NCBI RefSeq assembly: GCF_010725055.1
Contig: NZ_BJKB01000017.1
Location: 1-64,000 of the forward strand
Direction: 5' to 3'
Length of the DNA stretch: 64,000 nt
Source: Gelidibacter japonicus
Lineage (GTDB): Bacteria; Bacteroidota; Bacteroidia; Flavobacteriales; Flavobacteriaceae
The notes beneath the pieces are model-generated. The model made no database searches and was not told the DNA's origin. It worked only from the letters and a program-made list of their open reading frames with translations. Within the stretch, counting starts at the first letter, position 1, and each line of letters begins with the position of its first letter. Made by a program: the position numbers and the translations under genes. Shown here piece by piece: positions 1 to 64,000 of this stretch.

Positions 1-47
1 ATAACATATCCAAGTGTTTGTTAATCAGTAAAAAAGATACGAAAAAA

Positions 48-80
48 GGAGTGAAAACACTACGGTTTACACTCCTTTTT
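48..80. terminator. Bidirectional rho-independent terminator
   Basis: A stem GGAGTG/CACTCC with an inner AAAC/GTTT pairing is followed by five T on the plus strand. It is also preceded by six A, which gives a T run on the minus strand. It can therefore end both a gene entering from the left edge and the small minus-strand gene at 165-356. Confidence 0.7.
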
Positions 81-121
81 ATCTCTTTTTACCCCAATAT
101 TTTTAAGGGGACTTTTTCAGT

Positions 122-147
122 GGCCTCAAATTATTGAGGCCTTTTTT
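122..147 (+). terminator. Rho-independent terminator, plus strand
   Basis: A perfect 8-bp stem (GGCCTCAA/TTGAGGCC) with a 4-base loop is followed by six T. On the minus strand no T run follows. It probably backs up the terminator at 48-80 for a gene that lies to the left of the window. Confidence 0.7.
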
Positions 148-164
148 ATAATATGATTAATTTT

Positions 165-356
165 TTACCTTGCTAAATTACAATCTTCACAATCCTTGAC
201 TTCTCCATAATAGGTTTCTCTATATTTATGAAGGGTTTTGTAAGGGATACTTAAAAATTGCTTTTTAATGTAAGTAACCTTTGTTACTAGTGCTCCCATC
301 TTTGGTGTAAATCGTCCTTCAGCTTTTGTTTCTCTTTTAATACTAAACAGTTTCAT
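165..356 (-). CDS. Small hypothetical protein, 63 aa
   Basis: I do not recognise a family with a known function. The product is basic in its first two thirds and ends with an acidic stretch holding a CxxC pair (CEDC). There is no signal peptide or membrane segment. The frame is open from an ATG to a TAG stop, and the terminator at 48-80 lies about 85 bases downstream in the correct orientation, which supports a real transcription unit. The CxxC could bind metal, but two cysteines alone are weak evidence. No promoter motif was found upstream. Confidence 0.5.
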   Translation of the reverse strand: MKLFSIKRETKAEGRFTPKMGALVTKVTYIKKQFLSIPYKTLHKYRETYYGEVKDCEDCNLAR

Positions 357-617
357 TTGTTATTTTCTTTTGTTTTTAATGTCAAATCCATTCGCCATTC
401 CAATTCTATTTAATAGAATTTCTTAGGCTCATTTCATCATTTATTCAGTGAACATTAACTACAAAGTAACGAATTGATAGGGCAATATCCAAACCAATCC
501 TGTTAAAACAGTGTTTATCAAGCTGTTAATTATGACACCAATAATTATCAAGCACTATTATTGCCATATTAATAATCGTAACCATGGATGGTTAGCAGAT
601 GTTTAATGCCAAAATGG

Positions 618-1895
618 CTATTTTTTGTATATTTTACCTTCTTTCATCACAAACACAACACTGGTCATGGTATCAATATGCTCGGTTGGATCTTCATTTG
701 TGGCGATAATATCTGCTATAAAACCTCCTTTTAATTGTCCAATTTCGTTTTCCATTTTCAACAACATGGCATTGGTAACTGTAGCACTCTGTAGTGCCTT
801 TATAGGAGGCATTCCGGCTTCTACCATATATCCAAACTCTTTAGCATTTTCACCATGGGCAAAAACACCAGCGTCTGTTCCAAACCCAATTCCGACGCCT
901 TTTTTATAAGCTCTTGCAAACATGGACTGCATTCTTGGGCCAATATCCAAAGCCTTTCCAACAATCACTTCAGGATAATAATTAGGGATCTTGGCTTTTT
1001 CAGTAACTGATTTTCCAGCAATAATTGTTGGCACTAAATACACATCATGTTTTTTCATGAGTTCCATTGTTTCATCACTCATAAATGTACCGTGTTCAAT
1101 GGTTTTGACCCCGCCAAGTATAGCGCGTTGCATGCCTTCATCGCCATGCGCATGGGCAGCGACGTTCATATCGTAGTCTTTTGCGGCATCACAAATAGCT
1201 TTTATTTCTTCTACGGTAAACTGTGGATTCTGTCCACTTTTGGCAACACTCAAGACACCACCTGTGGCTGTAATTTTTATCCAATCTGCGCCATTTTTAT
1301 AACGCTGACGTACTGCCTTTTTGGCGTCTTCAACACTATTGACCACGCCTTCTTTTGGTCCAGGATCACCCATTAATTCCCTTTTGGAACCGTTTGTAGG
1401 ATCAGCATGACCTCCTGTTGTCGCCAAGGATTTTTCGGCAGTAAAAATTCTTGGACCGTCAACTTTACCTGCGTTGATAGCATTTCTTAAAGCCACATTA
1501 ACACCTGAACCACCCAAATCCCTTACGGTAGTAAAGCCGGACATCAAGGTCACATTAGCCAGCTTTTGGGCATTAAAAGCAATATCGGCTTCATTGAGCG
1601 TATATTTCTGCAGATATGATGCAGGGTTGCTTTCACCTTCAATATGAACGTGCATATCAATCAGTCCTGGCATAACCGTTTTTGACCTTAAATCAATCAC
1701 TACATCATCAGCAGATTTAGGTGTCGAAAATCCGTCTTCAATAGCCATAATCTTCTTTCCTGAAACAACAATCGTTTTATTGGTCAAAACTTTGCCATTC
1801 TTGGTATCAATCAATTTTCCGCAATATAAATACGTGTTTTGGCCAAGTAATAGTGTACTCACTAAAAGGCTGCAAAAAAGAAGTGCTTTTTTCAT
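618..1895 (-). CDS. Secreted metal-dependent amidohydrolase, 425 aa
   Basis: This is an amidohydrolase-superfamily enzyme resembling Xaa-Pro dipeptidase-like and imidazolonepropionase-like hydrolases. The metal ligands are visible in order: H82 and H84 (HVH), K207 in the motif KITATGG (the lysine carbamylated in this family), H248/H250 (HAH), H268 (IEHGT) and D341 (GTDAG). An N-terminal hydrophobic signal peptide ends near residue 19, so the enzyme is exported. The frame stays open upstream to 2051, but that part overlaps galE. The ATG at 1895 starts the signal peptide and lies 10 bases after the galE stop, so it is the likely start. It is the last gene of a three-gene minus-strand unit. The substrate is unknown. 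Confidence 0.85.
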   Translation of the reverse strand: MKKALLFCSLLVSTLLLGQNTYLYCGKLIDTKNGKVLTNKTIVVSGKKIMAIEDGFSTPKSADDVVIDLRSKTVMPGLIDMHVHIEGESNPASYLQKYTLNEADIAFNAQKLANVTLMSGFTTVRDLGGSGVNVALRNAINAGKVDGPRIFTAEKSLATTGGHADPTNGSKRELMGDPGPKEGVVNSVEDAKKAVRQRYKNGADWIKITATGGVLSVAKSGQNPQFTVEEIKAICDAAKDYDMNVAAHAHGDEGMQRAILGGVKTIEHGTFMSDETMELMKKHDVYLVPTIIAGKSVTEKAKIPNYYPEVIVGKALDIGPRMQSMFARAYKKGVGIGFGTDAGVFAHGENAKEFGYMVEAGMPPIKALQSATVTNAMLLKMENEIGQLKGGFIADIIATNEDPTEHIDTMTSVVFVMKEGKIYKK

Positions 1896-1905
1896 ATTTA
1901 TGGTT

Positions 1906-2928
1906 TTATATTTTTCTGAGATGTTTTTCCCATTTCCAGGCAGATAACAAGGCATCGTCCAAATTGCTTTCGGCTTTCCAGCCCAATTCGGCATTGGCTT
2001 TGGTCGTATCGGCATAGGCCTGAATGACATCACCTTCACGTCTTGGGGCAATCTTGAAATTTAATTTTTGACCTGAGGCTTTTTCAAAAGACTGTATGAC
2101 TTCCAAAACAGAGCTCCCTTTACCTGTTCCCAAATTAAAAATCTCATAATTTGAAGTGTTATTCTTTCCAATCAATCTTTCCAAAGCCACCACATGGGCC
2201 TTTGCCAAATCGACCACGTGAATATAATCTCTGATACACGTGCCATCTGGTGTTGGATAATCATCTCCAAAAACGGAAAGTTCCTTGCGCAATCCTGCCG
2301 CAGTTTGGGTGATAAATGGTACTAAGTTCTGCGGAACGCCAATCGGCAATTCGCCAATTTTGATACTGCTATGGGCACCTATCGGATTAAAATAGCGTAA
2401 TGCAATGGCATTTAAAGTACTGTTGACCTTGCAGGTGTCCTTGATAATTTCTTCACCAATTTGCTTGGTATTGCCATAAGGCGATTCTGCAGCTTTTATT
2501 GGCGCAGATTCGGTAATTGGCATTTGGTCTGCCTGTCCATAAACGGTACAGGACGAACTAAAAATAAAGTTTTGGGTTGGCAAATGCAGTAAAGATTTAA
2601 GGACATACACTAAGGTGTTGATGTTGTTTTCATAATATAACAACGGCTTTTCAACACTTTCCCCTACAGCCTTACTCGCCGCAAAATGGATGACACCAAC
2701 AATATCCTGATGTTTCCCAAAAAACGCTTCCACCTTAGATTTTTCTTTCAAATCCAATTTCTCAAACGCTGGGGCTTTACCCGTAATCGCAGTTATTCCG
2801 GCCAAAACATCAATTGAAGAGTTGGAAAGATCATCAATAATGACCACCTCAAAACCCCTTTCCTGTAATTCCACCACGGTATGCGACCCGATAAAACCTA
2901 AACCTCCTGTAACTAAAACCTTTTTCAT
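1906..2928 (-). CDS. galE: UDP-glucose 4-epimerase
   Basis: The enzyme interconverts UDP-glucose and UDP-galactose in the cytoplasm, feeding surface polysaccharide synthesis. It is a short-chain dehydrogenase/reductase-type epimerase: the NAD-binding glycine motif GGxGFIG lies at residues 8-14, a serine cluster is at 124-126, and the catalytic pair is Y151 and K155 (YGNTK). At 340 aa it has the usual GalE length. Its ATG directly follows the TAA of the aminotransferase gene with no gap, so translation of the two is probably coupled. The neighbours suggest a nucleotide-sugar role in the envelope. Confidence 0.93.
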   Translation of the reverse strand: MKKVLVTGGLGFIGSHTVVELQERGFEVVIIDDLSNSSIDVLAGITAITGKAPAFEKLDLKEKSKVEAFFGKHQDIVGVIHFAASKAVGESVEKPLLYYENNINTLVYVLKSLLHLPTQNFIFSSSCTVYGQADQMPITESAPIKAAESPYGNTKQIGEEIIKDTCKVNSTLNAIALRYFNPIGAHSSIKIGELPIGVPQNLVPFITQTAAGLRKELSVFGDDYPTPDGTCIRDYIHVVDLAKAHVVALERLIGKNNTSNYEIFNLGTGKGSSVLEVIQSFEKASGQKLNFKIAPRREGDVIQAYADTTKANAELGWKAESNLDDALLSAWKWEKHLRKI

Positions 2929-4068
2929 TTATGAATTTGAATTTACAAAATTAATAACGGTAGATGTTATGAATTCAATTTGTTCGGCATCCAATTCGGT
3001 GTGCATTGGCAAAGAGATGACTTCTTTTACCAATTGATTGGTGACTACAAAATCTTCTTCCTTATATCTTGAATCTTTATACGCTTTTTGGAGGTGTAAT
3101 GGAATTGGATAATACACGCCACAAGGAATGCCCTTGTCATTTAAGTGTTTTACCAAAGCATCCCGATTGGTATCTTTTACCTTTAAGGTGTATTGATGGA
3201 AAACGTGGTTGTCTTCAGTGCCTTCCCTAAAAGGTGTGACAATATTCCTATGGCCTTCAAATGCTTTATCGTAAGCATTGGCGGCCTTTAATCGTGCAGC
3301 ATTATAGGTGTCCAAATGTTCCAATTTTGAATTTAAAACAGCAGCTTGGATGGAATCCAAACGCGAATTAACACCAACCACATCGTGATGGTAACGCTCA
3401 TACATCCCGTGGTTCACAATCCCCCTTAGCTTATGTGCCAAGTCATCATCGTTGGTGAAAATAGCACCACCATCACCATAACAGCCTAAGTTTTTAGAAG
3501 GGAAGAATGACGTAGATGCCACGTGGCCGATAGTGCCAACTTTAGCTTTTCTTCCATCACTATAGGTATACGTTGCTCCGATGGCTTGTGCGTTATCTTC
3601 TATAACATATAAGTTGTGTTCTTTGGCAATTTCCATAATAGCTTCCATATTGGCACACTGTCCAAATAAATGCACCGGAACGATTGCTTTTGTATTTGGT
3701 GTGATCGCTTTTTTAATGGCTTCAATATCGATATTAAAAGTCTTTGGATCAACATCCACCAAAACTGGGGTTAATTGCAACAGGGCAATGACCTCAACAG
3801 TTGCGGCAAAAGTGAAATCGGCGGTAATCACCTCATCTCCCGGTTTTAAATCCAGCCCCATCATGGCAATCTGTAGGGCATCTGTACCGTTGGCACATGG
3901 GATGACGTGCTTCACATCAAGATAGTCTTCCAAATTCTTCTGAAATTGATGTACTTGCGGTCCATTGATATAAGCCGTAGTGTCAAGAACTTCAGCAATA
4001 GACGCATCAACAACGTCTTTAATTTTCTGATATTGACCTTTAAGATCAACCATTTGTATTTTTTTCAT
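2929..4068 (-). CDS. DegT/DnrJ/EryC1 family sugar aminotransferase
   Basis: This is a PLP-dependent aminotransferase that transfers an amino group to a keto-sugar nucleotide. K192 in the motif FFPSKNLG is the PLP lysine. D158 and Q161 in EDNAQAIGA are the cofactor-ring residues, and the N-terminal ANGTDAL segment binds phosphate. At 379 aa it is full length. It resembles the WbpE type that acts on UDP-3-keto-hexuronic acids, but I cannot fix the substrate. It sits head to head with kdtA and is directly followed by galE, which fits a role in lipopolysaccharide or glycan synthesis. Confidence 0.88.
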   Translation of the reverse strand: MKKIQMVDLKGQYQKIKDVVDASIAEVLDTTAYINGPQVHQFQKNLEDYLDVKHVIPCANGTDALQIAMMGLDLKPGDEVITADFTFAATVEVIALLQLTPVLVDVDPKTFNIDIEAIKKAITPNTKAIVPVHLFGQCANMEAIMEIAKEHNLYVIEDNAQAIGATYTYSDGRKAKVGTIGHVASTSFFPSKNLGCYGDGGAIFTNDDDLAHKLRGIVNHGMYERYHHDVVGVNSRLDSIQAAVLNSKLEHLDTYNAARLKAANAYDKAFEGHRNIVTPFREGTEDNHVFHQYTLKVKDTNRDALVKHLNDKGIPCGVYYPIPLHLQKAYKDSRYKEEDFVVTNQLVKEVISLPMHTELDAEQIEFITSTVINFVNSNS

Positions 4069-4281
4069 CGCGTTATATGTAGAATGAATAGTTTAAAACT
4101 TTTAGGTTTAATTAGGTAGCGAAATTACGAAATTGTGCTGCTTATACCAATCATTCCTAAAGGTTTAATTTGATTTTTGATGCACAAATTGGGTTGTTGT
4201 ATGCAAAGCACTTCGAAATTTCCGTTATGATTTTAAAGCAACCTAATAGAAAGAAATGTATTTTAGCGCAAATCATTCTTC

Positions 4282-5517
4282 TTGAAACCACTTTACAACA
4301 TAACACTTTACATCGCCGGAATTATTCTCAAAATTTTCGCTTTCTTTAATAACAAAATCAAATTAGGCGTCGACGGTCGTTCTAAAACCTTCAAAATCTT
4401 AGAAGGACATCTATCCAAACATGACCAAACCTTTTGGTTCCATTGTGCATCTTTAGGCGAATATGAGCAAGGCCTGCCCATTTTCAAGCAATTAAGGGCA
4501 GAAAACCCACATCACAAAATCGTGTTGACCTTCTTCTCCCCTTCAGGATATGAGATAAGAAAAAACACTGAAATTGCAAATGTGGTGGTTTATCTTCCTA
4601 TGGATACAAAGAGCAATGCAAAACGTTTTGTAAAACTTGTCCATCCGGAGCTGACCATCTTTGTGAAATATGAGATTTGGCCAAATTACCTCAACGAATT
4701 AAAAAAACAAGGCTTGAGGGCCATCTTGATTTCTGCCGTTTTCCGAAAAGAACAATCTTATTTCAAATTTTATGGCGGTATGATGCGAGACGCCTTAAGA
4801 ACATTTGAACATATTTTTGTCCAAGATGAAAGCTCAAAACGTTTATTAAGTTCGAACCATTTCGACAATGTGACCGTAGCCGGAGATACGCGCTATGACC
4901 GCGTTTCGGATCAATTGCTACAGGACAATGCACTCCTGTTTATAGAAGATTTCGTTGATGGCAAGCTATGTATTGTTGTAGGAAGCTCATGGCCTGAAGA
5001 TGAAGCAATGTTTATAGCCTATATAAATTCCTTTCCATCAGATAGCGTCAAATTTATCATCGCGCCCCATAATATCAAAAGCAATCAGATGGCCCATTTT
5101 GCCAATCAGCTTAATAAAAAAAGCGTTTTGTTTTCAGAAAAAGACGATAAAATCCTTTCGGAGTTTGAAGTATTCATTGTCGATACCATAGGTCTTTTAA
5201 GCAAGATCTACAGTTATGCCGATATTGCCTACGTTGGTGGGGCCATGGGAAATACTGGGCTTCATAATATATTGGAACCAGCGGTATTTGGCGTTCCTAT
5301 AATCATTGGAAAAAATTATAAAAAATTCCCAGAAGCCTTTCAAATGATAGCAAATGGCGGGGTCTTAAGCATAAAAAACAAGGAGGAACTTCAGGCTTCG
5401 CTCAATCGATTGCTTAAAAATTCTGAAGAAAGAATAGCACTCGGTGATTTGAACAGCAACTTCATTGCCAGTAATAAAGGGGCAGTGTTCCAAATCATGA
5501 GCTATATCCGTAAATAA
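4282..5517 (+). CDS. kdtA: 3-deoxy-D-manno-octulosonic acid transferase
   Basis: KdtA/WaaA (glycosyltransferase family 30) moves Kdo from CMP-Kdo to the lipid A precursor at the inner face of the inner membrane. An N-terminal hydrophobic anchor (about residues 5-22) is followed by HCASLGEYEQG, where E60 matches the catalytic glutamate of the family, and by the C-terminal motif YVGGAMGNTGLHNILEPA that closes the nucleotide site. The start is TTG at 4282; no in-frame ATG precedes the anchor. It is divergent from the aminotransferase, with a 213-base gap in which I found no clear promoter. Confidence 0.92.
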   Translation: MKPLYNITLYIAGIILKIFAFFNNKIKLGVDGRSKTFKILEGHLSKHDQTFWFHCASLGEYEQGLPIFKQLRAENPHHKIVLTFFSPSGYEIRKNTEIANVVVYLPMDTKSNAKRFVKLVHPELTIFVKYEIWPNYLNELKKQGLRAILISAVFRKEQSYFKFYGGMMRDALRTFEHIFVQDESSKRLLSSNHFDNVTVAGDTRYDRVSDQLLQDNALLFIEDFVDGKLCIVVGSSWPEDEAMFIAYINSFPSDSVKFIIAPHNIKSNQMAHFANQLNKKSVLFSEKDDKILSEFEVFIVDTIGLLSKIYSYADIAYVGGAMGNTGLHNILEPAVFGVPIIIGKNYKKFPEAFQMIANGGVLSIKNKEELQASLNRLLKNSEERIALGDLNSNFIASNKGAVFQIMSYIRK

Positions 5518-5620
5518 ACTATCGATATCGGTCAATATCTAAAAAATAATTCACAATTTTATGGAGATCACCCTTAAGTTACCTAAATTCGAGTCTTAAA
5601 TTAACACTAAAACATTTATA

Positions 5621-5860
5621 ATGAAAAAATTACTATTAAGTTCTGCCTTGGTACTTGCCTTAGGTTTCTCATTGACATCATGTAGAGATACAGACAAAAA
5701 ATCAGATGATTCAGTAATCATTATAGAAAAGGAAACTGACCAAGCCGAAGGTGCCTTAGAAAAGGCTGGAAAAGCCATTGACAATGCTGCCAAGGAAGTT
5801 AAAGAAGCAGGCAAAGCTGTGGATAGCGCTGCAAAAGAAGTTGTTGGTGACGATAACTAA
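5621..5860 (+). CDS. Small lipoprotein with amphipathic repeats, 79 aa
   Basis: A signal peptide ends in the lipobox LTSC (Cys21), so the mature protein is probably lipidated. After an acidic linker comes a helix built from two near-identical 14-residue units, AGKAxDxAAKEVxx, rich in Ala, Lys and Glu. Such helices occur in small envelope stress or LEA-like lipoproteins, but no function can be assigned. The gene stands alone between kdtA and the tRNAs and ends 31 bases before a hairpin terminator. Several antisense ORFs here are shadows. Confidence 0.75.
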   Translation: MKKLLLSSALVLALGFSLTSCRDTDKKSDDSVIIIEKETDQAEGALEKAGKAIDNAAKEVKEAGKAVDSAAKEVVGDDN

Positions 5861-5890
5861 ATTAATGCCTTGTTGGAATAAATTAATAGA

Positions 5891-5917
5891 GACTCATCAA
5901 TTTGGTGGGTCTTTTTT
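5891..5917 (+). terminator. Terminator of the small lipoprotein gene
   Basis: An 8-bp stem that includes G-T pairs (GACTCATC/GGTGGGTC) with a 5-base loop is followed by six T. It lies 31 bases after the lipoprotein stop. Confidence 0.65.
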
Positions 5918-5933
5918 ATTTCGTAGCAGAAAT

Positions 5934-5965
5934 AAAAAACCCTGACAATCTTTTGATTATCAGGG
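5934..5965 (-). terminator. Terminator of the tRNA-Gly/tRNA-Leu unit
   Basis: The arms CCCTGA/TCAGGG with inner AATC/GATT pairing form a hairpin. On the minus strand it is followed by six T. It starts 6 bases after the tRNA-Leu 3' end. Confidence 0.7.
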
Positions 5966-5970
5966 CTTAG

Positions 5971-6054
5971 TACTCAAGGCGGGACTTGAACCCGCACGTC
6001 CTAATGGACACAGGATTTTAAGTCCGGCGTGTCTACCGATTCCACCACTTGAGC
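5971..6054 (-). tRNA. tRNA-Leu (anticodon TAA)
   Basis: An 84-base cloverleaf with the long variable arm of a class II tRNA. The acceptor stem GCTCAAG pairs with CTTGAGT (one G-T pair) and the discriminator is A. The T-loop reads GTTCAAGTC. The anticodon loop shows TAA, which reads UUA/UUG leucine codons. CCA is not encoded. It lies 73 bases downstream of tRNA-Gly on the same strand. Confidence 0.95.
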
Positions 6055-6127
6055 AAATTCACAAAGTATTCATTGCTTTAAAACAACCTTCCGCGGCTGC
6101 GGAATTCATACTCTTGCTTTTTTATGG

Positions 6128-6200
6128 AGCGAAAAACGGGATTCGAACCCGCGACCTCCACCTTGGCAAGGTGGCGCTCTACCAACTGAGCTATTTTCGC
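6128..6200 (-). tRNA. tRNA-Gly (anticodon GCC)
   Basis: A 73-base cloverleaf with acceptor stem GCGAAAA/TTTTCGC, discriminator T as usual for glycine, D-arm AGCTCAGTTGGTAGAGC and T-loop GTTCGAATC. The anticodon is GCC. It precedes tRNA-Leu in one probable transcript. Confidence 0.95.
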
Positions 6201-6253
6201 GTTATTTCAATTAAATATAAGAACATCATCCGACGTCTATCGGATTGCGAGGG

Positions 6254-6282
6254 CAAATTTAATACATTTCTTAGAATTGCAA
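6254..6282 (-). promoter_or_regulatory. Candidate promoter for the tRNA pair
   Basis: The minus strand reads TTG, 18 bases, then TAAATTTG, close to the Bacteroidota -33/-7 consensus. It lies between mutS and tRNA-Gly, with the -7 element 54 bases before the mature tRNA. Confidence 0.45.
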
Positions 6283-6311
6283 AGCCTTTTCAACAAAAAA
6301 TGACGTTTTTT

Positions 6312-8924
6312 TTATGCGCGTTTCTTTTTCAACAACATACGCTTAATTTCATTCAATTTCATGAGCGCCTCAATTGGGGTCAAAACGTCAATATCAATAT
6401 TGACAATTTCTTCTTTAATCTGTTCCAACAAAGGATCATCCAAATTAAAAAAGCTCAATTGCATGTCGTTTTCAAGGGTTCTTACCTTATCGGTCAACTC
6501 TTCGCTACTGTGCGACTTTTCCAATTGCTTCAAAATCTTATTTGCACGGTGGATGACTTGCTGCGGCATTCCAGCCATTTTAGCCACATGGATTCCAAAA
6601 CTATGCTGACTGCCGCCTTCAACCAATTTTCTCAAGAAAAGCACGTTGTTTTTTAATTCTTTAACGGATACGTTGAAGTTTTTGATGCGCGCAAAGGTTT
6701 CAGTCATTTCATTCAACTCGTGATAATGGGTGGCAAATAGAGTTTTGGCCTTACTTGGATGCTCGTGCAAATACTCACTAATGGCCCATGCGATGGATAT
6801 ACCATCATACGTACTTGTACCACGTCCTATTTCATCCAATAGAACCAAACTTCGCTCAGAGATATTGTTCAGAATGGAAGCCGTTTCATTCATCTCTACC
6901 ATAAAAGTGGATTCGCCCATCGAGATGTTATCACTCGCCCCTACGCGTGTAAAGATTTTATCGGTCAACCCAATCTTGGCATGCTCAGCAGGTACAAAGC
7001 TACCCATTTGTGCCAATAAGACAATTAATGCCGTTTGACGCAATATGGCCGATTTACCAGACATATTCGGCCCGGTAATCATGATGATTTGTTGTCTATC
7101 TCGATCTAAATAAACATCGTTGGCAATATAAGGCTCGCCGTGTGGCAATTGCTTTTCAATAACAGGATGCCGTCCATTTTTAATATCCAAAGCAAAAGAG
7201 TCGTTGATTTCTGGACGGGTGTATTTATTTTCAAAAGCCAATTGTGCAAATCCGCATAAACAATCCAATTGCGCAATCAAGGCCGAATTTTTCTGTACAG
7301 GCTTTATAAACTGCCCGATCCACAACACCAATTCGGAAAAGAGTTGCTGCTCAATAGCCAGAATCCGCTCTTCCGCTCCAAGGATTTTTGTCTCGTATTC
7401 TTTTAGTTCTTCTGTGATATATCGTTCTGCATTCACCAAGGTCTGCTTCCTGATCCAATGCTCAGGCACTTTATCGCGATGACTGTGTCGCACTTCTATA
7501 TAATAACCATATACATTATTGGAGGCTATTTTGAGTGATGTAATCCCCGTGATTTCACTTTCACGTTGCAACATCGCATCTAAATAATCTTTGCCGGAGG
7601 TGGATAAGGATCTGAGTTCTTTCAATTCTGAAGAGAAATCAGACGAAATGGTATTGCCTTTTAAAATATTAACCGGTGCCTCTTCATTTAAGGTTGCTTT
7701 GATACGTTGGCGCAGCTCTTCACACAGCTCCAAACTATCACCTATATGTTGCAAGGCTTTATTATCCGTTTTTTGCGTGAGTGCTTTTATAGGCACAATA
7801 GCCTCTAATGCATTTTTTAACTGAACGACTTCTCTTGGAGAAATTTTAACCGTCGCCACTTTTGAAATCAACCGCTCAATATCATTGATGAATTTGATTT
7901 GATTCTGTATTTTTTTAAGATTCACAGCATCATCCAAAAGATATTGAACCACTTCATGACGCTGATTGATTTTTTCCATATCAATAAGTGGCAACGCCAA
8001 CCAACGCTTTAGGAGACGACCTCCCATAGGTGAAATTGTACGATCAATCACATCAATCAAGGTCACTGCATTTTGATTGTAAGATTGATAGAGTTCGAGG
8101 TTTCTTATGGTAAATCGATCCATCCAAACATGGTCATTTTTGGTAATACGCTGAATGGCGGTGATATGTTGCAATCTATGATGTTGGGTTTCGCTCAAAT
8201 AGTGCAGAACAGCTCCTGAAGCAATGATACCTTCATATAATTCCTCAATCCCAAAACCCTTTAAGTATTTTGTTTGAAAGTGCTTGAGCAAGGTTTCCGT
8301 GGCATAATCATCCTGAAACACCCAATCTTCCATATAAAACGTATGAAAGTCCGGACCAAAAGTATCCTTGAACACATTGCGCTTTGGTTTGGAAACCAAA
8401 ACTTCACTCGGGTTGAAATTTTGAAGCAATTTGTCTACATACTCAGTATTTCCTTGCGATATCAGAAACTCACCTGTGGACACATCCAAAAATGAAACTC
8501 CAATCAAGTTTTTACCAAAGCAGACCGCAGCCAAGAAGTTATTGGATTTGGAATGTAAGATATCATCATTCAAGGCTACTCCCGGAGTTACCAATTCGGT
8601 TACGCCGCGCTTTACAATTGTTTTTGTTTGCTTAGGATCTTCCAATTGATCGCATATGGCAACACGGCAACCTGCTTTAACCAATTTTGGCAAATAAGTA
8701 TTGATTGAATGGTGTGGAAAGCCAGCAAGCTCTGTTTCACTGTCACTTCCTGCACCTCGCTTGGTCAAAATAATATCCAATATTTTGGAAGCTTTCACTG
8801 CATCGGGTCCAAAGGTTTCGTAAAAATCGCCCACCCTAAAAAGCAATAAGGCATCAGGATACTTTGCTTTTATAGCATTGTATTGTTTCATTAACGGAGT
8901 TTCCTTTTTTACTTTTTTTGCCAA
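6312..8924 (-). CDS. mutS: DNA mismatch repair protein MutS
   Basis: MutS recognises mismatches and small loops and recruits MutL. The N-terminal mismatch-binding domain carries the Phe-x-Glu motif in GDFYETF near residue 34. The lever and clamp regions follow. The ATPase domain has Walker A GPNMSGKS near residue 616 and Walker [15 protein letters not shown] near residue 692. The C-terminal helix-turn-helix tail ends with a basic [10 protein letters not shown]. At 870 aa it is a full-length MutS1. It is the only gene between the tRNAs and a repeat-rich gap, and no promoter was identified. Confidence 0.97.
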
Positions 8925-9259
8925 TGGATTTGTGTTTTTTAGTGGTATTTTTGACCTGAATATCAGGACTGCTAAGGTACTTATTATTTGAAGGTTTGGA
9001 AAACGGAGAGCGCAGAAGTTATTTACAATTAATGAACGAAGAATTCTCGAATAGTTATTTCGCAGAGTTACGCGGAGTTTTCACAACGTTACGCGGAGCG
9101 TTATGATCAATTTGTATGACTTTCGTGGGTTTGTGGCGAAATTTAAGAGATTTGCATCTTCAGTTGAATTGGCGCGTTATTGAAACCTCTCAGGTTTATA
9201 AAACTATAAGATCCCCTCCCGATAACTTTCGGGATCGCGGGAATGAAAACATATTTTCA
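8925..9259. other. Intergenic region made of several repeat types
   Basis: This 335-base gap separates the divergent mutS and SpoU-type genes. It holds a 10-11-base periodic tract (9061-9098), a short palindrome AAACCT/AGGTTT (9183-9197) and a second palindrome TCCCGA/TCGGGA (9217-9234). An ORF extension of the methyltransferase into this region exists but reads through these repeats and is not credible coding sequence. Confidence 0.6.
9061..9098. repeat. Degenerate 10-11-base tandem repeat
   Basis: Four units begin CGCAGAGTTA, CGCGGAGTTTT, CACAACGTTA and CGCGGAGCG. The 11-base word GTTACGCGGAG occurs at 9067-9077 and 9088-9098. It resembles the tract at 38798-38835 in spacing and in its CGCRRAG/CACAAAG core. 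Confidence 0.6.
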
Positions 9260-9799
9260 ATGAGAAAACTAAAAAACAGCGAGCTCGACCGATTGAGCGT
9301 TGACGAATTTAAGAGGACAGAAAAAACACCGATAATTATTGTTTTGGACAATATCAGAAGCTTAAACAATATAGGCTCTGTATTTAGAACCTCGGATGCC
9401 TTTTTGGTGGAAAAAATCTACCTGTGTGGTATTACTGCAACTCCGCCCCATAAGGACATCCATAAAACAGCTTTGGGAAGCACAGAAACTGTGGACTGGG
9501 AATATATTGAGAATACGCTCGATGTTATCCAGAAACTCAAATCGGAAAATGTTATTGTTGCTTCTGTTGAACAAGCAGAGCACTCGGTCATGTTAAACGA
9601 CTTTGCTCCTCAACCACAAACCACCTACGCACTGGTATTTGGCAATGAGGTGAAAGGCGTGGCACAAAATGTAGTCAGTGCAAGTGATTTGATTTTGGAA
9701 ATTCCACAATTTGGGACGAAACATTCGCTGAATATCTCAGTGAGTTGTGGCCTGGTGGTATGGGATGTGTTTAGTAAGATGGGAAGTAGAAAGGTTTAA
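9260..9799 (+). CDS. SpoU/TrmH-family RNA 2'-O-methyltransferase
   Basis: This is an SPOUT-fold methyltransferase that uses S-adenosylmethionine to methylate ribose 2'-OH in tRNA or rRNA. All three family motifs are present: NIRSLNNIGSVFRTSDAF (motif 1), LVFGNEVKGV (motif 2) and IPQFGTKHSLNISVSCGLVVWD (motif 3, the knot). The chosen ATG gives 179 aa. The frame is open back to 9116, but that extension runs through intergenic repeats. It lacks the N-terminal RNA-binding extension of TrmB or RlmB types, so the target nucleotide is unknown. Confidence 0.85.
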   Translation: MRKLKNSELDRLSVDEFKRTEKTPIIIVLDNIRSLNNIGSVFRTSDAFLVEKIYLCGITATPPHKDIHKTALGSTETVDWEYIENTLDVIQKLKSENVIVASVEQAEHSVMLNDFAPQPQTTYALVFGNEVKGVAQNVVSASDLILEIPQFGTKHSLNISVSCGLVVWDVFSKMGSRKV

Positions 9800-9804
9800 T
9801 GGCT

Positions 9805-9828
9805 CGCAGAGGCGCAAAGACGCCAAGG
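9805..9828 (+). repeat. 8-base tandem repeat after the methyltransferase stop
   Basis: Three consecutive octamers (CGCAGAGG, CGCAAAGA, CGCCAAGG) begin 6 bases after the TAA stop. The core is related to the CGCAGAG units at 9061. Confidence 0.55.
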
Positions 9829-9890
9829 GTAGGCCTATAAACTCATGAGAGCTGAATTGAACGATTTTATGCTTGATTTGTACTTTATCC

Positions 9891-9925
9891 TCATAGCTTC
9901 GTGCCTCGTGCTTCCCACTTCAAAC
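9891..9925 (-). repeat. Heptad tract over the folK-dNK stop codon
   Basis: On the sense strand five heptads follow without gaps: GTTTGAA, GTGGGAA, GCACGAG, GCACGAA and GCTATGA. The first heptad contains the TGA stop of the upstream gene. Each starts with G. Confidence 0.65.
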
Positions 9926-11071
9926 TTCCGTCTTTCTACAAATCTCATCTAAAACCCATAAATAATCTGCTCTATTTTCAACAAAATCGCGATCTGAAAT
10001 ATCAATAATTTTGACATTGAGTTCAGTCTGATTTTTCAAAAACTCCAAATAGCCAGTATTGATCTTTTCGAGATAATCGTTTTGAATGTTCTGTTCATAC
10101 TCACGACCTCGCTTTTTGATGTTCTCCTGCAAACGTGTCGTATTTTGGTACAAATAGACATATAAATCAGGTTTGGCAATATCTCTATACATTAAATAAA
10201 AGAGCTTTCTATAAAGCCTAAATTCATCTTCCGGCAAGGTTATTTTCGAAAAAATCAATGATTTATAAATGTCATAATCGCTCACCATAAAATCCTTGAA
10301 CAGATCCAACTGTGATAAATCATCACTAATTTGCTGATACCTATCGGCCAGAAATGACATTTCCAAAGTAAAAGCATAGCGTTGGGGCTCTTCATAAAAC
10401 TTTGGTAAGAAAGGATTATCCGCAAAACGCTCCAATATCAACTTCCCATTAAAATCATTCGCAATCTCATATGCCAAACTTGTTTTTCCAGCACCAATAT
10501 TCCCTTCAATAGCAATATAATTAAAGTCGCCAAAACCATACTTCTTCATCGGATTTTTCAGCCAAATATTAATAGGTTCAATCGTGCTGTTATCGTCACA
10601 TTTTTCCAAAAGTTCGCCCACCGAAGTTCCGTATTTGGGGTGCATCATTTTTGGAGCAATATCATATAAAGGTTGTAACACAAATTTACGTTTGTGCATA
10701 TGGGGGTGTGGGGTCGTAATGAGCTCCGAAGTGACGATGTCGTCATCATAAAAAATCACGTCCAAATCAATGGTTCTGGATTCGTAAATATCTGTTAAGC
10801 CACGTGTCCGTCCAAGTTCAGTCTCAATAGTCAAAAGTTTGACCATAACTTCTTCAGCAGAAAAATGAGTATCCACAAAAACGCAGGCATTATAAAAATT
10901 TTCAGCGAGCACATCCTTTTCAAATCCCAAAGCCGGCGTATTATACACTCTTGAAATAATATTGATCTTCCCAATCTGCTTAAAAATAAGGTCAATAGCG
11001 TCTTGCAGATATTTTAATCTGTCGCCTTTATTGCTGCCAAGTGCGATGTAAACTTTATGCGGTTGATTCAT
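9920..11071 (-). CDS. folK: HPPK-deoxynucleoside kinase fusion protein
   Basis: Two enzymes share one chain of 383 aa. Residues 5-160 are 6-hydroxymethyl-dihydropterin pyrophosphokinase (folate synthesis), with YIALGSN at the start, the signature ESRTIDLDVIFYDD and the loop TPHPHMHKRKFVLQPL. Residues 185-383 are a deoxynucleoside kinase of the dCK/dGK type, with P-loop GNIGAGKT at 190-197 and the ERF motif at 214-216. The second domain phosphorylates deoxynucleosides for salvage. An alternative ATG four codons upstream (11083) is possible. The stop lies inside a heptad repeat tract. The fusion is, to my knowledge, common in Flavobacteriia. Confidence 0.9.
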   Translation of the reverse strand: MNQPHKVYIALGSNKGDRLKYLQDAIDLIFKQIGKINIISRVYNTPALGFEKDVLAENFYNACVFVDTHFSAEEVMVKLLTIETELGRTRGLTDIYESRTIDLDVIFYDDDIVTSELITTPHPHMHKRKFVLQPLYDIAPKMMHPKYGTSVGELLEKCDDNSTIEPINIWLKNPMKKYGFGDFNYIAIEGNIGAGKTSLAYEIANDFNGKLILERFADNPFLPKFYEEPQRYAFTLEMSFLADRYQQISDDLSQLDLFKDFMVSDYDIYKSLIFSKITLPEDEFRLYRKLFYLMYRDIAKPDLYVYLYQNTTRLQENIKKRGREYEQNIQNDYLEKINTGYLEFLKNQTELNVKIIDISDRDFVENRADYLWVLDEICRKTEV

Positions 11072-11360
11072 ATCGGATGCCAAAATAAAGAAAACAAAAT
11101 CATTTTATGTGATATTTTTGTTGAAAAAAACAATTTAAAAGAGAGCAATGCTATTCTTCTTAAGCTATCTTTATCTGTAGGTTTTCCCTTATTTTTAAAA
11201 AACGTTCAACCCTAATCGAAATAATGAATTGACACGCTCTAAAAATTGCTAAAGTTTTATTAAACTTTAACATTTACTCGGCTTTTGCAACAAACTTTGC
11301 GTATATATAGATACTAAACTATTGTTTTTCACTTTGTGAAATTATAAACTAAATTTTTCA

Positions 11361-14036
11361 ATGAAGAAATTTCTAAAAATCACCGGCATTACCTTATTAG
11401 TCCTCATCATCCTATTGATTGCCTTACCTTTTGTTTTTCAGTCGCAGATTAAAGGGATGGTCAAAAACTTTATTAATCAAAACCTCAACGCTAATGTAGA
11501 GTTTAGTGATGTCAATTTGAGCTTATTCAGAAGTTTTCCACAGGCCCATGTGGAGGTAAGTGATTTGGTCATCACCAACTTCGAACCTTTTAAGGATGAG
11601 ACCTTCGTGACCGCAAAAAATATAAATTTCACGATGTCAATAAAAGAACTTTTCAAATCGGCCGATGAACCTATCGTTGTGAACTCCATCAATGTCAACG
11701 AAGCATTATTGACCTTGAAAACGGATGCTTTTGGCAACGTTAATTATGATATTGCAAAGGAAAGTGAGACGCCGCAGGACACTACCTCCTCTAGCTTCTC
11801 GTTTGACATCAAAGAGTACAGCATTAAAAACAGTGCACTAACTTATATTGATATTCCGGCCGACATGCAATTTTATGTGACCGAACTGAACCATACAGGT
11901 AAAGGCACGTTCTCTGGTGACATCTCTGAATTAGACACAAAATCTGAGGCAAAAGTGAGCTTAACCATGGATAGCATCAATTACTTGAGTAATAACCTTG
12001 TCAAATTGGATGCATTAATAGACATGGACTTGAACGCACAAAAATATACTTTTAAAGAAAACAAAGCACTCATCAACCAATTGCCAATTGAGTTTAACGG
12101 ATTTGTTCAACTTATAGAAGAAGGTCAAAACATCGACCTATCCTTCACAAATACAGGCTCTTCGTTTAAAGATTTCTTAGCGGTGATTCCTGAAGCCTAT
12201 TCTAAGAATTTAGATAATGTTGAGACTACAGGGAATTTCAAGATCAATGGCATCATCAAAGGGAAAGTAACAGAAACCACCATCCCTACCTTGGATATTA
12301 GCATCAAATCGGACAATGCGTCATTCAAATATCCAAACTTACCAAAGCGCGTTGAAAACATTATAATCGACACCGAAATCAAAAATGACACTGGAAATGC
12401 AGATGACACTTATGTTGCCATCAACACCCTGAACTTTAAAATTGATAGTGATGTGTTCAGATCCTCAGCATTGATTAAAAACCTTACTGGAAATATGCAG
12501 GTATCCGCAGATGTAGACGGCACCTTAAATTTAGCAAACCTTTCCAAGGCCTACCCAATAGAACTTGAAAATGAGTTGAGCGGGATTCTTAAAGCCAAAT
12601 TGAACACTGCTTTTGACATGAACGCCATCGAAACCAGCGCCTATGACAGAATTAAGGCTTCTGGAAATGCGTCTATCAGCGACTTGGTGTTTACTTCAGA
12701 AGCCATGAACCAACCGCTACATATTTCAAAAGCTGAAATGACATTTAATCCTTCCACAGTAACCCTAAACAGTTTCAATGCGAAAACAGGGAAAAGTGAT
12801 TTTTCTGCAACGGGAACAATTAACAATTTAATTGGATTTATGCTGAGCAAGAAGGTCAACTTAAAAGGAAATTTCAACCTCAGTTCAAATACTTTGGCAT
12901 TGAACGATTTTATGAGTGAGGAAACCGAAACCACTACAGCGGCAACGTCTAACAAATCGGCATCTACATCGGAAGGATTGAAAATTCCCAAATTTTTGGA
13001 ATGCACTGTTACAGCAAATGCCAACACCGTTATTTATGACAACCTCAATTTAAAAAATGTAAAAGGCGTTTTGACCATAAAAGATCAGCAAGCCACCATC
13101 AACAATCTGAGCTCAAGTATTTTTGATGGAATCCTTTCACTTTCAGGAGATGTCAGCACCAAAGCTGATACACCATCATTTAATTTAAATTTGGACGCTA
13201 GTAATTTTGACATAGCCAAGTCGTTCAGCGATTTAGAATTATTACAAAACTTGGCCCCAATAGCCAAAGTTCTTCAAGGCAAACTCAATAGTAGCATTAA
13301 AATATCGGGTACTCTTGATAAAGAGTTTTCACCAAATTTAAATACCATCTCCGGAAGTGCTTTTTCAGAGCTACTAACTACAGACATTGATGAAAATGCG
13401 AGTCCGTTATTATCAAAATTGGAAGGCGCGCTAAATTTTATAGATTTCAGCAAACTGGATCTGCGCGATTTAAAGATCAACTTAGATTTTTCGAACGGCA
13501 AAGTAAATATCAAGCCTTTCGATTTAGCATATCACGATATTGGTATTACTGTTTCAGGGGCTCACGGTTTTGATAAAACGATGACTTATGATGCCGTTTT
13601 TAATGTGCCCGCAAAATATTTAGGAAGTGACGTGAACCGTCTTATTGGAAAAATCAACGATAACGAAGTAAATAAAATCACCATCCCAGTTACTGCGAAC
13701 ATTTCTGGGACCTTTACTAATCCAAAAGTATCTACGGATCTAACTAGTGGGGTGGCCAATTTAACCAAACAACTGATCGAGATTGAAAAACAAAAGTTAA
13801 TTGGAAAAGGGACAGATAAAATAAAAGATTTACTAGGAGGCGTTTTAGGAGGCAGCACGAATCAGAATCCAGAAAATACTACAACCAAAGATTCTACGGT
13901 TAGTCAAACCCCTCCAACCAATACCCAAACCCCTCCAACAAAAAAAGATAGCACCAAAAATAGTAGTGAAACAATAAAAAACACACTTAAGGATCTTTTC
14001 AAATCCCAAAACAAGAAGAAAGACACGGTCAATTAA
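11361..14036 (+). CDS. AsmA-like inner membrane-anchored protein, 891 aa
   Basis: This is an AsmA-family protein, related to the bridge-like proteins thought to carry phospholipids between the inner and outer membranes. One N-terminal transmembrane helix (about residues 8-27) is followed by the AsmA N-terminal region (NLNANVEFSDVNLSLFRSFP) and a long series of beta-rich repeats exposed to the periplasm. The tail after residue 830 is rich in Pro, Thr, Lys and Ser and looks disordered. The gene is alone on its strand, with a 277-base upstream gap containing only near matches to the -7 element. Confidence 0.85.
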   Translation: MKKFLKITGITLLVLIILLIALPFVFQSQIKGMVKNFINQNLNANVEFSDVNLSLFRSFPQAHVEVSDLVITNFEPFKDETFVTAKNINFTMSIKELFKSADEPIVVNSINVNEALLTLKTDAFGNVNYDIAKESETPQDTTSSSFSFDIKEYSIKNSALTYIDIPADMQFYVTELNHTGKGTFSGDISELDTKSEAKVSLTMDSINYLSNNLVKLDALIDMDLNAQKYTFKENKALINQLPIEFNGFVQLIEEGQNIDLSFTNTGSSFKDFLAVIPEAYSKNLDNVETTGNFKINGIIKGKVTETTIPTLDISIKSDNASFKYPNLPKRVENIIIDTEIKNDTGNADDTYVAINTLNFKIDSDVFRSSALIKNLTGNMQVSADVDGTLNLANLSKAYPIELENELSGILKAKLNTAFDMNAIETSAYDRIKASGNASISDLVFTSEAMNQPLHISKAEMTFNPSTVTLNSFNAKTGKSDFSATGTINNLIGFMLSKKVNLKGNFNLSSNTLALNDFMSEETETTTAATSNKSASTSEGLKIPKFLECTVTANANTVIYDNLNLKNVKGVLTIKDQQATINNLSSSIFDGILSLSGDVSTKADTPSFNLNLDASNFDIAKSFSDLELLQNLAPIAKVLQGKLNSSIKISGTLDKEFSPNLNTISGSAFSELLTTDIDENASPLLSKLEGALNFIDFSKLDLRDLKINLDFSNGKVNIKPFDLAYHDIGITVSGAHGFDKTMTYDAVFNVPAKYLGSDVNRLIGKINDNEVNKITIPVTANISGTFTNPKVSTDLTSGVANLTKQLIEIEKQKLIGKGTDKIKDLLGGVLGGSTNQNPENTTTKDSTVSQTPPTNTQTPPTKKDSTKNSSETIKNTLKDLFKSQNKKKDTVN

Positions 14037-14215
14037 AATAGAGGGAAACTCAGCTAAAAATTTTGAAAATGAGGTATTTACCTGATTTAAGGCTAAAATA
14101 ACCTCTAATTTAAAAAAAATCACCGAATTATGTTAAAGTAATGTGAGAGTGCTTGCTTTTGTCGTTTAATTAGTTATACTGTAGGGTTAACGTTCATTAA
14201 AACAAAAGAGATTAC

Positions 14216-15079
14216 ATGAGGCAATTAAAAATTACAAAGCAGGTTACGAACAGAGAATCCAAATCCCTTGATAAATATCTACAAGATATTAGTAAACTGC
14301 CCTTGATTACAGCAGATGAAGAAGTGGAATTGGCGCAACGTATTAGAGAGGGAGATCAGGAAGCTTTGGACAAGCTTACAACGGCCAACCTTCGTTTTGT
14401 TGTATCTGTCGCTAAACAATATCAAAATCAAGGCTTGACCTTACCTGATTTAATCAATGAAGGTAACGCCGGATTGGTCAAAGCTGCAAAACGTTTTGAC
14501 GAAACCAGGGGTTTCAAATTTATTTCTTATGCTGTTTGGTGGATTAGACAAGCAATTCTTCAAGCTTTAGCAGAACAATCTCGAATAGTTAGATTACCTT
14601 TGAACAAAATTGGTTCGATCAATAAGATCAATAAAGCCTATTCGTTTTTGGAGCAAGCACATGAGCGACCACCAAGTGCTGAAGAAATCGCCACGGAACT
14701 AGATCTGACTATCAAGGATGTGAAACAGTCCATGAAAATTTCAGGACGTCATGTTTCAATGGATGCACCTTTAAGAGAAGGAGAAACATCAAGTTTATAC
14801 GATGTTGTTTCTTCCGACGATTCTCCACGACCGGACCGACTTTTAATGACGGAGTCTTTAAGTTTGGAAATTGATAGGGCGCTAAATACACTTTCGCAAA
14901 GAGAAAGTGACGTCATCCGATTGAATTTTGGTTTGAGCAATCAGCCACCAATGACCTTGGACGAAATTGGCAAGACCTTTGATTTAACCAGAGAGCGTGT
15001 ACGTCAGATACGTGAAAAAGGAATCAAACGATTAAAGCACACGTCAAAAAGCAGAATTTTAAAAACTTATTTAGGATAG
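14216..15079 (+). CDS. RpoD-type RNA polymerase sigma factor, 287 aa
   Basis: This is a group 1/2 sigma-70 factor of the short Bacteroidota type that lacks region 1.1. Region 1.2 ([15 protein letters not shown]), region 2 ([17 protein letters not shown] ... [15 protein letters not shown]), region 3 and the region 4 helix-turn-helix ([28 protein letters not shown]) are all present. It begins [15 protein letters not shown] as primary sigma factors of this phylum do. Some positions ([14 protein letters not shown]) differ from what I recall for the housekeeping RpoD, so a paralogue is possible. The gene is followed after 31 bases by rpsU. Confidence 0.85.
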
Positions 15080-15110
15080 ACCTAAATACTCAATACTATA
15101 AAAACTATAT

Positions 15111-15305
15111 ATGTTAAGAATCGAAATTAAAGAAGGTGAAAATATTGAACGCGCTATTAAGCGTTATAAGCGTAAGCACAGAAATGTCAAGGTTATGCAG
15201 ACTTTGAGAGAAAATCAGTACTTCACCAAACCATCTGTCAGAAAGAGAAGACAAATGCAAAAGGCAGCTTATATCCAACATTTAAGAGATCAGGAAAACA
15301 TGTAG
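15111..15305 (+). CDS. rpsU: 30S ribosomal protein bS21
   Basis: The protein is a small basic ribosomal subunit component that in Flavobacteriia helps sequester the 3' tail of 16S rRNA. It has the family's core (GENIERAIKRYKRK ... KPSVRKRRQMQKAAYIQ) at the usual 64 aa. Tyr54, reported to contact the anti-Shine-Dalgarno tail in Flavobacterium johnsoniae, is conserved. The middle (residues 23-38) differs from the form I recall as typical for the family, so it may be a second paralogue. No GGAGG-like sequence precedes the ATG. It is probably cotranscribed with the sigma factor. Confidence 0.93.
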   Translation: MLRIEIKEGENIERAIKRYKRKHRNVKVMQTLRENQYFTKPSVRKRRQMQKAAYIQHLRDQENM

Positions 15306-15326
15306 GTTTTTGTTAGAATGAAATTA

Positions 15327-15362
15327 AAAAATCACGTTATACTTTCATGACGTGATTTTTTG
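15327..15362. terminator. Bidirectional terminator between rpsU and a membrane protein gene
   Basis: The stem ATCACGT/ACGTGAT with a 12-base loop is flanked by A and T runs, so it can act on both strands. The stop codon of the convergent minus-strand gene lies in the loop. Confidence 0.75.
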
Positions 15363-15578
15363 TTTTCCAATGGGATGATCTTCGTAAAAATCTTCAAAAG
15401 TCTTATCCGTTACATACTTATCTTTCAACACTTTATAGGTCATCACAACAACAAGAACCTGCCCCAAGCAAGTGAGATAAAACACCCAATTAAACGGCAT
15501 GTCCATAGCCACCATGATGGTCAAAGTTACCAACAATAGGGTGGTGATTGCCACATAAAACATAACTGGAATTTTCAT
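15345..15578 (-). CDS. Small two-helix membrane protein, 77 aa
   Basis: There is no recognised family. From the internal ATG at 15578 the product begins MKIPVMFYVAITTLLL and has two membrane segments (about residues 4-23 and 30-48), followed by a charged cytoplasmic tail (KDKYVTDKTFEDFYEDHPIG). The frame extends 20 codons further upstream, but that extension adds an unlikely extra hydrophobic stretch. The gene converges on rpsU and shares its terminator. The function is unknown. Confidence 0.55.
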   Translation of the reverse strand: MKIPVMFYVAITTLLLVTLTIMVAMDMPFNWVFYLTCLGQVLVVVMTYKVLKDKYVTDKTFEDFYEDHPIGKQKITS

Positions 15579-15714
15579 GATTCTATATTTAAGATTCACA
15601 TATAGGAAGCCGCTATAAAAAGAAATTCCTAGCAACAACCTTCATACTCTTAAATTACGATATTTTGCAGTGGCGAAAAAATATCAAGTTGTAAATTAAT
15701 GTTAAGAACACTGT

Positions 15715-16509
15715 TTAAGTGATTGATAGAGCAACAATATACCCTTCGCTACTACGAATATTAAAAACCGTTTGGTCTTCAAATATGAGGTACTGCCCTT
15801 TGATACCTTTTAGAACACCCTGATAATTTGGTGTTTTATCCAAATTCAGACTTTTCGGCTTCTCAGGATATTGCAATACCGGAAACTCAATATTGGTTTC
15901 CTTATTGTTGGCTATATAGTATTCTTGAGCTTCGGCAGGAATGTATTGCCTTAATCGATCACGCCACTCTACCAAGTCTTCATCTACGATATCATTTTTC
16001 AACATGGTTCGCCAATTGGTCTTATCACCCACATAATCTTTAAGGGCCACCTCTGTAATCCCCGCCAAATATCTATTGGGCACTTCAACTATTTCAATCG
16101 CTTCGTGTGCGCCTTGATCAATCCAGCGTGTGGGTACTTGAGACTTTCTGGTCACGCCTACCTTGACATTACTGGAATTTGCCAAATACACAATATGAGG
16201 CCTCAATTGCACCTGCTTCTCATATTCTAAATCACGATCCTCTATGTCTAAATGCGCTGTACTCAATTCAGGTTTCATGATCCAATCCGCAGCTTGAGGG
16301 ATATAAAAAAAACAGCTTTTACAAAACCCTTGTCTGTAAATTGGCTTGTTGAGCGAGCAGTTGAGACATTGGTAGCCTACAAATTGAATCGCAATCGTCT
16401 TATCCAGTAACTGATTCACATTGATAAAGTCATTATCAAAAACAAGATAGTATTGAATAGGATGGGAAAACTCCGTTTCCATTTTGGTCAAAACCCCTTG
16501 ATATGTCAT
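15715..16509 (-). CDS. DUF2797 domain-containing protein
   Basis: The length of 264 aa and motif order match the DUF2797 family. Two CxxC pairs (CLNC near residue 48 and CKSC near residue 68) form a probable zinc ribbon. The segment HIVYLANSSNVKVGVTRKSQVPTRWIDQGA resembles the core of a GIY-YIG-like fold. The biochemical role of the family is not established. It is divergent from the GH3 gene, with a 73-base gap. Confidence 0.8.
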   Translation of the reverse strand: MTYQGVLTKMETEFSHPIQYYLVFDNDFINVNQLLDKTIAIQFVGYQCLNCSLNKPIYRQGFCKSCFFYIPQAADWIMKPELSTAHLDIEDRDLEYEKQVQLRPHIVYLANSSNVKVGVTRKSQVPTRWIDQGAHEAIEIVEVPNRYLAGITEVALKDYVGDKTNWRTMLKNDIVDEDLVEWRDRLRQYIPAEAQEYYIANNKETNIEFPVLQYPEKPKSLNLDKTPNYQGVLKGIKGQYLIFEDQTVFNIRSSEGYIVALSIT

Positions 16510-16582
16510 TTATTTAAAATTTTTATTTAGAAGAATTAATTTAAAAAAAGTGTTATTTTTAGTCTTTAAAGATACTATAAAT

Positions 16583-18103
16583 ATGCCAATCCCATTAGTT
16601 AATTCAATTGCTTCATGGTTTTTAAAAAAGCGATTCCATCAAATTGAATTGTTCTTGAAATACCCTAACGAAGTACAGAATGAATTACTTCAGGACTTGC
16701 TCATTACAGCAAAGGATACTGAAATTGGCAAGCGCTTTGATTTTGCGAGCATAACAAATTATCAGACCTTTGCGGAAAGAGTTCCAGTTACGACTTATGA
16801 AGAGTATCAAGCCAATATTGAAAGAGCCCGAATGGGCGAAAACAATATTTTCTGGCCATCACCCATAAAATGGTTTGCCAAATCGAGCGGAACCACTAAT
16901 GCCAAAAGTAAATTTATACCCGTAAGCAATGAATCCCTGGAAGAGTGCCACTACGCAGCCAGCAAGGACCTGTTGTGCATGTACCTCAACAATAATGAGA
17001 ATTCACAATTATTTACGGGGAAGAGCCTAAGATTAGGAGGCAGTAAAGAACTTTATAAAGAGAACGGGACCGTTTTTGGCGATTTGTCTGCCATTTTAAT
17101 AGACAATATGCCATTTTGGGCGGAATTTAGCAGTACACCAAGCAGCAAAGTATCCTTGATGAATGACTGGGAATATAAAATGCAAGCTATCGTCAATGAG
17201 ACCATTAACGAAAATGTGACCAGTCTTGCAGGTGTCCCATCTTGGATGCTAGTCCTCCTAAACAATGTTTTAGAAACCACAAACAAACAGAGCATTTTTG
17301 ATATTTGGCCTAATTTGGAGGTGTATTTCCACGGAGGAGTAAGCTTTCTCCCCTATGTTGACCAATATAAAGCGATTTTACCAAGAAAAGATTTTCGGTA
17401 TTACGAAATCTATAATGCATCTGAAGGATTTTTTGCCATACAAGATCAGAACAACTCAAGCGAACTCTTACTCATGTTGGATTATGGGATTTTTTATGAA
17501 TTTATCCCCATGGATGCCTATGGTACACCAGAACAGCGAATCATTCCATTGGCTGAAGTTGAAATCAACAAAAACTATGCAGTGGTCATCACTACCAATG
17601 CGGGACTTTGGCGCTATATGATTGGAGATACTATACGTTTTACCTGTTTACGACCTTATCGTATTAAAGTTAGCGGCCGAACCAAACATCATATCAATGT
17701 TTTTGGCGAAGAACTGATCATTGAAAATGCCGAGGATGCCTTAAAAAAAGTATGCAGAGAAACCAAATCGCAAATTGTTGATTATACTGCAGCTCCAATT
17801 TTTATGAGTGGCAAGGAGAAGGGGGCCCATGAATGGCTCATCGAGTTCAAAACCCCTCCACAAGACATCAATTACTTTAACGAACTTCTGGACAACACCT
17901 TAAAATCATTAAACTCCGATTATGAAGCAAAGCGATACAACAACATCACGCTTAATAGTCCTAAAATTAATATTGCAAGACAGCAATTATTCTATGATTG
18001 GTTAAAACAACAGGATAAATTAGGTGGCCAACATAAAGTACCCAGACTTTCCAATACACGTCATTATATGGATGCGCTGCTAAAATTGAATCTACAGCTG
18101 TAG
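16583..18103 (+). CDS. GH3 family acyl-acid-amido synthetase-like protein
   Basis: The GH3 family adenylates carboxylic acids and couples them to amino acids in plants; the bacterial role is unknown. The adenylation motifs are visible: KSSGTTNAKSKFIPVS (nucleotide-binding P-loop-like motif), YNASEGFFAIQ and YMIGDTIRF. The protein is 506 aa from the ATG at 16583, which begins with MPIPLVNSIASWFLKKR as in related proteins. An in-frame upstream start at 16550 adds 11 residues and is less likely. It stands alone before a 291-base gap that ends in a shared terminator. Confidence 0.85.
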   Translation: MPIPLVNSIASWFLKKRFHQIELFLKYPNEVQNELLQDLLITAKDTEIGKRFDFASITNYQTFAERVPVTTYEEYQANIERARMGENNIFWPSPIKWFAKSSGTTNAKSKFIPVSNESLEECHYAASKDLLCMYLNNNENSQLFTGKSLRLGGSKELYKENGTVFGDLSAILIDNMPFWAEFSSTPSSKVSLMNDWEYKMQAIVNETINENVTSLAGVPSWMLVLLNNVLETTNKQSIFDIWPNLEVYFHGGVSFLPYVDQYKAILPRKDFRYYEIYNASEGFFAIQDQNNSSELLLMLDYGIFYEFIPMDAYGTPEQRIIPLAEVEINKNYAVVITTNAGLWRYMIGDTIRFTCLRPYRIKVSGRTKHHINVFGEELIIENAEDALKKVCRETKSQIVDYTAAPIFMSGKEKGAHEWLIEFKTPPQDINYFNELLDNTLKSLNSDYEAKRYNNITLNSPKINIARQQLFYDWLKQQDKLGGQHKVPRLSNTRHYMDALLKLNLQL

Positions 18104-18341
18104 TTCATCCTAGATAATAGCATTTAGTGTTTTTATAACGAGAATAAAGAAGGCTTTATCTAAAAACTAATATTGTAATTTTTATCTTACAATTATGCCA
18201 TTATATTTACACCGCAGTAATCATTAGAGAGGATAACATTGAGATTGAAACCGACTCAAAAGAGGTACAATCAATAGATTCTTATTGAAAATAAATCCAA
18301 AAGCATTGCTCCTGCAATATTAATTTTTAAATCCAAAAAAT

Positions 18342-18370
18342 AAAAAAACCACCCTGAAAAGAGTGGTTTT
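18342..18370. terminator. Terminator between GH3 and clpX genes
   Basis: The stem AAACCAC/GTGGTTT, extended by CT/AG around a GAAA loop, has A and T runs on both sides. It can terminate the convergent GH3 and clpX genes. Confidence 0.7.
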
Positions 18371-18394
18371 GTTATTTTGATCTAATCTCCGATT

Positions 18395-19627
18395 TTAAGA
18401 AACTGCTTTCAATCGCTTTAAAGTCGATTTATCCAACTTATCCTCTGCGTAGTCTTTGGTAACATGAAGTTTTTTCTCTTTGCTACTTGGCAATTCATAC
18501 ATGGCATCCGTTAAAATCTCTTCACATAGCGATCTTAATCCTCTCGCTCCCAACTTGTATTCAATAGCCTTTGAAACGATGAAATCCAAAGCTCCGTCTG
18601 TAATACTGAATTTTATGTCATCCATTTCAAACAGCTTTTTATATTGTTTGATAATGGCATTTTTTGGTTGCGTCAAGATTGCTCTCAAGGTTTCGGCATC
18701 TAAAGGGTCCATATAACTTAAGACCGGTAAACGACCAATAATTTCTGGAATAAGGCCAAAATCCTTCAAATCCTTTGGGACAATATATTGCAATAGATTG
18801 TCACTATCTATGACATCATCTTGAGAGGCGGCTTTATAACCAATAGCTGCCATATTGAGACGTTTTGAAATAATACGCTCAATACCATCAAAAGCACCAC
18901 CAGCAATAAACAAAATATGTTCTGTGTTGACTTCTATGAATTTTTGATCAGGATGCTTTCGCCCACCTTTTGGCGGAACGTTTACAGTAGTGCCTTCCAA
19001 CAACTTCAGTAAAGCTTGCTGTACGCCTTCTCCAGAAACGTCTCGGGTAATTGATGGGTTATCACTTTTGCGGGCAATCTTATCAATTTCGTCAATAAAC
19101 ACGATACCTTTTTCTGCTTTTTCAAGGTTGTAATCTGCAACCTGCAACAGACGCGTCAAAATACTTTCAACATCTTCACCAACATAACCGGCTTCGGTCA
19201 ATACCGTAGCATCCACAATTGCCAGGGGCACATTGAGCATTTTCGCAATGGTCTTTGCCATTAAAGTCTTTCCGGTTCCAGTTTGTCCAACCATGATGAT
19301 ATTGCTTTTCTGAATTTCAATTTCATCCTTGTTTGCCGGCTGCAACAACCTCTTATAATGGTTATAAACCGCCACTGACATCACTTTTTTGGTGTATTCT
19401 TGACCAATAATATATTCATCAAGAAACTCTTTAATTTGCTTAGGTTTTTTAAGCATCAATTCTGACGACAACTCCGCATTCCCACTTTGTTTTGACTCTT
19501 CCAAAACGATTCCGTGGGCCTGTTCAATACACCTGTCACAGATATGGGCATCCAAACCTGCAATCAACAAATTGGTTTCTGGCTTTTTCCTACCACAAAA
19601 CGAACATTCTAAATCTTCCTTTGCCAT
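18395..19627 (-). CDS. clpX: ATP-dependent Clp protease ATP-binding subunit ClpX
   Basis: ClpX unfolds tagged proteins and feeds them to ClpP. The N-terminal zinc-binding domain has C8, C11, C30 and C33. The AAA+ module shows Walker A GQTGTGKT, Walker B VFIDEIDK, and sensor region GRLPVLSY. The ClpP-docking loop, IGF in Escherichia coli, reads IGY here ([14 protein letters not shown]). At 410 aa it is full length. It lies 60 bases downstream of clpP on the same strand, so a clpP-clpX unit is likely. Confidence 0.97.
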
Positions 19628-19687
19628 AACTCTTTTAATTCTTCATTTATTCAAAATACACTTTTATCGCTATTGATAAGTGTGTAA

Positions 19688-20371
19688 TTATATTTTCTTC
19701 GAACTAGATAAAACCTCATCAATCATGCCATACTCCTTGGCTTTTTCTGCTTTCATCCAGTAATCTCTATCACTATCCTCATATACCTTTTCATAATCCT
19801 GACCGGTATGTTTACTAATGATTTTATAGAGCTCCTCCTTTAAGGTTACAATCTCTCTCGCCGTGATTTCAATATCACTGGCCTGACCTTGAGCCCCTCC
19901 TAACGGTTGGTGGATCATAACACGAGAATGCGTCAATCCACTGCGTTTACCTTTTTCTCCTGCACATAACAAAACGGCTCCCATTGAAGCGGCCATTCCT
20001 GTGCATATGGTTGCCACATCGGGTTTGATGAGCTGCATGGTATCGTAAATACCAAGTCCGGCATATACACTTCCGCCGGGAGAATTGATATATATTTGTA
20101 TGTCCTTGGCTGCATCGGTACTTTCCAAAAACAATAATTGTGCTTGAATGATATTCGCGACCTGGTCATTAATGGCCGTCCCCATAAAAATAATACGATC
20201 CATCATCAATCTTGAAAACACATCCATCGCAACCGCATTCATCTGACGTTCTTCAATAATGTTCGGCGTCAAACCAACAGGATACATACTGTTCATAATT
20301 TGATTGTAATAGGTACTGCTGATACCTTGATCTTTTATTGCGAATTTCTCAAATTCTTTTCCGTAATCCAT
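19688..20371 (-). CDS. clpP: ATP-dependent Clp protease proteolytic subunit
   Basis: ClpP is the barrel-shaped serine protease partner of ClpX. The catalytic triad is readable as S129 (GMAASMGA), H154 (MIHQP) and D203 (DSDRDYWM). The 227 aa include an N-terminal extension of about 30 residues compared with E. coli mature ClpP, probably processed. It sits between tig and clpX, the classic tig-clpP-clpX order, but the strong terminator after tig means it may have its own promoter. Confidence 0.97.
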
Positions 20372-20440
20372 AAATAGTATTTAGTTCTTAAATTCGTATA
20401 GCCCCAACTTCAGTGGGAAAATTGTATGACCATTACAGTG

Positions 20441-20475
20441 TCAAAAAAAAGCGTAAAACCTATCAGTTTTACGCT
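20441..20475 (-). terminator. Terminator of tig
   Basis: A perfect stem GCGTAAAAC/GTTTTACGC with a 6-base loop is followed by a run of eight T on the minus strand. It starts 28 bases after the tig stop, separating tig from clpP. Confidence 0.8.
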
Positions 20476-20502
20476 CTAAAGATAACGATTTAATTATAAT
20501 TA

Positions 20503-21825
20503 TTAGCTGTAAAACTCTTTTACAAAATCATCATAAGTAATTTCCTTAACCTTAAGGTTAGCTTCTTTTTTGTAAAGTTCCAGCAGTTTTTGACTCATTA
20601 ATTGTTCTGACAAACGTCTTACCTCCTCTTTATTGGATAAAATACGAGCCGCAATATCCTCTAACTCTTTATCTTGAGGATCCATTTGGCCAAATTGTGC
20701 CATTTGCACCTTGATCATTTTCTTGGCAAAATCCTTCAAGTCATCAAACGTAACCTGCAAGTTATATTTTTCAATTAATTTACCTTCAATTAATTGGTAG
20801 CGCATGCTTTTTTCAGAATTTTCATATTCTTCTTTAGCCTGATCAGCGTCCATTGGATCTTCACCAGCGGTCTGCATCCATTTTTGCAAGAACGCTGCCG
20901 GAAGGTCAAATTTTGTGTTTTCCACCAAATATTCAGTGACATCATTCATGAATTTTTGATCGCCTTGTTGTCCGAATTGTTTTTCCGAATCTTCCTTGAT
21001 CTTAGCTTTCAATTCAGTAACTGATGTGACCACATCTTTACCGAACAACTTATCAAATAACTCTTGATCCAGATCAGCCAATTCTCTGGTGTTGATTTCT
21101 TGAACGGTGAAGGTGACTTCAATGTCCAAATCATGGGCATCATCATGAGATACCTTTAAAAAGCTCATCAAATCATGACCGTCATTAAATAAGCCTTTGG
21201 TCTTTAAAGTGACAACATCACCAACTTTAGCACCAACCAATGCTTTTTCGGCAGCTTTGCTTTTTATCTTATCTAAAGTAAGCGTCGCTTTATTGTTGAT
21301 TTCCTTTTCTTCATTCACAAAAACACCTACAATCTCTGAGTCGTTTGTAACCGTCTCCTGAGAAACCAACTTGCCATATTGTTTACGGATATGCTCCACT
21401 TGGCTGTCAATCATTTTATCATCAGCAACAATACTGTAATGCGTGATTGGCTTTTTGCTCTTGAGCTCTACTTCAAATTCTGGTGCGAGACCCAACTCAA
21501 ACTCAAATGTGAAAGAATCAGCATCCCAGTCCAAATCATCTTGTGCTTTTGGCAATGGATTACCTAAAACATCCAATTTCTCCTCAGTCAAATACTTGTT
21601 GAGAGCATCCTGCAAAAGCTTATTGACCTCATCAACCAAAACGGCTTTCCCATACTGCTTTTTCACCAGTGTCATTGGCACACGGCCTTTTCTAAACCCT
21701 GGGATGTTGGCCGACTTACGATAATCCGCAAGAATTTTCTCTACCTTTGCGCTATAGTCTTCCTTAGCGATATCTACTTTTAAAACAGCATTTAATGCGT
21801 CAATGTTTTCTCTTGTAATATTCAT
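20503..21825 (-). CDS. tig: Trigger factor
   Basis: Trigger factor is the ribosome-bound chaperone that meets nascent chains. The N-terminal ribosome-binding domain contains the signature PGFRKGRVP near residue 45. A central peptidyl-prolyl isomerase domain (about 150-240) and the C-terminal helical chaperone domain follow. The ATG at 21825 gives 440 aa and begins MNITRENIDA; nine further in-frame codons upstream belong to the leader. A well-formed promoter lies about 150 bases upstream. Confidence 0.95.
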   Translation of the reverse strand: MNITRENIDALNAVLKVDIAKEDYSAKVEKILADYRKSANIPGFRKGRVPMTLVKKQYGKAVLVDEVNKLLQDALNKYLTEEKLDVLGNPLPKAQDDLDWDADSFTFEFELGLAPEFEVELKSKKPITHYSIVADDKMIDSQVEHIRKQYGKLVSQETVTNDSEIVGVFVNEEKEINNKATLTLDKIKSKAAEKALVGAKVGDVVTLKTKGLFNDGHDLMSFLKVSHDDAHDLDIEVTFTVQEINTRELADLDQELFDKLFGKDVVTSVTELKAKIKEDSEKQFGQQGDQKFMNDVTEYLVENTKFDLPAAFLQKWMQTAGEDPMDADQAKEEYENSEKSMRYQLIEGKLIEKYNLQVTFDDLKDFAKKMIKVQMAQFGQMDPQDKELEDIAARILSNKEEVRRLSEQLMSQKLLELYKKEANLKVKEITYDDFVKEFYS

Positions 21826-21977
21826 ATTATAATTAATAAAGCCAGATGGCATATTATTTTTAGTGATTTTAATTCTGCCAAAAACCTTCTAAAAAGTAAA
21901 GTCAGTTCAATTTAAGCTTAGTTTTTTCTTAAAAAAAGACCGCAAAATGCTTGTTGAACTAGCAGAAAATCGGGACG

Positions 21978-22007
21978 CAAAAGTACAAATTATTTAAATC
22001 TGAACAA
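21978..22007 (-). promoter_or_regulatory. Candidate promoter of tig
   Basis: The minus strand reads TTG, 19 bases, TACTTTTG, an exact match to the Bacteroidota -33/-7 layout. It implies a leader of roughly 145 bases before the tig ATG. Confidence 0.6.
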
Positions 22008-22032
22008 AGTTTTTAAACACTTGATTTATAAG

Positions 22033-22380
22033 CTATTTTTTGTCTTTGTCTAACAGTGAATAAAGTACGGATTGCAGAAACGATAAAAGCACACTAAATA
22101 GGAGTGCAATCCAAAATCCATCGACTTCAAAACCACCCATAAATTCATCTGCCAATAGGATGATGCAAGCATTAATGACCAACAGAAACAACCCTAAGGT
22201 CAAAATAGTAATTGGCAAGGTTAAGATTACCAAGATCGGCTTTAAAATAGCATTGAGAATTCCTAGTAAGATAGCCAATATTATAGCTGAAGTAAATCCG
22301 GCAACTTCCACTCCTGGAAGAAACTTTGCCAATACCACCACAGCAATAGCCGTAAGCAATACTCTTATAATTAAGTTCAT
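22033..22380 (-). CDS. Phage holin family-like membrane protein, 115 aa
   Basis: Four hydrophobic segments fill almost the whole 115 residues, with short loops (PGVEVAGF, LADEFMGGFEVDGFW). The pattern fits the PF04020 family of bacterial membrane proteins named after phage holins. No phage genes are nearby, so a lytic role is not implied. The charged tail LLDKDKK is cytoplasmic. It lies 24 bases downstream of the YwqK/TonB-C gene on the same strand. Confidence 0.8.
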   Translation of the reverse strand: MNLIIRVLLTAIAVVVLAKFLPGVEVAGFTSAIILAILLGILNAILKPILVILTLPITILTLGLFLLVINACIILLADEFMGGFEVDGFWIALLFSVLLSFLQSVLYSLLDKDKK

Positions 22381-22404
22381 ATTAATTGGATTAAGTTAAA
22401 ACTG

Positions 22405-23265
22405 TCATTTTTTAGGTTTATTTTCCCGCACATTGAACAGGATAGGTAATGAATATGGCACCACTACAGGTTTGCCTCGCTGAATACCGGATTGCATTTT
22501 AGGCAAAAGTTCAATCACCCAAATGGCTTCTTTCTCCAGAACAGGATGGGTTCCTCTGGCTTGAATATCCACTGCTTTTCCTTCCTTGTTTATTTTGAAC
22601 ATTACCAGGATACGCTGACTTTGGTTCAAACCCAATCCAAGGGCTACATTTGGGTTAAACTTCGCACCTACAAATTGTGAAATCTTATCACTCATGCATC
22701 TTCTCCGTTCTTTATTTGAATACTTGTCTTCACACCCAGGATAAACCGGAACCTTTTCTATCGCACCCTCTGGAACTATCGTTGGTGTCAATAACGTATC
22801 AGAATCAGAAGTCAAGGCCCTTCCATTGTCAAACTTCAGTCTGGCCATCACTTTCCCAGAAGCATCATATTGCACCCAGTTTTTGTGAAGCTTACCTTCT
22901 TTATAATTCCCAGACCACACCAATTGTCCGTTTTCCAGATATCTTTTTTCTGTACCGTCCTTTTTATCTTTCCGCAAGCTGCCTTCCAATTTCAATTGTC
23001 CATTGGTGTATAAATTCTGATAAACACCATCTCTATAACCATTTTTGTATTGAACGGACCACTGCAATTCTCCATTGTCATAATATTGCTTCCAAACCCC
23101 AAAAAGCTCTCCATTGACAAAATTTGATTCTATTTTTAATTCACCGCTTTCGAGATACTCCTTATAGAATCCGTCGTTTAAAGCACTTTCATAAAATAGA
23201 GATCCACTTTCATAATACCCTTTTGTAATGTATTCATTGTTGATCTTCTTGGTTTCCCAACTCAC
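22405..23265 (-). CDS. YwqK-repeat protein with TonB-C-like domain, 3' part of a split gene
   Basis: The first 160 residues contain about six YwqK/MORN-like repeats of the form xYxNGxLxxxxxYKxGxxDG. Residues 175-280 form the TonB C-terminal-like domain seen in the two tonB genes of this window (VYPGCE, RRCMSDKI, PKMQSGIQRGKPVVVPYSLPILFNV). The start would be GTG, overlapping the stop of the upstream ORF as GTGA, and falls inside a repeat. No signal peptide is present in this part; it is in the upstream ORF. The two ORFs together make a 367-aa exported protein if the frame shifts by -1. Confidence 0.7.
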   Translation of the reverse strand: MSWETKKINNEYITKGYYESGSLFYESALNDGFYKEYLESGELKIESNFVNGELFGVWKQYYDNGELQWSVQYKNGYRDGVYQNLYTNGQLKLEGSLRKDKKDGTEKRYLENGQLVWSGNYKEGKLHKNWVQYDASGKVMARLKFDNGRALTSDSDTLLTPTIVPEGAIEKVPVYPGCEDKYSNKERRRCMSDKISQFVGAKFNPNVALGLGLNQSQRILVMFKINKEGKAVDIQARGTHPVLEKEAIWVIELLPKMQSGIQRGKPVVVPYSLPILFNVRENKPKK

Positions 23266-23507
23266 TTTGCCATCGATAAAAAAGCTGTATATTCTCTATC
23301 CCGCTTGCCATCAGTATAAGTAAAGACTTCTGCCAATTGCCCATTAGGATGATATGTTCTCCATTCACCATCCTTTTTTTTATTTTTATATTGCCCTTCC
23401 GTCTTTAACTTCCCATCTTCAAAAAACTCTACAAAATCACCATCTTCTTGCGCATAAGAAAATTGAAAGCATATTATAAGTAAGAAAACAGAAGTGACTT
23501 TTACCAT
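23262..23507 (-). CDS. YwqK-repeat protein, 5' part with signal peptide
   Basis: A signal peptide ending FSYAQ is followed by two YwqK repeats (FFEDGKLKTEGQYKNKKKDGEW, YHPNGQLAEVFTYTDGKRD), and the frame then runs into LSMAK and a stop. In the -1 frame the repeat continues without a break as FFIDGKVSWETKK into the next ORF. The switch point is a six-T run. Either a base was lost from a seven-T run (mutation or sequencing error), or ribosomes shift at the slippery heptamer found there. Confidence 0.65.
   Translation of the reverse strand: MVKVTSVFLLIICFQFSYAQEDGDFVEFFEDGKLKTEGQYKNKKKDGEWRTYHPNGQLAEVFTYTDGKRDREYTAFLSMAK
23277..23283 (-). promoter_or_regulatory. Slippery heptamer TTTTTTA at the frame junction
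   Basis: In the zero frame the codons are GCT TTT TTA, so the heptamer is T TTT TTA in the phase needed for -1 frameshifting. After the shift the next codon is ATC, which opens directly into the downstream ORF. No stimulatory structure was established. Confidence 0.4.
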
Positions 23508-23534
23508 TGGATATTGTTTTTATGTATGAAGCGT

Positions 23535-24299
23535 TTAATTTAAAAATTCAATTACGGCATTATAAAAATCGGTCGGATTTTCAGCATGCAACCAATGACC
23601 GGCATTGGAAATCGTCACAATTTCAGCTTTCGGAAAGTGTGAATGAATCAAACTTTCATCTTGAAATGAAATATACTCAGAGCGATCACCACGTAAAAAC
23701 AAGGTTTCCTTTTCAAACTTGGCATGCATCGGTAAAGGCTCTCCTACCTCATTCACCTGCTCTTTTAAAACTTCTAAATTGATACGTAATGCAAGTTTCC
23801 CTTTTTCTTTCCAATATAAATTCTTGAGTAAAAACTGTCTCGTCCCCGAATCAGAAACATAACGTTTTAATTCTTTATCTGCAGCACCTCTACTTTTAAG
23901 TTTTTCAAAGTCTAAAGCAGATAAACCATTCAAAATGTCATCATGATGGGTGGGATAATAGCGTGGTGAAATATCGGCGATGATCAATTTAGAAACCAAT
24001 TCAGGGTATTCAACCGCAAATAGCATAGCAGTTTTCCCTCCCATAGAATGCCCTAAAAGAACGATGTCATGTATATTATGTTCATCACAATAACGCTTCA
24101 AATCTTCTACCATGACCTCGTAGTTAAATTCATCACTGTGAAAACTGCGACCGTGATTACGTTGATCAATAAGATGCACCTCATATCCTTCCTCACTGAA
24201 TTGCGTACCTAATGTTTTCCAATTGTCGCTCATACCCAAAAATCCATGGAGAAAAACAAACGTTTGGCCTTGGCCTAAAATAGTGGAATGAAGATTCAT
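23535..24299 (-). CDS. Alpha/beta-fold hydrolase
   Basis: This is a YbfF-like esterase of the alpha/beta hydrolase superfamily. The nucleophile is S85 in LLGHSMGG, the oxyanion motif is FLHGFLG (residues 16-22), and the catalytic histidine lies in NAGHWLHAE near residue 236. The acid is probably the aspartate in LRGDRSEYI. It has no signal peptide and so is cytoplasmic. The natural substrate is unknown. Its ATG lies directly after the heptad tract that follows pdxJ. Confidence 0.88.
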   Translation of the reverse strand: MNLHSTILGQGQTFVFLHGFLGMSDNWKTLGTQFSEEGYEVHLIDQRNHGRSFHSDEFNYEVMVEDLKRYCDEHNIHDIVLLGHSMGGKTAMLFAVEYPELVSKLIIADISPRYYPTHHDDILNGLSALDFEKLKSRGAADKELKRYVSDSGTRQFLLKNLYWKEKGKLALRINLEVLKEQVNEVGEPLPMHAKFEKETLFLRGDRSEYISFQDESLIHSHFPKAEIVTISNAGHWLHAENPTDFYNAVIEFLN

Positions 24300-24302
24300 G
24301 AT

Positions 24303-24358
24303 GATTTATGATTGTTGATTTATGATTGTTGATTTATGAACGATGACTGAAGACTGCC
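24303..24358 (-). repeat. Eight-unit heptad tract between pdxJ stop and hydrolase start
   Basis: On the sense strand eight 7-base units follow each other without gaps, each ending in TC: GGCAGTC, TTCAGTC, ATCGTTC, then ATAAATC alternating with AACAATC. The tract fills the space from 2 bases after the stop to 3 bases before the next ATG. Confidence 0.75.
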
Positions 24359-24360
24359 TA

Positions 24361-25074
24361 CTATTTCAACTGTCTCAAATACATATTGATTACATTTTCA
24401 ATGCCCAAATACAAACTTTCAGAAATTAAGGCATGCCCAATTGAAACTTCCAACAAGTCAGGAATATTCTGCTTGAAATATTTGATATTATCTAAAGACA
24501 GGTCATGTCCTGCATTGAGGCCCAAACCCAGTGCACTGGCTAAAATGGCGCAATCTCTGTAAGGTTTGATTCCCATTTTATCTCCGAGACTGTAGGCGTC
24601 TGCATAGGCTTCAGTGTACAATTCAATCCTATCTGTTCCCGTAGCTTTTGCACCTTCGATTTGCTTCATTACAGGATCCACAAAAATAGAAGTGCGAATC
24701 CCGTTCTGTTTAAATTCTTTGATGACATCAACCAAATAGTCTTTATGTTTAATGGTGTCCCATCCCGCGTTAGATGTAATTGCATCCTCCGCATCAGGCA
24801 CTAAAGTAACTTGAGTAGGCTTCACCTCCAGGACCATATCCATAAATTGCCGGATCGGATTGCCTTCAATATTAAATTCAGTATATACTTCTGACTTTAA
24901 ATCATACACATCCTGATAGCGAATATGTCTTTCATCAGGTCTTGGATGGATGGTGACGCCTTGGGCACCAAACTTTTGAACATCTCTCGCAAATTGAACC
25001 ACATTCGGAACATCCCCACCTCTTGAATTTCTAAGGGTTGCAATCTTATTGATATTTACGCTCAACTTTGTCAT
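24361..25074 (-). CDS. pdxJ: Pyridoxine 5'-phosphate synthase
   Basis: PdxJ condenses 3-amino-1-hydroxyacetone phosphate with deoxyxylulose 5-phosphate in vitamin B6 synthesis. It is a TIM barrel with the family's start KLSVNINKIATLRNSRGG, the motif GVTIHPRPDERHI, ELYTEAYA and the phosphate site near AGHDLSLDNI and VSIGHALISES. The ATG at 25074 gives 237 aa, the normal length; 13 upstream in-frame codons are rejected. A TATTTTTG element lies about 19 bases upstream, without a clear -33 partner. Confidence 0.95.
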   Translation of the reverse strand: MTKLSVNINKIATLRNSRGGDVPNVVQFARDVQKFGAQGVTIHPRPDERHIRYQDVYDLKSEVYTEFNIEGNPIRQFMDMVLEVKPTQVTLVPDAEDAITSNAGWDTIKHKDYLVDVIKEFKQNGIRTSIFVDPVMKQIEGAKATGTDRIELYTEAYADAYSLGDKMGIKPYRDCAILASALGLGLNAGHDLSLDNIKYFKQNIPDLLEVSIGHALISESLYLGIENVINMYLRQLK

Positions 25075-25161
25075 AGCTTTTATTTTAAAGGACAAAAATA
25101 CAAAGTAGATCATGCTTTTTGTTGTTATTTTTAATTATTTTGCAAGAACAAAACCAAGAAC

Positions 25162-25818
25162 ATGCCATTACGAGAATATATTATTAACGATATTAAGCCA
25201 CTAAACATAAATGATAAGGTAAGCGACCTTAAATTGATGTTCAATGAGCTGACGTATTCTCATATTCCAATTGAAAACAATCAAGCATATCTTGGATGCA
25301 TCTCTGAGACCGATGTCCATTGTTTTGACGGCAAAGACACTATTTTAGAATGCAGCCATTCCTTAGAAGGATTTTTTGTGAGATTAGATACCCCTTGGTT
25401 GGATGTTTTGGAATCCTTTGCCCATAATTCATGCAATATTATGCCAGTATTAGATACTCAAAACAACTATTTAGGCTATTACGAGCTCAATGACATTATT
25501 GGAAGATTTAATGAAACGCCATTCTTTTCAGAACATGGCGGCACTCTAATCATTGAAAAAGGCATTCAAGATTATTCGTTTAGTGAAATCTGCCAGATCG
25601 TAGAATCCAATGACGCCAAGATTTTAGGCGCGTTCATCTCCAAAATGGAAGATGATCTGGTTCAAGTCACACTTAAAATTGGTAGTTTAGGGCTTAATGA
25701 CGTCATACAAACCTTTAGAAGATACAGCTATAATATTATATCCGGCCACGAAGAGGACACCTATATTGAAAACTTAAAGGAGCGTTCAGAATATTTGAAC
25801 AAATACCTTAATATGTAA
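25162..25818 (+). CDS. CBS domain protein with ACT-like C-terminus
   Basis: Residues 1-125 form a pair of CBS domains, which usually bind adenine nucleotides. Residues 130-205 (GGTLIIEKGIQDYSFSEICQIVES ... VTLKIGSLGLNDVIQTFRRYSYNI) resemble an ACT domain, the arrangement seen in AcuB-like proteins. There is no membrane segment. It is 4 bases upstream of nadK and certainly cotranscribed with it, so a nucleotide-sensing regulatory role connected with NAD metabolism is possible, though this is inference. Confidence 0.8.
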   Translation: MPLREYIINDIKPLNINDKVSDLKLMFNELTYSHIPIENNQAYLGCISETDVHCFDGKDTILECSHSLEGFFVRLDTPWLDVLESFAHNSCNIMPVLDTQNNYLGYYELNDIIGRFNETPFFSEHGGTLIIEKGIQDYSFSEICQIVESNDAKILGAFISKMEDDLVQVTLKIGSLGLNDVIQTFRRYSYNIISGHEEDTYIENLKERSEYLNKYLNM

Positions 25819-25822
25819 GTCT

Positions 25823-26704
25823 ATGAAAATTGCTATTTATAGTCAGAATTTCAAGAATAAAGAGACATGCATAGGGACACTTTTGAATTATTTGTCGCAG
25901 AAAAAAGCTAATGTTTTTATTGAAAATCAGTTTTATAGGCTTATCGACAAGCATTTTGACCTTAAAAACAATTATAAGGAATTTGAAGTTTTTCAAACCC
26001 TCGACAATTCCTTTGACCTGCTCATTAGCATTGGCGGCGATGGCACTATTTTAAGGGCAATAACCTATGTAAGTGATCTTTCCATACCCATTATTGGAAT
26101 TAATACTGGCCGCCTAGGCTTTTTGGCAACGATACAAAACAATCAAATTGAGAGTGCTCTTGACAGCATTTACGAAGGCGACTACAGAATTTCAGAACGC
26201 AGCCTGTTAAGTATCGAAACCAATCCTGAAAACAAAGACTTAGTACAGCTCAATTTCGCACTCAACGAAATAGCCATAAGTCGAAAAAATACCACCTCCA
26301 TGATTACGGTAAACACGCATTTAAATGGAGAGTATTTAACATCCTATTGGGCAGATGGCTTAATTGTTTCCAGCCCCACAGGTTCCACAGGATACTCACT
26401 TAGCTGTGGTGGCCCCGTAATTTCTCCGGACGCAAAGAGCTTTGTCATAACGCCTATCGCACCGCACAATTTAAGTGCAAGACCCTTGGTTATTCCTGAC
26501 GACACCCAAATCCAATTAAAGGTTGATGGGCGCGAAGACTTTTATTTGATTTCATTGGACTCACGAATCGCAACTTTGCACAACAGTACCATTGTTACTG
26601 TCAAGAAGGCAAGCTTCAAAATAAAGATGATTGAACTCCATAGTGAGAGCTTTATTGATACCCTTCGCAAAAAACTGCTTTGGGGAGAGGATAAACGCAA
26701 CTAA
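25823..26704 (+). CDS. nadK: NAD kinase
   Basis: The enzyme phosphorylates NAD to NADP. The signature GGDGT lies at about residues 72-76 (ISIGGDGTILRA), followed by NTGRLGFLA and the NAD-binding region SPTGSTGYSLSCGGP. At 293 aa it has the normal length. It starts 4 bases after the CBS gene. The NADP it makes supports the biosynthetic genes of this region but no specific link is shown. Confidence 0.96.
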   Translation: MKIAIYSQNFKNKETCIGTLLNYLSQKKANVFIENQFYRLIDKHFDLKNNYKEFEVFQTLDNSFDLLISIGGDGTILRAITYVSDLSIPIIGINTGRLGFLATIQNNQIESALDSIYEGDYRISERSLLSIETNPENKDLVQLNFALNEIAISRKNTTSMITVNTHLNGEYLTSYWADGLIVSSPTGSTGYSLSCGGPVISPDAKSFVITPIAPHNLSARPLVIPDDTQIQLKVDGREDFYLISLDSRIATLHNSTIVTVKKASFKIKMIELHSESFIDTLRKKLLWGEDKRN

Positions 26705-26754
26705 ACAATAAAAGCTTTTAAATACTGTTTATCTGTAATACAATTTGATTCAAA

Positions 26755-26786
26755 TTGTTATAGGCTAATCTTATTTATTATATTTG
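26755..26786 (+). promoter_or_regulatory. Candidate promoter of the DUF6089-uppS-bamA unit
   Basis: TTG, 21 bases, TATATTTG. The -7 element ends 17 bases before the ATG of the DUF6089 gene, giving a very short leader. Confidence 0.55.
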
Positions 26787-26803
26787 CAAACTTTTAAAAT
26801 TAT

Positions 26804-27493
26804 ATGAGATATATCATTTTAATAATATTTAGTGTTTGTTTTATCTCGAACATACAAGCCCAAATTTACGAAGGTGGTTTATTCCTTGGTGGAAGCAACT
26901 TTATTGGTGATGTCGGCTCAACAACATACATTGCACCCAACAAGCCAGCAATGGGTCTACTGATAAAATGGAATAGAAGTCCGAGACATTCGTTCAGGGC
27001 TTCTCTAATGTTTACTGAATTGGAGGGCATTGATGGCCGTTCGAATGATCCGAGAAGAATTGCAAGAAATTATAATTTTAAAAATTCAATTTTAGAATTT
27101 TCGGCAGGTATGGAATTTACGTTTTTAGATTTTGATCTTCATAGTACTGATCCTCAAATGACCCCCTACCTTTATACAGGAATTTCAACCGCAAGACATA
27201 ACAACTACTTCTTTCAAGGGGGTGTCCAAACCTCTGAGAATTCACAAAGTTGGGCTTATGGTATTCCTATGATTTTGGGATTTAAAACAACAACCATGTT
27301 AGATGGTGTCATACTAGGCGCTGAAATTGGAATAAGATATACCTTCTCAGATGAAATAGACGGTAGTGTTCCAGACGCACCTTCCAGAGCACCTTTTAGT
27401 TTTGGTAATTTAAACAGCAATGACTGGTATGTGTTTTCTGGGATTACCCTAACTTACACCTTTGGTCAAAAACCTTGTTATTGTAATTTTTAA
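26804..27493 (+). CDS. DUF6089 family outer membrane protein
   Basis: A signal peptide (cleaved after NIQAQ, about residue 20) precedes a beta-rich protein of 229 aa with alternating aromatic strands (YEGGLFLGGSNFIGDVG, PYLYTGISTARH, WYVFSGITLTYTF), consistent with a small outer membrane barrel. The family is widespread in Bacteroidota next to uppS and bamA, as here. The function is unknown. Its stop codon is directly followed by the GTG start of uppS. Confidence 0.85.
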   Translation: MRYIILIIFSVCFISNIQAQIYEGGLFLGGSNFIGDVGSTTYIAPNKPAMGLLIKWNRSPRHSFRASLMFTELEGIDGRSNDPRRIARNYNFKNSILEFSAGMEFTFLDFDLHSTDPQMTPYLYTGISTARHNNYFFQGGVQTSENSQSWAYGIPMILGFKTTTMLDGVILGAEIGIRYTFSDEIDGSVPDAPSRAPFSFGNLNSNDWYVFSGITLTYTFGQKPCYCNF

Positions 27494-28234
27494 GTGGATT
27501 TAAAAGAACAGATACATACCGACAAACTTCCCAACCATCTGGCCATCATTATGGACGGTAACGGCCGTTGGGCAAAACAACAAGGACTCCTTCGGGTCAT
27601 TGGTCATGAAAACGGCACTAAATCCGTAAGGGAAGTCGTTGAAGCCAGTGCCGAAATCGGCATCAAACATCTTACGCTTTATGCATTTTCTACGGAAAAC
27701 TGGAACCGTCCGAAAGTGGAAGTAAAAACACTCATGAAGCTGTTGGTCAAATCCTTGAAAAAAGAGATTAAAACTTTACAGGACAATGACATTAGGCTCA
27801 ATGCCATAGGCTGTTTGAATGATTTGCCGAAAAAAGCAAAAGAAGAACTAGAAGAAGTCATAGAAAAAACCAAAAACAATAAGAGAATGATTCTGACCCT
27901 TGCACTGAGTTATGGCTCGAGAGAGGAACTCATAAATATGGTTAAAAAAATATCTGATAAAGTTAAAAATAATATAATTTCAAGCGATTCTATTGACGAA
28001 TCCATTATTAATAAGCATCTTTACACGCAAAATTTGCCAGATGTAGACTTGCTCATCAGGACCAGTGGAGAACAAAGAATCAGTAATTTCTTGTTATGGC
28101 AAATTGCTTATGCTGAATTATATTTCACCAGTATTTTATGGCCCGATTTTAAAAAGCATGATTTATATACCGCTTTGATAGACTATCAAAATAGAGAACG
28201 ACGATTTGGAAAAACAAGTGAACAACTCAGCTAA
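27494..28234 (+). CDS. uppS: Isoprenyl transferase (undecaprenyl diphosphate synthase)
   Basis: UppS elongates farnesyl diphosphate with isopentenyl diphosphate units in cis to make the lipid carrier for peptidoglycan and O-antigen. The catalytic Asp is D21 in IIMDGNGRWA; FSTENWNRP and the C-terminal RTSGEQRISNFLLWQIAYAELYF motif are present. The start is GTG, immediately after the preceding TAA. At 246 aa it is full length. It is followed after 4 bases by bamA. Confidence 0.95.
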   Translation: MDLKEQIHTDKLPNHLAIIMDGNGRWAKQQGLLRVIGHENGTKSVREVVEASAEIGIKHLTLYAFSTENWNRPKVEVKTLMKLLVKSLKKEIKTLQDNDIRLNAIGCLNDLPKKAKEELEEVIEKTKNNKRMILTLALSYGSREELINMVKKISDKVKNNIISSDSIDESIINKHLYTQNLPDVDLLIRTSGEQRISNFLLWQIAYAELYFTSILWPDFKKHDLYTALIDYQNRERRFGKTSEQLS

Positions 28235-28238
28235 TAAC

Positions 28239-30788
28239 ATGCTTTTGAAAACAATTTTTAATACCTTTCTCAGTGCCTTCTTTCTTTTAGTTTCCTTGGC
28301 ATCTTTTGCACAGGAAAGCCCTTTTAGTTCTGGACAAAAATACACCATAGCCGAAATCATCGTTACTGGCGACACTAATTTTAGTGAAGCAACTATCGTT
28401 ACTTATTCAGGCCTAAGAAAAGGCGAAGTCATCGCCATCCCTGGAGAGCGCATCAGCGAAGCTCTTAAAAAACTATGGGGTTCAAATCTTTTCAGCAGTA
28501 TAGATATCTATCTCACCAAGACTGAAGGTGATCAGGCCTATTTGGAGATTAATCTTCAAGATTTACCTGAACTCAATGATGTGGAGATTAGAGGTGTCAA
28601 AAAAGGTAAAAAAGAAGCCTTAATAAAAGACAACAAATTGAACCGAGGTGTCAAAGTCACCGAAAACTTGATTACTACAACCAAAAACTACCTTACCAAT
28701 AAATACAAAAAGGAAGGCTTTTACAATACCAAGGTCACAGTAACTACAACACCTGTAATGGACTCTATTGAGAAAAGCCGGGTCAATATGTTGGTGAACA
28801 TAGAAAAGAACGATAAGGTTAAAATCAAAGAGATTGATTTTGTTGGGAATGAAAAACTGAGTGACAAAAAGCTCAGAAAAGCCATGAAACACACCAAGCA
28901 AAGAAACTTTTTACGTTTTCTGAAGCGTTCAAAATACGTGAAAGACAATTATAAAGAAGACTTGGTAAGCGTGATTGACAAGTATAAGGAAAATGGTTAT
29001 AGAGATGCCCGTGTGATTTCCGATTCTATTTACACCAATGAAGACGGTACGTTATCAATAGCAATCAAGATAGAAGAAGGTGAAAAATATACTTTTGGCA
29101 AAATTGCTTTTGTTGGAAATACCATCTTTACTGACCAACAATTAGGTGCATTGTTGGGTATTAAGGAAGGAGACACCTATAATGGTGTGGAACTCAAAAA
29201 GAGAATTGCCGACAACTCAAGACCTGACGCGCAAGACATCACCAACCTCTATCAAGACAATGGTTATTTGTTCTCAACAATCAATCCAGTTGAAGTTAGT
29301 GCGGATGGAAATGTTATTGATATGGAGATCCGTATCTCAGAAGGAAAGCCGGCCTATTTTAACAATGTTACTGTTGTTGGAAACGACAAAACCAATGACC
29401 GTGTAATCTATAGAGAGTTAAGAACCCGCCCAGGGCAGCTTTATAGTAAGAGTGCCGTTGTAAGAACAGTGAGAGAGCTTGGTCAATTAGGTTTCTTTGA
29501 TGCGCAGCAATTGAGCCCGAATTTCAAAAATGCCAATCCCAATGAAGGGACTTTGGATATGGAATATTCCGTTGTGGAAAAAGGATCCAGTCAAATCGAA
29601 CTTCAAGGAGGTTATGGTGGCGGTGGCTTTATTGGAACACTCGGTCTGTCCTTCAATAACTTTGCCATAAAAGACATTTTTAAAGGCGAAGCCTACAAGC
29701 CAGTACCCACTGGTGACGGCCAAAGTTTAGCTTTGCGATTACAGGCGAGTCGTTTTTATCAGACCTATAGCTTCTCTTTTACTGAGCCATGGATGGGAGG
29801 AAAACGTCCAATCCAATTTTCAACCTCTTTATCGCATACCATGCAGTTCTTGTACAACCCTAGAACAAGAGATGCAGACAAAAGCAAGAGCTTTACTATC
29901 ACCGGAGTTACTGTTGGCCTTGCCAAGCGTTTGACGCAGCCAGATGACTATTTCACTTTATCTCAAGCGGTAAGTTTCCAACATTACGATTTACAGAACT
30001 ATAACACAGGTCTTTTCACCTTCGGTAATGGTTACTCCAATAACCTAGCTTATACTGTTGGCCTTAGCAGAAACAATACCCATACTGATCCAATTTACCC
30101 AACTGGAGGGTCAAGTTTTTCTGTTACCGCCAAAGTGTCTCCGCCGTTTTCACTTCTGAACAATGTTGATTATACTGCACTAAAAGACGAAAGAGCCGCA
30201 TTAGACCCATCTGATCCTGACGACTACGCCCGTATGGGAGAAATTGATCAAGAGCGTTACAAATGGTTGGAGTTTTATAAAATTAAATTTAAAGGCGATT
30301 GGTACACTCAGATTATTGACAAATTGGTCATTAAGTCTGGTCTTGAGTTCGGTTTTCTTGGAGCATACAATAATGACAGAGGGGTGATTCCTTTTGAACG
30401 TTTCTTTGTTGGAGGCGATGGTTTAGGAAACTATTCATTGGATGGTAGAGAGTCCATAGCCATGAGAGGTTATCCAAACCAATCATTGTCATCACAAGAC
30501 GGTGGAACTATTTACAACAAATTTTCATTGGAACTTCGTTACCCAATTACATTAGGTGCACAAGCAAAAATTTACGCTCTAGGGTTTATGGAGGGTGGAA
30601 ACTCATTTGATAATTTCAAAGATTATAATCCGTTCAACCTTAAGCGTTCTGCGGGTGTTGGCCTAAGAATTTTCATGCCTGCGTTTGGATTGTTGGGCAT
30701 TGACTTTGGTCATGGATTCGATGCACTTCCAGGTCAATTAGAAAAAAACGGGTGGGAAACCCACTTTATTATTGGACAGCAATTTTAA
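28239..30788 (+). CDS. bamA: Outer membrane protein assembly factor BamA
   Basis: BamA inserts beta-barrel proteins into the outer membrane. A signal peptide (to about residue 24, SFAQ) is followed by POTRA domains (IAEIIVTGDTNFSEAT, VEIRGVKKGKK, IKEIDFVGNEKLSDKKL, FGKIAFVGNTIFTDQQL, FNNVTVVGNDKTNDRVI) and a 16-strand barrel ending in Phe (GQQF). The conserved barrel motif appears as SMRGYPN-like 'AMRGYPN'. The ATG at 28239 begins the signal peptide; a TTG 11 codons earlier overlaps uppS and is rejected. 849 aa. Confidence 0.96.
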   Translation: MLLKTIFNTFLSAFFLLVSLASFAQESPFSSGQKYTIAEIIVTGDTNFSEATIVTYSGLRKGEVIAIPGERISEALKKLWGSNLFSSIDIYLTKTEGDQAYLEINLQDLPELNDVEIRGVKKGKKEALIKDNKLNRGVKVTENLITTTKNYLTNKYKKEGFYNTKVTVTTTPVMDSIEKSRVNMLVNIEKNDKVKIKEIDFVGNEKLSDKKLRKAMKHTKQRNFLRFLKRSKYVKDNYKEDLVSVIDKYKENGYRDARVISDSIYTNEDGTLSIAIKIEEGEKYTFGKIAFVGNTIFTDQQLGALLGIKEGDTYNGVELKKRIADNSRPDAQDITNLYQDNGYLFSTINPVEVSADGNVIDMEIRISEGKPAYFNNVTVVGNDKTNDRVIYRELRTRPGQLYSKSAVVRTVRELGQLGFFDAQQLSPNFKNANPNEGTLDMEYSVVEKGSSQIELQGGYGGGGFIGTLGLSFNNFAIKDIFKGEAYKPVPTGDGQSLALRLQASRFYQTYSFSFTEPWMGGKRPIQFSTSLSHTMQFLYNPRTRDADKSKSFTITGVTVGLAKRLTQPDDYFTLSQAVSFQHYDLQNYNTGLFTFGNGYSNNLAYTVGLSRNNTHTDPIYPTGGSSFSVTAKVSPPFSLLNNVDYTALKDERAALDPSDPDDYARMGEIDQERYKWLEFYKIKFKGDWYTQIIDKLVIKSGLEFGFLGAYNNDRGVIPFERFFVGGDGLGNYSLDGRESIAMRGYPNQSLSSQDGGTIYNKFSLELRYPITLGAQAKIYALGFMEGGNSFDNFKDYNPFNLKRSAGVGLRIFMPAFGLLGIDFGHGFDALPGQLEKNGWETHFIIGQQF

Positions 30789-30959
30789 GTTTGGCATGGT
30801 ATTTTCTATTGATACTTTGACGATTTAGTTGAAGTGTTAAAATTTTTTAGAATATATTTCGTTAATTTGAAAAATATTACGCTGATCAGACAGAGTCGTT
30901 AAGTTAATCTGTCGTTTTAGAATTTATAGCGTGACCAATAAATGATAAAATATAAACAG

Positions 30960-31982
30960 ATGAAACACAAAGTTCTTTTTTTAGTGACCGTCATAAGTCT
31001 TTTGAGCTTTACTTCAAATGCACAGCGTGGTGTAAGAATTGGGTATATAGACACTGAGTATATTTTACAAAATGTTCCAGAATACCAAGAGGCCACAGCG
31101 CAGTTGGACGCTAAAGTCCTTCAATGGAAATCTGATGTAGAACAGCGATTGGCCGCCTTGGATCAAAAAAAATCACAGCTTAACAATGAGCGCGTGCTTT
31201 TAACCAAGGAATTATATGAAGAACGTTTTGAAGATATCAGCTTTGAGGAAAAGGAAATTTTGGATTACCAACAAAAACGATTTGGTCCAAATGGCGATTT
31301 GATGATTCAAAAGACTCAATTGATCCAGCCCATCCAAGATCAAATTTTTGCAGCAGTTCAGGAAATTGCGGGAAGCAGGGAATATGATTTTATTTTCGAC
31401 AAATCGGCTGACGTTGTCATGTTATATGCCGCAGAACGTTATGATCTCAGTGAGTTAGTTCTGAGAAGTATCACCAGATCATCAAAACGAACGCAGGCAC
31501 AAACCAAATCAGAACGAAGAGCCGCAGCAGAAGAAGATGTTGTTCCGGTAATCAATAAAGAATTGGATGCGCGTGAACAAGCATTAGAGGACAAGAGAAA
31601 TGAACGTATAAAAGAGGCTGAAGCCCGAAGAGCAGAGCAACAGGCCATTAGAGACTCTATTAAGGCTGATGTTGATGCAAGACGCCAAAAAATATTGGAA
31701 GAAAGAGCAAAGGCCAAAGCTGAAAGAGAAAATAAAAATAATCCTCAAGACAGCACCTCGGTAAAGACTGAAACCAAAAGTAAAGCGGCTGAGGGAAGCA
31801 CAAAGAAAACGGCAGCACAAATTGCCGAGGAAAAAAGACAACAACAAGCCGCTGACCGTGAAGCACGACAAAAAGAACTTGAAGAACGCAGAAATAAAAT
31901 ACTAGAAGAACGTAGAAAAGCAAAAGAAGAACGAGAAGCCCAAAAAAAATCTAAGGATTCCGTTCCAAACAACAATAACTAA
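30960..31982 (+). CDS. OmpH/Skp family periplasmic protein, long form
   Basis: Skp-like chaperones hold unfolded outer membrane proteins on the way to BamA. A signal peptide ends near FTSNAQ. The Skp core (IGYIDTEYILQNVPEYQEATAQLDAKV ...) is followed from about residue 180 by a very long Glu/Arg/Lys/Ala-rich coiled coil (EERAKAKAERENKN). This tail makes it twice the length of usual Skp. It lies directly upstream of a second, normal-length ompH and downstream of bamA. Several antisense ORFs here come from the repetitive codons. Confidence 0.9.
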   Translation: MKHKVLFLVTVISLLSFTSNAQRGVRIGYIDTEYILQNVPEYQEATAQLDAKVLQWKSDVEQRLAALDQKKSQLNNERVLLTKELYEERFEDISFEEKEILDYQQKRFGPNGDLMIQKTQLIQPIQDQIFAAVQEIAGSREYDFIFDKSADVVMLYAAERYDLSELVLRSITRSSKRTQAQTKSERRAAAEEDVVPVINKELDAREQALEDKRNERIKEAEARRAEQQAIRDSIKADVDARRQKILEERAKAKAERENKNNPQDSTSVKTETKSKAAEGSTKKTAAQIAEEKRQQQAADREARQKELEERRNKILEERRKAKEEREAQKKSKDSVPNNNN

Positions 31983-32021
31983 AAACAATTAATAATTATA
32001 ACACGTAATACTATTTTAAAA

Positions 32022-32531
32022 ATGAAACATTTTAAGACCCTTTTATTTGCAGGACTACTTTTTATTGGAGCAACAAGCTTCACTAATGCCCAAAGTAAAA
32101 TTGCTCATATCAACACGCAAGAGCTCATTAAATCAATGCCAGCAATGAAAAGTGCTCAAGCAGAACTAGAAAAATTGCAAAAAACATATGAGACTGAAAT
32201 TCAAACCATGGCTACTGAGCTTCAAAACAAAATGAAGCAGTATCAAGCTGAGGTTGACAGCAAGACTGATGAAGAAAATGCCAAGAGATCTCAAGAAGTA
32301 CAAGGTATGCAACAGAGTATTCGTGAATACCAAAACACTGCACAACAAGATCTTCAAAAAAAGGAATTTGACTTGTTAAAGCCAATTACGGATAGAGCTG
32401 AGGCATCTATCAAAAAAGTTGCAAAAGCACAAGGTTTCCAATATGTGTTGGATTCCTCTCCAGGTTCAGGTGTAATCTTAGCTGAAGGAAAAGACCTTAT
32501 TGCAGACGTTAAAAAAGATTTAGGTTTCTAA
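32022..32531 (+). CDS. OmpH/Skp family periplasmic chaperone
   Basis: A 169-aa Skp-like protein with a signal peptide (ending TNAQ), the N-terminal core KIAHINTQELIKSMPAMKSAQAELEKLQ, a coiled-coil tentacle region, and the C-terminal strand FQYVLDSSPGSGVILAEGKDL. It is the normal-length partner of the preceding long paralogue, 39 bases away. The unit is closed by a strong hairpin terminator. Confidence 0.93.
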   Translation: MKHFKTLLFAGLLFIGATSFTNAQSKIAHINTQELIKSMPAMKSAQAELEKLQKTYETEIQTMATELQNKMKQYQAEVDSKTDEENAKRSQEVQGMQQSIREYQNTAQQDLQKKEFDLLKPITDRAEASIKKVAKAQGFQYVLDSSPGSGVILAEGKDLIADVKKDLGF

Positions 32532-32563
32532 ATCTATCTTATATCGAAACAAAAAAATCACAT

Positions 32564-32597
32564 GGAAAGCCACTTTTAACAAGTGGCTTTCCTATTT
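32564..32597 (+). terminator. Terminator of the bamA-ompH unit
   Basis: A perfect 12-bp stem GGAAAGCCACTT/AAGTGGCTTTCC with a 5-base loop is followed by TATTTTT. The same T-rich tail also makes TATTTTTG, a -7-like word ending 4 bases before the murI ATG. Confidence 0.8.
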
Positions 32598-32604
32598 TTG
32601 TCCT

Positions 32605-33384
32605 ATGAGCACGCAACCAATTGGCATCTTCGACTCGGGTATTGGCGGGACCTCTATATTTAAAGAGATAAAGGCTCTCCTTCCAAATGAGCATACCATT
32701 TATTTGGCAGATAGTTTTAATGCCCCCTATGGCAATAAAACTAAACGAGAAATCATTGATTTAAGTATTAAGAATACAGAGTTGCTGATCAAAAAAAAGT
32801 GTAAGCTCATTGTAGTAGCTTGCAATACCGCAACCACCAACGCCATCACAACATTAAGAGAGTCTTACGACATTCCTTTTATAGGCATTGAACCAGCCAT
32901 TAAACCGGCTGCTTTGAGTACACAAACAAAAGCCATTGGTATTTTGGCCACCAAGGGCACCCTCAGCAGTGAGTTGTTTCATAAAACCACAGATCTTTAC
33001 AGTGACGGCATCAAAGTGATTGAACAAGTAGGCGAAGGTATTGTGGCACTTATTGAAGAAGGGAAAACAAACAGTGAAGAAATGAAATCTTTACTGAAAA
33101 CCTATCTTAAACCCATGATCGAAGCGGATATTGATTATTTGGTTTTAGGCTGTACACACTATCCTTATCTCATCCCATTATTGTTGGACATGTTGCCAAA
33201 ACACGTCAAAATCATCGATTCAGGCCAGGCCGTGGCAAGGCAAACAAAAGCCGTATTGGAACAACGTCAACTTTTAAATACAACATCAACTCAAGGTGAC
33301 AATCAGTTTTTTTCCAATGGTACCATTGACGTATTGAACGATATTTTAGACGGTAAATATAAGGTGCAATATTTGAAGTTTTGA
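32605..33384 (+). CDS. murI: Glutamate racemase
   Basis: MurI makes D-glutamate for peptidoglycan. The two catalytic cysteines are C73 (VACNTATT) and C183 (LGCTHYP); D10-S11 in IFDSGIGG is also present. At 259 aa it is full length. It follows the terminator of the Skp genes with only 12 bases between stem and ATG, so it either escapes by read-through or is transcribed from a promoter overlapping the terminator tail. Confidence 0.95.
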   Translation: MSTQPIGIFDSGIGGTSIFKEIKALLPNEHTIYLADSFNAPYGNKTKREIIDLSIKNTELLIKKKCKLIVVACNTATTNAITTLRESYDIPFIGIEPAIKPAALSTQTKAIGILATKGTLSSELFHKTTDLYSDGIKVIEQVGEGIVALIEEGKTNSEEMKSLLKTYLKPMIEADIDYLVLGCTHYPYLIPLLLDMLPKHVKIIDSGQAVARQTKAVLEQRQLLNTTSTQGDNQFFSNGTIDVLNDILDGKYKVQYLKF

Positions 33385-33491
33385 TTGGTCATCATCCCGA
33401 ACATACCCTTTTCTCTGCCTGAATTCGTTGAGGCGGGCGGTGCACAAGGGTTAATGTTTGATCACCGAAATTAACTTTACCCTGACGTCCT

Positions 33492-33547
33492 GATTCTTGT
33501 TCTCTGTTCTTTGTTCTTTGTTCTTTGTTCTCTGTTTTCTGTTCCTT
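33492..33547 (-). repeat. Heptad tract after the carbonic anhydrase-like gene
   Basis: Eight 7-base units on the sense strand: AAGGAAC, AGAAAAC, AGAGAAC, three AAAGAAC, AGAGAAC and AAGAATC. The first unit includes two bases of the TAA stop. Confidence 0.75.
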
Positions 33548-34064
33548 ATTCTTCCTTAAACCAACCGGAATAGGTCACGTAATTTTCCGCAATCCGATGG
33601 ATTTCACCCGAAATCAATTCAGCACTGATATCCTTTACTTTCTTTGCCGGTACACCGGCATAAATACTGCCTGATTCCACACGGGTGTTTTTGGTGACCA
33701 CAGCACCTGCAGCAATAATGCTATTGCTTTCCACAACACAATCGTCCATCACAATACTTCCCATCCCTATCAAGACATTATCGTGAACAGTACAACCATG
33801 GACAATGGCATTATGACCAATAGATACATTGCTGCCAATAGTGGTGGGCGATTTCTGGTAGGTGCCATGTATAACTGCGCCATCTTGGATATTGACCTTG
33901 TCACCTATTTTAATATAATGGACATCGCCCCGTATGACGGCATTGAACCACACACTACATTGTGTTCCGATGGTGACCTCACCTACGATAGTGGCATTTT
34001 CGGCGATATAGCAATCGTCTGCTATTTGAGGATACTTTCCCTTTACTGATTTTATGATTGGCAT
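33546..34064 (-). CDS. Gamma carbonic anhydrase family protein
   Basis: This is a left-handed beta-helix protein of the gamma class (172 aa). Hexapeptide turns run through residues 10-130 and the histidines IHGTY and IGHNAIVHGC correspond to the zinc site formed between subunits of the trimer. Many members (YrdA-like) bind zinc without proven carbonic anhydrase activity, so the activity is uncertain. It has no signal peptide. The stop is overlapped by a heptad repeat tract, and 27 bases upstream of its ATG a tandem repeat begins. Confidence 0.88.
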   Translation of the reverse strand: MPIIKSVKGKYPQIADDCYIAENATIVGEVTIGTQCSVWFNAVIRGDVHYIKIGDKVNIQDGAVIHGTYQKSPTTIGSNVSIGHNAIVHGCTVHDNVLIGMGSIVMDDCVVESNSIIAAGAVVTKNTRVESGSIYAGVPAKKVKDISAELISGEIHRIAENYVTYSGWFKEE

Positions 34065-34091
34065 ATAAATTCCTTTTAAAAAAGAAGTCTC

Positions 34092-34206
34092 AGGAATGAA
34101 ACTGAGATTTCCTTTGGGTTAATGGTCTATGTTGATAATTGTATTTTCTGTAAAAAACTAAAATCCTTCTAAAATAGAACTTCTACAATGAGATTCCTGC
34201 CTGCGC
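34092..34206. repeat. Tandem repeat copy 1 (115 bp)
   Basis: This unit runs from AGGAATGAAACTGAG to a palindrome with arms ATTCCTGC/GCAGGAAT and loop CTGC (34193-34212). A second, diverged copy follows at once. Confidence 0.7.
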
Positions 34207-34329
34207 AGGAATGAAACTGAGATTTCCTTGTGGTTAATGGTATCTCTTGATGATCGTGCTTTTCTGTAAAAAATTAAAATCATTGAGTAATAGAACTTTT
34301 AAAATAGAGATTCCTGTCTGCACAGGAAT
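34207..34329. repeat. Tandem repeat copy 2 with compensated palindrome
   Basis: The 117-bp second copy keeps AGGAATGAAACTGAGATTTCCTT-like, CTGTAAAAAA and TAGAACTT blocks. Its palindrome at 34310-34329 has arms ATTCCTGT/ACAGGAAT. Relative to copy 1 both members of one base pair have changed, so pairing is kept. The palindrome starts 3 bases after the stop of the LytTR regulator on the sense strand. Confidence 0.7.
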
Positions 34330-34332
34330 TTG

Positions 34333-35067
34333 TCACTTAAAATAAGACAATAATTCTGATTTCCTGGAAGCGGACACCATAATCTGCTTGCCACTGCTCA
34401 GTTCAACACTACCGCCCTTCCCTTTTATGTACTTTACAATCTCGTTGACGTTTACCAGATAGGATTTATGCACTCTTGCAAAACCAGATTCGGATAAAGC
34501 ATCTTCAAAATACTTCAAGGTTTTACTCACAAGTTTCTTTTTTTCGGTAGTTAAGTAAATTTCAGTGTAATTGTCATCGGCTTTACAATAAAGAATATCC
34601 ACAGTACTCAATACCTCAAAACCATCTTGGGTTGGAATGGTGATTTTTCCATCGACACTCTTGGCCTTCGTAACCAGAATCTGATCTTGCAAGGCATCTT
34701 CTTTAGTTCTAATCTCCATCACATAATCTACGGCCTTTATCAATTCATCAATGGAAATGGGTTTCATCAAATAATACGATGCATGGGCATTTAGGGCATC
34801 CATCGCGTAGTGATTATAGGCGGTTACAAAAACGGTCTCAAAATTAATGTGGCCTACCCTATCCAACAGGTCAAAAGCATTCCCATAAGGCATTTCAACA
34901 TCTAAAAACACCAAGTCCAAATCATGATGTCTTATGAGGACCAAGGCCTCTTCAACATTGGCTGCTTCCCCTAAGACCTCAACGCTAGGACAATATTTAT
35001 CGAGGTAATTCTTTAGAATTTCTCTACTGGTTTGTTCGTCTTCTACAATAATTGATTTTAGTTTCAT
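34333..35067 (-). CDS. LytTR family response regulator
   Basis: The receiver domain (residues 1-120) has the phosphoacceptor D56 (FLDVEMP), T82 and K102 (YLMKPIS). The C-terminal LytTR DNA-binding domain spans about residues 140-243 (ILYCKADDNYTEIYLTT ... FARVHKSYLVNVNEIVKYI). It is the AgrA/LytT type of two-component regulator. Its probable partner is the histidine kinase gene 130 bases upstream on the same strand. The stop is followed by a palindromic hairpin. Confidence 0.93.
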   Translation of the reverse strand: MKLKSIIVEDEQTSREILKNYLDKYCPSVEVLGEAANVEEALVLIRHHDLDLVFLDVEMPYGNAFDLLDRVGHINFETVFVTAYNHYAMDALNAHASYYLMKPISIDELIKAVDYVMEIRTKEDALQDQILVTKAKSVDGKITIPTQDGFEVLSTVDILYCKADDNYTEIYLTTEKKKLVSKTLKYFEDALSESGFARVHKSYLVNVNEIVKYIKGKGGSVELSSGKQIMVSASRKSELLSYFK

Positions 35068-35157
35068 AAGAATGGGTTGGAAATTGGATGCACGAAGTTA
35101 GAAGGAAAACAGATCTAACCTTGTATTTCTATACTTTATTATACAATTCATATTCAC

Positions 35158-35192
35158 AATAAACTTCGAGCCACACGCCTCGAGCTTCAAGC
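35158..35192 (-). repeat. Heptad tract after the histidine kinase gene
   Basis: Five sense-strand units: GCTTGAA, GCTCGAG, GCGTGTG, GCTCGAA and GTTTATT. It starts 5 bases after the TAA stop. The unit GCTCGAA is close to GCACGAA in the tract after folK. Confidence 0.65.
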
Positions 35193-35197
35193 CTATT

Positions 35198-37357
35198 TTA
35201 ATCCTTCTTTAAGGTTACCACTACCTTTGTCCCTACATCTTCAGCATCATGGAGGTTTTCCACAAAAACATCGACCTTATCTTTATACATTTCATTCAAA
35301 ATGGCAACCCGTTTTTTGATATTTCCCATGCCTTTTGAATTTTGTTTCTTCTGATTTTCGGTTTTTAAGGCTTTTGAACGTTCTCTACCAATCCCATTAT
35401 CGGCAATGGTAATGGTGATTTCGGTATCGTTTTTTTTGTGGATGTCAATATCCAGCCGTCCTTTTTCCAATTTGTAGCGCAGCCCATGCCAAACAGCATT
35501 TTCTATATAGGGTTGTAAGAGCATTGGCGGAATCTGATATTCATCAATATCAATGGATTCATCAACAGTAATGGTATAGTCAAACTTATCCTTGAATCGA
35601 AAATGCTCCAATTTGGTGTAAAGTTCTAATAGCTCAATCTCCTTTTCCAAAGGAATGAAATCTTCATCGCTATTCTCCAAAACGGCTCGCATCAGTTGTG
35701 AAAAATCAGAGAGGTATTTATTGGCGGTTCGTTCATCATTGGATGCGATAAAACTATTGACCGAATTCAAGGCATTAAAAATAAAATGCGGATTCATCTG
35801 ACTTCTTAACGACTTCAATGCCAGTAGGTTATTTGCAAAACGCTGCTGTTTGATGTATTTGTACATAAAATACGCGGTGACCAATAAGAGCAAAACGCCA
35901 CCAACAAGTGAATATATAATCAATTCCTGTCGTTTGTTACGTTCTGTGGTAAGCTGGAATAGACTTTCGGACAGTTTATTATCACTCTCCAAAGTGGTGA
36001 TGCGATTTTGCTTTTCTGCAATATTTCGGTTAAAACGTGCGGCTTGAGACAGTTCCTGTTCCTTCCTGATATAAAGCTCATCAACAACTTCAGTATATGC
36101 CTTATATGTGGCCAGGGCCATCTTATAGTCACCGGCATCATAATACACGTCCGACAGTTTTCGTGTGGCATCCTTTTGCACGATTAGATCCTCCTTTTTA
36201 TTGGCTTCCTTGATGCTTTTTTCCAGATAAGGAATGGCATTATCATAGTCTTTTTTAGCAAAATAGGCACTTCCAATCTTATAATTCTGTTTTTGGGAGG
36301 TCAGCGGACTTTCATTATCAATAACTGATTCCGTCTCTATAGCTTCAATATCCTTTAGGGCTTCCTTGCGCAGTTCAATTTCATCATTGTACAACTGATT
36401 GGTATTTTGAAAATCGGCAACCGTCACCTTTTCTTTGACGGAGCGCGCTTTGTTTTCCTTGGAGGCCAAACTGAGCGCATTCTTAAAATAATCCTGTGCT
36501 TGATTGGTGTTTCCTGCAATGTTATAGGTTTGCGCAATTTTTGAGTTGAGGTCCGTGATCTTTGGTTTGATCAAATGCCTTTGTGCAACAATAAGTCCTT
36601 TTTTGTAGTTTTCAATAGCCTTATCGTATTCCTTTATGGCCACATAGGTATCACCAAGTCCTTCATAGAGGACTGTCAATTGCCAATTGGATAAACTGGT
36701 AGTGATCAAGCTATTGTAAAGGCCAATACTTTCTTGATAACTCTTATTGTTTCTGTATGCTGCTGCCAATTTCAAATTGACTTCATTCGAGTCGGAATTT
36801 TGAATACTTATTCGATAATTGGATACGGCCAAGTCGTACTGTTTCCAATGTATATAGACATCTCCCAAAACTTCATAGGCATCGGCATTTTCTTTAGAAG
36901 ACCTGCTTTGCAATAAAGCGTCGGTAATAAATTGAATGCTCTTTTCGGCATCTTTCTTTTGATAGGCAACAGCAGAGTCAATAAGTGCATTAAAGTTCTG
37001 CACATTTCGTTTATACTTAAAATCTGATGTTGATTCTCGAAGTGCCGGTTTCACCTCAACAGAAATGCGCTCATTGCTTGTTATAGTATGGTAAACCGTT
37101 TCAAAGTCCTTGTGCCTGATGACCAGCTCATCACCTTTTTTAACTTGAATTCGGAATTCGCCATCGCTACCCGTCACAGTATATGCTCCGCCATTGACTT
37201 CAATATTGACTTTTGAAATAGGCTTATAGGTATCACTTTCTCTGACCGAGCCTCTTACTATAAATCTAGTTTGTTTACTTTCGTTTTCTTGTGCAGGCAT
37301 GTGCTGCGTCGTAAAACACAGGATAAGGATCAAGAAATATTTAAGAGTCTTTTGCAT
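35198..37357 (-). CDS. TPR-containing sensor histidine kinase (LytS-like kinase core)
   Basis: A signal peptide (residues 1-22) leads into a carboxypeptidase-regulatory-like domain (about 30-105), then tetratricopeptide repeats (about 115-430) and a coiled coil. One transmembrane helix lies near residues 476-500. The cytoplasmic part has the His_kinase motif QMNPHFIFNALNSV with the phosphoacceptor H near 522, N-box QPYIENAVWHGL and G-box DNGIGRERS. At 719 aa it is a one-membrane-pass sensor with a large periplasmic TPR region. The LytTR regulator follows. The ligand is unknown. Confidence 0.9.
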   Translation of the reverse strand: MQKTLKYFLILILCFTTQHMPAQENESKQTRFIVRGSVRESDTYKPISKVNIEVNGGAYTVTGSDGEFRIQVKKGDELVIRHKDFETVYHTITSNERISVEVKPALRESTSDFKYKRNVQNFNALIDSAVAYQKKDAEKSIQFITDALLQSRSSKENADAYEVLGDVYIHWKQYDLAVSNYRISIQNSDSNEVNLKLAAAYRNNKSYQESIGLYNSLITTSLSNWQLTVLYEGLGDTYVAIKEYDKAIENYKKGLIVAQRHLIKPKITDLNSKIAQTYNIAGNTNQAQDYFKNALSLASKENKARSVKEKVTVADFQNTNQLYNDEIELRKEALKDIEAIETESVIDNESPLTSQKQNYKIGSAYFAKKDYDNAIPYLEKSIKEANKKEDLIVQKDATRKLSDVYYDAGDYKMALATYKAYTEVVDELYIRKEQELSQAARFNRNIAEKQNRITTLESDNKLSESLFQLTTERNKRQELIIYSLVGGVLLLLVTAYFMYKYIKQQRFANNLLALKSLRSQMNPHFIFNALNSVNSFIASNDERTANKYLSDFSQLMRAVLENSDEDFIPLEKEIELLELYTKLEHFRFKDKFDYTITVDESIDIDEYQIPPMLLQPYIENAVWHGLRYKLEKGRLDIDIHKKNDTEITITIADNGIGRERSKALKTENQKKQNSKGMGNIKKRVAILNEMYKDKVDVFVENLHDAEDVGTKVVVTLKKD

Positions 37358-37560
37358 ACATTTTTAACGGTTTAAAAATACTCGTTTTATTTGACTATTT
37401 AAAACGGGTGTTTTCAATTCACTCACTTTCTGATCCAATAAACGGCAGTTCGCTAATTCGTTATACCTCTTCACTAATTGATAGAGCACGCTCACTCATT
37501 CCAACTTTTTATTTCAGAAAGTTGCAGATAGATTTACGTATCATATAAAAAACAAAAACG

Positions 37561-38721
37561 ATGAAAACGATTTTAAAAACAACAGTCTTGAGCTTGTGCC
37601 TTTTCGGATTTTTATCCTGTAATGGGAACTCAACAAAAACACCTAATTCTGATATAGCACTTGCAGAAATCCCAATCCATATTCCAAACAAACAATTTAT
37701 AAAAGTAGCGTTACTGTTAGACACAAGTAACAGTATGGACGGTTTGATTGATCAGGCCAAAGCGCAACTATGGGAAATTGTAAATGAACTCTCTTATGCC
37801 AAATGTGATGATGCCAAACCAAATCTACAAATAGCACTTTATGAATATGGCAATGACAACCTTAATGGCGATGAAGGTTTTATCCGTCAGGTATTACCAT
37901 TTAGCAGCGATTTGGATGAGATTTCCAAGCAATTGTTTTCATTAACCACCAACGGCGGCAATGAATATTGCGGACAGGTTATTCAAACTTCCTTAAAGCA
38001 ATTAAACTGGGGAAACAACCAAGTCGATCTCAAACTCATTTTTATTGCAGGAAACGAGCCATTCACACAAGGTAAAGTTAGCTATAAAGATGCAGCTAAA
38101 ATGGCCCTTGGTAAAGATGTGACGGTCAACACTATTTTTTGTGGCGATTATAACCAAGGAATCTCCAGCTATTGGAAGGATGGCGCCGATTTGGCAAATG
38201 GCGATTATATGGCCATCAACCACAACCATAACACGACTTATGTTGCCTCGCCTTATGATGATAAAATTTTGCAATTGAACCAAAAGTTAAATCAAACCTA
38301 TGTGGCCTATGGCAGTGCAGGTCGTCAAAGAATGACCTTACAGTCAGAACAGGATGCCAATGCCGAAACCTACAGTAGTGCCAATGCAGTTAGCAGAACG
38401 GTGAGTAAAAGTTCGCACTTGTATAAAAATGACACTTGGGATTTGGTAGATGCAGAAAAGAGTAAATCGTTTAAGTATGCAGATTTAAAAGACGACGATT
38501 TGCCAGCCGAACTCAAAGGAAAGTCAACAGCGCAAATAAAAGCCTATGTGGCCAAAAAAAGTGAAGAGCGAGAAAAGATTCAACAAGAAGTTCAAAACCT
38601 GAATGACAAACGCAGGGTCTACATCCTTCAACAACAGAAAGAGGATGACAACGGATTGGAGAATGCCATGATAAAAGCTATCAAGACACAGGCAAAAAAG
38701 AAAAATTATTCCTGGGAGTAA
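37561..38721 (+). CDS. VWA domain lipoprotein, 386 aa
   Basis: A lipoprotein signal peptide ends at the lipobox FLSC (Cys20). The von Willebrand factor A domain begins near residue 47 and has the metal-ion site DTSNS (D54, S56, S58). A long charged helix (AYVAKKSEEREKIQQEVQNLNDKRRVYILQQQ) closes the protein. It is likely on the periplasmic side of a membrane. Its partner and function are unknown. It is divergent from the histidine kinase with a 203-base gap. Confidence 0.82.
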   Translation: MKTILKTTVLSLCLFGFLSCNGNSTKTPNSDIALAEIPIHIPNKQFIKVALLLDTSNSMDGLIDQAKAQLWEIVNELSYAKCDDAKPNLQIALYEYGNDNLNGDEGFIRQVLPFSSDLDEISKQLFSLTTNGGNEYCGQVIQTSLKQLNWGNNQVDLKLIFIAGNEPFTQGKVSYKDAAKMALGKDVTVNTIFCGDYNQGISSYWKDGADLANGDYMAINHNHNTTYVASPYDDKILQLNQKLNQTYVAYGSAGRQRMTLQSEQDANAETYSSANAVSRTVSKSSHLYKNDTWDLVDAEKSKSFKYADLKDDDLPAELKGKSTAQIKAYVAKKSEEREKIQQEVQNLNDKRRVYILQQQKEDDNGLENAMIKAIKTQAKKKNYSWE

Positions 38722-38797
38722 CTGAACTTACAAACTGATGATACTTGATGGTATCAGGGATTACGGTTGACGATTAACGAAAACATAAAAGTTATTC

Positions 38798-38835
38798 CAC
38801 AAAGTTTGCACAAAGGACCGCGAAGTTTCACAAAG
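38798..38835. repeat. Degenerate 10-11-base tandem repeat
   Basis: Four units (CACAAAGTTTG, CACAAAGGAC, CGCGAAGTTT, CACAAAG) at spacings of 11, 10 and 10 bases. It lies between the convergent VWA and SprF-type genes and resembles the tract at 9061. Confidence 0.6.
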
Positions 38836-38856
38836 ATTGACATAATAATAAAACTA

Positions 38857-38891
38857 GACTGCTGATCACTGACCGAAGACTGAAGACTGCC
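38857..38891 (-). repeat. Heptad tract after the PorP/SprF gene
   Basis: Five sense-strand units, all ending in TC: GGCAGTC, TTCAGTC, TTCGGTC, AGTGATC and AGCAGTC. The first two units are identical to those after pdxJ. It starts 3 bases after the stop. Confidence 0.7.
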
Positions 38892-38894
38892 AGC

Positions 38895-39911
38895 TTAATT
38901 AACCGCTGGACAAGCACAATCATACTTCTTCTTTCTACAATTAAAATTGTATCCAAGTGTCAATTGATGAAAGCCACCATTATTAAATACGACAGAATTT
39001 GCTTGATAAGAATAGGTATATGCAAAGACAAAATTCTTATAGTCCAGGCCTAGGAAAGGTGTGAAATATTGGAGGTTTTGGCTACTGACTCCCGTTCCAT
39101 TGGCAAACTCAGCACCATCCAAACTTCGTCTATATGAAATACCACCCCATAATTTCCCAAAGTCCATCTCTTTATAAACCTTTGCATTAAGATCAATAGA
39201 AGATTCCTTGGTACCGTCCCTATATAAAAACATAATAGATGGCTCATAACTCCACTCACTGCCAAGTTTAGAAAAAACATTTCCTGCGCTGAACAAGAAG
39301 GTTCTTAGATTATCATATTTAAAGATGCCATTGGCGTTAGAATTGACTCCGTCGTTATTCAAAACATTCTTAACCGTAGCATGGGCGTAAAAATTTATAA
39401 AATGATAAGAGAATCCAAAATCGATATTAAAATTGGTTGCGCTTTGTTCGATTCCGGTGATCAAAGGGTCAAAACCCTCATCCAAAAATGTGGTTTCATC
39501 TAATTTGTATTGAATGGCTCCAGCACTCAAACCAAAAGATAACATATTCAAGTCGATCTCATTTCGAGAGAACATCAAATGGTGGGCATAGGTGAGATAA
39601 GCTCCCGTTTGGGAATGATAGCCGTTTTTATCATTGTAGACAATAGCACCAACGGCCGATTGCGATTCTCCAATACGACTATTGATACTCATGGTTTGCA
39701 AAGCAGGTGCATTATCTTGACCAAACCATTGCTTGCGCGCTGTTAGTCTAATCTTGGCGCAATTGGCAACACCGGCCATGGATGGGTGGATCAAATAGTA
39801 ATTATCGGTTAAATAATCTGAATATATAGGCAAACCCTCTTGTGCCTTACTAAACTGAATTGCTAAAATTACAAAGGCGAGTAAACAAAACTTTTTAAAC
39901 TTCATATTCAT
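38895..39911 (-). CDS. PorP/SprF family type IX secretion membrane protein
   Basis: PorP/SprF proteins are outer membrane barrels that assist type IX secretion, often of a large adhesin encoded next to them. The protein has a signal peptide (ending SKAQ), the family start YSDYLTDNYYLIHPSMAGVANCAKIRLTARKQWFG, and strands to the end. At 338 aa it is typical. Here no large adhesin gene is adjacent. The C-terminus CRKKKYDCACPAVN is cysteine-rich. An ATG two codons downstream is equally possible. It was probably once paired with a secreted partner elsewhere. Confidence 0.88.
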   Translation of the reverse strand: MNMKFKKFCLLAFVILAIQFSKAQEGLPIYSDYLTDNYYLIHPSMAGVANCAKIRLTARKQWFGQDNAPALQTMSINSRIGESQSAVGAIVYNDKNGYHSQTGAYLTYAHHLMFSRNEIDLNMLSFGLSAGAIQYKLDETTFLDEGFDPLITGIEQSATNFNIDFGFSYHFINFYAHATVKNVLNNDGVNSNANGIFKYDNLRTFLFSAGNVFSKLGSEWSYEPSIMFLYRDGTKESSIDLNAKVYKEMDFGKLWGGISYRRSLDGAEFANGTGVSSQNLQYFTPFLGLDYKNFVFAYTYSYQANSVVFNNGGFHQLTLGYNFNCRKKKYDCACPAVN

Positions 39912-40289
39912 TGTTCTTTTCAGGGCGAAATCGGCTTTAATTTGCGTTTGTCTTTGTATTAGGTCAACAAAAAGCCAATACTACTGTTGGCAACAACACA
40001 AATTAAAGTGTCAGTTTACTTGAGCAGTTTTCTATAAATGCCAAATATATAAATTTTTGAACTTGATATCCCATCTACTCCCAAATAAGTAAGATTACAT
40101 TTCCTATTTTACACAATAAATTTCAACACATATAAATAGGCGCCCATCTTATGTTCCCAAGCGACTTAAATCTTTTAAAACCAATTTCCATAACCATTGT
40201 TTTACTTCTATACTGAACGGCAAATATGATTATCAAAAACATCGGGTTTCCTCTTTAGATTCCTTATTTTTGCATAAAGAGATGATCCT
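39912..40289. other. Intergenic region between divergent sprF-like and nfu genes
   Basis: This 378-base stretch is AT-rich and holds no credible ORF. A TATTTTTG word at 40265-40272 lies 17 bases before the nfu ATG and may be its -7 element, but no TTG sits at the right distance. I found no hairpin terminator or repeat tract. Confidence 0.5.
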
Positions 40290-41192
40290 ATGCAAACGAC
40301 AACTATTTCAATACAAAAAACCAATAATCCTACAATATTAAAATTTGAAGCTGATAGGTTTTTGACCAATCACGAAAGCTTTGAATTTAGCAATATTGAC
40401 GAAGCCAAGAATTCTCCTTTAGCACAACAGTTATTTTATCTTCCTTTTATAAAAAAAGTGTATATATCTGGTAATTTCATTGCCCTAGAACGGTATGATA
40501 TTGTTGAGTGGGAAGATGTCCAAAATGAAGTTGCACAGCAGATTGAACAGTATATCAATGATGGAAATGCGGTAGTAACTGGGGAGACTATGGAAAAGAA
40601 GAAACCAGTATCAATTTATGCTGAGAGTACGCCAAATCCTGCGGTTTTAAAATTTGTAGCCAATAGACAACTTGTGGCTACGTCATATGAATTTGTTTCT
40701 ATTGAGGATGCCAAGTATTCTCCCTTAGCGACAGAGTTATTCCATTTGCCTTTTGTGAAAAGTGTATATTTTGATGAAAATTTCATCTCTGTAACTAAAT
40801 ATGAGGTTGCAGATTGGAGCGAAATTACTACAGATTTAAGAGAATTTATCAGAAATTATATTGAAAGCGGCAAGGACATTATTTTAGCAGATGCTCCAAA
40901 AGCTCTCAACAAAACCGGAAGTCAAGTTGAAGCCAACTTTGCCGACTATGACGATATCTCAAAAGAAATCATCACGATTCTTGATGAATATGTAAGACCA
41001 GCTGTGGCCAGCGATGGTGGGAATATTGAGTTTCAGTCTTACGATCCTGCAACAAAAAGAGTGAGTGTTATTTTACAAGGCGCATGTAGTGGTTGCCCTT
41101 CATCAACCTATACTTTAAAAAACGGTATCGAAAATATGCTTAAACAAATGCTCAAAGATAAGGACTTGACAGTAGAGGCTCTAAATGGTTAA
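40290..41192 (+). CDS. NifU family iron-sulfur carrier with two Nfu_N domains
   Basis: The protein delivers Fe-S clusters. It has two Nfu_N domains (about residues 10-95 and 108-195, both starting with xNPxxLKFxAxR and containing SPLAxxLFxLPFxKxVY) and one NifU C-terminal domain (about 225-298) with the cluster motif CSGC (C266, C269). At 300 aa it is the usual Flavobacteriia form. The tandem Nfu_N duplication is evident by eye. It is upstream of dodecin. Confidence 0.92.
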   Translation: MQTTTISIQKTNNPTILKFEADRFLTNHESFEFSNIDEAKNSPLAQQLFYLPFIKKVYISGNFIALERYDIVEWEDVQNEVAQQIEQYINDGNAVVTGETMEKKKPVSIYAESTPNPAVLKFVANRQLVATSYEFVSIEDAKYSPLATELFHLPFVKSVYFDENFISVTKYEVADWSEITTDLREFIRNYIESGKDIILADAPKALNKTGSQVEANFADYDDISKEIITILDEYVRPAVASDGGNIEFQSYDPATKRVSVILQGACSGCPSSTYTLKNGIENMLKQMLKDKDLTVEALNG

Positions 41193-41254
41193 TTTTAATT
41201 TATTATTCTTATCTTTAAGAATACAAGTAAATTATTAATTTAAAACCTATAAAA

Positions 41255-41455
41255 ATGGCAGTATTAAAAGTTATTGAAATATTAGCAAGCTCGGATAAAA
41301 GCTGGGAAGACGCTACAAAAAACGGGGTGGATCATGCCTCCAAAACAATTAAAAACATTAAATCTGTATATGTAAAGGACCAGAGCGTCACCGTTAAAAA
41401 TAATGAGTTGGCACAGTATCGTGTCAATTTAAAAATAACATTTGAAGTTAACTAA
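41255..41455 (+). CDS. Dodecin family protein
   Basis: Dodecins are hollow 12-mer flavin-binding proteins that store or quench flavins. The 66-aa product starts MAVLKVIEILASSDKSWEDATKNGVDHASKTIKNIKS, the conserved beta-alpha-beta-beta fold, and includes the expected W at residue 17, which stacks on flavin in the family. The gene has its own terminator. Confidence 0.93.
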   Translation: MAVLKVIEILASSDKSWEDATKNGVDHASKTIKNIKSVYVKDQSVTVKNNELAQYRVNLKITFEVN

Positions 41456-41462
41456 TTCATTC

Positions 41463-41492
41463 AATAGCGCTTTTTTAAAGCGCTATTTTTTT
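41463..41492 (+). terminator. Terminator of the dodecin gene
   Basis: The perfect stem AATAGCGCTT/AAGCGCTATT with a 5-base loop is followed by five T. The next gene starts 5 bases later. Confidence 0.75.
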
Positions 41493-41496
41493 ATCT

Positions 41497-41853
41497 ATGA
41501 GCGTCCTGACCATAGTTCTCATTAGCTTTGTTGCGCTTGAACATTTCTATTTCCTTGTTTTAGAGATGTTTTTCTGGACAAAACCCAAAGGCATCAAAAG
41601 TTTTGGATTAAAATCCAAGGCATTTGCCGAAGACACAAAAGTATTGGCGGCCAACCAAGGTCTGTATAATGGTTTTTTAGCGGCGGGTTTAGTGTTGTCT
41701 CTCTTATTGAACGCCTCATATTTTGCATTTTTCTTTTTGGCATGTGTCATTTTTGCTGGTATTTACGGTGCCTATTCCACTAAAAACATCAAACTATTTT
41801 ATATTCAATCTCTTCCCGGGCTCTTAGCATTGGCAGCCCTAGCCTTTTTATAA
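41497..41853 (+). CDS. DUF1304 family membrane protein
   Basis: Four hydrophobic segments in 118 aa and the conserved ALEHFYFLVLEMFFWTKP followed by NQGLYNGFLAAGL identify the DUF1304 family. The role is unknown. The ATG lies just after the dodecin terminator, so its leader must be very short or it is expressed by read-through. Confidence 0.85.
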   Translation: MSVLTIVLISFVALEHFYFLVLEMFFWTKPKGIKSFGLKSKAFAEDTKVLAANQGLYNGFLAAGLVLSLLLNASYFAFFFLACVIFAGIYGAYSTKNIKLFYIQSLPGLLALAALAFL

Positions 41854-41870
41854 TAAACGGGCCCATCCCC

Positions 41871-41902
41871 TTGTGTTTTCCTTTTCAGAATTCCTAACTT
41901 TG
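41871..41902 (+). promoter_or_regulatory. Candidate promoter of mscS
   Basis: TTG, 21 bases, TAACTTTG, matching the Bacteroidota consensus. The -7 element ends 28 bases before the ATG. Confidence 0.6.
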
Positions 41903-41930
41903 CATCCTAACGATAAAATATAAGTATCAT

Positions 41931-42743
41931 ATGGAAATGCAACAATGGATTGACAAAGGCTATGAACTGATAATTAACTTTGGCCCTAGAGTTTTGGGGG
42001 CTATTGTAATTTGGTTCATTGGATCATGGGTCATTAAACTACTTTTGAAAGGCGTTGAAAAAGGGATGAAAAAAGGCAATTATGAAATAAGCCTTCAAAA
42101 ATTTCTACTCAATCTTTTAAATTGGGCTTTTAAAATAGTTCTTATTATTGTCATCTTAGGCACCGTTGGTATCGAAACCACATCTTTTGCTGCGATATTG
42201 GCTTCGGCCGGTTTAGCTGTCGGATTGGCTCTACAGGGCTCACTTGCCAATTTTGCAGGAGGTATACTGCTCATGATTTTTAAACCTTTCAAAGTGGGAG
42301 ATTATATTGAAGCTCAAGGTACAGCAGGTTCTGTAAGAGAGATCCAGATATTCACCACTAAATTGACTTCTCCTGACAATAAGGAAATTATTATTCCTAA
42401 CGGCAAATTATCAAATGACAATATTGTGAATTATTCCGCTATGGATTTACGTCGAATAGACTTCGTATTTGGGGTAGGCTATGACTCTGATATCAAACAG
42501 ACCAGAGACATCTTAATGGAACAGTTGACTTCTCATCCTCTCGTATTGGAAGATCCTGCTCCTTTGGTTAGATTAAGTGCAATGGCGGATAGCTCATTGA
42601 ATTTTAACGTTAGGCCTTGGGTTAAAAACTCCGATTATTGGAGCACTTATTATGATATTATGGAAAGTACTAAACAGGCATTAGATGCCGCAGGTATTGA
42701 CATCCCTTATCCACATCAAGTACATATACGTAAAGAGGATTAA
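41931..42743 (+). CDS. Small-conductance mechanosensitive channel (MscS family)
   Basis: This MscS-type channel opens under membrane tension to release solutes. Three membrane helices lie in residues 15-110; the pore helix motif VGLALQGSLANFAGGILLMIFKPFKVGD is present, followed by the beta domain (NKEIIIPNGKLSNDNIVNYS) and the C-terminal cage. At 270 aa it is a minimal MscS. Its TAA overlaps the stop codon of the convergent tsaB gene. Confidence 0.94.
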   Translation: MEMQQWIDKGYELIINFGPRVLGAIVIWFIGSWVIKLLLKGVEKGMKKGNYEISLQKFLLNLLNWAFKIVLIIVILGTVGIETTSFAAILASAGLAVGLALQGSLANFAGGILLMIFKPFKVGDYIEAQGTAGSVREIQIFTTKLTSPDNKEIIIPNGKLSNDNIVNYSAMDLRRIDFVFGVGYDSDIKQTRDILMEQLTSHPLVLEDPAPLVRLSAMADSSLNFNVRPWVKNSDYWSTYYDIMESTKQALDAAGIDIPYPHQVHIRKED

Positions 42744-43411
42744 ACTTTAGCTTTCGTTCCGATGAAATCCTTTAAGTAAAAAGGCTCAAAATAGGCGACA
42801 TTTTCAATGTCGCCATTTTTGTATTTAGCGTAAGCCAATTTCCCCATTTCATTTGCAGAAGGAAGCTTGTTTTCAATAAAGACTGCGTTGGGATGACGAA
42901 TAATTTCTTTAGTTTTCTCAACCCCATTCCCAATGAAATAGACCTTGCCCTGTTCTAAAAACTCCTTAAAGCTATCTTCATCCAAAATCTGAGACTGTAT
43001 CTCTCTTATCTGTTTGTACTGCGAATCATAGACCGCTGCATAAACCTCCATTCTACGGGCATCCAGCATAGGTACAATACATCCGAAATCTATTTGCATT
43101 TGATGGGCCAAAGCCTCTAAGGTATCAACAGAAATTAAGGGTTTATCCAATGAAAAACATAGGCCCTTTGCCGCCGACACTCCAATTCGTAACCCGGTAT
43201 AAGAACCAGGGCCTTTGCTTACGGCAATGGCGTCAATATCTTGAGGTTCCAAATTGGCCTCTTTAAAAACATCATCAATAAATAAATGCAAAGATTCTGC
43301 ATGCGAAAAATTGGAATTATAATCTTCCTTTAATACCAAAATCTCTGCTTCCTTAGAAAGAGAGACAGAGCAATTGGTTGTTGCCGTTTCAATATTTAGT
43401 ATATATGACAC
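42740..43411 (-). CDS. tsaB: tRNA threonylcarbamoyladenosine biosynthesis protein TsaB
   Basis: TsaB scaffolds TsaD and TsaE for t6A modification of ANN-decoding tRNAs. The protein has the ASKHA fold start (ILNIETATTNCSVSL), SKGPGSYTGLRIGVSAAKGL and MLDARRMEVYA. At 223 aa it has the expected length. It is 18 bases downstream of the RND/MacB adaptor gene, so it may be the last gene of the exporter transcript. Its stop codon shares two bases with the mscS stop. Confidence 0.94.
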   Translation of the reverse strand: MSYILNIETATTNCSVSLSKEAEILVLKEDYNSNFSHAESLHLFIDDVFKEANLEPQDIDAIAVSKGPGSYTGLRIGVSAAKGLCFSLDKPLISVDTLEALAHQMQIDFGCIVPMLDARRMEVYAAVYDSQYKQIREIQSQILDEDSFKEFLEQGKVYFIGNGVEKTKEIIRHPNAVFIENKLPSANEMGKLAYAKYKNGDIENVAYFEPFYLKDFIGTKAKV

Positions 43412-43429
43412 TTCAGTAGTTTTTAAAAG

Positions 43430-44731
43430 CTATTTCTTTGCAGCTTCCCTTTCTCCTTTTACTTCTATCTTATCCCCGGGATTCAGGGTTTTGGAGACCA
43501 CATTATAAGGTCCTGTAATGATCACATCGCCTGCCTTTAAACCAGATAAAATTTCAATATTGGATTCATCCTGAATACCTGTAGTCACAACTCTTAATTT
43601 TGCTTCATACTTATTTTTCACGAATACACACTCAAATTTTTCTTCACTTCCAGCCCTTGAAAGCGTCACTTCACTATCATCCCCTTTTTTATCGTATGTC
43701 TTTTTAACTGAAGAGGTGTCTGTTTTAATGACAATAGCACTGATTGGGACAGCTACTACATCCTTTCGTTTCTTAGTGATAATATCAACCGTTGCTGTCA
43801 TCCCAGGTCGGAATGGGGAGAAATTCTCACCCTTACCTTCAGTTAAGTCTTGATAGGACTCTTCAAGGATTCTAACCTTTACCTTAAAATTTGTGACTTG
43901 GTCTGCTGTAAGTGTACCAGCTGCCGAATTGGCTATGGCTGTAACAACACCTTTGAATTCCTTTTTTAGATAGGCATCCACTTCAACAATCGTAGAATCC
44001 CCTATTTGAACCTTAACAATATCATTTTCATTCACATCAATTTCAACTTCCATATTGTTCAAATTGGCTACCCTTAAAATTTCTGTACCTGCCATTTGCT
44101 GAGTTCCGACAACACGTTCTCCCAATTCGACATCCAATTTAGAAATGGTGCCGCTCATAGGAGCATATATGGTAGTTCTGTTTAAATTGTCTAGTGCTTC
44201 ACTTACCGATGCGCTCGCGCTCTGAACATTATAGTAAGCCGATTGTCGGGTTGCCTGGGCTATTTCATAAGCAGACACCGCTTTGTCCCACTCTGATTTT
44301 GAAATAATCCCTTTCTCAAAAAGCTGTTTGTTACGATCATAACTTAACTTAGCTTCTCTTAAGGAGGCTTCTGCCTGCTCTAAACCTGCTTTTATATTTT
44401 GATAGGTTGCTTGACTTCTGTTAACAGCAGATTGGATAAGATCAGGATTGATCCGTACCAACAGGTCGCCCTTATTGACCTGCTCACCTTCCTTGAATGG
44501 AAGTTCAATGATTTCTCCCGATACTTCACTGGATATTTTTACTTCAATTTCTGGTTGAATTTTTCCAGTTGCTGACACTTTTTCCACAATATTCATAAGG
44601 GTCACTTCCTGGGTTTCGACCTCTTTAAAGTTGCCCGTGCTACCAAACCAGCCCGCTTTTTTTCCTACAATCAACACCAAGATCAGGAGTACCACTGCGG
44701 ATATTAAGATTATTACTGTTTTTTTGCTCAT
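43430..44731 (-). CDS. Efflux transporter periplasmic adaptor (HlyD/MacA family), 433 aa
   Basis: Membrane fusion proteins join an inner membrane exporter to TolC. One N-terminal membrane anchor (residues 4-24), a barrel-sandwich/lipoyl half (GEIIELPFKEGEQVNKGDLLVRINPD), a long helical hairpin (IKAGLEQAEASLREAKLSYDRNKQLFEKGIISKSEWDKAVS), the second lipoyl half and beta-barrel (TIYAPMSGTISKL), and a Lys-rich C-terminus are seen. Together with a second adaptor it flanks the TolC gene. Confidence 0.9.
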   Translation of the reverse strand: MSKKTVIILISAVVLLILVLIVGKKAGWFGSTGNFKEVETQEVTLMNIVEKVSATGKIQPEIEVKISSEVSGEIIELPFKEGEQVNKGDLLVRINPDLIQSAVNRSQATYQNIKAGLEQAEASLREAKLSYDRNKQLFEKGIISKSEWDKAVSAYEIAQATRQSAYYNVQSASASVSEALDNLNRTTIYAPMSGTISKLDVELGERVVGTQQMAGTEILRVANLNNMEVEIDVNENDIVKVQIGDSTIVEVDAYLKKEFKGVVTAIANSAAGTLTADQVTNFKVKVRILEESYQDLTEGKGENFSPFRPGMTATVDIITKKRKDVVAVPISAIVIKTDTSSVKKTYDKKGDDSEVTLSRAGSEEKFECVFVKNKYEAKLRVVTTGIQDESNIEILSGLKAGDVIITGPYNVVSKTLNPGDKIEVKGEREAAKK

Positions 44732-44780
44732 AACGGTTAGTTTATTGGTTGTGTTCTAAGTTGTAATAGATCAACTATCA

Positions 44781-46223
44781 TTAAAATTTTAATTCCATCG
44801 CAGGAATTCCAAAATATAGTTCAAGTACCTTTAATTTGAAAATATAGTCATATTTAGCCCGATTGAGCTCAATTTGTGCATTATCAAATTTCACTTTTGA
44901 TTGGCTAAACTCAAAAGCATTGGTAAACCCTACATCATAGCGTTCTTTGGCGTAATTATAAGCCAATTCTTGTGATTCCAAAGCAGACTCAGCAGCTTCA
45001 TAAGACTTAAGGGCCCCTCTAGCATCTACATAAGCTTGATAGACTGTCGATTCCAAATCTAATTGGGCCTGCTCCAACTGGTTTTTACTTCTCTCCAAAT
45101 TAATCTGATTTCTTTTGACATTGCTTTTAACTGAAAATCCATTAAGAATTGGAATATTTAAAGAAAGACCATAAGAAATACCATCATTTTGCGACAATTG
45201 ATCTATAAATGGATCTGCACCTACCTTTCGGGTAATGGTGTTTGGAAATTCTCCAATAACAGATTGCCCTGTATCTTCAACAACCCCTATCTCTTTTATA
45301 ATTATAGGATTATTTGGATCAACATCCTGAATGAAAGAAGCAGAGTTTGAAAATCTCGTGTCATATCCAAAGAAAGCAGAAAGTGTCGGGTAGTAAGCAC
45401 TTTTGGCTATCTGGACATCTTTCTCGGCCAATGCCACATTTTGTTCGGCAATTTTGATCTCGGCTCTATTTTCTTTTGCTTTTTCAATGACTTCATAAAC
45501 GTTTTTCTTTGCGATTCCTTCATCGACAATATCATAACCCTCATCTTCGATATCAAAATTTTGGTAATCCTTAATCAATAACAATTGAGCCAAACTGATC
45601 AATGACACCTGAACCGCGTTTTCAGCATTGACAATGGCTTGTCTTTCACTGGCGTCATTGGCCCTAATTTCAAGAATGTCTCCTTCTGGCAATACACCTG
45701 CATCAACGAGCTCTTGTGTTCTTTTCAACTGATCTTGGGTTATTGTGTTTTGCGACGTGAGTACCTTGAGATTTGCCTTATTAAGAATAACTTGAAGGTA
45801 ATTGTTGGCCACAAACAAAGAAATATCATCCTCCATTTTGGTCAATCGAAACTGAGCTGCCATTTTTGAAATTTTAGCGCGCTGTAGTTCTTTAAAATTC
45901 CTAAGTCCGTCAAATAATGTATAGCCAACGCTCACCCTACCGGAAGCAGATAAAAACGTTGTGGTTTGGGCATTATTGGTCAATGGGTTAAAACCTAAAC
46001 CCGTGTTTTCCGAAACATTTGCGCCCATGCTGACTTGAGGCATAAAATTGCCAACAGCCTGTAAATTTTCGATATCCGTCAGCTCCAGGTCCAACAAACT
46101 CTGCTTTACCGAGATATTGTTTTCCAAAGCATGGGCCACACATTCTTTGAGTGTCCATTTTTTTACTTGTGCCTGTGAAGTTACTGTTATTAGGACAAGG
46201 ACTATAAGAATTGATTTTTTCAT
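44781..46223 (-). CDS. TolC family outer membrane efflux protein
   Basis: TolC-type trimers form the outer membrane exit duct. The protein has a signal peptide (ending TSQAQ) and the two repeats of TolC helices (KWTLKECVAHALENNISVKQSLLDLELTDI; VQIAKSAYYPTLSAFFGYDT). At 480 aa it is full length. It lies between the two adaptor genes on the same strand, with gaps of 49-50 bases. Confidence 0.92.
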   Translation of the reverse strand: MKKSILIVLVLITVTSQAQVKKWTLKECVAHALENNISVKQSLLDLELTDIENLQAVGNFMPQVSMGANVSENTGLGFNPLTNNAQTTTFLSASGRVSVGYTLFDGLRNFKELQRAKISKMAAQFRLTKMEDDISLFVANNYLQVILNKANLKVLTSQNTITQDQLKRTQELVDAGVLPEGDILEIRANDASERQAIVNAENAVQVSLISLAQLLLIKDYQNFDIEDEGYDIVDEGIAKKNVYEVIEKAKENRAEIKIAEQNVALAEKDVQIAKSAYYPTLSAFFGYDTRFSNSASFIQDVDPNNPIIIKEIGVVEDTGQSVIGEFPNTITRKVGADPFIDQLSQNDGISYGLSLNIPILNGFSVKSNVKRNQINLERSKNQLEQAQLDLESTVYQAYVDARGALKSYEAAESALESQELAYNYAKERYDVGFTNAFEFSQSKVKFDNAQIELNRAKYDYIFKLKVLELYFGIPAMELKF

Positions 46224-46273
46224 AATTAAAATATAAGTCTATCGATTATTTAAAGTGTTACACCTAAAATGGA

Positions 46274-47437
46274 TTATTTGCTTTTAGCATAAGCAGGAAT
46301 ACCTTGAATTTGATTCCAGACCTTTATTTTGTCTGATTTACCAATGCCATTTTTGACTTGTACAAAGATGCCATCGCTAATTCCCAATTCAAGATCTCTG
46401 CGCTCAAACTTCTGTTCTCCAACCATTACTTCAACAAAGGGCTTTTGCGTTTGTGGATCAAATTGAACCAAAGCTTCGTTGATTGCCAACACATTCTCTG
46501 CTCTTTCCAGAATGATGGAGGCATTAGCGCTTAAACCTGCCCTGATAAAAGTAGAATCAATAGACTTTAGTGTGCCTTTGATCTCAAATTGAATAGCTCC
46601 ATTTTCAACAACTCCTTTTGGCGCGATATAGTCCAATATGGCATCAAATTTCTTGTCTTCAATGGCTCCAACAGTGATTTCAAGTGGCAGGCCCTCTTTA
46701 ATTTTGCCGACTTCACTTTCATCGACTTTACCTTCAAAAATCATTTTTTTAACATCAGCCAATGAAGCAATTGAGGTTCCTTCATTAAAATTATTGGCTT
46801 CAATAACCTGATTCCCTTCCTTAACCGGCACGTCCAACACCATTCCTGATACGGTCGCCCTAACTTGGGTCTGCGCTATATTGCCCAATCCACTGGTCGT
46901 TCCTGTTTTGACAATATCATAATTCTGACGTGCAGAATTTAAATTGATTTCTGCCTGTTCCACACTTTGCTTTGTCTGTAAATAGGTGTTTTTGATCCCT
47001 TCAAAATCGTTGGCCGAAATGACACCTTTTTCAAACAATGCTTTTTGCCGGTCATAATTAGTTTGTTGGGTCTGCAAATTGATTTTAGCAGTTTGTAAGG
47101 CAGTTTGACTTGAAGAAATATTATTCCTAGCGCTTGATAAGGAGGACACATTGGGAATCACACGAATTTGTGCAATCAAATCGCCAGCTTTTACATACTC
47201 GCCAGCTTCTATAAACACTTCTTCGATCACTCCAGAAATATTCGATTTAATCAGCACTTCATCCTTAGGGACAATGTTTCCCGTAGCCACAGTTTTTACA
47301 ACAATAGTCTGTTCAACCGGAGTTTCCGTAGTATAGGTTATAGGATCTTCCTGGTTTTTTCTCCACAAATAAATCAAGGCTATTGCAAACACTGCAACGA
47401 TAAGTCCTAAAATAATGACGGTTTTTGTTCTTTTCAT
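46274..47437 (-). CDS. Efflux transporter periplasmic adaptor (HlyD/MacA family), 387 aa
   Basis: This is the second membrane fusion protein of the cluster: an anchor at residues 7-25, first lipoyl half (GVIEEVFIEAGEYVKAGDLIAQI), helical hairpin (QTALQTAKINLQTQQTNYDRQKALFEKGVISANDFEGIKNTYLQTKQ) and second lipoyl half (ATVSGMVLDVPVKEGNQV). Its leader contains a tandem repeat, and a 30-codon upstream ORF ends in an ATGA overlap with its ATG. It lies directly after the two permeases, so it is the best candidate for the MacA-like partner. Confidence 0.9.
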   Translation of the reverse strand: MKRTKTVIILGLIVAVFAIALIYLWRKNQEDPITYTTETPVEQTIVVKTVATGNIVPKDEVLIKSNISGVIEEVFIEAGEYVKAGDLIAQIRVIPNVSSLSSARNNISSSQTALQTAKINLQTQQTNYDRQKALFEKGVISANDFEGIKNTYLQTKQSVEQAEINLNSARQNYDIVKTGTTSGLGNIAQTQVRATVSGMVLDVPVKEGNQVIEANNFNEGTSIASLADVKKMIFEGKVDESEVGKIKEGLPLEITVGAIEDKKFDAILDYIAPKGVVENGAIQFEIKGTLKSIDSTFIRAGLSANASIILERAENVLAINEALVQFDPQTQKPFVEVMVGEQKFERRDLELGISDGIFVQVKNGIGKSDKIKVWNQIQGIPAYAKSK

Positions 47438-47526
47438 TTGATATTAGTTATTGTTTTTTTATGGGTCAAATGGTGCACCTCAAGACGTTTAGGAGTAAAT
47501 ACTCTCCTATTTCGGAGGTGGTTCAT
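47434..47526 (-). CDS. Possible 30-aa upstream ORF in the hlyD leader
   Basis: The ORF starts MNHLRNRRVF and ends TNIK, and its TGA overlaps the ATG of hlyD (ATGA). It lies entirely in the near copy of the leader repeat. The far copy holds a related frame (GTG at 47614 to TAA at 47537). Differences between the copies include three that change amino acids and one silent change, so the frames show no coding selection. Translation is possible but unproven. Confidence 0.25.
   Translation of the reverse strand: MNHLRNRRVFTPKRLEVHHLTHKKTITNIK
47435..47523. repeat. Leader repeat copy near hlyD (89 bp)
   Basis: The unit includes the hlyD ATG at its left end. It has inverted arms (TCAAATG-4-ACCTC at 47466-47481 against GAGGT-4-CATTTGA at 47515-47530) around an inner hairpin TAGGAG/CTCCTA, plus the self-complementary GGTGCACC. 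Confidence 0.65.
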
Positions 47527-47611
47527 TTGATATTAGTTATTGTTTTTTAGTGGTCAAATGGTGCACCTCAAGACGTTTTGGAATAAATACTCTCATATTT
47601 CGGAGGTGGTC
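47524..47611. repeat. Leader repeat copy far from hlyD (88 bp)
   Basis: It matches the near copy almost throughout; a 27-base core around AAACGTCTTGAGGTG is identical. The inner hairpin is lost here because both arms are changed. A partial third copy (CACTTGATA) follows. Confidence 0.65.
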
Positions 47612-47631
47612 CACTTGATAATTTTTTTGTT

Positions 47632-48891
47632 TTATTCCATTCTTAATGCGTCCACGGGTTTCATTTTAGTGGCACTATTGGCAGGTATCAGTCCTGCCAG
47701 CAACCCCGACACTACGAGTATGAACAGCGCGATAAAAACAACTGACATACTCACGCTTGGGTTAGCAAAGTTCTCAACAGGCCCATTCATATCCAATGCG
47801 TAGTTAAGCCCCCATATGACAGCGGCCGCAAAAGAAATACCTACCATTCCAGATAAAATTGTAAGTATTAAACTTTCTTGCAAAACTTGCGACTTTATGA
47901 TCCACGGAGTAGCACCTAAAGCTCTTCGGACTCCAATTTCTTTAGTTCGTTCCTTTACCACTATGAGCATAATATTGCTAATACCAATAATTCCTGACAT
48001 TAAGACAAGTGCGCCCACAAAATAACCCACAAAGCTAAGAATGGAGAATAGGCCATTGACCCGCCCAAACGCTTCAGAAAGATCAAAATTGCCAATCGCC
48101 CGATCATCTTCAGGATGTACTTTATGCCTGTTCTTTAGACTCTCAAGCAACTGTGGTTTAAGCGTTGTAATATTTGTACCATCATTGGCCGTAAGTGCCA
48201 ACCAACCGACATTATCCGCAAAATTGAAAGCCTGTCCAAATGAGGTAAAAGGGACAAAAATAGTATTGGCTTCTTCTTCCTTATCGCCTTGGCTATTGCT
48301 CACCTTAAAGGTTCCGATCACCATAAAATTAACACCATTGATCTTTATATAAGTCCCTAAAGTTTCTTCATTCTTATCGTATAAACTCTTCACCACACCT
48401 GTTCCAATAACACAAACCTTTCGTTTGGCATTAATATCAGAATAGCTCACAAAACGACCTTGAATAATATCCATTGGTTGCTGTTTGATAAATTCCGGAT
48501 AATCGCCATTGACCTGAAAAGCTCCGGTCTTTGTACCTCTAACAACATTATTGGCACCGCTATAGCCCCCTAACTGATTTCGTGGTGATACATACTTGAG
48601 TTGTGGGAAATCATTTTTTAAACTGGCCACATCGTCCAACTTAAAATTGAAACGGCGTCCTTTAGGCAAGCCTTTATAGGGCTTGGAGGTTTGTTGGGTC
48701 CAGATAAACATGGAATTCGTAGCAAAATTACCGAAGCCGGCAGTTACGCCGTTTTTAAGACCATTGGTCAAAGCCAATAACAGCACCAAAATGGTGATGC
48801 CCCAAAACACACCAAATGCTGTCAGTAAAGTTCTGAACTTATTTGCATTTAAAGCTTCCAATATTTCGTCCCATCGGTCTTTGCTGAACAT
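47632..48891 (-). CDS. ABC transporter permease (MacB/FtsX type)
   Basis: The N-terminal anchor helix, a periplasmic MacB core domain (about residues 45-270) and a C-terminal FtsX domain with three membrane helices (IGISNIMLIVVKERTKEIGVRRALGATPWII) are present. At 419 aa it is standard for MacB-like permeases without a fused ATPase. It starts 1 base after the stop of a paralogous permease, so the two are probably co-translated and may form a heterodimer on the single ATPase. Confidence 0.92.
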   Translation of the reverse strand: MFSKDRWDEILEALNANKFRTLLTAFGVFWGITILVLLLALTNGLKNGVTAGFGNFATNSMFIWTQQTSKPYKGLPKGRRFNFKLDDVASLKNDFPQLKYVSPRNQLGGYSGANNVVRGTKTGAFQVNGDYPEFIKQQPMDIIQGRFVSYSDINAKRKVCVIGTGVVKSLYDKNEETLGTYIKINGVNFMVIGTFKVSNSQGDKEEEANTIFVPFTSFGQAFNFADNVGWLALTANDGTNITTLKPQLLESLKNRHKVHPEDDRAIGNFDLSEAFGRVNGLFSILSFVGYFVGALVLMSGIIGISNIMLIVVKERTKEIGVRRALGATPWIIKSQVLQESLILTILSGMVGISFAAAVIWGLNYALDMNGPVENFANPSVSMSVVFIALFILVVSGLLAGLIPANSATKMKPVDALRME

Positions 48892-48892
48892 A

Positions 48893-50137
48893 TTATTCGT
48901 CTCTTAGTGCTATTATAGGTTTAATTTTGGCGGCACGGTAAGCTGGAATAAATCCCGCAATAGCACCTGCAGACACCAACACAAAAACTGTGATCAATGC
49001 CGTATTGAAGTCCACTTGCGGATATTTAATAAAGTCGCTTTCTATAAGTGGGCCGATGACTTCCAGAAGGCCCAGTCCGGCGATAAGCCCAAAAAGTCCT
49101 GAGAACATAGTCACAAAAATAGATTCCTGTAAAATCATCCCAACTATAGACATAGGGACCGCCCCCAGAGCCTTACGAATACCAATTTCCTTGGTACGCT
49201 CCTTAACTATGATAAGCATAATATTCCCTACCCCAACAATACCCGCAATTATAGTCCCAATTCCAACAAACCAAAATACTGCTTTTATGGTATCCACAAG
49301 GGAGTAGATTTTTCTTGCTTCTTCCAAGGTGTTATTTACATTAATCGCGCTGATATCGTCCGGGGCAATTATATGTGTTTGTTTTAAATCGTTTTCAATG
49401 CCTAGTGAAATTTGTTCGGATAGTTTTACGGCCTCGTCAAAATTATCGGACATCTTCACGGTATAGGTCATATTTCTGATATTATTTCCGCCGTTAAATG
49501 CTTTTTGGGCTGTAGTAATGGGCATCATTACTTTACTTTCATCCCGTTCTCCACCCGGATCGTAAAAGACGCCTATAACTTTAAAATTTATTCCATAAAG
49601 GGAAATGTCCTTATTGATGGGATCTTGACCTTTAAATAGATCCTGACTCACTTTATTTCCGATAACGGCCACCTTCTTTGCTCCCACCACATCAGAATGA
49701 TTTAAAAAACGGCCCTGACTGATATCTGCATTTTCAATGAATTGGTTATCGGGTAAAACGCCTTGGATTCTATAATTTCCAGATTCATTTTTATAGTTGA
49801 CCAACCCGCCCCAAATGGTATAAAACGGCGATTTAAATTCTAAGTGGTCGTCGTATTTATCCACAATATCATTGAAGTCTTGATTTTTGAGCTGAATTCG
49901 TCGTCCAGGATTTAATCCTTTATATTCTTTGGTGGTAACGCCTGTCCAAACCGAAATGCTATTGGCAGCATCCCTTTCAAATTGTGAGGTGACTCCATTT
50001 TGAATCCCAGAGCTGAACCCTAATAGAATGACCAATATAAAGATACCAGATGCAACGGATAGACCAGTTAAAAAGGTCCGGAGTTTATTTTTACTTAAGC
50101 TCTCAAAAATTTCCTGCCAACGTTCAATATTAAACAT
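48893..50137 (-). CDS. ABC transporter permease (MacB/FtsX type), paralogue
   Basis: The architecture matches the next permease: MacB core domain, then FtsX with VGNIMLIIVKERTKEIGIRKALGAVP. The ATG at 50137 gives 414 aa and begins MFNIERWQEIFESLSKNKLRTFLTGLSVASGIF, the same start as its paralogue. The ORF extends 17 codons further, overlapping the ATPase gene. The two genes overlap by 8 bases at the chosen start. Confidence 0.92.
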   Translation of the reverse strand: MFNIERWQEIFESLSKNKLRTFLTGLSVASGIFILVILLGFSSGIQNGVTSQFERDAANSISVWTGVTTKEYKGLNPGRRIQLKNQDFNDIVDKYDDHLEFKSPFYTIWGGLVNYKNESGNYRIQGVLPDNQFIENADISQGRFLNHSDVVGAKKVAVIGNKVSQDLFKGQDPINKDISLYGINFKVIGVFYDPGGERDESKVMMPITTAQKAFNGGNNIRNMTYTVKMSDNFDEAVKLSEQISLGIENDLKQTHIIAPDDISAINVNNTLEEARKIYSLVDTIKAVFWFVGIGTIIAGIVGVGNIMLIIVKERTKEIGIRKALGAVPMSIVGMILQESIFVTMFSGLFGLIAGLGLLEVIGPLIESDFIKYPQVDFNTALITVFVLVSAGAIAGFIPAYRAAKIKPIIALRDE

Positions 50138-50831
50138 ACTGATTAGCTCTAACTTGTTCAACGAAATTATCATCAATAATGACCCCATCCTTCAAGTTGA
50201 CAATACGTTTGGTCATTCGAGCAATATCAGGCTCATGAGTAACCAATAAAATGGTCTTTCCTTCATCATTGATACCTTGGATAAGTTCCATGACCTCATT
50301 TGATGTCTTGGTATCCAAAGCTCCGGTAGGCTCGTCAGCCAGCAATACTTTAGGATCACTTGCCAAGGCTCTTGCAATGGCCACACGTTGTTTTTGTCCA
50401 CCGGATAACTCGTTAGGCAGATGGTGGGACCATGGTGCCAACCCCACTTTATCCAGATAATGCATTGCTTTTTCAATACGGTCTTTACGGTTGACGCCTT
50501 GGTAATACAATGGTAGTGCTACATTATCTAAAGCCGACTTATAATTGATAAGATTAAAGGATTGAAAAATAAAACCTAAGAATTTGTTTCTGTAGTTAGC
50601 GGCAATTTTTTCATTGAGATTTTTAATTGGGACATTATCCAAGGTATATGATCCTTCATCGGCTTCATCCAACATGCCCAAAATATTTAAGAGCGTTGAT
50701 TTGCCCGATCCGGAAGATCCCATAATTGATACTAATTCGCCTTCCTTGACGTTAAAATTAATTCCTTTTAACACATGAAGCGAATTCGTACCCATGTGGT
50801 AGGATTTATGTAAATCTTTAATTTGTATCAT
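50130..50831 (-). CDS. ABC transporter ATP-binding protein (MacB/LolD type)
   Basis: The ATPase has Walker A GSSGSGKST (near residue 37), Q-loop, signature LSGGQKQRVAIARAL, Walker B VLLADEPTGALD and H-loop VTHE. At 233 aa it is the free-standing ATPase of a MacB-like tripartite exporter. It is the first gene of the six-gene run ATPase, permease, permease, adaptor, TolC, adaptor. No promoter motif was found upstream. The substrate may be a lipopeptide, antibiotic or lipoprotein; sequence does not tell. Confidence 0.95.
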   Translation of the reverse strand: MIQIKDLHKSYHMGTNSLHVLKGINFNVKEGELVSIMGSSGSGKSTLLNILGMLDEADEGSYTLDNVPIKNLNEKIAANYRNKFLGFIFQSFNLINYKSALDNVALPLYYQGVNRKDRIEKAMHYLDKVGLAPWSHHLPNELSGGQKQRVAIARALASDPKVLLADEPTGALDTKTSNEVMELIQGINDEGKTILLVTHEPDIARMTKRIVNLKDGVIIDDNFVEQVRANQYV

Positions 50832-50962
50832 AGTAAGACGGTTGCTTCTGCAATGTTACATAAAACAAGACACCTATTATATTAACAAATTGTTAAGACT
50901 CATCTTGAATTAATAATAATAAGACTGAAAAAGAATGGATTTGTTACAAGAAAACGTGTTTT

Positions 50963-51193
50963 TTATACTTTTTTCTTTTTGTAGAATTTCAAGTACATGA
51001 CTAATCCCATACCGGCAACCAACAAATAAGGGATAACCATTAAATACACTATACCGTCATTGACACCCTTTGCAGTAGACTGCCCTTCTTCACTTTCCAA
51101 CACTGCACGACACATGGCACACTGGGCATTGGTCGAGAAAAATGTAAACAGTGAAAACAGAATAAAAAAAACGCGAACTTTCATTTTAGACAT
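50963..51193 (-). CDS. Small membrane protein with CxxC, oxidase cluster, 76 aa
   Basis: There is no recognised family name. A signal-like N-terminus (VFFILFSLFTFFSTNAQ) is followed by CAMC in the mature start (QCAMCRAVLES), then one membrane helix (about residues 48-66) and a lysine tail. It overlaps the DUF420 stop by 8 bases; an internal ATG at codon 4 (MKVRVFF) is possible. The CxxC on the periplasmic side beside SCO and DUF420 suggests a copper or thiol role in oxidase assembly, which is inference. Confidence 0.6.
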   Translation of the reverse strand: MSKMKVRVFFILFSLFTFFSTNAQCAMCRAVLESEEGQSTAKGVNDGIVYLMVIPYLLVAGMGLVMYLKFYKKKKV

Positions 51194-51734
51194 AATAAGG
51201 TGAAATCATAATATAAACAATCACTCCTGAAAGCGCAACGTATAACCAAATTGGAAAGGTAATTCGCGCTATTTTTTTATGGCGCTCAATATTATTGGTG
51301 ATGGCGCGTACATAAGTAATCAATACAAAAGGAATGATTATAATGGATAATAATATATGGGAAATAAGTATAGTAAAATAAACATATCTCATGATACCGT
51401 CACCACCATAAGGCGTTGAGTCGCTCGTCATATGATACGCAATATACATCAATAAAAACACGATCGAACAACCTATTGCGGCGGTCATCAAAGTTTTGTG
51501 GAGTGCTATATTTTTGTTCCTAATGGCCCAGAAGGCGATGATCAAGAGTAATGCAGTCAGCCCATTTATAGTCGCATAAATAGGAGGCAAGAACGTCAGT
51601 GGTTCAACATCATAACCTAAATCCCGCAAATTGATGCCAAAAAGTGCCCCTACGATCAATGGGATAGTAACTGAAAGTATAACAATCCAAATATTGTATT
51701 TTTTCTCCGCGGCCCTATTGCTATTTTCCATCAT
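51186..51734 (-). CDS. DUF420 family membrane protein
   Basis: Five membrane segments with conserved histidines (LHKTLM, YIAYHMTSD, ISHILLS, ERHKKIAR) match the DUF420/CtaM-like family linked to cytochrome c oxidase assembly. The ATG at 51734 gives 182 aa and overlaps the SCO stop as ATGA, evidence of translational coupling. The frame continues upstream to 51770, inside SCO. Confidence 0.85.
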   Translation of the reverse strand: MMENSNRAAEKKYNIWIVILSVTIPLIVGALFGINLRDLGYDVEPLTFLPPIYATINGLTALLLIIAFWAIRNKNIALHKTLMTAAIGCSIVFLLMYIAYHMTSDSTPYGGDGIMRYVYFTILISHILLSIIIIPFVLITYVRAITNNIERHKKIARITFPIWLYVALSGVIVYIMISPYYV

Positions 51735-52489
51735 TCTTTTAACAACTTTGCAATATCTTCTTTCAACCAAGTAATCTGTTGCTCCATTCCTGTCTCATCA
51801 ACTTTTTCTTCTTCTGAAATGATGCCATTATAGTAAATTATCGGGCTACCTTGACTATCAGATCTTGATCTGATAAAACCGTTTTTGTCGATAAGAGCAA
51901 AATTACCCGAATGTTCGAACCCTCCTTCGGCGTTTTCATCTTTGGCCGTATACAGATAGAAGCCTTCATTGGCCAATTTATAAATTTCGTCAACATCTCC
52001 AGTCATTAAATGCCAATTAGGACTCGTTATCCCATTATTGTCTGCGTAGGCCTTCAATACCTCCGGAGTGTCAATATGGGGTGTTATGGAAAATGAAGCA
52101 ATTCCAAAACTCCTTTCATCTGGAAATGCATTTTGAATCTGCACCATATTGGCATTCATTTTTGGGCAGATGCTCGGGCAGGTTGTGAAAAAGAATTCTA
52201 TCACATACACTTTCCCATCATAATCTTTATTGGAAATGGTGTTTCCATTTTGATCAGTAAAACTGAAATCGGGCACTTTTCTTCTCACCCCGTTGATTTC
52301 GATAAATTGTAAATCGGAAAGGTTCCCTGGTCTTTTTTTCGGATTCAGATTAATGTCCTTACTTCTGCTTTCATCTCTCACAATATCGTCATTACTTATG
52401 CGATCAATGATTTTTGGCACAAAGTAAATTCCAAACAGAAGTATAATAAACGACACTCCTATGTAAGAGTAATTAGTTTTCTTGCTCAT
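51731..52489 (-). CDS. SCO family copper-binding thioredoxin-like protein
   Basis: SCO proteins deliver copper to the CuA site of cytochrome oxidase. After one membrane anchor (residues 8-25) comes a thioredoxin fold with the CxxxC copper motif (C104, C108 in TTCPSICPK) and the ligand H193 (EHSGNF). At 252 aa it is full length. It overlaps the upstream gene by 17 bases and the downstream DUF420 gene by 4. Confidence 0.94.
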   Translation of the reverse strand: MSKKTNYSYIGVSFIILLFGIYFVPKIIDRISNDDIVRDESRSKDINLNPKKRPGNLSDLQFIEINGVRRKVPDFSFTDQNGNTISNKDYDGKVYVIEFFFTTCPSICPKMNANMVQIQNAFPDERSFGIASFSITPHIDTPEVLKAYADNNGITSPNWHLMTGDVDEIYKLANEGFYLYTAKDENAEGGFEHSGNFALIDKNGFIRSRSDSQGSPIIYYNGIISEEEKVDETGMEQQITWLKEDIAKLLKE

Positions 52490-53186
52490 TGGTAATACCT
52501 TTTAATTCGTTAGCACGTCGTGTTGAAGAGTCATAATTTCCCTTGCGCTTTTCTCTATACTCTGTAAACAACACACGTATATCTTCACTCATTTTATTTT
52601 TTATTATGGCAACTTCCACACAGTCGTATGAGGTTAAATCATAAACATCGGCATTTCTTTCTCTTTCCATTTCGGTCCTATCATCCAAACGTCCACGTTG
52701 GTTGAGGTCTCCATCAACAATAAACACCCTGGAAGTAGAGAGGCTCTCATCCAAAGGTCGATCTGATTTCAAACTCTCAAAAAGATCTAAAATGTCATCT
52801 TCCTCTAAAAAAACAAAATGCCAATATTTTAGGTCTTCATGAGATTCAATTTCCTTCTTAAGCAACGGAAGTTCTGATTCTGCTTCAGGAGCCATAACGG
52901 CAATAATCTGAAACTTTTTAAAACCCTTGAACTTGTCATAGATCAATTGCTTTAAATTGGATGCTGCTGTGGCACTCTGCACTGGTGTTTTTCCAAAAAA
53001 AGCTAGTACCGTAATATGGTCTTTAAGTTCAAATTCGCTGATTCCAGAAATATCCTCTACATTCTCCTTGATCACATCGAGTGCAATAAAATTATGCTTT
53101 GCTGGATAGAGCATCAAAAGAAACGCCACGGGGAGAAAAAACAGTATGATGAGAACTGAATAGCGTTTGACAAGTTTTTTATTCAT
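52473..53186 (-). CDS. Membrane-anchored protein of the oxidase cluster, thioredoxin-like, no cysteine motif
   Basis: There is no recognised family function. One N-terminal membrane helix (residues 10-28) anchors a domain with a thioredoxin-like run: a strand ITVLAFFGK, a helix, IIAVMAPEAESE, and SRVFIVDGDLNQRGRLDD. Where SCO has CxxxC this protein has TPVQSA, so it cannot bind copper the same way. A charged C-terminal tail (TEYREKRKGNYDSSTRRANEL) follows. It overlaps SCO by 17 bases. It may scaffold SCO. Confidence 0.65.
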   Translation of the reverse strand: MNKKLVKRYSVLIILFFLPVAFLLMLYPAKHNFIALDVIKENVEDISGISEFELKDHITVLAFFGKTPVQSATAASNLKQLIYDKFKGFKKFQIIAVMAPEAESELPLLKKEIESHEDLKYWHFVFLEEDDILDLFESLKSDRPLDESLSTSRVFIVDGDLNQRGRLDDRTEMERERNADVYDLTSYDCVEVAIIKNKMSEDIRVLFTEYREKRKGNYDSSTRRANELKGITNEQEN

Positions 53187-53270
53187 TTAAAACAATTTGC
53201 ACGATTAACACTCTTCCAACGTGCCTATTAAATCAATAAATGCACGCAGAATTACACAAGTGCAAAAATA

Positions 53271-53299
53271 AAAAAGACGGTTCATATAACCGTCTTTTT
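53271..53299 (-). terminator. Terminator after the cox subunit IV gene
   Basis: The perfect 12-bp stem AAAAAGACGGTT/AACCGTCTTTTT with a 5-base loop is flanked by A and T runs. It separates the cyoE-cox genes from the SCO group. It may act on both strands. Confidence 0.7.
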
Positions 53300-53347
53300 A
53301 TCTATGTTTAACACTTAAATCCTACTGTTCTATCAAAAAGAGATCTA

Positions 53348-53737
53348 TTAAAAATCGGTCTTAACAAATCCATTGGTAAAGACATACTCAACGTAGCCTC
53401 CTTCTTGTAATAATATAAAGATTATATAGGAAATCAAAAACACAGCTGTCCAGACCACCATTCGTCTTAAACTCGCGGTTTCGTCTCTCATGTGCATGAA
53501 ATCCCAGGTAATATAGTAGGCTTTTACGATGGTCAATATTATAAAAATCCAGTTAAGGGCCTTCATTCCCAAAACCTGGCCCATAAACATTTCTGGTTTG
53601 TAAATTCCCAAAAGAACTTCAATGGCCGTAACAATAGACAAAAGGATCAATACGCCCCATATTTTCTGTTTGTTGGATTTGAACTTTAATAACCCTCTAA
53701 ATATTGCCAGTTTATGTGTTTCTGCTGATGCTTCCAT
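53348..53737 (-). CDS. Cytochrome c oxidase subunit IV family protein
   Basis: Three membrane helices occupy residues 28-115 (WGVLILLSIVTAIEVLLGI; LNWIFIILTIVKAYYITWDFMHM; MVVWTAVFLISYIIFILLQ). The motif AYYITWDFMHMRDE is typical of the bacterial small subunit IV of heme-copper oxidases. At 129 aa it fits. It lies 22 bases after the subunit III gene. Confidence 0.85.
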   Translation of the reverse strand: MEASAETHKLAIFRGLLKFKSNKQKIWGVLILLSIVTAIEVLLGIYKPEMFMGQVLGMKALNWIFIILTIVKAYYITWDFMHMRDETASLRRMVVWTAVFLISYIIFILLQEGGYVEYVFTNGFVKTDF

Positions 53738-53759
53738 GTTTAAATTAAATTATCTAAAA

Positions 53760-54737
53760 TTATACTAAGTAGAAGAATGTAAATACGAATACCCAGACCA
53801 AGTCAACAAAATGCCAATACAAACCCACTTTCTCGACCATTTCATAACTACGTCTTCGCTCGTAAGTACCTATAAGGACGTTAAAGAATATAATAATATT
53901 TAACATGACACCTATAGACACGTGGAATCCGTGGAAACCAGTGATGAAGAAAAAATAGTTTGCAAATAATGGTGGACCGTATTCGTTTTGGATCAAATTA
54001 GCACCTTCTACTACATTTTTTCCCTTGGTTCTTAATTCTCTAAGGGATTCGCTACGGGATAAAATTGTCTTATGGCCATCCTCAGCAGTATAGGTCGTTC
54101 TCACAAATACACCCGGATTAGCTTCAAATCCAGCTAGAACTTCTTCAAAAGTAAAACTTGGAAGGGCCTTTTCACCAGAAAACCATAGCCCATCCTTTCG
54201 TGCATGTTGGGTACGATCAGAAGATTCGGCTATCGCAAAATCCTTTAATGCGACACGCTCGCCACTTGCATCCACAAATTGTATGATATTCCCACCATGG
54301 GTTCCAACCGCTCCGTAACCACCTTTGATAAATGTGGTCCACTCATAGGCTTGGGAACTCAGGAAGATAAAACCTCCCAAAATCGTCAAAAACATATATA
54401 AACTCACCTTCGCCTTTTTCATTTGATGTCCTGCATCTACTGCCAATACCATGGTAACAGAAGACATGATCAAAATGAATGTCATGAAAGCCACGAAAAT
54501 CATCGGATAATTACCGTGAATGAAAGGAACGTGGGTAAACACGTCATCGGCTATAGGCCAAGAATCAGCAAATTTAAATCTTGAGAAGCCATAAGCTGCT
54601 AAAAACCCAGTAAAGGTCAATGAGTCTGAAGTGAGGAAAAACCACATCATCATTTTACCGTAACTCGCTTTTAACGGCTCTATACCTCCGCCCCAACGCT
54701 TGTTTTCGGCACTAGTGTTCACGACAGTTGAATCCAT
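53760..54737 (-). CDS. Cytochrome c oxidase subunit III, long form
   Basis: This subunit III has seven helices in 325 aa. Between helices lies an acidic periplasmic-side insertion of about 110 residues (GTHGGNIIQFVDASGERVALKDF ... NEYGPPLFANYFF), absent from the shorter paralogue. The conserved FFITGFHGFHVSIGV and GLYWHFVDLVWVFVFTFFYL are present. A TATTTTTG word 36 bases upstream might be a promoter element, with no clear -33. Confidence 0.9.
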   Translation of the reverse strand: MDSTVVNTSAENKRWGGGIEPLKASYGKMMMWFFLTSDSLTFTGFLAAYGFSRFKFADSWPIADDVFTHVPFIHGNYPMIFVAFMTFILIMSSVTMVLAVDAGHQMKKAKVSLYMFLTILGGFIFLSSQAYEWTTFIKGGYGAVGTHGGNIIQFVDASGERVALKDFAIAESSDRTQHARKDGLWFSGEKALPSFTFEEVLAGFEANPGVFVRTTYTAEDGHKTILSRSESLRELRTKGKNVVEGANLIQNEYGPPLFANYFFFITGFHGFHVSIGVMLNIIIFFNVLIGTYERRRSYEMVEKVGLYWHFVDLVWVFVFTFFYLV

Positions 54738-54883
54738 ATGTAGTGATTAGTTTTTTAGTTTAAAAAGTTGCACAAAAATAATCATTTTATTCATCTAAAG
54801 AAACATCCTTATTGAATTTTGAAACCCTATAACTAATGTTTTCTGCAGTTGGCAATTAATTTGAATTGAAAAAACACCAACAA

Positions 54884-55465
54884 TTATCCCACAAAATATA
54901 AAAATAAAAAGAGATAGACCCACAGAATATCAATAAAATGCCAAAATGTTGCCGCAAGATCCACACCGAGCATATCTGTGGCGCTATACTTCTGTTTAAA
55001 ATGATTATAAATTACGACTAAAATGCAAACCAATCCCGCTAGGACATGCACAATATGTACCATAGCGATTAAATAAATATAAGACATGGTCACATTACTG
55101 GTAGGTCCTGTAAAATTATAGCCCATATCAATGATCTGTTGAAAGCCAACAAACTGATTGGTAATGAACGCAATTCCCAACACCAAGGTTGCTAAAAGCC
55201 AGGTTGTTGTCATTTGCCTGTTGTTGCTTTTAAGAGCTTTTTGCGCCAAGACAAAGGTGACACTACTCAGCACCACCATGACCGTACTAATGATGAAGGC
55301 ATTTGGCAATTGAAAATCCCTTAGCCAATCTTCTCTTGTACTGCTCACGACAAATGCACTTGTCCATCCTGCAAATGACATGATAAGCGACACAATTCCA
55401 AACCAAAGCATCATTTTTTTCGCTCTGTTATTTTTCTCTTCAAAGGTTCCTTCTGTAAAATCCAT
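54884..55465 (-). CDS. Cytochrome c oxidase subunit III, short form
   Basis: Five membrane helices in 193 aa, ending with the conserved ATFWHFIDILWVYLFLFLYFVG. It starts 1 base after the cyoE stop. With the adjacent long paralogue it gives two subunit III genes in one cluster, an arrangement found in Bacteroidota. Confidence 0.9.
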   Translation of the reverse strand: MDFTEGTFEEKNNRAKKMMLWFGIVSLIMSFAGWTSAFVVSSTREDWLRDFQLPNAFIISTVMVVLSSVTFVLAQKALKSNNRQMTTTWLLATLVLGIAFITNQFVGFQQIIDMGYNFTGPTSNVTMSYIYLIAMVHIVHVLAGLVCILVVIYNHFKQKYSATDMLGVDLAATFWHFIDILWVYLFLFLYFVG

Positions 55466-55466
55466 A

Positions 55467-56360
55467 TTATCTTATAAATTTATCGGCAACGTAAACAATC
55501 TGTAGTAAGGTGATATATATAACACTAGCAAAAATAAGATGTTTTGCCGCTAGTTCAGTTCTTTTAACATACAATTGCAATGCGTAATAGATCATTCCCA
55601 AACCTATGGCAAACACTATAATGGCGGCAACAATGGACAATTTTAAATCTCCCGTGACTCCAAAAACAGGAATGATGGATATTAAGACCGTCCAGATGGT
55701 GTACATTACGGTTTGTGTGGCTGTACCTTTATCGCGTTTTCCTGTTGGAAGCATGAAAAATCCACCTTTTTTATAATCGTCAAACAAAAACCATCCAATG
55801 GCCCAAAAGTGAGGAAACTGCCAAAAGAACTGAATAGCGAACAGGGTGCCCGGTTCAATTCCGAAAGCATTTCGTGCAGCTACCCAACCCAACATAAATG
55901 GAATGGCTCCTGGTATTGCTCCAGCAAATACGGATAGTGGGGTCTTTGTTTTTAACGGAGTATAGACACTTGTGTATAAAAATATGGATATAGCACCATA
56001 CATGGCGGTGCGTGGATTGATTATATATAGGGAAGCAATTCCAAGAATGGTAAAGATGATGGCCATGGTAAGGGCCGCATTGACCGAGATGCGTCCCGCA
56101 GGAATAGGTCTGTTTTTGGTACGGTCCATCAGCGCATCGAGATCCCGCTCAATAATTTGATTATAGATATTGGAAGCACCAACCATAAAATAACCACCAA
56201 ATGCCAACAATACCAACGTGCCGATTTCAATAGTTGTTGCACCCAACATGTACCCAGCCATTGCTGAAAACACGACACTCAATGATAGTCTCATCTTGGT
56301 TATTTCCTTAAAATCAGAAATAGCCGAGACCCTTGGTAAAGAAGATTTTTTTGTTGCCAA
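55467..56360 (-). CDS. cyoE: Protoheme IX farnesyltransferase (heme O synthase)
   Basis: CyoE/CtaB adds a farnesyl group to heme b, giving heme o for the oxidase. It is a nine-helix UbiA-type prenyltransferase with both Asp-rich motifs (NIYNQIIERDLDALMDRTKNRP and the second loop DDYKKGGFFMLP). The start is TTG at 56360: the preceding in-frame codon is TGA, so no other upstream start exists. 297 aa. It is the first gene of the oxidase cluster. Confidence 0.94.
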   Translation of the reverse strand: MATKKSSLPRVSAISDFKEITKMRLSLSVVFSAMAGYMLGATTIEIGTLVLLAFGGYFMVGASNIYNQIIERDLDALMDRTKNRPIPAGRISVNAALTMAIIFTILGIASLYIINPRTAMYGAISIFLYTSVYTPLKTKTPLSVFAGAIPGAIPFMLGWVAARNAFGIEPGTLFAIQFFWQFPHFWAIGWFLFDDYKKGGFFMLPTGKRDKGTATQTVMYTIWTVLISIIPVFGVTGDLKLSIVAAIIVFAIGLGMIYYALQLYVKRTELAAKHLIFASVIYITLLQIVYVADKFIR

Positions 56361-56394
56361 TCAGTCTTGTATTTGACGCTTGTAAATGCGAGTG

Positions 56395-56425
56395 CAAAGA
56401 TACTTTGAAAATTGGTTTTGAGCAA
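56395..56425 (-). promoter_or_regulatory. Candidate promoter of the cyoE-cox cluster
   Basis: On the minus strand: TTG, 20 bases, TATCTTTG. The -7 element ends 34 bases before the TTG start codon of cyoE. Confidence 0.6.
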
Positions 56426-56715
56426 TTCAATTAAAGAATAAATAAGTTTCATTGAACTGATTGGATTTTTTGAAACCTAACGGCAGATGTTGAGTTGGTA
56501 TTTTTAAAATTTGACAGGCTGAAATGCCCTGTCATTGTTGGTGTTTTGCATCGACAAAATATGGATGAAGTGGTGCAATTTGGACTAAACAACTAACTCT
56601 CATTGATCAATGTTGAAGATTAATTAAAAAAATCGACTTTGTACAGGAGGTTTCTGTCTCAAAATAGTTTCAAGGGACAGGTTCTAAATTAGAGGATGGT
56701 ACGTCTGTATTGGAG

Positions 56716-56735
56716 ATTCCTGCCTTGGCAGGAAT
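56716..56735. repeat. Palindromic repeat after remB
   Basis: The arms ATTCCTGCC/GGCAGGAAT with loop TT form a palindrome, the same family as the repeats at 34193 and 34310. It starts 2 bases after the remB stop. Confidence 0.65.
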
Positions 56736-56737
56736 TA

Positions 56738-58849
56738 TTAATAGTCAAAATACCAATTGAACAAATCAGTCTTGATCCCAAGATTAAACCAAGCGGTACT
56801 GTTTTTAAAGGTAGTTTCCGTATTGGCTTCCGGATTGAAATTTCTAAAACTGATGTTGGTAAATACTTTTAAATGACTCACCGGATTTATAATATAGCCT
56901 GCCTGCAGTTCGGCATTGAAGGTTTTGGTCTTGTTACCCTGGCCAATCTTCACATGCTTGTCAAATGGACGTTCATTGTAATTTCGATAAATGTCGCCGC
57001 CATAACTAAAATTGTCAGCACCATCATTAAAATCCAATCCACGTGTTCCAAAAATAAATTTGGCATCGGCAAACCATCGCTGGTAATTGTAATGTCCAAT
57101 AATGATGAATTCCCTAAAGTTGGCTCCCCATAAATGGGCCATGGGTTGATTGCTATGTCCATAATTATTGACAATGGTATTATGCGAATACGTATAAGGC
57201 CTTACTTGGTTATATTCCAACTGTAACATTAGATTATCAACCTTGAATGCATCGTAATATTTGGCTCCCAATTGGTATCCGAATTTATTTTTCCAACTTT
57301 TGTCTCCTGCTTTAACATCGCTTAACGAAAATTCATCCAAGATAAATTGCCCGTATAAATTGACTTTATTATTCCATTTATATTTTGCCGACGCTCCCAA
57401 AACGGCATTCCCCGATCCTTGCCCAGCTTCAAATTCAATAGCTCTAAAAAAGATGATGGGGTTGAGATAATTAATATCAAACCCTCTTCCATTGGTGTCG
57501 GTCCACATTACGGATTCAAAAAGACCAATATTGAGTCGCTTGGATACATTCCAACTCAAATAATGATTGGCCATATATTTGGTCAGGAAGGCCTTGTCTT
57601 CAACTACAGCATCGCGGACGTCACGGAGCCACATCCATGTATTGGTGTATTTTATTTTCCAAAATTTGGTGTTCAATTTCAAAAAAGTCTGCGGGGCGGC
57701 CACATCACTTTGAAAGAGCGAACGATAGCCATCTCCTATAAAATTCTTTCCATGTCCAAATTGAAAATTTATGAATTTTGCAGGTGCATACGACAAATAG
57801 GCTTCAGCAACTGGATAATCATAGGCATCGTCCTTAAATCGTTTCCCTATCCCTCGTCCTGGAACAATGGCAGGATCAGGACCAAATGCCTTTAAACTTT
57901 CGGCATACTGGTTGTAATATTGGGCAAATCTTCCTTGACTTTCAAAGACCGACGTAGAAAAACTGAACTTTTTGCCCAAGCCTCCTTGAATGTAAACGCC
58001 TCTGGTATTGTTGAAAGTGGTGTTGAAATCGGCATCGGTATCCTTACCCACCTGTAAATCAAAAACAGGATCAATGGAAAACCAATAATCTTCTCCCTGA
58101 ATTTGGACTAAATGCTCATCCCATATTTTTCTGCTCCACCAGCCGTCCGATCCTTTTTTCAGGGTTTCCTTTTCCGCTTTAAAATCATAATATTGAGCAA
58201 CATCTTCATATACAAATGGTTTCGCTGCGGTATGACTGTTTGTTCCCAAACCATTCATGTTGGCATCAAACCGAGAATAGTATTGATGGGTGAAGGGAAT
58301 GTTCAATTGACTGCTGTATTCAAGTCCTTTATAAGTGACAATATTCTTGGTAATGCTATCAAATTCGTTGGAAACGATCTTGTTGAGATCCTCAAACTCC
58401 TTAATGTGCTCTTGTTCTTCCGAAACTTTATTTTTCATGAATTCAGGATCAACCAAAGGAATTTTGATGGTCAATGAATACTGATAGAATGTAGGCTTTC
58501 CATTATAAGTTCCGGGCTGAACTTTGGGTAAAGATTGGAACACCCTTTTGGTTTCATCCCTAAGGGCATCATAGATGGCATCCACGTGCACAACGCTTAT
58601 ACTCCCCTCTTTATCCACCTCAAAAAGCACTTTCACATCGCCTTTAAAACCGTCTTGGATTGCCTCTTGTGACACTTTGAAGTTTTGAAATATATAATGG
58701 TTGAGTTTAGTGTTGAAGCAGATTTTTAAATTGTCGATTGCCTCGTTTTCGCAGCCTACAAACACAGGGGGTTTTTCGTAAATTTCAATATTTTGGGAAA
58801 AACTATTGAGATAAAAACTGACAAATACAATTAAGAAGAAGTTCTTCAT
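56738..58849 (-). CDS. remB: Gliding motility protein RemB-like, 703 aa
   Basis: The N-terminus has a signal peptide (ending SFSQ) and a TonB-C-like domain (residues 25-135: PPVFVGCENEAIDNLKICF ... LPKVQPGTYNGKPTFYQYSLTIKIPL). The rest is a barrel of aromatic strands resembling Wzi-type outer membrane proteins. RemB is needed for normal gliding in Flavobacterium johnsoniae, and the sequence and its linkage to sprA, gcvH, vanZ and tonB support this call. The link to RemB is by memory of its N-terminus and gene order. Confidence 0.75.
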   Translation of the reverse strand: MKNFFLIVFVSFYLNSFSQNIEIYEKPPVFVGCENEAIDNLKICFNTKLNHYIFQNFKVSQEAIQDGFKGDVKVLFEVDKEGSISVVHVDAIYDALRDETKRVFQSLPKVQPGTYNGKPTFYQYSLTIKIPLVDPEFMKNKVSEEQEHIKEFEDLNKIVSNEFDSITKNIVTYKGLEYSSQLNIPFTHQYYSRFDANMNGLGTNSHTAAKPFVYEDVAQYYDFKAEKETLKKGSDGWWSRKIWDEHLVQIQGEDYWFSIDPVFDLQVGKDTDADFNTTFNNTRGVYIQGGLGKKFSFSTSVFESQGRFAQYYNQYAESLKAFGPDPAIVPGRGIGKRFKDDAYDYPVAEAYLSYAPAKFINFQFGHGKNFIGDGYRSLFQSDVAAPQTFLKLNTKFWKIKYTNTWMWLRDVRDAVVEDKAFLTKYMANHYLSWNVSKRLNIGLFESVMWTDTNGRGFDINYLNPIIFFRAIEFEAGQGSGNAVLGASAKYKWNNKVNLYGQFILDEFSLSDVKAGDKSWKNKFGYQLGAKYYDAFKVDNLMLQLEYNQVRPYTYSHNTIVNNYGHSNQPMAHLWGANFREFIIIGHYNYQRWFADAKFIFGTRGLDFNDGADNFSYGGDIYRNYNERPFDKHVKIGQGNKTKTFNAELQAGYIINPVSHLKVFTNISFRNFNPEANTETTFKNSTAWFNLGIKTDLFNWYFDY

Positions 58850-58907
58850 AGATGGCTACTAGCTTTTTAACTGGCGAAAGATACTGTTTTTTTCAAAATT
58901 AGCCACT

Positions 58908-58938
58908 AAAAAACCGCTATCAGGAAGGATAGCGGTTT
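58908..58938 (-). terminator. Terminator of the shorter-distance tonB gene
   Basis: The perfect stem AAACCGCTATC/GATAGCGGTTT with a 6-base loop is followed by six T on the minus strand. It lies about 23 bases after the tonB stop at 58961. Confidence 0.75.
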
Positions 58939-58960
58939 TATTAAAATAAACGTTATTTTA

Positions 58961-59758
58961 CTAGTTTACTTTAAAAATTATAGGCAATACGTATTGGACC
59001 GTCACAGGTCGTTCTCTTTGTTTACCCGGAATCATGATTGGGATTTGTTCCACAATCCTCTGGGCTTCCCTCTCCAATTCCGGACGTGGTGCTCGTGTTT
59101 GTATTTCCGTAACACTTCCATGCTTATCAATTTTAAAAACGACAGCTATTTTTTGAACTCCTGACAGTCCTAGTTCTGCGGCCATATCTTTATCAAATTT
59201 CTTTTGTACAAGATTTGATAGTTTATCGGACATACATTTTAAGCGGCCATCATTATTCTTTTCAGACTCACAGCCTGGGTAAATAGGTGCTATTTCAACA
59301 CCTATAGTACTAAAGATCTTTAAATCAAGGTCATCACTATCATCCCTCTTATAAACCACGATATCCTGAATATTCAATGGATCCGCTGATAAGGCCGGGC
59401 TCTCGGTCAATAGCTGTGTTGGCAAGGTTTCAACAAAATCATGATCTTCAATAATCGGGTCCTTGGTGAGAATATCAGTATTTAATTCGGTTTTTTTTTC
59501 AAATACTTCTTTTTCCAATTTGAAGTTGATCGGCATCACTTCAACAACCTTATCTCTGGGCTCGACTTGAGCCAAATCATAGGTTTTTGCTACGAACTTC
59601 ATTTCAAAGAGCCCATAGGTAAACAGCAAACAAAGAATGAGGCCTATCTGGAAATAAAGCGTTGAATTCTTTTGTAAATTTGCGTCATGTTTGTGTGATT
59701 TCACACTGCGAACCTTGCTCTGACCAGCAATATCGCCTGATTTTGTTAAATGTTTCAT
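58961..59758 (-). CDS. Energy transducer TonB
   Basis: This TonB-like protein links proton-motive energy in the inner membrane to outer membrane transporters. One membrane helix (about residues 33-52), a periplasmic spacer and a TonB-C domain (about 165-265: IYPGCESEKNNDGRLKCMSDKL ... EQIPIMIPGKQRERPVTVQYVLPIIFKV) are seen. There is no Pro-rich spacer, unlike the next paralogue. A TACGTTTG word at 59801-59808 may be its -7 element. It ends with its own terminator. 265 aa. Confidence 0.85.
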   Translation of the reverse strand: MKHLTKSGDIAGQSKVRSVKSHKHDANLQKNSTLYFQIGLILCLLFTYGLFEMKFVAKTYDLAQVEPRDKVVEVMPINFKLEKEVFEKKTELNTDILTKDPIIEDHDFVETLPTQLLTESPALSADPLNIQDIVVYKRDDSDDLDLKIFSTIGVEIAPIYPGCESEKNNDGRLKCMSDKLSNLVQKKFDKDMAAELGLSGVQKIAVVFKIDKHGSVTEIQTRAPRPELEREAQRIVEQIPIMIPGKQRERPVTVQYVLPIIFKVN

Positions 59759-59820
59759 AATACATGTATTGAAAATGTTAATAATATCATAAAATCACAA
59801 CAAACGTACCAAAAACGAAA

Positions 59821-59851
59821 ATCCCGTCTAAATTGTTTAGACGGGATTTTT
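59821..59851. terminator. Hairpin terminator between the two tonB genes
   Basis: A perfect 12-bp stem ATCCCGTCTAAA/TTTAGACGGGAT with a 3-base loop is followed by TTTT on both sides. It lies between the tonB genes and probably backs up the terminator at 59916. Confidence 0.65.
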
Positions 59852-59915
59852 AAATGCTGTCCCAATACTTTCTTATAGGAAATTTCGACTGCCTAAAAGA
59901 AGTGTAAAAACAAGA

Positions 59916-59941
59916 AACCCCGAAGCTTTCGCTTCAGGGTT
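59916..59941 (-). terminator. Terminator of the proline-rich tonB gene
   Basis: The arms AACCC/GGGTT and GAAGC/GCTTC around a TTTC loop pair with one mismatch. On the minus strand T-rich sequence follows. It starts 23 bases after the stop at 59964. Confidence 0.6.
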
Positions 59942-59963
59942 TTATTTTGTTAAGATTCAAATA

Positions 59964-60692
59964 TTAATCTTGCACTTGGAAAAGAATAGGCAAAGAATAC
60001 GGTACGGTTACCGCTTTACCACGTTGTTTTCCAGGCAACATTTTAGGAAGTAATCCAATAACACGTTGTGCTTCTTTCTCTAAACCTGGATGTGGCGCTC
60101 TTGCTTGAACGTTTGTGATATTTCCAGACTTATCTATTTTAAAGATCACATTAATTCGCTGTCTTCCGGAAAGACCAAGCTCTGAAGCCAAATCAACATT
60201 AAACTTTTTATTCACAAATTCGGCTATCTTGTCAGACATACATTGCTTCTTCGCATTATTGCCGACTTCCTTTTCACAACCTGGGAACACAGGAACATTT
60301 TCAATTACTGCAAATGGTACCTCAATATCCTCTTCAGGAGCTTCTTCAACGAAAACGTCTTCAACTTTAGCGATTTCTTGTTCTTGATTTGTTTCTGAAG
60401 ATTCGATTACAGTTTCTTCAACTTCTTCCTCATCTTCTACAATCTCAATCTCCTCCGGTGCTACTGGTGGCGGTGGCGGTGGCGGTGGCGGTGTCTGTAA
60501 CTGTTCAGTAATTGGAATTTCTTCTTCCAATTCATCGTCCATATTAATCATGCCAATATCAATATCCGATTTATCGTAAGTTTTGTAATTGATGGCCAGA
60601 TTGGTCAGCAATAACATTAAAGCGAGACCAACGGCAAAATAGATAGAACTATTTCTACCAACGTCTGCTTTCACATTTTTTTTCGGTTCCAT
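59964..60692 (-). CDS. tonB: Energy transducer TonB with proline-rich spacer
   Basis: One N-terminal helix (about residues 16-34) is followed by the acidic spacer, nine consecutive prolines near residue 70, an acidic stretch, and a TonB-C domain (VFPGCEKEVGNNAKKQCMSDKI ... LLPKMLPGKQRGKAVTVPYSLPILFQV). The ATG at 60692 begins MEPKKNVKADVGRNSSIYFAVG; an upstream in-frame ATG at 60728 is less likely. 242 aa. It is the nearer relative of TonB among the paralogues here. Confidence 0.92.
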   Translation of the reverse strand: MEPKKNVKADVGRNSSIYFAVGLALMLLLTNLAINYKTYDKSDIDIGMINMDDELEEEIPITEQLQTPPPPPPPPPVAPEEIEIVEDEEEVEETVIESSETNQEQEIAKVEDVFVEEAPEEDIEVPFAVIENVPVFPGCEKEVGNNAKKQCMSDKIAEFVNKKFNVDLASELGLSGRQRINVIFKIDKSGNITNVQARAPHPGLEKEAQRVIGLLPKMLPGKQRGKAVTVPYSLPILFQVQD

Positions 60693-60756
60693 ATGCTTTG
60701 AGTGTTTAAGGAATGCTAAAATAACCAATAATTTGTTAAAAAAGCAAGGGATTAAT

Positions 60757-61119
60757 TTATTTTAACTTTAACTTTCTATAGAAAATTACAAAGAGTACTG
60801 CAATAATTGCACCAAAAGCATTCGCAATCATATCATAAACATCAAACATTCTTGCATTGGTTAAATATTTTTGTAGAACTTCCATTATAATCCCATAGAC
60901 TGAGGCAATAATCAAGGCATAAAAAAGGCCCTTTTTTAGGTTTAAAGTATTGATATAATTAAAAATCAATATGGTCAAAAGAAAATAGGCTCCAAAGTGA
61001 TTGATCTTATCATCAAAAGATGACCCTAAGGTTTCAAAGCCACCAATACTAACCAAGCTCAATATTAATAGTACTATGGCGTAAACCACTAATATGGCCA
61101 ATGCCCAAAATTTACGCAC
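60757..61119 (-). CDS. VanZ family membrane protein
   Basis: This 120-aa protein has four hydrophobic segments and the VanZ motifs DDKINHFGAYFLL and EVLQKYLTNARMFDVYDMIANAFGA. VanZ of enterococci confers low-level teicoplanin resistance; most homologues have no known role. The start is GTG, overlapping the gcvH stop by 8 bases. In F. johnsoniae the same gene lies beside gcvH and sprA. Confidence 0.88.
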   Translation of the reverse strand: MRKFWALAILVVYAIVLLILSLVSIGGFETLGSSFDDKINHFGAYFLLTILIFNYINTLNLKKGLFYALIIASVYGIIMEVLQKYLTNARMFDVYDMIANAFGAIIAVLFVIFYRKLKLK

Positions 61120-61492
61120 CTATCACCTTTTTGTAAGCATCAGCTGATAGTAAATTATCCACCTCGGAAGGATCTGAAATCTTGATTTTAATCATCCAAC
61201 CTTCACCATAAGGATCTGAATTCACTTTTTCCGGCTCGTCTTCAAGAATAGTATTGAACTCTATTATTTCACCTGAAAGCGGTAAGAACAAATCGGAAAC
61301 TGTTTTCACAGCCTCAACGGTGCCAAAAATCTCATCTCGTTCCAAAGTCTCATCCAAAGTTTCCACTTCTACATAGACAATATCACCTAATTCGCCCTGA
61401 GCAAAATCTGTAATTCCTACAGTTGCAACATCTCCATCAATACTAATCCATTCATGGTCTTTTGTGTACTTTAATTGTGCTGGTATATTCAT
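61112..61492 (-). CDS. gcvH: Glycine cleavage system H protein
   Basis: GcvH carries the methylamine group on lipoyl-lysine between the P, T and L proteins. The lipoylation site is K63 in GTVEAVKTVSDLF, with the surrounding beta barrel intact. At 126 aa it is full length. It is not near other gcv genes here, but between sprA and vanZ, and has its own promoter. Confidence 0.96.
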   Translation of the reverse strand: MNIPAQLKYTKDHEWISIDGDVATVGITDFAQGELGDIVYVEVETLDETLERDEIFGTVEAVKTVSDLFLPLSGEIIEFNTILEDEPEKVNSDPYGEGWMIKIKISDPSEVDNLLSADAYKKVIGA

Positions 61493-61515
61493 TTGTAATA
61501 AATTTTAGAGTGAAG

Positions 61516-61546
61516 CAAATGTACTTTTTTAAAATCCTTTAATCAA
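61516..61546 (-). promoter_or_regulatory. Candidate promoter of gcvH-vanZ
   Basis: On the minus strand: TTG, 20 bases, TACATTTG. It lies in the 56-base gap after sprA. The -7 element ends 23 bases before the gcvH ATG. Confidence 0.6.
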
Positions 61547-61548
61547 AA

Positions 61549-64000
61549 TTAATTCCCGAAATTATATCGCAAGGTAATCCCTGATCTGATCGTTGTTTGT
61601 GGGAATGCAGTTGAGATGGCATAATCAGAAAACGTATAATCAAAATAGAAGATACCGGTCAGGTTTTTACTAAAGGCATAGTCTGCCTTATATTTCAGGC
61701 TCCATATCGTTTGTCCTGAGGTTACTTGATTGTCTTCCAAATCAAGATATCTAATGATGGTTTTGTTATCTCGCACGGAAATATCGGCCATCATGTTTAA
61801 GTCAGCCGTAATAATTTGGGTAGGACCAGCCATTTTTGATCGGATTCTCACATTCTTGATTCGATATCCCAATCCCAATATATATTCGTTCCCTTTTATT
61901 TCTGTTAACAAATTATTGTCAAAACTTAAAGACAGAATTCTATCTTTTTTAATTTCTGCCATAATTTTTACGGAGTTCTGCATCTCAAAGTCCAATTTCA
62001 TCAACGGGCTGAACTGCTCTTCTAAATTAATATTGCTAAATAAAGTTTTATTTTTAAAGTTTCCTCCCTGATCGAGTTCTGCCGGGTTGCTTTCGTCATA
62101 ATCCAGATTGGTGCGGAACTGGTTGATGGTATAGCCGGAGCGGTAGCCATGCGTTACAGAAAAACGCTTGAATTTGTCTTTGAACCACTTTAAGCGCATC
62201 AAACCAGTATATTTTAAAGTCCAATTTGGAATTGGGATATCCCTAAATGCACTCAAGCTTACACTACCAGCATCAGATCCTTGATAAGCAGATAAAAAAG
62301 CTGGCAATAAAACCGCCTGATTGTTTTTACCAAACCCAACAGGATAACCTTCAGTATCTACTGGATAAGTATCGTTGCCATAGAAATTACGGGCCAAGCG
62401 TCTGGCCACCACTAATCGATTGGCTCTAAAGTCGTCAAACGCCGTCGACTGTGTCTCGTCACTTGGGCTAAATGCCGTTTTGATAAGTGATGTTGAAATA
62501 TTGAAGTTACCAAAGGAATTGGTGATCAGTGAATTGTACACATCACTCAATCCATCACCATTGGAATCTGTTGCATTAAAGTTTTCATTGGTGTTTTCAG
62601 AATACATTCTACTACCAATCAGGTCGATTTTCAAATCTTTGATGACTTCAATATTGGCCGACACATCCAAGCTACGGTTGGTTACTTCCGTATATTGTTG
62701 GTTGAAATCAGGATAGACGGTCAGCCATCCGTTTCTTGCCACCATGTCTCTAATATCACTCTGGCTTCCAAAAGTGTAGCCAAAGGTTGGTTTAAGCGTA
62801 CCGATAAATCCTGGTGTTCTTAAATAACCTGGTAAAAATGTCCCGTTATTTTCGCTGTAATTGATCTGCAAACGTTTTACCATAGTAGCAATATCTACAA
62901 AAGTATTGAAGGCTTTTGTGCCAACGCTCGTTTCATCTACAGGCTTAGCTCCATTTTCTCTGTTGGCTGACTCACCCCTTCTCTGAATTCCCGGAGGCCC
63001 CGCAGTTCGTCCTTGAGCACTTGTTTTTCTGGCGTCCTTTCTTACCAATCCAACATATTTGTAAAGTGTTTCCATATTGAAGGTGGAATTGATATTATGC
63101 GTATTGGCGTTCTGTATTGAGTTTCCGAGATTATAAGTACGTGTAGTCCCTGTAGTTTCATCAAGTAATGGCAGATTATTGTTCAGATCAGAGCCCTTTT
63201 GCCATTGGAAATCGCCCGTATAGGAGTAGGTCGCTTTTAAGAAACTAAAGGTAGGAATCTTATAAAGAGGAATTTCATAATTGAGTTGTAATTGTTGATT
63301 TTGGATATTTGGATCGCCCAGATCAAAAAAACCATCCCAGATATCCAATGTAGGATCTTGTTTTCCGTTAATAATATCATCAACGAAATAGTTTCTGACG
63401 ATATTGGTATTATTGGCCGAAAAATTCAAACTCAACGATTTTGAAAGTTTATAATTTATGGCGTATTGAAAATCAAATCTGTAGTTTCTTCGGAACAACT
63501 CTTCAAGTCCGATATTACTGCCTCCAAGTTCGACCTCTCTAAATTTCTGCTTGTTGAACTGACGTAAAATATCTGTATTGACCGTAAAACTGTTAGGCAA
63601 AAGATTGAAATTAAAATCTTTCAGGATTTTTGCGTATCTGCTTTTAAAAATAGAGTCATTTTTTGCGAATGGCTCAATCGTGATTGGATTGAAATTATAG
63701 GCATAGTTAACGCCGGTTCTAAGGTTTTGATCTAAGGCGCGTTCAATCTCAAAATCCCGGTGGTCAACTTTGTTATACGAATAATTGAATGTCAAGTTCT
63801 CCACATCATAAAAACGAGGTTTCTGGTCTCCAGTGCGTTGTTTTCTGACCCCAATAAAGTTGATGCTCTTCCGTTTGGTGTAATCTTCCGACTGTTCTAA
63901 TATTTGCTCTTTTTCAGCTGAAGAACTAGCTGCATCAAGCCTAGAATCCAAGGTTAAATCATTGTAGAATTGATCGTATTTTGGGGTGATCATCTCTTCA
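61549..64000 (-). CDS. sprA: Cell surface protein SprA, C-terminal part
   Basis: SprA is the giant outer membrane beta barrel that forms the translocon of the type IX secretion system and supports gliding. The 817 codons in the window are the C-terminal barrel, with aromatic strand motifs (FNYSYNKVDHRDFEIERALDQNLRTGVNYAYNFNPI) and the closing strand GITLRYNFGN. The frame continues past the window edge; a Met at 63993 is internal. SprA proteins are normally about 2,400 aa, so roughly two thirds lie outside. A small region near residue 330 of the ORF is rich in Arg, Gly and Pro (TAGPPGIQRRGES). Confidence 0.88.
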   Translation of the reverse strand, partial: EEMITPKYDQFYNDLTLDSRLDAASSSAEKEQILEQSEDYTKRKSINFIGVRKQRTGDQKPRFYDVENLTFNYSYNKVDHRDFEIERALDQNLRTGVNYAYNFNPITIEPFAKNDSIFKSRYAKILKDFNFNLLPNSFTVNTDILRQFNKQKFREVELGGSNIGLEELFRRNYRFDFQYAINYKLSKSLSLNFSANNTNIVRNYFVDDIINGKQDPTLDIWDGFFDLGDPNIQNQQLQLNYEIPLYKIPTFSFLKATYSYTGDFQWQKGSDLNNNLPLLDETTGTTRTYNLGNSIQNANTHNINSTFNMETLYKYVGLVRKDARKTSAQGRTAGPPGIQRRGESANRENGAKPVDETSVGTKAFNTFVDIATMVKRLQINYSENNGTFLPGYLRTPGFIGTLKPTFGYTFGSQSDIRDMVARNGWLTVYPDFNQQYTEVTNRSLDVSANIEVIKDLKIDLIGSRMYSENTNENFNATDSNGDGLSDVYNSLITNSFGNFNISTSLIKTAFSPSDETQSTAFDDFRANRLVVARRLARNFYGNDTYPVDTEGYPVGFGKNNQAVLLPAFLSAYQGSDAGSVSLSAFRDIPIPNWTLKYTGLMRLKWFKDKFKRFSVTHGYRSGYTINQFRTNLDYDESNPAELDQGGNFKNKTLFSNINLEEQFSPLMKLDFEMQNSVKIMAEIKKDRILSLSFDNNLLTEIKGNEYILGLGYRIKNVRIRSKMAGPTQIITADLNMMADISVRDNKTIIRYLDLEDNQVTSGQTIWSLKYKADYAFSKNLTGIFYFDYTFSDYAISTAFPQTTIRSGITLRYNFGN

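What the first reader, a model, noticed from the sequence alone, without database searches (positions are those of the whole stretch)
24303..24358. Exact 7-base periodic tract fills the gap between pdxJ and the next gene
Eight heptads, each ending in TC, run without a gap from 2 bases after the pdxJ stop to 3 bases before the next ATG. Four other minus-strand genes carry tracts with the same period at the same place (9891-9925, 33492-33547, 35158-35192, 38857-38891), each with a different heptad. Because the heptad varies and the position and period do not, simple slippage at one site does not explain the set. Heptameric STRR repeats are known in filamentous cyanobacteria; I do not know of a described counterpart in this family tied to gene 3' ends. 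Such a tract could stabilise or end the transcript, or reflect a templating process that acts at gene ends.
Basis: partly seen in the sequence, partly recalled or inferred. Interest (0 to 1): 0.75.

Follow-up and report, generated by a model that had tools for sequence, protein, structure and literature searches.

The report
Heptad repeat arrays between Gelidibacter genes
The 56-base tract is one of many runs of seven-base repeats that fill gaps between genes in the marine bacterium Gelidibacter; it looks like fast-changing repeat DNA of a kind already described in other bacteria, not a signal at gene ends, although why the unit is seven bases is still unexplained.

Summary
The tract at 24303-24358 is real: eight heptads in one unbroken phase, unmatched in 200 shuffles. 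Of its four companions, 33492-33547 is equally strong, 9891-9925 likely, and 35158-35192 and 38857-38891 are not beyond chance alone. The genome is Gelidibacter-like. In 664 kb of it, 34 of 386 gaps hold a period-7 tract, against 0-5 for nine control periods; divergent (promoter) gaps have few (2 of 64). In co-directional gaps tracts abut the upstream stop and the downstream start equally often (10 and 10 of 27, 5.5 expected each), so they are not 3'-end features. Eight of nine Gelidibacter relatives have a scoring tract in the pdxJ gap and the ninth a degenerate one; 8 of 13 outgroups have a gap of at most 2 nt. At another locus orthologous arrays differ by a 7-nt step and by homogenised variants. 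Best reading: degenerate heptanucleotide arrays (STRR/LSSR type) turning over by slippage or unequal exchange where no promoter is hurt. Plain slippage does not predict two things: the G-richer strand tends to read outward from genes, as published for Xanthomonas and Nostoc heptads, and a 33-nt palindrome sits at one exact heptad position in 31 of 37 instances.

The parts
24303..24358 (-). main heptad array, 8 units in one phase, filling the pdxJ / alpha-beta hydrolase gap
   Evidence: orthologous arrays in Gelidibacter relatives
24361..25113 (-). pdxJ (PF03740), gene upstream of the array
23535..24299 (-). alpha/beta hydrolase gene (PF00561) whose ATG follows the array
33492..33547 (-). second strong heptad array (AAAGAAC type) in a convergent gap; overlaps the stop of a hexapeptide-repeat gene (33546-34064)
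   Evidence: arrays also in L009, L010, L011 (3 of 9 relatives with score >= 16)
9891..9925 (-). likely short heptad array overlapping the stop of the HPPK/dNK gene (9920-11083)
   Evidence: 5 of 200 shuffles
38857..38891 (-). possible short array after a PorP/SprF-like gene; shares 14 bases with the main array; not beyond chance by period alone
   Evidence: 83 of 200 shuffles
35158..35192 (-). possible array after a TPR / histidine kinase gene; not beyond chance
   Evidence: 157 of 200 shuffles

Best explanation
The tract is a degenerate heptanucleotide tandem array (STRR / heptameric LSSR type). Inferred mechanism: a short 7-nt repeat arises in intergenic DNA, gains and loses units by replication slippage or unequal exchange, mutates unit by unit while keeping phase, and is locally re-homogenised. 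It persists at a locus for as long as the genus, with a locus-specific flavour, because a spacer without a promoter tolerates length change; it fills a gap when the gap itself was made by the array. Shown: period 7, phase continuity, intergenic place, scarcity in divergent gaps, conserved hot spots with changing units, a 7-nt length step. Inferred: slippage or unequal exchange as the agent, and the absence of a selected function. Unexplained: why seven.
For: Period specificity: 34 of 386 gaps at period 7 against 0-5 at periods 5, 6, 8-13 and 15. Lag-7, -14 and -21 match excess in co-directional (z 5.4, 3.7, 3.3) and convergent gaps (4.2, 3.3, 3.8), none in divergent gaps (0.8, 1.5, -0.5). pdxJ gap: own 61 nt, nine relatives 87-207 nt, score >= 16 in 8 of 9 (L013 scores 12); 13 outgroups: 8 at <= 2 nt and none with score >= 16; many neighbouring gaps keep nearly constant length. 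Phase runs on through changes of unit, e.g. CAGTCTT CAGTCAT CGTTCAT AAATCAA CAATCAT. Locus L178: own TCTGTTG x5, G201 GTTGTCG x4, G202 TGTTGTC x6; in the aligned block own is 7 nt shorter than G199, G200, G201 and G202. Heptad similarity falls with distance, variable columns 0.61 to 0.40 and core 0.77 to 0.43 from distance 1 to 8 in 25 untargeted tracts. Perfect young arrays occur: L016 (ACCTAAC), L023 (GCTAACA), L244 (TTAGGTG).
Against: The arrays share a 7-column profile (NNN, then G/A/T, A, T/C, T; EM score 837 against 576 +/- 12 in 30 column-permuted controls; held-out relatives 0 of 500 permutations), which independent births from random seeds would not give. The G-richer strand tends to face outward. 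In the L178 block own is 18 nt shorter than G203, not a multiple of 7. The fall of similarity with distance is helped by selecting tracts on lags 7 and 14. Within-array identity only modestly exceeds that between orthologous arrays (0.51 v 0.43 at L178, 0.58 v 0.51 at pdxJ). No strain-level comparison was possible. Outside Gelidibacter the period-7 excess is weak (6 of 303 gaps v 0-1) or absent (3 of 225 v 1-4; 10 of 339 v 2-12).
Confidence: 0.75

Rival explanations
1. 3'-end RNA element: the array ends or stabilises the upstream transcript.
For: Tracts abut stops more than random placement within their gaps (10 of 27, 5.5 expected, p 0.009); 5 of 20 co-directional tracts fold with z of about -1.5 or lower, one strongly (L106 17763, z -4.5, inverted heptads).
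Against: The same excess at the next start (10 of 27, p 0.009); mean fold z -0.33 and 10 of 20 above zero; terminator-like hairpins 1 of 20 v 30 of 161; pdxJ tract z -0.61; 8 of 13 outgroups have almost no pdxJ gap.
Confidence: 0.08
2. Protein-binding array: a DNA- or RNA-binding protein reads the NNN-RAYT core, and selection keeps the register while the three other bases drift.
For: Shared core profile in own tracts and in held-out Gelidibacter relatives; whole-genome count of GATTNNNGATTNNNGATT 262 v 25 for the reversed pattern.
Against: The core changes too (GATT, AACT, TAGT, GTTC); it decays with distance like the rest; no grammar-oriented polarity (stop side 13 v 12, start side 12 v 13); no significant fit outside the genus (177 of 500 permutations reach it in other Bacteroidota, 62 of 500 in cyanobacteria).
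Confidence: 0.1
3. Footprints of a mobile element: a palindromic element inserts with a 7-nt target duplication and leaves one extra heptad when it is lost.
For: The 33-nt palindrome lies between AA and TC of heptads in 31 of 37 distinct Gelidibacter instances; lag-7 match across the junction 0.74 v 0.58 +/- 0.03 for re-paired flanks (maximum 0.67 of 1000).
Against: At the L178 locus the three readable empty sites (G200, G201, G202) have, as I read the alignment, the same number of heptads as the filled sites, so no 7-nt duplication. Flanking 7-nt repeats are expected for any insertion into a heptad array. Most arrays have no palindrome nearby: 40 listed places in nine genomes against 34 tracts in 664 kb of one genome.
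Confidence: 0.05

Closest known systems
TAACTGA and mixed heptamer arrays (Beggiatoaceae, cyanobacteria, Gramella, Aequorivita, Elizabethkingia; MacGregor 2015, PMC4679880; abstract and sections 3 and 10 seen)
   Same: 7-nt unit, intergenic, mixed heptamers, 7-nt indels between Cyanothece strains, neighbouring species of the same family, arrays absent from close relatives' shorter gaps.
   Different: No single fixed unit; Beggiatoaceae arrays sit upstream of starts in one orientation, whereas here both ends of gaps are used.
GGGNATC / GGGGAYT heptamer repeats of Xanthomonas and Nostoc (Rehm 2015, PMC4692102; abstract and sections 3, 13 and 16 seen)
   Same: Heptads, over-represented in non-coding DNA, scarce between divergent genes, close to stops and starts, G-rich strand reading away from the nearer gene, length and unit variation between related species.
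   Different: No runs of G in this tract, so no quadruplex; units are much more degenerate; the authors report no association with mobile elements, whereas here a palindrome is embedded in some arrays.
Long simple sequence repeats with heptanucleotide preference (Mrazek 2007; known to me here only through PMC4679880 and PMC4692102)
   Same: Seven is the commonest long unit; slippage is the proposed cause.
   Different: That survey dealt with arrays longer than expected by chance in a given genome; many here are degenerate.
REP-type palindromes (recalled)
   Same: The 33-nt GC-rich hairpin is dispersed and intergenic.
   Different: No match in Rfam at the gathering threshold; Y1 transposase absent from two genomes that have the palindrome.

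Membership tests
STRR / heptameric LSSR arrays | tandem unit of 7 nt, preferred over other periods | tested here: met
STRR / heptameric LSSR arrays | many loci per genome, mainly non-coding | tested here: met
   34 of 386 gaps; coding sequence shows no lag-7 excess (0.2585 v 0.258 at lags 8, 10 and 11)
STRR / heptameric LSSR arrays | unit number varies between relatives in 7-nt steps | tested here: inconclusive
   a 7-nt step against four relatives at the L178 locus, but 18 nt against G203
STRR / heptameric LSSR arrays | arrays of identical units | tested here: not met
   the pdxJ array is a mosaic of related units; perfect arrays exist elsewhere in the genus. I take degeneracy as a variant, not as an exclusion
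TAACTGA arrays | unit TAACTGA | tested here: not met
   unit sequences
G-quadruplex heptads (GGGNATC) | G-tract in every unit | tested here: not met
   sequence
G-quadruplex heptads (GGGNATC) | G-richer strand outward from the nearer gene, scarce between divergent genes | tested here: met
   weaker in the targeted set (p 0.07), and convergent tracts of the untargeted sample split 3 v 3
intrinsic terminator | stable hairpin followed by a T run after the stop | tested here: not met
cyanobacterial STRR by shared unit grammar | same 7-column profile | tested here: inconclusive
   10 tracts, 62 of 500 permutations reach the score

The most novel reading that the evidence does not exclude
Bacterial heptad arrays share one polar growth process: units are added outward from gene borders with the G-richer strand leading, in lineages as far apart as Gelidibacter, Xanthomonas and Nostoc, and in Gelidibacter a palindromic element has evolved to insert exactly between AA and TC of the heptad core, so that arrays are its landing pads. 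The array would then be a product, or a partner, of a specific enzyme and not mere slippage.
Probability: 0.12. Interest if true: 0.7.

Novelty: new member of a known kind. Interest (0 to 1): 0.4.

Why it matters
Heptanucleotide preference in bacterial repeats has been noted for years without a cause. Gelidibacter offers dense arrays, conserved hot spots with fast unit turnover, near-constant neighbouring gaps as controls and relatives with almost no gap, so the mutation process and its 7-nt step can be measured directly. The outward polarity shared with published Xanthomonas and Nostoc repeats, and the palindrome at one heptad phase, are constraints any mechanism must meet.

Tried and rejected
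Universal grammar: published heptads (TAACTGA, GGGGAYT, GGGAATC, GTGATTA) fit NNN-RAYT by eye, but the profile is not significant in cyanobacterial plasmid tracts (34 of 300, 62 of 500) or in other Bacteroidota (177 of 500; that list holds many T-rich, partly coding stretches), so I dropped it as a cross-phylum claim. Grammar-oriented polarity: none. Rho loading (YC at period 7): not favoured, since stop-side sense strands are G-richer. Target-duplication origin: disfavoured by the empty sites. REP transposase link: G204 and G205 have 2 and 6 palindromes and no Y1_Tnp hit. Paraburkholderia (100 kb) and a Haliscomenobacter plasmid (50 kb) gave no period-7 tract. A blast of a heptad-like query against plasmids found nothing. 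The L179 locus script failed for three of five species, so that locus is described from the alignment only. The L176 orthologue print was on the wrong strand and was not used.

Weak points: gene starts and ends come from a home-made caller. The ten targeted stretches were picked around repeat hits, contain an 18.7-kb region twice (L107, L108) and are kept apart from all densities, but 48 of the 82 profile tracts (my count of the list) come from them; my notebook entries give other splits of that number and are superseded. The 37 palindrome instances include orthologous and tandem copies.

Full report
What is there. The window is C17:1-64000 of a 4.67-Mb, 61-contig genome whose pdxJ product is 88-96% identical to those of nine Gelidibacter genomes. 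Between pdxJ and an alpha/beta hydrolase gene lie eight heptads in one phase, 24303-24358. In 200 dinucleotide shuffles of the window's 45 gaps none scored as high, and none for 33492-33547; 5, 83 and 157 of 200 reached the scores of 9891-9925, 38857-38891 and 35158-35192.

How general it is. I sampled 30 stretches of 20 kb chosen without regard to repeats, plus the window (664 kb, 386 gaps of 20 nt or more: 265 co-directional, 57 convergent, 64 divergent; no stretch repeats another over 1 kb). Period-7 tracts (score 16 or more) occur in 27, 5 and 2 gaps of these classes; periods 5, 6, 8, 9, 10, 11, 12, 13 and 15 give 0-5 gaps in all. The lag-7 excess is absent from divergent gaps and from coding sequence. 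Divergent scarcity is p 0.016 by length and 0.09 by gap count. In the nine Gelidibacter loci 15 of 166 gaps score, controls 0-2; in 21 nearer Flavobacteriaceae loci 6 of 303, controls 0-1; in further groups there is no clear excess: 3 of 225 (controls 1-4) and 10 of 339 (controls 2-12). In 350 kb of two cyanobacterial plasmids there are 10 period-7 tracts and 0-2 at eleven other periods.

Not a 3'-end feature. Of 27 co-directional tracts 10 lie within 10 nt of the stop and 10 within 10 nt of the next start, 5.5 expected for each. Tract RNA is not unusually folded on average (mean z -0.33, n 20; five at about -1.5 or below) and terminator-like hairpins occur in 1 of 20 tract gaps against 30 of 161 gaps without tract. 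The pdxJ tract with flanks folds at -1.5 kcal/mol, z -0.61. Rfam finds only two tRNAs in the window, both at about 6 kb.

How it evolves. The pdxJ gap is 61 nt here and 87-207 nt in nine relatives, with tract scores 100, 93, 89, 44, 38, 33, 23, 20 and 12; in 13 outgroups it is 2 nt or less in 8 and 29-122 nt in 5, with no score of 16 or more, though L020 and L026 carry CAGT-like bases there. Many neighbouring gaps keep their length to within a few bases across the genus; a few do not. The 33385-33545 gap scores in this genome and in 3 of 9 relatives. At the L178 locus the arrays are TCTGTTG x5 here, GTTGTCG x4 in G201 and TGTTGTC x6 in G202; in the aligned block this genome is 7 nt shorter than four relatives and 18 nt shorter than G203. 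At the L179 locus each species has its own variant of a TTAGG-like unit. Heptads become less alike with distance inside an array (partly expected from how tracts are found). Phase continues where the unit type changes. I read this as local duplication and loss with mutation, at long-lived hot spots.

What plain slippage does not explain. (1) A common profile: expectation-maximisation over 82 tracts gives NNN, then G/A/T, A, T/C, T, score 837 against 576 +/- 12 in 30 controls; it holds in 20 held-out tracts of relatives (0 of 500 permutations) but not outside the genus (68 of 500 for 47 tracts). Kinship of arrays or a mutational bias would do; a selected motif is possible. (2) Polarity: stop-side tracts are G-richer on the sense strand in 13 of 19 (5 the other way), start-side tracts C-richer in 13 of 18 (4 the other way), p 0.003; in relatives 4 v 3 and 8 v 0, p 0.03; in the targeted set 11 v 3 and 7 v 4, p 0.07. 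Tract-free gaps of this genome also lean to C before starts (-0.18) but not to G after stops (0.02), so the start-side part is partly general. Rehm 2015 (PMC4692102, section 13) describes the same arrangement for GGGAATC-type repeats: near starts the G-rich strand is the non-coding strand, near stops it is the coding strand. (3) A 33-nt palindrome occurs at 40 listed places in 8 of 9 Gelidibacter genomes. Of 37 instances with distinct flanks, 31 have AA before and TC after, in phase with heptads on both sides; lag-7 agreement across it is 0.74, against 0.58 +/- 0.03 when flanks are re-paired (maximum of 1000: 0.67). The three copies seen in other genera are not so placed. At the L178 locus G200, G201 and G202 lack it and have, by my reading of the alignment, the same number of heptads, so no 7-nt target duplication is seen.

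Comparison with print. Seen: PMC4679880 (abstract, sections 3 and 10), PMC4692102 (abstract, sections 3, 13 and 16), PMC4060949 (one passage by term search). They document heptanucleotide preference, mixed heptamer arrays in two Flavobacteriaceae, 7-nt indels between strains, scarcity between divergent genes and the polarity. A search for Gelidibacter with genome, intergenic and repeats found no paper; searches listed no paper that I recognised as treating heptads in this genus.

Verdict. A new member of a known kind: degenerate heptad arrays, unusually dense and long-lived in Gelidibacter. The gene-end reading is not supported. The open points of interest are the seven-base step, the polarity and the phase-specific palindrome.

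Noticed in passing
L176, L178-L182 (this genome), L183, L187-L190 and others: A 33-nt GC-rich palindrome embedded in heptad arrays between AA and TC in 31 of 37 distinct Gelidibacter instances; four copies in tandem-like spacing with single heptads between them at L183 (three within 3 mismatches).
   Followed up: partly
L185, L202, L204: Copies of the same palindrome lie close to tRNA genes; in L202 and L204 the flanks read like a tRNA D-arm remnant beside a tRNA-Ile/tRNA-Ala pair.
   Followed up: no
L107 and L108 (G000:C18 and C20): 18,697 bases are 100% identical between two contigs, probably assembly redundancy or a large duplication.
   Followed up: no
L091, about 7.7-9.1 kb (G000:C2:107.7-109.1 kb): Heptad blocks repeated as larger units several times in one convergent gap.
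   Followed up: no
window 47433-47620: 88-bp tandem duplication, 2.1 copies, 92% matches, at the start of the minus-strand gene 46274-47437.
   Followed up: no
window 60466-60493: Perfect hexanucleotide run (GGTGGC) of 4.7 copies inside a minus-strand ORF, 59964-60728.
   Followed up: no
L106 17763-18042 and L084 8829-8913: Heptad arrays in inverted pairs that can form hairpins (L106 RNA fold z -4.5; L084 by eye).
   Followed up: partly
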